Assembly: GCA_029932675.1 (NCBI GenBank)
Contig: JAOZPP010000044.1
Location: 1-23,791 of the forward strand
DNA: 23,791 bases
Origin: a bacterium
GTDB lineage: Bacteria > SM23-81 > DAOVCL01
Direction: 5' to 3'
Each line of letters opens with the position of its first letter. Within the stretch, counting starts at the first letter, position 1. The notes beneath the pieces are model-generated. The model was not told the origin of the DNA. It did no database searches and saw only the letters and a list, made by a program, of their open reading frames with translations. This document shows, piece after piece, positions 1-23,791 of the stretch. Position numbers and translations under genes: made by a program.

Positions 1-121
1 AAAAGCAAAACACTATTAAAAAGAGCGTATGGGTCATTTGGCCTGATAGGAAATAGTCAACCCACCATTCATTGATCGATTTCCCTCAGTCCTGACCAAG
101 GGAGTTGAAAACTCCAACCTG

Positions 122-156
122 AGACCGAGGTGGCAGTTGTGCCACCTCGGTCTTTT
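122..156 (+). terminator. Rho-independent terminator of an upstream unit
   Basis: A perfect 14-bp stem (122-135 with 140-153) with loop GTTG runs into a short T tract. A second small hairpin (GGAGTT/AACTCC, 101-115) lies just upstream. No gene is visible in 1-121, so this most likely ends transcription of a gene lying before the window. The stem core GGTGGCA recurs in other hairpins of the window. Confidence 0.75.
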
Positions 157-384
157 ATAAACCGGACACAGAAAATGCAATTAGACTAAAAAGGGCTACC
201 GATTTTACCTCTTATCCTCCCTCAAAAAACAATTGACCCAACTTGAAAAAGAAGTTACCTTTCCCCATCTATTCTTTGCCGAAAGCGGGAGGGTTTTACC
301 CCATCCCCCACAGGCAAAGGGGTGGCTATCAAATGGGGGGAAATAGCTTAAGGATAGGCAAATCGCTTTAGAGGAGGTAAAGGT
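157..384 (+). promoter_or_regulatory. Non-coding leader of mtnA with a foldable segment
   Basis: No gene is seen here. A weak -35-like TTGACC at about 233-238 has a poor -10 (TACCTT) 17 bases later. From 260 to 343 the strand can fold into a long branched hairpin: TTTCCCCAT (260-268) with 333-343 and a two-base bulge, CTTTGCC (274-280) with GGCAAAG (313-319), and GGG/CCC steps inside. A strong ribosome binding site GAGGAGG follows at 371-377. I do not recognise a known riboswitch and no SAM-I consensus is visible. The fold is seen in the sequence; a regulatory role is inferred. Confidence 0.35.
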
Positions 385-1425
385 ATGTTGCCAAAAACCT
401 TAGAATGGAAGGATGATCGCTTGCACATACTGGACCAGACGGAACTACCCTATCGGGTGGAATTCATCCAATGCCGAAATTACCAGGATGTAGCAGAAGC
501 AATAAGGAAAATGAAGGTAAGGGGGGCACCGGCCATAGGGGTAGCTGCTGCATTTGGCCTTTATTTAGGAATAGCCAATTCCCAGGAAAAATCCTATGAT
601 GAGTTTCTGATGGAATTTACCCGAGCAGAAAGGGAGCTATCCCAAACCCGACCTACAGCCAGAAATCTCTTTTGGGCTCTGGAAAGGATGAGAAATGTGG
701 TGGAGAAAACAAGGAGTAGGTCCATAAAGATGCTCAAGGAACTCCTTCTCAAGGAAGCTAAAGCAATTTTGAAAGAGGACCAGGATCTCTGTCAAAAGAT
801 AGGGGAAAATGGTGCAGCCCTGATTGAGGATGGGGATAAAATTCTTACCCATTGCAATGCCGGAAGTTTGGCCACAGCGGGAATCGGGACCGCCTTAGGG
901 GTTATCTACACAGCAAAGGGTGAGGGCAAGAAGGTTAGGGTATATGCGGACGAAACCAGGCCTGCCCTGCAAGGGGCGAGGTTAACTGTATGGGAGTTGA
1001 CCCAGGGAGGGGTAGATGTTACCTTGATCTGTGATTCGGTAGCGGGACTCTTGATGAGGAAAAAGATGATAGACCTGGTATTGGTGGGTGCAGATAGAAT
1101 AGCAGCTAATGGTGACTTTGCCAACAAAATAGGAACTTACAACTTAGCTGTTTTGGCCAAAGCGCACGGGATCCCTTTCTATGTAGCTGCTCCATATTCA
1201 ACAATCGATCATTCCCTCAAATCCGGGGAAGATATACAAATAGAAGAAAGGGAGAAAGATGAGGTGACTCACCTCTCCGGCCAGAGGATTGCCCCAAATG
1301 GAGTTAAAGTCTACAATCCAGTCTTCGATGTGACACCTCACCAGTATGTAGATAGGATAATCACCGATCAGGGCCTTTTTAAACCAAGTGCCAAAGGGAA
1401 GAATTTCCTTGACAGAGGGGAGTAA
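385..1425 (+). CDS. mtnA: S-methyl-5-thioribose-1-phosphate isomerase
   Basis: This 346-residue protein should isomerise methylthioribose-1-phosphate to methylthioribulose-1-phosphate in the cytoplasmic methionine salvage pathway, which recycles methylthioadenosine from polyamine synthesis. The RGAPAIG segment (about 46-52), the HCNAGSLATAG motif with catalytic-type Cys157, and VLVGADRI with Asp237 match the two catalytic residues of the MtnA family. The family also includes eIF2B-like proteins, but these two motifs favour MtnA. Length is normal for the family. The ATG follows GAGGAGGT at good spacing. It stands alone before rplM, 45 bases downstream. No other salvage gene (mtnB, mtnK, mtnN) is in the window. 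Confidence 0.95.
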   Translation: MLPKTLEWKDDRLHILDQTELPYRVEFIQCRNYQDVAEAIRKMKVRGAPAIGVAAAFGLYLGIANSQEKSYDEFLMEFTRAERELSQTRPTARNLFWALERMRNVVEKTRSRSIKMLKELLLKEAKAILKEDQDLCQKIGENGAALIEDGDKILTHCNAGSLATAGIGTALGVIYTAKGEGKKVRVYADETRPALQGARLTVWELTQGGVDVTLICDSVAGLLMRKKMIDLVLVGADRIAANGDFANKIGTYNLAVLAKAHGIPFYVAAPYSTIDHSLKSGEDIQIEEREKDEVTHLSGQRIAPNGVKVYNPVFDVTPHQYVDRIITDQGLFKPSAKGKNFLDRGE

Positions 1426-1470
1426 TGTAGTTATTTTATCGATTAACCAATTCAAAAATTAGGTGGGAAG

Positions 1471-1902
1471 ATGAATACACATACGGTGAAGAAGGATGAA
1501 ATTCAGAGAAAGTGGTATCTTGTTGATGCTACGGACAAGGTCTTAGGGAGACTTTCATCCCAGATAGCCACTGTTTTAAGGGGGAAACATAAACCAAATT
1601 ACTCTCCACACCTTGATATGGGTGACTTCGTGGTGGTGATAAACGCCGAGAAGGTGAGGGTGACGGGGAAGAAATATTCCCAGAAAGTGTATTATCACTA
1701 CAGTGGCTATCCTGGGGGGTTAAAGGTCACCCCCTTTTCCAGACTGATCAGGAAGAGGCCAGAGAGGGTGATCGAGAAAGCTGTTTGGGGGATGCTCCCC
1801 CACAACAGGTTGGGTAGGAAGCTCTTCAAACATTTGAACGTTTACGCGGGGGAGCGACATCCCCATCAAGCCCAGAAACCAGAACCTCTGGCGTTAGATT
1901 GA
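1471..1902 (+). CDS. rplM: 50S ribosomal protein L13
   Basis: L13 is an early-assembly protein of the large ribosomal subunit. The 143-residue product has the family's signature features in order: [18 protein letters not shown] at the N-terminus, [32 protein letters not shown] near the middle, and the C-terminal [10 protein letters not shown] followed by [16 protein letters not shown]. The length is normal. It lies 81 bases before rpsI, the universal partner in the L13-S9 operon, and 45 bases after mtnA. The C-terminal style resembles Deltaproteobacteria-type L13, which is only a weak taxonomic hint. Confidence 0.98.
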
Positions 1903-1983
1903 GGCCAACAGGGATAATCAGCCCTGAGACCTAAGTTTATAAGAATGGTCGCCAGTGAAAGCTAAACCATAGAAGGAGGTAGC

Positions 1984-2379
1984 TTGGAAGTTAAGGAAAG
2001 GATATATGCTACAGGAAAACGGAAGGAGAGCCAAGCTCGGCTCTGGATGGAACCAGGAAAGGGGAGGATTGAAGTTAATGGCAAGTCCCCCCTGGAGTAC
2101 TTCGGCAGGAGTAACCTCGTAATGCAGGTTCAGCGCCCTCTGGAGGTTACTAACACCCTGCGCGCATACGACTTTTTGGGAAGGGTCAAAGGGGGGGGAA
2201 TCTCTGGCCAAGCCGGTGCCTTAAGGCTAGCAATTGCCAGGGCATTAGTCAAGGCAAATGAAGATTATAGACCCATCCTCCGGAGGGAGGGCCTGTTGAC
2301 CAGAGATCCGCGGATAAAGGAACGGAAGAAGTATGGGCTAGCCAAGGCCAGAAAGAGATACCAATTCTCTAAGAGATAA
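1984..2379 (+). CDS. rpsI: 30S ribosomal protein S9
   Basis: S9 is a small-subunit protein whose basic C-terminal tail reaches the P-site tRNA. The 131-residue product carries YATGKRKESQARLW at the N-terminus, GGGISGQAGALRLAIARAL in the middle, LTRDPRIKERKKYG, and the usual basic tail ending KRYQFSKR. The start is a TTG four bases after a strong AAGGAGG (1973-1979). The next ATG falls inside the conserved N-terminus, so TTG is preferred. It follows rplM directly, as expected for the L13-S9 operon. The spacer holds a small CAGGG/CCCTG hairpin that has no T tract. Confidence 0.97.
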   Translation: MEVKERIYATGKRKESQARLWMEPGKGRIEVNGKSPLEYFGRSNLVMQVQRPLEVTNTLRAYDFLGRVKGGGISGQAGALRLAIARALVKANEDYRPILRREGLLTRDPRIKERKKYGLAKARKRYQFSKR

Positions 2380-2415
2380 AAGCAAATCCACATGTCCTTT
2401 GATCCAAACAGGGGT

Positions 2416-2459
2416 CTGGAGGGGATTCCTCCAGTCTGTCTGGAGATGATGAGGACAGA
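2416..2459 (+). promoter_or_regulatory. Tandem hairpins in the rpsB leader
   Basis: Two directly adjacent stems lie between rpsI and rpsB: CTGGAGG/CCTCCAG (2416-2434, loop GGATT) and TCTGTC/GACAGA (2435-2459, 13-base loop). They sit 29 bases before the rpsB start and have no T tract, so they do not look like a simple terminator. Ribosomal protein S2 autoregulates through its mRNA leader in several bacteria, which makes a regulatory leader plausible. The hairpins are seen; the function is inferred. Confidence 0.4.
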
Positions 2460-2488
2460 GGCAAAACCCAAACTCAAGGGAGGAAGGA

Positions 2489-3223
2489 ATGGTTGAACCG
2501 GAGATAAAAGAGCTCCTCATTGCTGGTGTCCACTTTGGCCATCAGACGCAGAGATGGAATCCTAAAATGAAGAAGTATATCTTCACTTCCAAGAATGGGA
2601 TCTATATAATCGATCTCATAAAGACGCTCCAGTGTCTGAAGGAGGCCCGCCAGAAGATATACGAGACTGTGGCCGAAGGGGAATCTATTCTCTTTGTGGG
2701 AACCAAAAAGCAGGCTCAGGAAATCGTCAGCCAAGAGGCACAAAGGTGCGGGATGTTTTATGTGGTGGAAAGATGGTTGGGGGGAACTCTCACTAACTTC
2801 CTCACCATTAAAAAGAGCATCGACAAGTTATTAAAGTTGGAGAAGATGAGCACGGATGGGACCTATGAGAAACTGCCCAAGAAGGAGGTCCTCAAGCTGG
2901 AGAGGAGAAGGGAGAAATTGGAGAGGGACTTAGGAGGGATCAAAGGGATGTACAGGTTGCCCGGCCTCTTATATGTGGTCGATGCGAAAAAGGAGAAGAT
3001 CGCCGTAGCTGAAGCAAACAGATTGGGTATACCTGTTGTAGCCATAGTAGACACAAACACAGATCCCGATCCCATCGACTATCCCATCCCGGGGAATGAT
3101 GATGCCATAAAATCCATCCAGTTGATCACCAAAATGATCGCTGATACGGTAATAGAGGCCAAGGAGAAGAGCTCTTTGGTTATTGAACCAGAGGAGCTTA
3201 CCCAACAGAAGGAGGCTGGATGA
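2489..3223 (+). CDS. rpsB: 30S ribosomal protein S2
   Basis: S2 joins the small subunit late and helps bind S1. The 244-residue product has the expected [16 protein letters not shown] segment near the N-terminus, [25 protein letters not shown], the coiled-coil region rich in Lys/Glu around 125-155, and the C-terminal [26 protein letters not shown] motif split across the family's RNA-binding face. The length is typical. The ATG follows GGGAGGAAGG. It overlaps the tsf start by four bases (ATGA), giving the standard S2-EF-Ts pair. Confidence 0.98.
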
Positions 3224-3813
3224 ATATCACAGCAGATATGGTAAAGACATTAAGGGAAAAGACCTCAGCGGGGGTTATGGACTGCAAGGAGGCTCTAACC
3301 AAGGCGGATGGCGATATGGAAAAGGCCATTTCCTATCTGAGAGAGAAGGGAAAGGCCAAGGCTGCCCAGAAGGCGGGAAGGGAGACGAAGGACGGAATGG
3401 TAGGAGCCTACATCCATCCCGGTAGCAAATTGGGCGTCTTGATAGAGGTCAACTGTGAAACCGATTTTGTAGCCAGAACCGAAGAGTTTAAAACCCTCGT
3501 TAAGGAGTTGGCTATGCAGATAGCTGCCTCCAATCCTCTGGTTTTAAGGAGAGAGGATCTATCGCAGGAGATCGTGGAAAAGGAGAAGGAAATCTACCGA
3601 AACCAAGCTCTCAACGAGGGGAAGAAAGAGGAAATCGTGGAGAGAATCGTCAACGGAAGAATGGAAAAGTTCTATCGGGAGGTATGCCTCTTAGAACAAC
3701 CCTATATCAAGGACGAAGACAAAAAGGTTCAAGAGCTACTTGATGAGTTTATAGCAAAATTGGGGGAGAACATATCGATCAGGAGGTTTGCACGCTTTAG
3801 GTTGGGCGAATAG
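3220..3813 (+). CDS. tsf: Elongation factor Ts, short form
   Basis: EF-Ts is the guanine nucleotide exchange factor for EF-Tu. The 197-residue protein has an N-terminal UBA-like domain (residues 1-50, with [19 protein letters not shown]) and the TDFVAR motif that contacts EF-Tu. It is clearly shorter than the roughly 280-residue enterobacterial type. It matches the compact single-core form known from Thermus and several other phyla, so it is not truncated. The ATG overlaps the rpsB stop and is preceded by AGAAGGAGG inside rpsB, which indicates translational coupling. Confidence 0.97.
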
Positions 3814-3815
3814 AG

Positions 3816-4553
3816 ATGGGTTCCCGATCTCCAGCCTATAAAAGGGTTCTCTTAAAGGTCAGTGGAGAAGTGTTGAAGGGGGAGAGAAAATACGGAATCG
3901 ACCCCAAGGCGACTTCAGAGATAGCCAAGCAGATAAAGGAAGTGGCAGATCTGGGGATAAGCATAGGGGTAGTAATCGGGGGGGGAAACATATTCCGCGG
4001 GATCTCAGCCAGCGCTAAAGGTATGGAGAGGGTCTCGGCTGATTATATGGGTATGTTAGCTACAGTGGTTAATGCCTTGGCCCTCCAGGATGCCTTGGAG
4101 AAGGAGGGGCTGCCCACGCGAGTGATGACCGCCATAAGGATCGAACAGGTAGCTGAACCCTATATAAGGAGGAGGGCCCTCCGGCACCTGGAGAAAGGAA
4201 GAGCGGTTATCTTCGCGGGAGGAACAGGTAACCCATACTTCACTACCGACTCTGCAGCCGCCCTGAGAGCCATTGAGATGCAAGCTGCGGTGCTTTTGAA
4301 GGGGACTAAGGTTGACGGCATCTACACCGCGGATCCCCATCAAGATAAGGAAGCCACTAAATACAAATCCCTCTCCTATATTGACTTCCTTAAGGAGGGG
4401 ATAAAAGTAATGGACAGTACCGCCGTCTCCCTCTGTATGGAGAATAATTTGCCCATAATAGTCTTTAACCTAAACCACAAGGGGGATTTGAAGAGAATAG
4501 TTATGGGGGAAGGGATAGGGACCAAGGTAGACCATCAAAGAAAGGGGGAATAG
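3816..4553 (+). CDS. pyrH: Uridylate kinase (UMP kinase)
   Basis: PyrH phosphorylates UMP to UDP in pyrimidine nucleotide synthesis. The 245-residue product belongs to the amino-acid-kinase fold. Visible motifs are KVSGEVLKG (about 14-22), [10 protein letters not shown] (about 53-61), [19 protein letters not shown], and the phosphate-binding [16 protein letters not shown]. It starts two bases after the tsf stop and ends directly before the frr start. That gives the widely conserved order rpsB-tsf-pyrH-frr. The ribosome binding site is weak, which fits translational coupling to tsf. Confidence 0.98.
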
Positions 4554-5111
4554 ATGGAAGATGAAGTTTTGGTGCAAGCTGAGCTAAAGATGAAAAACGC
4601 CGTCGAGGCTACCCAAAGGGAGTTAGCTCATATCAGAACAGGTAAGGCAACCACAAATCTATTGGATGGGATAACCGTTGAATACTACCAGTCTACAGTT
4701 CCCCTCACCCATGTGGCCAGTTTAAGCGTTCCCGACCCCAGGACTATTGCCATCCAACCATGGGATAAGAGCGTAATCCCTGCCATAGAGAAGGCAATCC
4801 TTAAATCAGACCTTGGTCTTACCCCCTCAAACGATGGAACGATAATTCGGCTTCCCATCCCTCCCCTAACTGAGGAGAGAAGGCTAAACCTGGTGAAGGT
4901 GGTAAAAAGGCTAGCCGAGGAGGGAAAGATAGCCATTAGAAACGCCCGCCGGGAAGCCAACGAATCCTTGAGAAAGGCAGAGAAGGAGGGAAAACTCCCG
5001 GAGGACGATAGCCGTAGGAAGCAGGAGAAGGTGCAAGAACTTACCGACAAGTATGTGGAGCGGGTTGATGAGCTCATTAAGCTCAAGGAAAAGGAGATAA
5101 TGGAGGAATAG
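4554..5111 (+). CDS. frr: Ribosome recycling factor
   Basis: RRF splits post-termination ribosomes together with EF-G. The 185-residue product shows the family landmarks HIRTGKATTNLLDGITVEYY, VPLTHVASLSVPDPRTIAI, and the C-terminal helix of domain I with RRKQEKVQELTDKYVERVDEL. The length is normal. The ATG follows the pyrH stop with no gap, so translation is coupled. The gene ends this operon. A 6-bp hairpin (TCCCAG/CTGGGA) follows at about 5114-5132 but lacks a T tract. Confidence 0.98.
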   Translation: MEDEVLVQAELKMKNAVEATQRELAHIRTGKATTNLLDGITVEYYQSTVPLTHVASLSVPDPRTIAIQPWDKSVIPAIEKAILKSDLGLTPSNDGTIIRLPIPPLTEERRLNLVKVVKRLAEEGKIAIRNARREANESLRKAEKEGKLPEDDSRRKQEKVQELTDKYVERVDELIKLKEKEIMEE

Positions 5112-5492
5112 AATCCCAGCCTGCCCCTGGGATAAGCCTCATACCCGAAGCATCTCATAGGCTTCCTGGCTCCACGGATTTAGTATAGCCTTTCAAGCCA
5201 CCATTCTCACATCCCCCATACTCCGGAGTTTCCCTGTCCTCCCCCCCAAAAAATACTGAGACCACTGTTTATGACTTCGGCGATAATTGAAAACATAATC
5301 TCCCCAGTAACCACCACCGTAACCTGGAGTTCACTATCCGATCAGCCTTAGTAGGAAAAATGCTTGCCCCCTGGGGATTGAGGTTTTCAACAGGCAACTG
5401 AAAGCCACTGGGTGACCTATCCTTTAAAAGAAATCGACAACCCTCTAAAAGGGGCGGAAACCCTTTAGCCCTGAACATAAAATCAGAAGGGG
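5112..5492 (+). other. Long gap between frr and uppS with no gene seen
   Basis: No convincing coding region is visible on either strand; the open frames have no family resemblance and no good ribosome binding sites. The sequence is pyrimidine-rich in its first half and has short hairpins, for example GGC/GCC around 5393-5414. frr and uppS are often closely spaced in bacteria, so this gap is longer than usual. It may hold the promoter for uppS-cdsA-tsaE, but I cannot point to a clear -35/-10 pair. Confidence 0.4.
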
Positions 5493-5527
5493 AAGGTGGC
5501 AGAATTGAACCTCTGCCACCTTGTTTT
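5493..5527 (+). terminator. Terminator-like hairpin upstream of uppS
   Basis: A perfect 11-bp stem (5493-5503 with 5512-5522, loop ATTGAACC) is followed by GTTTT. It lies only 68 bases before the uppS start. It could end read-through from frr, or act as an attenuator for uppS. The stem core GGTGGCAG is shared with hairpins at 122-153 and 16411-16434. Confidence 0.6.
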
Positions 5528-5595
5528 CCATCTCTGTGGAGGTTTGATAATTCACCCATTTGACTTCAATAAAAGGAGACAAAAGGCAAAGGTAT

Positions 5596-6339
5596 ATGGA
5601 GACGGAAGAATTAAAGGAAAAAATCCTCACTACAGGCAACCTCCCCCAGCACATAGCCATAATTATGGACGGAAATGGCCGCTGGGCGAAAAAGAGGGGA
5701 CTACCCAGGAGAGCAGGGCATAGGGAGGGGGTGAGGGCAGTAAGAAGGGTAGTAGAAGCGGCTGGGGAGATCGGAATTAAGTATCTCACCCTCTATGTCT
5801 TCTCCTCTGAGAACTGGCGTCGTCCCAAAGAAGAGGTCGGCTTCCTGATGAGGCTCCTTGAGGAGACGGCGAGAAAAGAGATTGAGGACTTAAACCGAAA
5901 CAATGTCCGTCTGACCACCATTGGGAGGTTCGAGGAGCTTCCTGAACCAGCGAAAAGGGTCCTGCAAGAAGGGATTCAACTCACCTCAGGAAACAGCGGC
6001 TTAACCCTTATTTTGGCCCTCAACTACGGTTCCCGCATTGAGATAACCGATGGAGTAAGAAGGATCGCCCAAGAGGTCAAGGAGGGAAGACTGAAGATTG
6101 ACCAAATAGAACCTGAACTTTTCTCCCGATACCTCTATACCGCACCATATCCTGATCCTGATCTGATGATCAGAACCAGTGGAGAGCAGAGGATAAGCAA
6201 CTTCCTCCTCTGGCAGATAGCCTATGCCGAACTCTATATTACCGAAATACTCTGGCCGGATTTCGGCAAAAGGGAACTTTATGAGGCCATCCTAAGCTAT
6301 CAGGAAAGGGAGAGAAGATTTGGCGCAGTCAGCCAATAG
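5596..6339 (+). CDS. uppS: Undecaprenyl (isoprenyl) diphosphate synthase, cis-type
   Basis: UppS condenses isopentenyl diphosphate onto farnesyl diphosphate to make the lipid carrier for peptidoglycan and O-antigen. The 247-residue product has NLPQHIAIIMDGNGRWAKKR with the catalytic-type Asp25, the SSENWRRP segment, and the C-terminal RTSGEQRISNFLLWQ motif. ATG 5596 is preferred because the family has only a short tail before the IIMDGNGRW motif. A TTG at 5560 would add 12 residues. The ribosome binding sites are ambiguous for both: AAAGGAG lies 17 bases before the ATG and a short AAAGG lies closer. It overlaps cdsA by 20 bases. Confidence 0.97.
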   Translation: METEELKEKILTTGNLPQHIAIIMDGNGRWAKKRGLPRRAGHREGVRAVRRVVEAAGEIGIKYLTLYVFSSENWRRPKEEVGFLMRLLEETARKEIEDLNRNNVRLTTIGRFEELPEPAKRVLQEGIQLTSGNSGLTLILALNYGSRIEITDGVRRIAQEVKEGRLKIDQIEPELFSRYLYTAPYPDPDLMIRTSGEQRISNFLLWQIAYAELYITEILWPDFGKRELYEAILSYQERERRFGAVSQ

Positions 6340-7195
6340 GGCTACTCTCAGCTCCAAGCTCAGATCGACCAAGATCGGGAAAAGGGTAGGGGTAGCCTTT
6401 AGCTTAGGTCCCCTTCTGCTTTACCTTTCCTGGCTGGGAGGGATATGGCTCCTCATCCTCGTGGATTTAATTATCCTCTTCGGCCTCTTAGAGTTCTGTC
6501 GGATGTGGAAGGCTAAGGGCACGGAGCTCAATAGACCTTTAGTTATCATCCTTTCCTTCTCCTTTGGGTGGAATGGCTTTTCTGGTCTTAACCTGAGCTT
6601 ACCCCTCCTCCTCACCGTTCTCCTTTTAACCATCCTCGGCTCTGAGCTCTTCCGGGGGGTAGAAGGGGCATTATACAGGATCTCCGCCTCCCTCTTGGGA
6701 ATATTCTACATTGGGTGGTTGGCTACTTACCTGGTCTGGATAGGGAACCTGAACCCGGGAATCCCCCATTGGGGAGGGAAGGTTCTTCTACTTATCTTCT
6801 TAGTGATCTGGAGCGTGGACACTGGGGCCTACTTCTCCGGCCTGGCCTGGGGAAGTCACAAGATTACTCCGCAGATCAGTCCTCATAAGACCTTAGAAGG
6901 TGCTATTGGAGGGGTTCTGGCCGGAGCACTTAGCTCCCTCCTCTTATGGTCTCTCTCCTCCCCCCTTCACCCTTTCCTTCCTACCCTTCCCCTGGGGGTT
7001 TACCTCGGTATAGGGGGTATTGCCGGGATAGGGGGTCAGGTAGGCGATGTGATAGAGTCATTGATGAAGCGGGACTCTAAGATAAAAGATGCCTCTGCCC
7101 TCATCCCCGGGCATGGGGGAGTGTTAGACCGGTTTGATAGCCTCCTCTTCATCGCCCCCTTAGAATATTACTACCTCAAATTTATCCTCTCCTGA
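6320..7195 (+). CDS. cdsA: Phosphatidate cytidylyltransferase (CDP-diglyceride synthase)
   Basis: CdsA makes CDP-diacylglycerol from phosphatidate and CTP at the inner membrane, the branch point of phospholipid synthesis. The 291-residue protein is strongly hydrophobic with about seven or eight membrane segments. It carries the family signature near the C-terminus (about 247-273): SLMKRDSKIKDAS followed by PGHGGVLDRFD. The start is a TTG inside the 3' end of uppS, with GGGAGAGAAG just upstream; no closer start codon precedes the first membrane segment. uppS-cdsA is a classic pair. The usual next genes dxr and rseP are absent here, and tsaE follows. Confidence 0.95.
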   Translation: MAQSANRATLSSKLRSTKIGKRVGVAFSLGPLLLYLSWLGGIWLLILVDLIILFGLLEFCRMWKAKGTELNRPLVIILSFSFGWNGFSGLNLSLPLLLTVLLLTILGSELFRGVEGALYRISASLLGIFYIGWLATYLVWIGNLNPGIPHWGGKVLLLIFLVIWSVDTGAYFSGLAWGSHKITPQISPHKTLEGAIGGVLAGALSSLLLWSLSSPLHPFLPTLPLGVYLGIGGIAGIGGQVGDVIESLMKRDSKIKDASALIPGHGGVLDRFDSLLFIAPLEYYYLKFILS

Positions 7196-7203
7196 TTTTG
7201 CCG

Positions 7204-7659
7204 ATGAAATCAACCATCGTAACCGAATCTCCAGAGGAAACGATCAGCTTAGGGGAAAGGATAGCCACAAGCCTGAGGAAGGGGGATGTCGTCTCCCTCA
7301 TCGGAGAGCTGGGGAGTGGCAAGACAACCCTCATTCAGGGGATCTGTAAGGGATTGGGAGTGAAAGGATATGTAACCTCTCCCACCTTTGTTTTGGTGAA
7401 TATCTATCAGGGAAGGGTCCCGGTCTATCATCTCGACCTCTTTCGCCTAAGAGGACTACAGGAGCTGGAGGGAATTGGCTATGAGGATTACCTATACGGC
7501 GAAGGGATAGCCTTGATCGAATGGGGGGAAAAGATGAGAGAACTTCTTCCTCCCACTTACATTGAAATTCAGCTTAAGAGGCTGGCACCCGACAGAAGGG
7601 AGGTAATCATAAAAGGTCTAACCAGCAAGGATAGATTTCCCCCACTCATCAAAAATTAG
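7204..7659 (+). CDS. tsaE: tRNA t6A37 biosynthesis ATPase TsaE
   Basis: TsaE is the small ATPase that works with TsaB and TsaD to make N6-threonylcarbamoyladenosine at position 37 of ANN-decoding tRNAs. The 151-residue product has the P-loop GELGSGKTT (34-42), the conserved SPTFVLVN segment, YHLDLFRL, and IALIEWGEK near the C-terminus, all family hallmarks. ATG 7204 is chosen; an in-frame TTG at 7198 would add two residues. No clear ribosome binding site is present and the cdsA stop lies 8 bases upstream, so coupling is likely. TsaB and TsaD are not in the window. This is the last housekeeping gene before the defence-type cassette. Confidence 0.94.
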   Translation: MKSTIVTESPEETISLGERIATSLRKGDVVSLIGELGSGKTTLIQGICKGLGVKGYVTSPTFVLVNIYQGRVPVYHLDLFRLRGLQELEGIGYEDYLYGEGIALIEWGEKMRELLPPTYIEIQLKRLAPDRREVIIKGLTSKDRFPPLIKN

Positions 7660-7739
7660 CTTGTCTTTGGTCAAAAGCTCTTTATATTTTCAAGAGAAAA
7701 GGTTGCTAAGCAGACAACTATTACCCTGTAGGCGGCAGA

Positions 7740-10700
7740 TTGGAAGGTATTAAACCAGGGAACATTATCAAGGGCTTCCACTGGCCAGAGCCAGTGGAAA
7801 TCAAACTCGTCGAGGATCTGGGTGATTATGTGCACATAGTTGGTGCGACCACCCACTCCAGAAACCATATTGACCAAATCATCCCTCGCCAAGAGCTCTC
7901 AAAGCTCTCCATAATGACCCGAGGATTCACCTTCACTGAAGAGCCGTGGAAGGTGTTCCTTGCCCTGGAGACAACCCGCTATCGTTTTGCCTCTCTGTAT
8001 GACCCCCTCTTGGCGATGAATACTTCTAAGGTGGACCCTCTCCCTCATCAGATCGAGGGCGTATATGGTTATGTGCTCAAGCTCCCCAGAATTCGCTTTC
8101 TAATTGCCGATGACCCTGGGGCTGGAAAGACGATTATGGCGGGACTGATCATCAAAGAGTTAAAGCTCCGCAATCTGGCAAAAAGGATCCTCATTGTAGC
8201 CCCTGGACATCTCAAAGACCAGTGGCGAAGGGAATTGGTGGAGAGATTCGAAGAAAAGTTTGTTGTAATTGACAGGGGATTCTTAGATGCCTTGTATGGG
8301 GAGAATGTGTGGGAACGGGAAAACCAGATTATCACTTCAATCGATTTCGCCAAGAGGGAAGACGTTTTACCTTCGCTCTCTGCCACGAACTTTGATCTCA
8401 TCATCGTCGATGAAGCCCACAAGATGAGCGCCTACCAATATGGAGACAAAACCCAAAAGACAAGCCGTTATAAGTTGGGGGAAACGATCTCCCGAAAGAC
8501 CGAACACCTCCTATTCCTTACGGCAACTCCCCATAAGGGTGACCCCGACAACTTCCGACTCTTCCTGGACCTCTTGGAACCCGGTTTCTTTGCCACAAAC
8601 GAGATGCTTCAAGAATCGATCCGGAGCAAAGACAACCCCCTATTCATCAGGCGGGTCAAGGAAGATCTGAGGGACTTTGAGGGTATACCCCTATTTTTGC
8701 CCAGACATGTAAAAACCATTGCCTTTAACTTGGGAACCAATTCACCCAGGGAAAAAGAGCTTTACAATGAGTTATCCAAATATGTCAACCTACAGTATAA
8801 CAAGGCCCTCTCAAAGGACAGGAGACGAAATGTTGCCTTTGCCTTAGTCATCCTCCAGCGCCGCTTAGCATCCAGCACTTATGCATTACTCAGGTCATTG
8901 GAAAGAAGGAGGAGGCGGTTGGAGGACCTGCTTAAAGGAGCTGAGCAAAAGGGTAAGACAAGGGAAGGGACTTTTGACTTCGATGCGGTAGAGGATTTAA
9001 ACGAAGAGGAGAGATGGAGGGAGGAGGAGATCTGGGAAACCCTCAGCGTAGCGGAAAACAAAGAGGAACTGAAGAAGGAGATAAGGACCATTGATAGGCT
9101 CATTGGCTCTGCCAAGGAGATCATTCGCGGAGAGAAAGAGATAAAATTAAAGGAACTTAAGGAGGCCTTGAACGAGATAACGCAGAAGTACCCAGAGGAA
9201 AGAGACAAAAAAGTTCTGATCTTCACCGAATCGAGGGATACTTTGGAGTATCTGGAGAGGAAGATCAGGGATTGGGGATATACTACCAATACGATCCACG
9301 GCGGAATGAGATTAGAAGACAGGATAAGGGCGGAAAGCATCTTCAAAAATGAGACCCAAATCTTAGTGGCCACAGAGGCAGCAGGAGAGGGTATCAATCT
9401 CCAGTTCTGCCATTTGATGATCAATTATGACATCCCGTGGAATCCCAATCGGCTTGAGCAGAGAATGGGAAGAATCCATCGCTATGGTCAACAGAAAGAA
9501 GTCTATATCTTTAACCTTGTAGCTGAGGACACTCGCGAGGGGAGAGTCCTGAACAGATTGTTCCAAAAACTGGAGGAGATAAAAGAGGCAATGGGAACTG
9601 ATAAGGTCTTTGATGTTTTGAGCGAAGTTTTATATAACAGAAGCCTCTCCCAGCTCCTGATGGAAGCTGCGGCCAGCGCCCGAAACATCGAGGAGATCCT
9701 TCAAGAGATCGACATCCAGGTTAATGAGGATTATATCACCAGAGTCAAGGAAAATCTGGGGGAGAGCCTTGCCACCCGCTACATCGATTACACGCGCATA
9801 AGGGAGATGGCCCAACAAGCACGGGAATATAGACTCATCCCAGAGTATACAGAAAGTTTCTTCAGAAAAGCCCTTACCAAAGCAGGGGGGAAGTTCAAGG
9901 AGCGTAAAGCCGGGTTCTTAGCCATAGATTCGGTTCCATTTGATTTACGGAAAATTGCCGAACAGGATAACTTCAAGAAATCTTACGGCCAATTGTTGAA
10001 GAGGTATCCAAAGGCCACCTTCGATAAGGAAATTGCCCTCAGGAACCCTGACGCTGAATTTATCTCCTTTGGCCACCCTCTTTTTGAAGCCGTGATGGGC
10101 TGGATAGAGGGCAACTTCTTAGATTCACCTCAAAACGGGGCTAACTTTGTCGATCCTGACGGAAAGCTCGATGGTTATATCCTCTTCTACGAGGGTGAAG
10201 TGCGGGATGGCACTGGCAAGGTTGCCGGAAAGAGGCTCTTTAGCTTTTATACAGATGAACGGGGAGTAAAACCGGTCTCCCCGGCCATTATCTGGGATCT
10301 GGCCGAAGCAAAACCAGAGGAGTCATCCCCTCTGTCCACCATAAGGGAATCCACAGATGTGGATTTACTCAAACAAAGGACAGCCGATAGCGCCATTTCA
10401 AAACTTGAGGAATACAGAAAAGAGCTTGTGGGAGAGCGGAAGCGGCAGGCAAAGATCAAACAGAAGTATGGAGTTAAATCTTTGGAGCACTTGATAATAA
10501 GACTTGATGGTGAGTTGATCTCACTCTATTCTCGCAAGGAACAGGGGGAAAATGTAGACCTGGCCATCAGGAACAAGGAAACAAGGAAAAAACAGTATGA
10601 AAGGGCACTCCATGATTTGAAGGAGGAGATAGAAAAGGAAGGAAGCCTTACAATGAGTATGCCCCGTTTTCTCGGCATCATCAGGGTAAGACCGAAAGCT

Positions 10701-11105
10701 ACCGCTGAAAAAACAGTCGAGGCTGATGAGGAGATAGAGCGTATCGGCATGCAGGTAGCAATGGAATATGAGGTAAAACAGGGAAGAGAACCGGAAGATG
10801 TATCTTCTGAAAATTTAGGGTTTGATATCCGCTCAAGGGATGAGAAGGGCAATGTTCGCTATATTGAGGTTAAAACAAGGGCCGAAAGGGCACCGGTGGC
10901 TCTAACCCCCAATGAGTGGTTTAAGGCAAAGAGGTTTAGAGACTGCTATTTTCTCTATGCGGTAATGAACGCTACCAGGACACCACAACTCTACATCATC
11001 CAAAATCCAGCGGAGAATTTAGAGCCAGAGGAAAAGGTCGAAGTAGTGAGGTATGTCGTGTCGTTTAAGAACCTGACCAGCAAGGGTATGTTGACAGAAC
11101 AGTGA
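7740..11105 (+). CDS. SNF2-type helicase with DUF3883-like C-terminus
   Basis: A 1121-residue superfamily 2 helicase/translocase. The ATP-binding lobe has ADDPGAGKT (Walker A, Lys130), VDEAH (224-227, motif II) and LTATPHKGD (motif III). The helicase-C lobe has LIFTESRDTLEYL, HGGMRLEDR, ATEAAGEGINLQ and QRMGRIHRYGQ (574-584, motif VI). Between the lobes lies a charged, coiled-coil-prone insert (about 375-480). The C-terminus (about 990-1121) has GFDIRS (1027-1032) and YIEVKTR with Glu1043 and Lys1045, as in DUF3883, a domain of PD-(D/E)XK-like appearance. The start is TTG 7740, five residues before the PG motif typical of such N-termini; the ribosome binding site is weak. It is the first gene of the defence-type cassette and would translocate on invading DNA. 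The DISARM protein DrmD is a related possibility. Confidence 0.88.
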   Translation: MEGIKPGNIIKGFHWPEPVEIKLVEDLGDYVHIVGATTHSRNHIDQIIPRQELSKLSIMTRGFTFTEEPWKVFLALETTRYRFASLYDPLLAMNTSKVDPLPHQIEGVYGYVLKLPRIRFLIADDPGAGKTIMAGLIIKELKLRNLAKRILIVAPGHLKDQWRRELVERFEEKFVVIDRGFLDALYGENVWERENQIITSIDFAKREDVLPSLSATNFDLIIVDEAHKMSAYQYGDKTQKTSRYKLGETISRKTEHLLFLTATPHKGDPDNFRLFLDLLEPGFFATNEMLQESIRSKDNPLFIRRVKEDLRDFEGIPLFLPRHVKTIAFNLGTNSPREKELYNELSKYVNLQYNKALSKDRRRNVAFALVILQRRLASSTYALLRSLERRRRRLEDLLKGAEQKGKTREGTFDFDAVEDLNEEERWREEEIWETLSVAENKEELKKEIRTIDRLIGSAKEIIRGEKEIKLKELKEALNEITQKYPEERDKKVLIFTESRDTLEYLERKIRDWGYTTNTIHGGMRLEDRIRAESIFKNETQILVATEAAGEGINLQFCHLMINYDIPWNPNRLEQRMGRIHRYGQQKEVYIFNLVAEDTREGRVLNRLFQKLEEIKEAMGTDKVFDVLSEVLYNRSLSQLLMEAAASARNIEEILQEIDIQVNEDYITRVKENLGESLATRYIDYTRIREMAQQAREYRLIPEYTESFFRKALTKAGGKFKERKAGFLAIDSVPFDLRKIAEQDNFKKSYGQLLKRYPKATFDKEIALRNPDAEFISFGHPLFEAVMGWIEGNFLDSPQNGANFVDPDGKLDGYILFYEGEVRDGTGKVAGKRLFSFYTDERGVKPVSPAIIWDLAEAKPEESSPLSTIRESTDVDLLKQRTADSAISKLEEYRKELVGERKRQAKIKQKYGVKSLEHLIIRLDGELISLYSRKEQGENVDLAIRNKETRKKQYERALHDLKEEIEKEGSLTMSMPRFLGIIRVRPKATAEKTVEADEEIERIGMQVAMEYEVKQGREPEDVSSENLGFDIRSRDEKGNVRYIEVKTRAERAPVALTPNEWFKAKRFRDCYFLYAVMNATRTPQLYIIQNPAENLEPEEKVEVVRYVVSFKNLTSKGMLTEQ
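7776..7799 (+). repeat. Perfect 10-bp hairpin inside the helicase 5' coding region
   Basis: TTCCACTGGC and GCCAGTGGAA flank a CAGA loop, 34 bases downstream of the helicase TTG start. The segment is coding (residues around HWPEPVE), so the symmetry is not needed by the protein. It could slow initiation or be a protein binding site. The symmetry is seen; any role is inferred. Confidence 0.5.
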
Positions 11106-11121
11106 AGGCTATGGGGGAACT

Positions 11122-11295
11122 ATGAGATCAGTGGAAACAAAATTGAGGCCACTTCCCCAGAGTTTACAGAAGGTATTATGTGTTTGTCTTGTAGGGACAG
11201 ACATTTATGTCTGTCCGCTTCCTCGGACAGGGCTAAAGCCTTGTCCCTACCCAGTAAAACTCCCAACTACCGAAATGACTCATACTATTTTATGA
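11122..11295 (+). pseudogene. Possible small gene remnant interrupted by a palindromic repeat
   Basis: A 57-codon frame opens with ATG 11122, seventeen bases after the helicase stop, with GGGGGAA just before it. The first 23 codons (about MRSVETKLRPLPQSLQKVL) look like the N-terminus of a small DUF2281-like antitoxin-type protein, but the match is weak. From 11191 the frame runs through a 60-bp palindromic element, giving a sequence unlike a protein. My reading is a remnant broken by the repeat; it may also be chance. The rest of the 333-base gap up to 11438 shows nothing else. Confidence 0.25.
11191..11250. repeat. 60-bp cruciform palindromic element
   Basis: The element has terminal inverted repeats of 9 bp (11191-11199 and 11242-11250) and two internal hairpins: a perfect 10-bp stem with a TT loop (11195-11216), and a 9-bp stem with a TAAA loop and one G-T pair (11225-11246). 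It encodes nothing. A related half-copy occurs at 23363-23389. It resembles REP/MITE-type intergenic repeats common in environmental bacteria. It lies between the helicase and the ATPase gene. Confidence 0.8.
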
Positions 11296-11438
11296 ATAAT
11301 CCGGGGAATAGGCGGTTTAAGAAAATACAGAAACCAATACACCTCGCTTGAATTCCAGAAGATGGCTTCAAAATGGAGGGATTGATGTATCTGGTTGATT
11401 GTCATTACCTCAAATTCAAAACATTGGAGTGAAAACAG

Positions 11439-12692
11439 ATGATAAATAGAGTTCAAACTTTATACTACAAGGGACTGAAATCCATTGATATCGATCTGAA
11501 ACCCTTTGTTATCTTAGTTGGCCCAAATGCCAGTGGCAAAAGCAGCTTCTTAGATATCTTCACCATCCTCCATGATGTCCTTACGGAAAGTCCTGTATAT
11601 GCGATTGAACGGAGGAGCTCTCACTTCAAAGAGTTGGTATGGAATCAAACAGGGGATAGCTTTGAGATCGCCTTAGAGTTTCTAATCCCAGAAGATAAAA
11701 ACAAGAATTTTCACCTCGCCCGTTATGAAATATCCTTAGCTGAGGATAAAAACGAAGGGATCGTAGTCAAAAATGAAAACCTTTTCCTAATAAAAGAGGG
11801 GGCAGAAACAAGAAAGGAACAAAGAGGAGGCCCTCAACAGAGGACACTTTTCCCGCTGGAGCCTAAACCGCCCGAGTACATTGTTGCTCCTCGTAAAAGA
11901 ACACCACCAGGTTGGCGTAAGATCATCTCTAAAAGCCCGCAGGGCAACGACTATTTCCGCTCAGAAACCACTGATTGGAATATAACTTATCGGTTCGGCC
12001 CCACGAAAGCCTCTCTTGCTCGAATCCCCGAAGACCAAATCCGTTTTCCCATCGCCCTTTGGGTAAAAAAGGTTTTAACGGAAGGAGTTAATTTCCTGCA
12101 ATTGAACAGCGTGGCGATGCGTTGGCCCTGCAGGCCTGATACACCCATTACCTTCCAGATGGATGGTTCCAACCTGCCCAAAGTCATTAAGCATTTACAG
12201 GAGAACCATAGGGATCATTTTAAAAGATGGGTTAAGCATATAAGGTCTGCCCTCCCCGAAATTGAAGATATCGGAATAAAGGAGAGAGAGGAAGATCGCT
12301 ATCTCTATGTTTATGCAAAGCATAAGGAAAATCTCAGAATACCCTCTTGGCTATTGTCTGATGGCACCTTGCGGTTGCTCGCCCAAACCTTAATAGCATA
12401 TCTACCTGTAAGGGATCAGATTTATATCATAGAGGAACCTGAAAATGGATTACATCCACTGGCCATTGAGAGCGTGTTTCAATCCCTTTCGTCTGTGTAT
12501 CAAAATCAAATTCTATTGGCAACCCATTCCCCCGCCATCCTTAGGTTAGCAGAACCCAAGGATATCCTCTGTTTCTCCAGGACCGATTCAGGAGCAGTTG
12601 ATATCGTGCAAGGTGAAAACCATCCCAAATTGAAGAACTGGAGAAAAGAGGTTGACTTAGCCACCCTGCATGCAGCAGGTGTGTTGCAATGA
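11439..12692 (+). CDS. AAA_21/OLD-like ABC-class ATPase
   Basis: A 417-residue soluble ATPase of the SMC/OLD/RecF type. It starts with a core β-strand and ILVGPNASGKSS (Walker A, 26-36). The ABC signature-like LLSDGTLRLLAQ lies at about residues 305-316, Walker B is IYIIEEPENGLHP, and the H-loop is LLATHSPAIL. The insert between Walker A and the signature (about 45-300) is variable and unrecognised. It lacks a C-terminal TOPRIM domain, unlike full OLD nucleases and GajA, but the next gene supplies a TOPRIM-like protein and overlaps by four bases (ATGA). RloA and PARIS AriA are comparable. It probably senses infection or gates the partner. The start ATG has a weak site (GGAGTGAAAAC). Confidence 0.85.
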   Translation: MINRVQTLYYKGLKSIDIDLKPFVILVGPNASGKSSFLDIFTILHDVLTESPVYAIERRSSHFKELVWNQTGDSFEIALEFLIPEDKNKNFHLARYEISLAEDKNEGIVVKNENLFLIKEGAETRKEQRGGPQQRTLFPLEPKPPEYIVAPRKRTPPGWRKIISKSPQGNDYFRSETTDWNITYRFGPTKASLARIPEDQIRFPIALWVKKVLTEGVNFLQLNSVAMRWPCRPDTPITFQMDGSNLPKVIKHLQENHRDHFKRWVKHIRSALPEIEDIGIKEREEDRYLYVYAKHKENLRIPSWLLSDGTLRLLAQTLIAYLPVRDQIYIIEEPENGLHPLAIESVFQSLSSVYQNQILLATHSPAILRLAEPKDILCFSRTDSGAVDIVQGENHPKLKNWRKEVDLATLHAAGVLQ

Positions 12693-13306
12693 CAAAAGAC
12701 CTCGTTGTTCTTGTTCCAGATAAAGATACAAAATTTGCATTGGAGGGAATTCTCGGGCGCCACTATGCCCTTCACATTAAAGGTATTGAATACGACATCT
12801 TCGTTCACCCCTTGCACGACCCAGGCGTTTACAAAAAAGCGGTTGACTTCTTGCGCCCCTATTTAAGCTTCTACCGATATGCTCTAGTCTTCTTAGATAG
12901 AGAAGGCAGCGGACAGGAGAGAAAATCGGCGTCTCAGATTAGCGAAGATTTAAAGAACCAGTTGGAAAGAAACGGATGGCCTAATAGGGCAGAGGTGATC
13001 GTATTCGATCCAGAACTTGAGATCTGGGCCTGGGTTGATTCAGCTAAAATGGCACAGATAGTGGGATGGACTGACTATCGGCAATTGAAAAATTATCTTG
13101 TTCAGCACAGACTCTGGCAGAGGGATACTCCCAAACCGCAAAAGCCTAAAGAGGCTTTTGAGTTGGCGTTAAGGTCTAAGGGAATTCCACGCTCATCATC
13201 TATCTACAAGGAAATTGCTGATCAAGTGAGTTTTAACGGTTGCGTTGAAGCATCGTTTGATAAGTTTAGAACCGTTTTGAAGGGATGGTTTAGCAAAGAG
13301 AACTAA
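12689..13306 (+). CDS. Small TOPRIM-like partner protein (DUF4276/RloB-like)
   Basis: A 205-residue protein translationally coupled to the ATPase before it. The first strand DLVVLVPDKDTKFALEG (4-20) carries acidic residues Asp11, Asp13 and Glu19. A second strand ends ALVFLDREGSG with Asp70-x-Glu72, in the place of the TOPRIM DxD pair. Then VIVFDPELEIWAWVDS resembles the P-x-x-E-x-W-L segment typical of DUF4276 and RloB families. I therefore read it as a metal-binding TOPRIM-fold nuclease or nuclease relative, working with the ATPase. The catalytic pattern is not canonical, so it could instead be a regulator. Family assignment comes from motif memory and is moderate. Confidence 0.6.
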   Translation: MTKDLVVLVPDKDTKFALEGILGRHYALHIKGIEYDIFVHPLHDPGVYKKAVDFLRPYLSFYRYALVFLDREGSGQERKSASQISEDLKNQLERNGWPNRAEVIVFDPELEIWAWVDSAKMAQIVGWTDYRQLKNYLVQHRLWQRDTPKPQKPKEAFELALRSKGIPRSSSIYKEIADQVSFNGCVEASFDKFRTVLKGWFSKEN

Positions 13307-13525
13307 AATGAGGATCCATAACAGGAATCTCGACGAAGGCGATATTTTCGTTCGATATATCCGTTTTTTGTAAGATAGCAAACCATTTCTGGCCTGTAGC
13401 AGGTGCTGGATATATCCCTTGAGCTTAGAAGAAGAAAGAGAATGGATTCCCGCCTGCGCGGGAATGGCAAGTAAACGAATGAGGCCGCGTTCTATATCGA
13501 ACTCAGGTTGTTAGGAGGCTGTAAG
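13307..13525 (+). other. Gap before the methylase with repeats and a 21-codon frame
   Basis: No full gene is seen. ATG 13308 opens only 21 codons. The motif GATATATCC occurs twice in direct orientation (13354-13362 and 13409-13417), the second time as the perfect palindrome GGATATATCC, 55 bases apart. This could be an operator pair. A separate palindrome lies at 13446-13465. AGGAGG at 13513-13518 is the ribosome binding site of the methylase. Confidence 0.4.
13446..13465. repeat. Palindromic repeat ATTCCCGC-CTGC-GCGGGAAT
   Basis: A perfect 8-bp stem with a CTGC loop, flanked by GG and GGC. This exact kind of sequence is a well-known dispersed intergenic repeat in many proteobacterial genomes (from memory). 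It lies 60 bases before the methylase start and has no T tract. Confidence 0.7.
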
Positions 13526-16321
13526 ATGAAGCGCTTTATTGAAGAATCCTTCCCAGTGAAGGAAGTGAGCATTGAATCGGCCAGGGAGAAGAACATCCGC
13601 CACGGGCACATCTCCACCCTGCATATCTGGTGGGCCAGACGACCTCTTGCCTCCTCTCGAGCTACCAACTATGCAGCCCTCATCCCCGCAATCTCCCCAA
13701 AGGGCAACCCGGATGAGTGGCAAAGGAAAAGGGATTTCATTGTCAACCTCTCCAAGTGGGAAAACTCCTTAAATCAAGGGATGATCAGGCGAGCAAGGGA
13801 GGATATCCTTAAAGCCAATAATGGAAAACCCCCCAAGGTGCTTGATCCCTTTGGTGGAGGTGGCGCAATTCCATTGGAAGCCCTGAGGCTGGGCTGTGAG
13901 ACCTATTCCAGTGATTACAACCCGGTTGCTGTCCTCATACAGAAATGCACACTTGAGTATCCTCAGAAATACGGCAAACCTGGAGAGATCGAAAGGGAGA
14001 TTGAATCCTTCGGAGTCAGGCATAAGGAAAAGGTGAAGATGGAGAACAGGTTACTGGAGGATGTGAAGCAATGGGGCAATTGGGTTTTAGAAGAAGCGAA
14101 AAAGGAGATTGGAAGGTTTTACCCTGAGGAAAAAGATGGCTCAATCCCTGTGGGCTACATCTGGGCCAGAACCATCCCCTGTCAAAATCCTTCCTGCGGT
14201 GCTGAAATTCCTCTGATGCGGCAATTCTGGCTGGCAAAGAAGAGAAGGGCCAATAGCCAACGGGGGAACAGGGACAGGTTAATAGCATTAAGACCTTGTG
14301 TTCATAAAGAAGAACGAAAAATCGGTTTCGTTGTTGTAGAGAAAATCAAAGGCGAATGGGAAGTTGTGGATGGAAGACCTCTATTGGCTAATGGCTATTC
14401 TCTATTGCCTGACTTCAACCCCTCCAATGGCACCATCTCCAGGGCAGTAGCCACTTGTCCCGTCTGCGGCGCTGTCGTTGACCCTAAGACTACGAGGAGG
14501 CTTTTTCAGGAAGGAAAGGCCGGGCAGCGGATGGTGGCGGTGGTTTTGCATAAGCCCGGCACGAGCGGCAAGAGATATAGGATTGCTACCAAAAGTGATA
14601 TGGAAATTTTTAGAGAGGCAGAGGAATATCTAAAAGAGAAACGGGAAAAGCTGATGATGGAATGGGGTATGGACCCGGTGCCGGATGAAAATATTGACCC
14701 CAATTCTGTAAAACCTCGAACTATGTGGCTTTATGGAATGAAGAAATGGGGCGATATATTCAATTCGAGGCAGAAACTGGCGATGATTACCTTTGTGGAG
14801 AGGGTGAGACAGGTACATGAAAAGATGGTGGGGGAAGGCTATGAGAGAGAGTATGCGAAGGCGGTGGTGAGTTATTTGGCTCTCGCGATAGATCGTCAAG
14901 TGGATTACAATTCGGTGCTTTGTGTTTGGGCTGTAGCAGGAGAATTCATAGCACATACTTTTGGAAGACAAGCGCTGCCGATGATTTGGGATCACTTTGA
15001 GTTATCTCCTTGGAGTGAAGCCACTGGTGACTGGAATTCGGCTTTGGAGTGGATTGCCCGTGTCACTGACCACTGCTCACACATAGCTTTTTCCTCTGTA
15101 ACGGTTACTCAATCCTCCGCCACATCTCTCTCCTATCCCGACAACTACTTCGATGCTGTATTTACCGACCCGCCTTATTACGACAATGTTAATTATGCAG
15201 AGTTATCCGATTTTTTCTATGTATGGTTGAAAAGAACTGTTGGGGATTTATATCCTGAGTTATTTCCTACCCCACTTGTCCCTAAATCTCAAGAGGCAGT
15301 TGCAAATCCTCCAAGACATGGTGGACAGGATAGGGCGAAAGATTTCTTTGAATCTAGGATCAAAAAATCATTTAAGGAAATTCACCGCGTTTTGAAACCG
15401 AACGGCATAGCTACCATTGTTTATGCTCACAAATCTACCAAGGGATGGGAAACGCTCATTAACTCCTTGCTTGACTCAGGGCTAATTATGACTGCGGCAT
15501 GGCCAATTCACACCGAAATGTCTAGTAAACTGAATGCTCAAGGAACAGCCTCACTTATGTCCTCTATCTACATCGTTGCCCGCAAGATGGAGCGGCAGCC
15601 CACAGGATTTTACAATGAGGTGAAGGAAGAGTTAAAACGGCACTTGAACGCAAAACTCGAACGTCTCTGGGCAGAGGGCATCGGTGGGGCGGACTTCTTC
15701 ATCTCTGCCATTGGCTCGGCCATTGAGGTCTTTGGCAAATACAAGAAGGTGATGGACTATGAGGGCCACATAGTCCGTGCAGATCGTTTGCTCGCAGATG
15801 TGCGAAAGATAGCCACGGATTATGCCGTCCATCAGATATTACGAAACGGGTTTGAGGGAGAGATCTCCGATTTGACCCGTTTTTACGTGCTCTATCGCTG
15901 GAACTACGGTGGGGCTAAGGTGCAGTTTGATGAGGCACGCAAATTAGCTCAGAGTTGCAGCATTGACCTATCCAACGAGTGGAACCGTCCTGGATTTATC
16001 AAGAAGGAGAAAGAGTTTATCAGGGTTTTAGGGCCACAGGATAGAAAACTTGCAGACCTTAAAGGTTCATCACAACTAATAGATGTCCTCCACGCCGTTC
16101 TCTTGCTCTGGGAGAAAGGGAGACGAAACGACATTGTAAGCTTGCTTCAGGAATCTGGTTACGGTAGGGGCGAAGCATTTTATCGGGTCGCCCAGGCAGT
16201 ATCCGAGACCCTGTCCATTGAAGACAAGGAGAAAAAGCTCTTAGACGGATTCTTGGCGGGCAGGGAACGACTGAAAGAAGAAGTGAAAAAGGCTAGGGCT
16301 GTGCAGGAGAGATTGCTTTAA
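13526..16321 (+). CDS. DUF1156-type adenine DNA methyltransferase with zinc ribbon
   Basis: A 931-residue protein of the COG1743 type. The N-terminal DUF1156 region has FIEESFPVKEVSIESAREK and HISTLHIWWARRPLASSRA. The SAM-binding motif I is DPFGGGGAIPLEAL (from Asp107). A zinc ribbon is split as C219-x4-C224 and C311-x2-C314. The catalytic motif IV is TDPPYYDNVNY (Asp548-Tyr551), characteristic of N6-adenine methylation. The order motif I, insert, DPPY is alpha-like, so the 430-residue insert probably contains the target recognition part. ATG 13526 is chosen because AGGAGG lies 7 bases upstream; a TTG at 13508 lies before that site. In the cassette it should mark self DNA. Stand-alone methylation is also possible. 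Confidence 0.92.
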   Translation: MKRFIEESFPVKEVSIESAREKNIRHGHISTLHIWWARRPLASSRATNYAALIPAISPKGNPDEWQRKRDFIVNLSKWENSLNQGMIRRAREDILKANNGKPPKVLDPFGGGGAIPLEALRLGCETYSSDYNPVAVLIQKCTLEYPQKYGKPGEIEREIESFGVRHKEKVKMENRLLEDVKQWGNWVLEEAKKEIGRFYPEEKDGSIPVGYIWARTIPCQNPSCGAEIPLMRQFWLAKKRRANSQRGNRDRLIALRPCVHKEERKIGFVVVEKIKGEWEVVDGRPLLANGYSLLPDFNPSNGTISRAVATCPVCGAVVDPKTTRRLFQEGKAGQRMVAVVLHKPGTSGKRYRIATKSDMEIFREAEEYLKEKREKLMMEWGMDPVPDENIDPNSVKPRTMWLYGMKKWGDIFNSRQKLAMITFVERVRQVHEKMVGEGYEREYAKAVVSYLALAIDRQVDYNSVLCVWAVAGEFIAHTFGRQALPMIWDHFELSPWSEATGDWNSALEWIARVTDHCSHIAFSSVTVTQSSATSLSYPDNYFDAVFTDPPYYDNVNYAELSDFFYVWLKRTVGDLYPELFPTPLVPKSQEAVANPPRHGGQDRAKDFFESRIKKSFKEIHRVLKPNGIATIVYAHKSTKGWETLINSLLDSGLIMTAAWPIHTEMSSKLNAQGTASLMSSIYIVARKMERQPTGFYNEVKEELKRHLNAKLERLWAEGIGGADFFISAIGSAIEVFGKYKKVMDYEGHIVRADRLLADVRKIATDYAVHQILRNGFEGEISDLTRFYVLYRWNYGGAKVQFDEARKLAQSCSIDLSNEWNRPGFIKKEKEFIRVLGPQDRKLADLKGSSQLIDVLHAVLLLWEKGRRNDIVSLLQESGYGRGEAFYRVAQAVSETLSIEDKEKKLLDGFLAGRERLKEEVKKARAVQERLL

Positions 16322-16350
16322 CCCCTGTTAATCACGTGAATTATTCACAA

Positions 16351-16445
16351 ACATCTGCACAGCAACTTTTAACTACCGATAGCTGAGCGGTCAGATCCCC
16401 TGACCTGATCGTGGCAGAACAGGGACCCTGCCACCTCACCTTTGT
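16351..16445 (+). repeat. Two-hairpin repeat, copy A, upstream of the DUF499 gene
   Basis: This about 95-bp element is imperfectly repeated at 19115-19207, in the same orientation. Hairpin 1 is GGTCAG/CTGACC with loop ATCCC (16389-16405). Hairpin 2 is GTGGCAG/CTGCCAC (16411-16434). It fills most of the 185-base gap between the methylase and the DUF499 gene. The rest of the gap holds the ribosome binding site AGGGAGAT. Confidence 0.75.
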
Positions 16446-16506
16446 TGGAACCTGCAGGAGGTTCACAGAATATTGAAAAGAAGGCAAATGAAGGGAGATA
16501 GGTAAT

Positions 16507-19047
16507 ATGAAAGCATTCCACACGATTGCGATTCCCCATCGTGACATCTTAGAAGGCCGCCTCACTTTCGACACATTTGCGGCAGACCTCTGGGAAGTCA
16601 GCCAGCAGCGAGGGCCGGACGAATATAAGGACGCGGGGACCTTCTTCAGGAAGACCTATCTAACCCAGGGGTTGGAAAACTTGCTTGGAATTGTGGAAAA
16701 ACGTTTGCGCGGGGAAGGCGGCGATCCGGTGATTCAGATTCAAACACCCTTTGGAGGTGGAAAAACGCACGCCCTAATCGCTTTGTATCATAAGGCCGCC
16801 GAATGGGGGATCAAAAAGGTTGTCATAGATGGCTCTGCACTGGGAAAAGAAGCAACTCTCTGGGGATTATTAGAGCAACAATTAACCGGAGAAATCTTAG
16901 CTTGTTCCGGGCAGACAGCCCCTGGCAAGGAAGTAATAAGGGAGTTGCTATACAAAGATCAGCCTGTCCTTATCCTAATGGACGAGCTTTTGGAGTATGT
17001 GACTAAAGCCGCAAGCTTGAAGGTGGGGAAGAGCACTTTGGCTGCCCAGGCCATCGCCTTTATGTTGGAACTTACTAAGACATCGGGGACCTTAGAAAAG
17101 GTCTGTTTAGTGGTGACTTTACCCTCCAGTATTATTGAACATTTTGATGAAAGCGCAGAAAGGCTTTATCAACAATTACAAAAGATAATGGGGAGAGTAG
17201 AAAAAATCTACACCCCGGTTCAGGATAATGAGATCGCAAAGGTCATCAGAAGAAGACTCTTTAGCGATCTCAATGAAAGTGAAACAAGAAGGGTTGTTAC
17301 AGAATTTGTGGAATACGCAGACAGGGAAGGGATACTCCCTGCAGGGCAGCAACCAAGCGAATACAGGGATAGGTTCCTTGATTCATATCCGTTTATGCCT
17401 GAAGTAATAGATGTGCTCTATCACCGCTGGGGGAGTTTCCCCACATTCCAGAGAACCCGGGGTGTCCTCAGGCTCCTCTCTTTAGTAGTGCGTTCGCTAA
17501 TGGGAACAAACAAACCCTATATCAGTCTGGCGGACTTTGACCTGGCCGATCAGGAGATCCGCCAGGAGCTTTTAAAACACATCGGGGTAGAATACAACAG
17601 CGTTTTAGCGGCTGATATCACTGATGTAGAGGCTGGATCCAAAAAAGTGGACGCATCATTGGGCAGGTCTTACCAGGGGTTGAACCTGGGTACGCGCACG
17701 GCAACAACCATCTTCCTCTACTCCTTCTCCGGTGGACAAGAACGAGGCACAACATTAGGGGAGATAAAACGCTCTGCCACTACCATTGAAAACCCAGCCA
17801 GTGTTGTCGCAGAGGCCGCTGAACAATTGAAAGGCAAACTTTTCTACCAGCAAAACATCGGTGAGAAATACTTCTTTAGCAACCAGCCCAATCTGAATCG
17901 AATCCTTTTGACCAATATGGAGAACATCAAGAAAAGCGAGCTTGTGGAGATGGAAGAAGGGCTTTTAAAAGGGGGCATCAAAGGTGGTAAATTAAAGGTT
18001 TTTGTCTGGGAGGAAAACGGTTCCAATATCCCTGATACCGAGGAACTCAAACTCGTCATCCTGAAGAGAGAAAACCCTAAGCTAATGGACAATATCCTAA
18101 AAAACAAGGGGCAGACACCGCGGGTCTACCGGAATACCCTGTTCTTCCTCTATCCCCTGGAATCTGAAAGGCCGGGGTTTGTCAACATTTTGAAGCGGAG
18201 AATCGCTTATGAGCACATCGAAAAGGATGAAACCCTCAACCTTTCCGATGAACAGCGGAAGGAGATCAAGAGAGAACTAAAGAAGGCTGAGGGGGATTTG
18301 AAAGAGTCCATTCGCAAACTTTATCGGACGATTGCCATCCCGGACAGAGAAGGATTTAGGAATGCCGATTTAGGAGTTCCCACCTATGGAGAGGAGATGG
18401 GACTTGATCAGGAAGTCTATGAAAACCTAAGGTCTGCTGGAGAAATACTGGAAAACATCGCCCCCATAGTCCTCAAAGAAAAGTTCCTCTCTAACCGAGA
18501 ATATGTCTCCACTGAGCAACTGTATCAGTCATCCTTCAAGACACCTGGGGAGACAAGGCCGCTGAACATAGAGGTCCTCAAGCGGGGAATAGCTGAAGGT
18601 GTGCGGATGGGGCTCTTCGGAGTGGGCGACCTGGAAGCTGAGAACCCAGTCTGTCGTTATTTTAAAGAACAACCTTCTGTTGCTTTATCGGGGAATGAAA
18701 TTCTCATTAGTGAGAAGGTATGCTGTGCGCAAAGGGAGAAAGAGCTAAAAGTGGAAGCCTACCCCCAACCCACCGGAACCAGTATCCCCAAGGCACATGA
18801 GGGAGGTGAAGAAAAGAGAGGACCCCTCCCTCCTGGGGAAAAGACAAGGGAGAGCATCAAATTGAGGTTTCGGGTGCCAAAGGGCAAAGTGGCCAATATT
18901 ATGGGGGTGATGAACCTATTGCAGAGCAAGTTTGAAACCCTGGAGATAGGACTTATGGCCAAGGATGGAGCGATCTCTGAACAAGATTATGAAGATAAGA
19001 TCAAAGAAACCTTCAGACAATTGGGGATTGAATGGAGCGAAGAATAG
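16507..19047 (+). CDS. DUF499-type P-loop ATPase
   Basis: An 846-residue protein of the COG1483/DUF499 type, a large AAA+-like ATPase repeatedly found beside DUF1156 methylases. Visible features are IPHRDILEGRLTFDTFAADLWEV at the N-terminus (split by me: HRDILEG then FAADLW), Walker A QTPFGGGKTHAL (Lys86), Walker B LILMDELLEYV (Asp159-Glu160), and a conserved WGSFPTFQRTRGVLRLL region at about 310-326. A Lys/Glu-rich coiled-coil stretch lies around 570-605. The C-terminal part is unrecognised. The ATG follows AGGGAGATAGGTAAT. It is the last gene of the cassette and has repeat copies on both sides. Its likely role is an ATP-driven DNA-loading or sensing subunit; this is inferred. Confidence 0.9.
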   Translation: MKAFHTIAIPHRDILEGRLTFDTFAADLWEVSQQRGPDEYKDAGTFFRKTYLTQGLENLLGIVEKRLRGEGGDPVIQIQTPFGGGKTHALIALYHKAAEWGIKKVVIDGSALGKEATLWGLLEQQLTGEILACSGQTAPGKEVIRELLYKDQPVLILMDELLEYVTKAASLKVGKSTLAAQAIAFMLELTKTSGTLEKVCLVVTLPSSIIEHFDESAERLYQQLQKIMGRVEKIYTPVQDNEIAKVIRRRLFSDLNESETRRVVTEFVEYADREGILPAGQQPSEYRDRFLDSYPFMPEVIDVLYHRWGSFPTFQRTRGVLRLLSLVVRSLMGTNKPYISLADFDLADQEIRQELLKHIGVEYNSVLAADITDVEAGSKKVDASLGRSYQGLNLGTRTATTIFLYSFSGGQERGTTLGEIKRSATTIENPASVVAEAAEQLKGKLFYQQNIGEKYFFSNQPNLNRILLTNMENIKKSELVEMEEGLLKGGIKGGKLKVFVWEENGSNIPDTEELKLVILKRENPKLMDNILKNKGQTPRVYRNTLFFLYPLESERPGFVNILKRRIAYEHIEKDETLNLSDEQRKEIKRELKKAEGDLKESIRKLYRTIAIPDREGFRNADLGVPTYGEEMGLDQEVYENLRSAGEILENIAPIVLKEKFLSNREYVSTEQLYQSSFKTPGETRPLNIEVLKRGIAEGVRMGLFGVGDLEAENPVCRYFKEQPSVALSGNEILISEKVCCAQREKELKVEAYPQPTGTSIPKAHEGGEEKRGPLPPGEKTRESIKLRFRVPKGKVANIMGVMNLLQSKFETLEIGLMAKDGAISEQDYEDKIKETFRQLGIEWSEE

Positions 19048-19114
19048 AGCACTTTCGTTTGAAACAGTAGCTTGGAGGAGATTTAAGGGAGAGCCATCTA
19101 TACCAAGTCATAAA

Positions 19115-19207
19115 AACCTGCACGTAGCTCCAAACTACAAATAGCCAAGTGGTTAGGTCTCCTGATCTGACTGAGGCAGAACAGGCTTCTGCCCCCTCAC
19201 TTTTGAA
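19115..19207 (+). repeat. Two-hairpin repeat, copy B, downstream of the DUF499 gene
   Basis: It aligns with copy A (16351-16445) at roughly two-thirds to three-quarters identity by eye. Shared blocks include AACTAC, ATAGC, GGCAGAACAGG, CTGCC and CCTCAC. Hairpin 1 (GGTTAG/CTGATC, 19151-19167) keeps full pairing using two G-U pairs, and hairpin 2 is GGCAGA/TCTGCC (19175-19193). Retained pairing despite base changes points to selection on structure, or to a repeat family that spreads as a hairpin. Confidence 0.75.
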
Positions 19208-19320
19208 GCTTCGCCCAGTTTATACAAAAATAGCTTGACGGTTTGAGGCAGAACTTCGCTAATAGGTAGCTGCAGCATGAGATCAACCCAAAGAATCCGA
19301 CCTCTATAAAATCCCCCATC

Positions 19321-19338
19321 ATCCTGTCAATCCTGCCG
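19321..19338. repeat. Short dispersed repeat ATCCTGTCAATCCTG, copy 1
   Basis: Fifteen bases are identical to 21771-21785, and the two copies bracket the minus-strand synthase gene. A degenerate reverse-complement relative starts at 23098 (GACAGGATAACC). Strings of this type are dispersed in many environmental bacterial genomes (from memory). Confidence 0.6.
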
Positions 19339-19347
19339 AAAATTTCC

Positions 19348-21579
19348 TTACATTTGCACCACAAGGATCAAGAAGGCACCGAAGTTTATCAGGGCCAAGG
19401 CCCAACAGGTGCCCGGTATGCCCAGGATAGGCAGAAGGAAGGCTGAGGCCAGCAGTGCTCCAAAGCAAGAACCCACCAAATCGAGGCCATAGACCAAGCC
19501 AGCAGACCTGGAGACCTTGCCTCCTGATCCTAAATAGAGCCTATTGGACAGGGGAAACTGAAACCCACCCAGGAGGCCCCCTCCGAAGATGAGCAAGGGG
19601 AAGAGGAAATTAGCCCCCCAGGAGGGGCTGCTTCCAGTGGAGAAAAGGGTAAAGGTGGCTAACAGAAGAAGGGGATAAATGGCCACCAAGAGCTGGATTC
19701 CGGTGAAGCAGAGAAAGGGGAGACTAATTCTCCTCAACCAATGGGTAGACAATCCGCTTCCTATAGCCAGACCTATCATATAAGCGGTTATCAAGAGTCC
19801 CAACTTGTAGTAGAGGTAACCGAAGAATACCTGAAAGGCAAGGATGATCATCACCTCAAAGGCAATCTCGGCGAAGCCCATACTCATCACCGCCAAAAGG
19901 ATAGCCTTCCCCCTCAGTTTCCTCCTCCTGCTCCAGAAGAAGAGGAAAAGAATCATCACCGGTAAGGCAATCCAGCCAAGGTTCATCTTGGAGAAAAGGA
20001 GAAAGACCTTCTTGAAGCTTTGGCTAAAGTAGGTTGACCAAAGCACCATATCGTTGTAATAGGAGATGGGGTAAAAGTCCCTGTTCAACTTGGGGGACCC
20101 CTTAAGGTTGGAGAGCAGATATTCTATCCTCTCCTGGGAGAGCTTGAAGGGAAGATAATACTCCCGCACATACCTCGCCTCTATACCCCTCCCTTTCAGC
20201 CTCTCAACTAAGACCTCCGGCCTGTAGGTAAGCACCCCTGCGGATCTGCAGCCAATAAACCTGTTCAGATCCCCGGGGATGACCACCACATCGGGGAATA
20301 CCTTTTTCAACGAGGCGAAGATACTGCTCAGATAACGGGAGAGCTCCGGACCTATATAGTTCTCCGAGGAGGTCACGGTAAGGGAGATCATCCCCCGGGG
20401 ATTGAGGATTCTCTTTGCCTCCGCGAAGAACTCAATGGTGTAAAAACGATTGATCTGGGCCGTATATGGATCAGGGAGGTTGACGATGACCACATCGAAC
20501 TTCTCCATGGATTTCTTCACCCAGAGCCGGCCATCGGTATTAATCAGCTCGACCCGGGGATCGGAGAGGTTTTTTACCTCCTCGGAGGGGAGATTTTCCC
20601 TGCCCATTTGGATAAGCTTGGGATCAAGCTCAATGTAAACCACCCTCTCAATAGCCTTATCCTTGAGGATCTGTTCCAAGCTCCCCCCTACCCCCCCACC
20701 GATAAGAAGCACCTTCCGGGGAGAAGGATGCTCCAAAAGGGCAAAGAGCACTGATTCCTCGGCGGTTAAAACATCAGGATAAGTGAAGACCAGAAGCCCA
20801 TTCTCAAATAAGCTAATCTGATCCCCTCTCTTGGTCATGGTCAAATTACCATAGACCGTATCAGTTGACTCGATGAGCTGAAAACCCTTCCATTGCAACC
20901 TTCTGCTCAGGTAGCTCAGTTTTTGTGCCTGGGGAAGGAGGAAAAGGACAAGGAGGAAGAGAACCAAGGAACCGATACGGTAGCCCAATCTCCTTCTCTC
21001 TGTATAAAGCAGATAAGAGGAAAAGAGGAGGAGAAAAGCCAGGCAGAAGGCCATCTGCAGGGGAGTAAGCAAATGGATGAAGATATAGTTGAAGAGAAGC
21101 CCACCAACCGATGAGCCAATTGCCTCTAAAAGGTAGACCTTACCCAAAAGAGCCGCCCTCTCCTCTCCTCTCCTCTGGGCCATCTCACTGCCCAGGGGAA
21201 AGAGTCCACCAGAGATAAGGCAGAAGGGGGCCAAGGTGAGGAAGGAGATGAGAAAAATGGGAAGAAAACCCAAGATCTCCCCGGGGGAGGCTCCTAAAAA
21301 AAGCTTGCTCCCCCTTACCCCTACTATGGAAATGGGCAAGAGAAGGGAGAGTATTATCTGGAATGTAGCAAACTTTGTCTCCCTCTCCCCCCATCGCCGG
21401 GCGAACTTCCCCAAGAGGAGGGCCCCAAAGGATGTCCAGATGAGCCAGTTGGCCAACACCACACCAGTGGAGAGCTCGTTCCCATAGAAGACTACCAGGA
21501 GCTCCCTCATCAGGATGATCTGACCCAAGATGGCGGCGAAGCCGATGAGGAAAAGGGCAAAAATAATCCTTTTCTTCAT
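19348..21579 (-). CDS. Membrane protein with spermidine-synthase-like domain
   Basis: A 743-residue fusion. The first 220 residues hold about six or seven hydrophobic segments. A soluble Rossmann methyltransferase-like domain (about 235-490) follows, with LLIGGGVGGSLEQIL (about 292-302), YIELDPKLI, INTDGRLW and VIVNLPDPYTAQINRFYT, as in spermidine synthases. The C-terminal 230 residues are again about seven membrane segments. The product would transfer aminopropyl or related groups from decarboxylated SAM at the membrane, but the substrate is unknown; the D-P-Y-T segment differs from the usual D-S-S-D-P of true SpeE. ATG 21579 is preferred (AGGA 7 bases upstream); a TTG at 21585 is too close to that site. 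It is monocistronic and converges on the DUF499 gene. Confidence 0.85.
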   Translation of the reverse strand: MKKRIIFALFLIGFAAILGQIILMRELLVVFYGNELSTGVVLANWLIWTSFGALLLGKFARRWGERETKFATFQIILSLLLPISIVGVRGSKLFLGASPGEILGFLPIFLISFLTLAPFCLISGGLFPLGSEMAQRRGEERAALLGKVYLLEAIGSSVGGLLFNYIFIHLLTPLQMAFCLAFLLLFSSYLLYTERRRLGYRIGSLVLFLLVLFLLPQAQKLSYLSRRLQWKGFQLIESTDTVYGNLTMTKRGDQISLFENGLLVFTYPDVLTAEESVLFALLEHPSPRKVLLIGGGVGGSLEQILKDKAIERVVYIELDPKLIQMGRENLPSEEVKNLSDPRVELINTDGRLWVKKSMEKFDVVIVNLPDPYTAQINRFYTIEFFAEAKRILNPRGMISLTVTSSENYIGPELSRYLSSIFASLKKVFPDVVVIPGDLNRFIGCRSAGVLTYRPEVLVERLKGRGIEARYVREYYLPFKLSQERIEYLLSNLKGSPKLNRDFYPISYYNDMVLWSTYFSQSFKKVFLLFSKMNLGWIALPVMILFLFFWSRRRKLRGKAILLAVMSMGFAEIAFEVMIILAFQVFFGYLYYKLGLLITAYMIGLAIGSGLSTHWLRRISLPFLCFTGIQLLVAIYPLLLLATFTLFSTGSSPSWGANFLFPLLIFGGGLLGGFQFPLSNRLYLGSGGKVSRSAGLVYGLDLVGSCFGALLASAFLLPILGIPGTCWALALINFGAFLILVVQM

Positions 21580-21585
21580 GGTCAA

Positions 21586-21837
21586 ATCCTATTAAATTAG
21601 GTGAGAGTCATTTGACCCATGGATCGTATATCGTAGCTCATTACCCGCGGAGTTCTAAGGAATTAAACCCTTCCGTCATTCGGATTAGGGATTCTGCCTT
21701 CACTTAAATCCAGTAGAGACCCTTTGCTTCCAAGAAAAAAAGGGAGTAACCTTGGTTCTCAGAAGAGATTATCCTGTCAATCCTGTCTAAAAAGAATCTA
21801 AACAATAAAGAAAGGGAAAGCAAGGGAGATTTTGGAG
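21586..21837. other. Divergent intergenic region
   Basis: It separates the minus-strand synthase from the plus-strand Minf_1886-type gene, so it must hold promoters in both directions. I see no convincing -35/-10 pair. It contains the second ATCCTGTCAATCCTG repeat (21771-21785) shortly before the + strand gene. Confidence 0.4.
21771..21788. repeat. Short dispersed repeat ATCCTGTCAATCCTG, copy 2
   Basis: It is identical over 15 bases to 19321-19335 and is followed by TCTAAAAA. It lies 50 bases before the Minf_1886-type gene. Confidence 0.6.
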
Positions 21838-22230
21838 ATGGAAAAGGAGAACGAATTTAGAGAGAAAGTGGATAAGATAATTAAAAAAGATCCCAGATAT
21901 AAGCCACAAAGTTATGCCTTCGTTATGGGGGCCCTCGATTACACCCTGGGCAAATTGGAAAAACCCAGGCATATCACTGGCCGGGAGCTATTAGAGGGGA
22001 TCAAGGAGCTGGCTAAGGAGGAGTTCGGACCGACGGCCAAGCTGGTCTTCGAACATTGGGGGATAAAAACCACAGAGGATTTTGGAAATATAGTCTTCAA
22101 CCTGGTTGAGGCTGGAATTATGTCCAAAACTGAGGAGGATAGTATCGAAGATTTTAAGGAGGTTTTCGACTTCACCGAGGAATTCGAGGGGAAATATCAG
22201 ATGAAGGTGGACAAGGAGAGGCTCAAATGA
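21838..22230 (+). CDS. Minf_1886 family small protein
   Basis: A 130-residue acidic soluble protein with the features of the Minf_1886 family: DPRYKPQSYAFVMGALDYTL near the N-terminus, HITGRELLEGIKELAKEEFG in the middle, and VFEHWGIKTTEDFGNIVFNL followed by GIMSKTEEDSIEDFKEVFDF. The family has no firmly assigned function as far as I know. ATG 21838 is chosen because GGGAG ends 9 bases upstream; an in-frame TTG at 21832 is too close to that site. Its stop overlaps the ATG of the SAM hydrolase gene (ATGA), so the two are translationally coupled and probably act in the same process. Confidence 0.85.
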   Translation: MEKENEFREKVDKIIKKDPRYKPQSYAFVMGALDYTLGKLEKPRHITGRELLEGIKELAKEEFGPTAKLVFEHWGIKTTEDFGNIVFNLVEAGIMSKTEEDSIEDFKEVFDFTEEFEGKYQMKVDKERLK

Positions 22231-23012
22231 GCGGGTTGATCAGCATAATTACCGACTTCGGCGAAAGGGATGGCTGGGTGGGCACGATGAAAGGGGTCAT
22301 CTTGGGGATAAACCCAGGGGCCAAACTGGTGGACATATCCCACCAGATTACCCCCGGCGATGTAAGGGAGGCCTGCCTCGTGCTCCAGGCATCCTTTCCC
22401 TTCTTTCCCAAGGGAACAGTCCATCTCTGCGTGGTCGATCCAGGAGTGGGCTCTGCCCGAAGGGCAATCGCGGTGGAAACATCACATTATAAGTTTGTGG
22501 GACCAGACAATGGCCTCTTTACTCCCATCTACCAGAGGGGGGATTTTCAGGCCGTAGAGATCACAAATAGGGAACTCTTTTACTCCCCTCACCCCAGTTT
22601 CACCTTTCACGGGCGGGATATCTTCGCCCCGGTAGCTGCTCACCTCTCTCAAGGGTTAGCCCTAAAAGAAGTTGGACCTCGGATAGGGGACTTGGTAAGG
22701 ATTGAACTCCCCTCCCCTGGTGTAGGTCCAAGGGAGATAACTGGGGAGGTAATCTACATCGACAGGTTTGGCAACCTAATCACCAACATTGCCAAAGAGC
22801 TCTTTGACCGGAAAGTGGGGAGTTCCCCCTTTAAACTACGCATAGGAAGGGCTATCTTGAAAACCCTTAGCCGTTCCTATGCTGACGTCCCCAGGGGTAA
22901 GCTGCTCGCCCATTGGGGAAGCTGGGGCTATTTGGAGCTCTCCGTCAATCAGGGCAGTGCCCAGCGATTCCTCTCCGCCACCAAGGGAACGAAACTGACG
23001 ATCAACTATTGA
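22227..23012 (+). CDS. SAM hydrolase (DUF62, SAM hydroxide adenosyltransferase)
   Basis: A 261-residue protein of the fluorinase/chlorinase-like DUF62 family. The common prokaryotic members hydrolyse S-adenosylmethionine to adenosine and methionine. The N-terminal ITDFGERDGWVGTMKG, the VVDPGVGSARRAIAVE segment with Asp71 and Arg78, FVGPDNGLF, and FHGRDIFAPVAAHL with His128 supply the Asp-Arg-His set known for the hydrolase type. The C-terminal domain has YIDRFGNLITNI. This set argues against a halogenase. Its ATG overlaps the preceding stop. A terminator follows 49 bases after the stop, so the two-gene unit ends here. Confidence 0.93.
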   Translation: MSGLISIITDFGERDGWVGTMKGVILGINPGAKLVDISHQITPGDVREACLVLQASFPFFPKGTVHLCVVDPGVGSARRAIAVETSHYKFVGPDNGLFTPIYQRGDFQAVEITNRELFYSPHPSFTFHGRDIFAPVAAHLSQGLALKEVGPRIGDLVRIELPSPGVGPREITGEVIYIDRFGNLITNIAKELFDRKVGSSPFKLRIGRAILKTLSRSYADVPRGKLLAHWGSWGYLELSVNQGSAQRFLSATKGTKLTINY

Positions 23013-23061
23013 ACTTACGACAATCGGACTGGTAGTTCTTATGACGTCGCTATGCTATAAT

Positions 23062-23097
23062 TGCTCCAGGACTTAACCTCTTGGAGCATGATTTTTT
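23062..23097 (+). terminator. Terminator after the SAM hydrolase gene
   Basis: A TGCTCCA/TGGAGCA stem (23062-23068 and 23082-23088, 13-base loop) is followed by TGA and six T residues (23092-23097). The position right after the last gene of the unit fits a rho-independent terminator. Confidence 0.65.
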
Positions 23098-23146
23098 GAC
23101 AGGATAACCGAATTTACCCGATTTTTATCCATCCTCAAAAAAATCC

Positions 23147-23174
23147 TTGACTGAAGGAGGACGATCTCTATCTT
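23147..23174 (+). promoter_or_regulatory. Weak sigma70-type promoter candidate
   Basis: TTGACT (23147-23152) and TATCTT (23169-23174) are 16 bases apart, before the attenuator-like RNA and the secreted-protein gene. The preceding bases (TATCC..CCTCAAAAAA) resemble those before the TTGACC at 233-238, which may mark a shared promoter context. The score is modest, so this is tentative. Confidence 0.3.
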
Positions 23175-23245
23175 TCTTTAAGTGAGACATAAAACGGGGG
23201 TTCATCCCATTTGACCTGCGGGAGAGTGTGGCCAGGGGGGAGTTA

Positions 23246-23344
23246 GGGCACAAAGCCCGGGGTCTGAAGCAAACAATACAAGCTGGAGTCTAATAGGTGA
23301 GGATAGCCGGGCTGCAAATTTAAGGCAGGCCGGCTTTTGTTTTT
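23246..23344 (+). ncRNA. Attenuator or riboswitch-like leader RNA
   Basis: Three mutually exclusive helices can be drawn. A small hairpin GGGC/GCCC is at 23246-23258. A possible antiterminator is AGCCCGG (23254-23260) with CCGGGCT (23307-23313). A terminator pairs 23306-23315 with 23325-23334 (one G-G mismatch) and is followed by TTTTGTTTTT (23335-23344). The segment GCACAAAGCCCGGGGTCT and later GGATAGCCGGGCTGC recall the 3' half of c-di-GMP-I (GEMM) riboswitches, but the conserved GGCAAACC and GAAA tetraloop of the 5' half are not found. The helices are seen; ligand control is inferred. Confidence 0.45.
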
Positions 23345-23362
23345 GAATTCTCAGTGCCATCA

Positions 23363-23389
23363 GTAGGGACAGGGGCTTCAGCCCTCTCC
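23363..23389. repeat. Half-copy of the 60-bp palindromic element
   Basis: GTAGGGACAGGGGCTTCAGCC and the following bases match the reverse complement of the right half of the element at 11191-11250, with about four differences. It keeps one hairpin with a TTCA loop. The rest of the gap up to 23558 holds an ACCCC/GGGGT hairpin near 23415-23433 and no gene. Confidence 0.55.
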
Positions 23390-23558
23390 GCTGGGTAGCT
23401 AAGCAGCCGTCGGAACCCCCGTTCTAATGGGGTCTTCCCTCTCTCAACGTTCGCAAAATTTGCGACTACTTGCGTAATGGAAACTTCTATATCCTGGAGC
23501 TGCCCAAATGTGCCCATACCTCCCCTACTGGTTCCTTAAATGGACGAAAGGAATTTCA

Positions 23559-23791
23559 ATGAGTTCCAGAATAATTAAAACCATATTCAAGGTCCTGGCC
23601 TTGGTGATAGGCCTCTGCCCAACCTCAGCGGTTTTTGCTAATGATTCTTCCTCAAATATTACCATTGCGTTAGAGGAAATAGAGCGAATAGACTGGTGTA
23701 AACGGCTTGTCGCTGATTTCGATCATGATGGGATAGATGAGTTTATCAACCAGGGTTGCACTCACCAGAGGGACTGCGTTTTTTATGATCT
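23559..23791 (+). CDS. Secreted protein with Ca-binding-type motif, 3' end missing
   Basis: An open frame of 77 codons runs off the window end. ATG 23559 is preceded by GAAAGGA, 6 bases upstream. The first 27 residues are a clear signal peptide: basic start SSRIIK, hydrophobic core, and a likely cleavage after AVFA. Residues about 58-67, DFDHDGIDEF, fit the D-x-D-x-D-G-x-x-D/E calcium loop of EF-hand or dockerin-like repeats. Cysteines at about 50, 68 and 74 could form disulphides. The protein is probably exported to the periplasm or outside; its function is unknown. It lies about 215 bases after the attenuator-like RNA. Confidence 0.75.
   Translation, partial: MSSRIIKTIFKVLALVIGLCPTSAVFANDSSSNITIALEEIERIDWCKRLVADFDHDGIDEFINQGCTHQRDCVFYD

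Follow-up and report, generated by a model that had tools for sequence, protein, structure and literature searches.

A MAD3-MAD4 pair embedded in an Hma-type defence locus of a bacterium of the SM23-81 lineage

Introduction

The Hma system, represented in PADLOC (Payne et al. 2021, PMC8565338), is also named the Type-1 DUF499-centred BREX-related system (PMC12839542). A restriction-modification-like model has been published for the Type-1 core, and the active nuclease at the C-terminus of the helicase was described as the primary effector (PMC12839542). OLD/TOPRIM backup effectors of BREX-related/Hma systems have been described as well (PMC12839542). The ‘Hma-embedded candidates’ stem from Payne et al. 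2024 (bioRxiv 10.1101/2024.01.29.577857) and are considered here as relayed by PMC12988326, PMC12255303 and the PADLOC models. PARIS couples an OLD-type ATPase, the sensor of a phage anti-restriction protein, to a TOPRIM nuclease, AriB, which it activates to cut tRNA (PMC12839542, PMC12409363).

Here, we analyse a stretch of 23,791 nucleotides, hereafter the window, located at positions 1-23,791 of contig JAOZPP010000044.1 of assembly GCA_029932675.1. We consider it fairly probable that the locus combines a restriction-modification-like Hma core with an embedded, independently captured MAD3-MAD4 pair that would act as a backup module in the manner of PARIS.

Results

Organization of the locus

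A sequence-only reading of the window had described five large genes at 7740-19047, all on the same strand and located between tsaE and a synthase gene. All five ORFs were indeed found at these positions on the + strand (Table 1), but the gene for the TOPRIM-like protein is small. The placement was equally borne out. The cluster is preceded by a housekeeping run (a mtnA-like gene, rplM, rpsI, rpsB, tsf, pyrH, frr, uppS, cdsA and tsaE), and the spermine-synthase-domain gene found downstream is on the - strand. As for the proposed families, the Snf2 helicase with its NOV_C tail, the AAA_21 ATPase, the DUF1156 methylase and the DUF499 ATPase all exceed the Pfam gathering scores.

Table 1. Features of the five-gene cluster and its flanks (window coordinates)
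Feature	Position	Strand	Evidence
tsaE, upstream of hmaA	7198-7659		PF02367 4e-40
HmaA, Snf2/SF2 helicase, 1121 aa, TTG start	7740..11105	+	PADLOC HmaA 6.6e-213; helicase motifs
NOV_C domain of HmaA (residues 999-1087), predicted PD-(D/E)XK nuclease	10734..11000	+	Pfam NOV_C 3e-24; motif; predicted fold
Palindromic MITE/REP-like dispersed repeat, HmaA-MAD3 spacer	11191..11216	+	33 genome copies
MAD3-type OLD-family ABC ATPase, 417 aa	11439..12692	+	NCBIfam MAD3 474 bits; PADLOC HEC-01A 5e-45; motifs
MAD4-type TOPRIM-like partner, 205 aa	12689..13306	+	NCBIfam MAD4 212 bits; structure model
HmaB, DUF1156 amino-methyltransferase with DPPY motif	13508..16321, likely start ATG 13526	+	PADLOC HmaB 2.8e-135
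HmaC, DUF499 AAA+ ATPase, 846 aa	16507..19047	+	PADLOC HmaC 4.7e-117; DUF499 7.6e-39
Spermine/spermidine-synthase-domain protein, downstream of hmaC	19348-21585	-	

The end of the MAD3 gene overlaps the start of MAD4 by 4 nt. The remaining gaps of the cluster are unusually long, with 333 bp between HmaA and MAD3, 201 bp between MAD4 and HmaB and 185 bp between HmaB and HmaC. The dispersed repeat in the first of these gaps was found throughout the genome with up to 3 mismatches, several copies being followed by a second arm, and the reversed-pattern control yielded 0 copies. A 53-bp repeat is present at 16371-16423, in the HmaB-HmaC gap, and again at 19133-19185, after HmaC, the two copies being 77% identical. 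Both kinds of repeats look like later invasions of intergenic DNA. The CCCGCCTGCGCGGG palindrome before HmaB is a single copy in the genome. Scans for promoters and terminators gave no excess relative to shuffled sequences. Given the spacers around the pair and the dispersed repeat, co-transcription of the locus is unproven, which we weighed against our preferred explanation. Rfam and tRNA scans returned no matches, and so gave no sign of a retron RNA next to the OLD-type ATPase or of a tRNA that could have served as integration site.

The Hma core

The PADLOC models for HmaA, HmaB and HmaC match three of the proteins with E-values of 7e-213, 3e-135 and 5e-117, and their genes form an operon-like cluster on one strand, which confirms the assignment to an Hma-type system. 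HmaA harbours the helicase motifs DDPGAGKT (at 124), DEAH (224), LTATP (260) and QRMGRIHR (574). Its C-terminal domain belongs to the Pfam family NOV_C, which we take to be the former DUF3883. The tail contains the signature GFDI...YIEVK, and the E, D and ExK columns of the PD-(D/E)XK motif are invariant in 14 HmaA tails. The predicted fold follows the order helix-strand-strand-strand-helix-strand, as expected for PD-(D/E)XK enzymes, and the predicted core aligns with Hjc Holliday-junction resolvases, SPARDA nuclease subunits and I-Ssp6803I, with Z scores of 9-11. By motif and predicted fold, the C-terminal domain of HmaA is thus a PD-(D/E)XK nuclease. The sequence-only reading, which saw no classic restriction enzyme in the locus, had missed this predicted nuclease fused to the helicase.

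HmaB matches Pfam DUF1156 (7.8e-23) and contains the motifs DPPY (at 554) and DPFGGGG (113). The ATG at 13526, which lies behind an AGGAGG-like ribosome-binding site, is a likelier start than the TTG at 13508. Sequence searches found no PDB relative of HmaB or HmaC. We also considered a Type-2 BREX-related system, defined by a helicase with an N-terminal HKD nuclease and by a DUF3780 gene, and rejected it, as none of the five proteins has a Pfam match to HKD or DUF3780.

The MAD3-MAD4 pair

The two proteins encoded between helicase and methylase pass the NCBIfam equivalog cut-offs for MAD3 (474 vs 420 bits) and MAD4 (212 vs 160 bits). MAD3 has all four motifs of an OLD-type ABC ATPase, namely the Walker A motif GPNASGKS, the signature LSDGT, the Walker B motif EEPENGLHP and the H-loop THS. 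It matches PADLOC AriA at 7e-32 and HEC-01A at 5e-45 with 152 bits, compared with scores of 482-618 for the HEC-01A proteins of three other Hma loci (L106, L116 and L135). As for MAD4, it gave no match to AriB and a marginal one (0.0034) to HEC-01B. The profile of the L135 HEC-01B protein aligns with MAD4 over 187 columns (E 1e-4, probability 58%).

MAD4 has no Pfam match, and the proposal that it is TOPRIM-like is upheld by its NCBIfam score and by an AlphaFold model (pLDDT 94) that resembles OLD TOPRIM domains. With VIA-align, the model matches these domains with Z scores of 8.8-9.8 over 134-178 aligned residues. The best structural matches (Z 8.8-10.4) are mostly OLD nuclease entries, the top one being a Pyrococcus protein of unknown function, and no PARIS chain is present among the matches listed in this fold search. 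Foldseek gave no match at E <= 0.001, and the sequence search against the PDB returned only a chance ribosomal match. A Z near 10 is moderate, and we regard the TOPRIM-like nature of MAD4, as predicted from the model, as well supported but not proven.

Nine MAD4 proteins all share the residues D70, E109, E111 and K149. At the acidic position of the first TOPRIM motif, where its relatives have Glu, the window protein has Pro-Asp, and this non-canonical motif implies that MAD4 may not be an active nuclease. The HEC-01B partners in other Hma loci hold Glu at this position, in ‘VEG’ in L106 and L116 and ‘VED’ in L135. The second motif is not strictly acidic throughout the relatives either, as one of them (L020) has Ser. 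MAD4 might then have a TOPRIM fold without activity and serve MAD3 as a regulator or adaptor, the module acting via the ATPase. Both motif changes speak for this possibility; however, the four invariant residues and the match of the predicted fold to catalytic OLD TOPRIM domains argue against it, and we consider it unlikely.

Cargo rather than core

We surveyed 386 broadly sampled genomes, and detected MAD4 in 9 of them, HmaB in 49 (E <= 1e-40) and HmaC in 50 (E <= 1e-60). The closest comparison is offered by nine readable loci with HmaA and HmaB on one contig and HmaA proteins 50-60% identical to that of the window. Helicase and methylase genes abut in six of the nine (L089, L090, L092, L095, L096 and L097), with gaps of -31 to 56 bp and no ORF of at least 100 aa at the junction. 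The other three hold different small payloads: HEPN-nucleotidyltransferase pairs in L091 and L094, and a 150-aa ORF matching a RecG-C-terminal-type ATP-binding family in L088. The suggestion that two extra genes have been inserted in the Hma core is therefore sound, as the close relatives mostly lack the pair. The MAD3-MAD4 pair is cargo and not part of the Hma core.

Filled junctions are common farther afield. Among 35 other loci of the same gene order, some of which share a genome, 26 have an ORF of at least 100 aa between helicase and methylase, and seven of these filled junctions include an OLD-type ATPase. The profile used to detect the latter was partly built from L102, L106, L115, L116 and L135; the junction ATPases of L102, L106, L116 and L117 were placed independently by PADLOC, and those of L119, L130 and L134 by the profile and motifs alone. 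HEC-01 pairs of an ATPase and a TOPRIM-like protein lie between helicase and methylase in two loci, L106 and L116, and two more, L115 and L135, carry them between HmaB and HmaC. The sequence-only reading had proposed looking for recurrence of the ATPase/TOPRIM pair at this position in unrelated genomes; such pairs do recur there, in L106 and L116, but they belong to the related, different HEC-01 type. Further payloads of Hma loci are PDC-S01, HEC-04, HEC-08 and PDC-M38. In L106 (5442-10872), the junction holds a stack composed of a Schlafen/AlbA-type protein, an HD-domain protein, a DarG-like protein and the HEC-01 pair.

An obligate five-gene variant, in which MAD3 and MAD4 would be subunits of the Hma complex, for instance as an alternative effector or sensor, would fit the clustering of all five genes on one strand and the recurrence of ATPase pairs at that position. 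Against it stand the closest Hma relatives, most of which lack such a pair, and the predicted nuclease that the core already possesses. In most genomes in which it was detected, moreover, the family of the pair occurs on its own next to housekeeping genes, and the window MAD3 lies apart from the other Hma-embedded ATPases in the tree described below. We regard this variant as quite improbable.

Origin of the pair

We found no MAD3-MAD4 pair inside an Hma locus other than that of the window. Elsewhere, the pair is mostly stand-alone and away from Hma (L006, L007, L008, L018, L019, L020 and L025), and the identified neighbours in L006, L008, L018 and L025 are purine-biosynthesis, DUF4835 and Mur-ligase genes. 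A further copy comes from a plasmid of Piscinibacter, where the MADS-like locus L027 contains an N6-methylase of its own together with a protein kinase and other large genes. The window MAD3 shares 56-71% identity with three stand-alone copies and only 31% with the L027 protein. In the MAD3 tree, it groups with the three stand-alone copies with 99/99 support, apart from five HEC-type Hma ATPases and the long-branched L102 protein; we rely on this local grouping alone, as the deeper forks are open and long branches meet there. Since the window MAD3 clusters with stand-alone copies and not with the ATPases of other Hma loci, the pair was probably captured independently. We also count towards independent capture its lower third-codon GC content, 0.46 compared with 0.52-0.56 for the hma genes.

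MAD3 and MAD4 are defined by the methylation-associated defence system, MADS, and a locus derived from MADS as a remnant or hybrid would be in keeping with the NCBIfam scores of both proteins. This reading is highly implausible, given that the window holds no other MADS gene and no kinase, that its methylase is HmaB, and that the nearest relatives of its MAD3 are the stand-alone copies rather than the L027 protein with its distinct gene set.

A single-sequence MAD3 scan of the genome contigs retrieved only three close relatives. No relatives of MAD3 or HmaB were found in the viral contigs scanned, and no MAD4 in phage records. In G001, the one same-genus genome in which we looked for an empty site, the tsaE contig ends inside tsaE, and no MAD4, HmaB or HmaC match was obtained; of one copy of the spermine-synthase-domain gene, only fragments are left in this genome (L163, 1560-2481). 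Two loci (L022 and L023) contain broken MAD3-MAD4 copies, with internal stops in MAD4 in G294 and MAD3 split over frames in G365, which suggests decay of the stand-alone pair. On a Geoalkalibacter plasmid (L026, 12001-15980), MAD4 is missing behind a MAD3-like ATPase, and its place is taken by an Eco57I-type methylase and a NERD-domain nuclease, which may form an alternative set of partners.

Discussion

Proposed mechanism

From the gene identities, the conserved catalytic motifs, the two predicted folds, and the cargo nature and separate origin of the pair, we infer the biochemical steps, the trigger and the substrates of an Hma core with an embedded backup module. HmaB would methylate the host's own DNA at N6-adenine, and HmaC, a DUF499 ATPase like BrxC, would assemble a scanning complex. 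HmaA might translocate on unmodified phage DNA, which its C-terminal PD-(D/E)XK nuclease would cut. MAD3, as an OLD-type ABC ATPase, would restrain the TOPRIM-like MAD4 until it senses infection or an anti-restriction activity, thereby releasing or activating its partner. As a second line of defence, MAD4 could then cleave nucleic acid, perhaps tRNA like AriB in PARIS, and thereby halt the production of phage. It is tempting to speculate that a backup effector fires when a phage disables the methylation-based core, which would account for the recurrence of such pairs in these operons. PARIS offers the nearest mechanism for the pair, and the altered first motif of MAD4 is a real reason for doubt.

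More tentatively, MAD3-MAD4 may be a portable immune module able to work alone, which would have joined methylation-based systems, namely MADS and this Hma locus, more than once. It would guard against anti-restriction with an altered-site TOPRIM-like enzyme, perhaps acting on a new substrate. The locus ties together two catalogues that name one type of module differently, as mad3-mad4 in MADS and as HEC-01 among the Hma-embedded candidates, and the module in its MAD3-MAD4 form is shown to stand alone as well. It also provides a clean case in which to ask whether an embedded module works together with its host system or just shares its location.

Comparison with known systems

The locus shares with Hma, or Type-1 BREX-related, systems the one-strand arrangement of a helicase, a DUF1156 N6-methylase and a DUF499 ATPase, and a helicase with a predicted C-terminal PD-(D/E)XK nuclease. 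It differs from them by the two additional genes between helicase and methylase and by its DUF499 ATPase, which is short and in which no HEPN fusion was detected. With HEC-01, the embedded pair has in common its position inside an Hma operon, the two-gene plan of an ATPase and a TOPRIM-like protein, and the ATPase superfamily; however, the window MAD3 represents another lineage, local alignments to the HEC-01A proteins detected here giving about 23-41% identity. With MADS, it shares two proteins above the NCBIfam cut-offs, but the rest of MADS is absent from the window, where no other mad gene was found above cut-off, and the neighbours of the pair are hmaA and hmaB. Like PARIS (AriA-AriB) and OLD nucleases, it associates an ABC ATPase with a TOPRIM-like protein, here on separate genes, and the MAD4 model resembles OLD TOPRIM domains; unlike in PARIS, MAD4 lacks an AriB family match and its first TOPRIM motif is altered.

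The variant put forward in the sequence-only reading is not a new type, as Hma-embedded candidates and OLD/TOPRIM backup modules have already been published (PMC12988326, PMC12839542). The locus is an ordinary-looking Hma operon with an embedded, putative second defence module, a kind of nesting that has been described before, and its modest addition to what is known is that the embedded pair belongs to the MAD3-MAD4 lineage.
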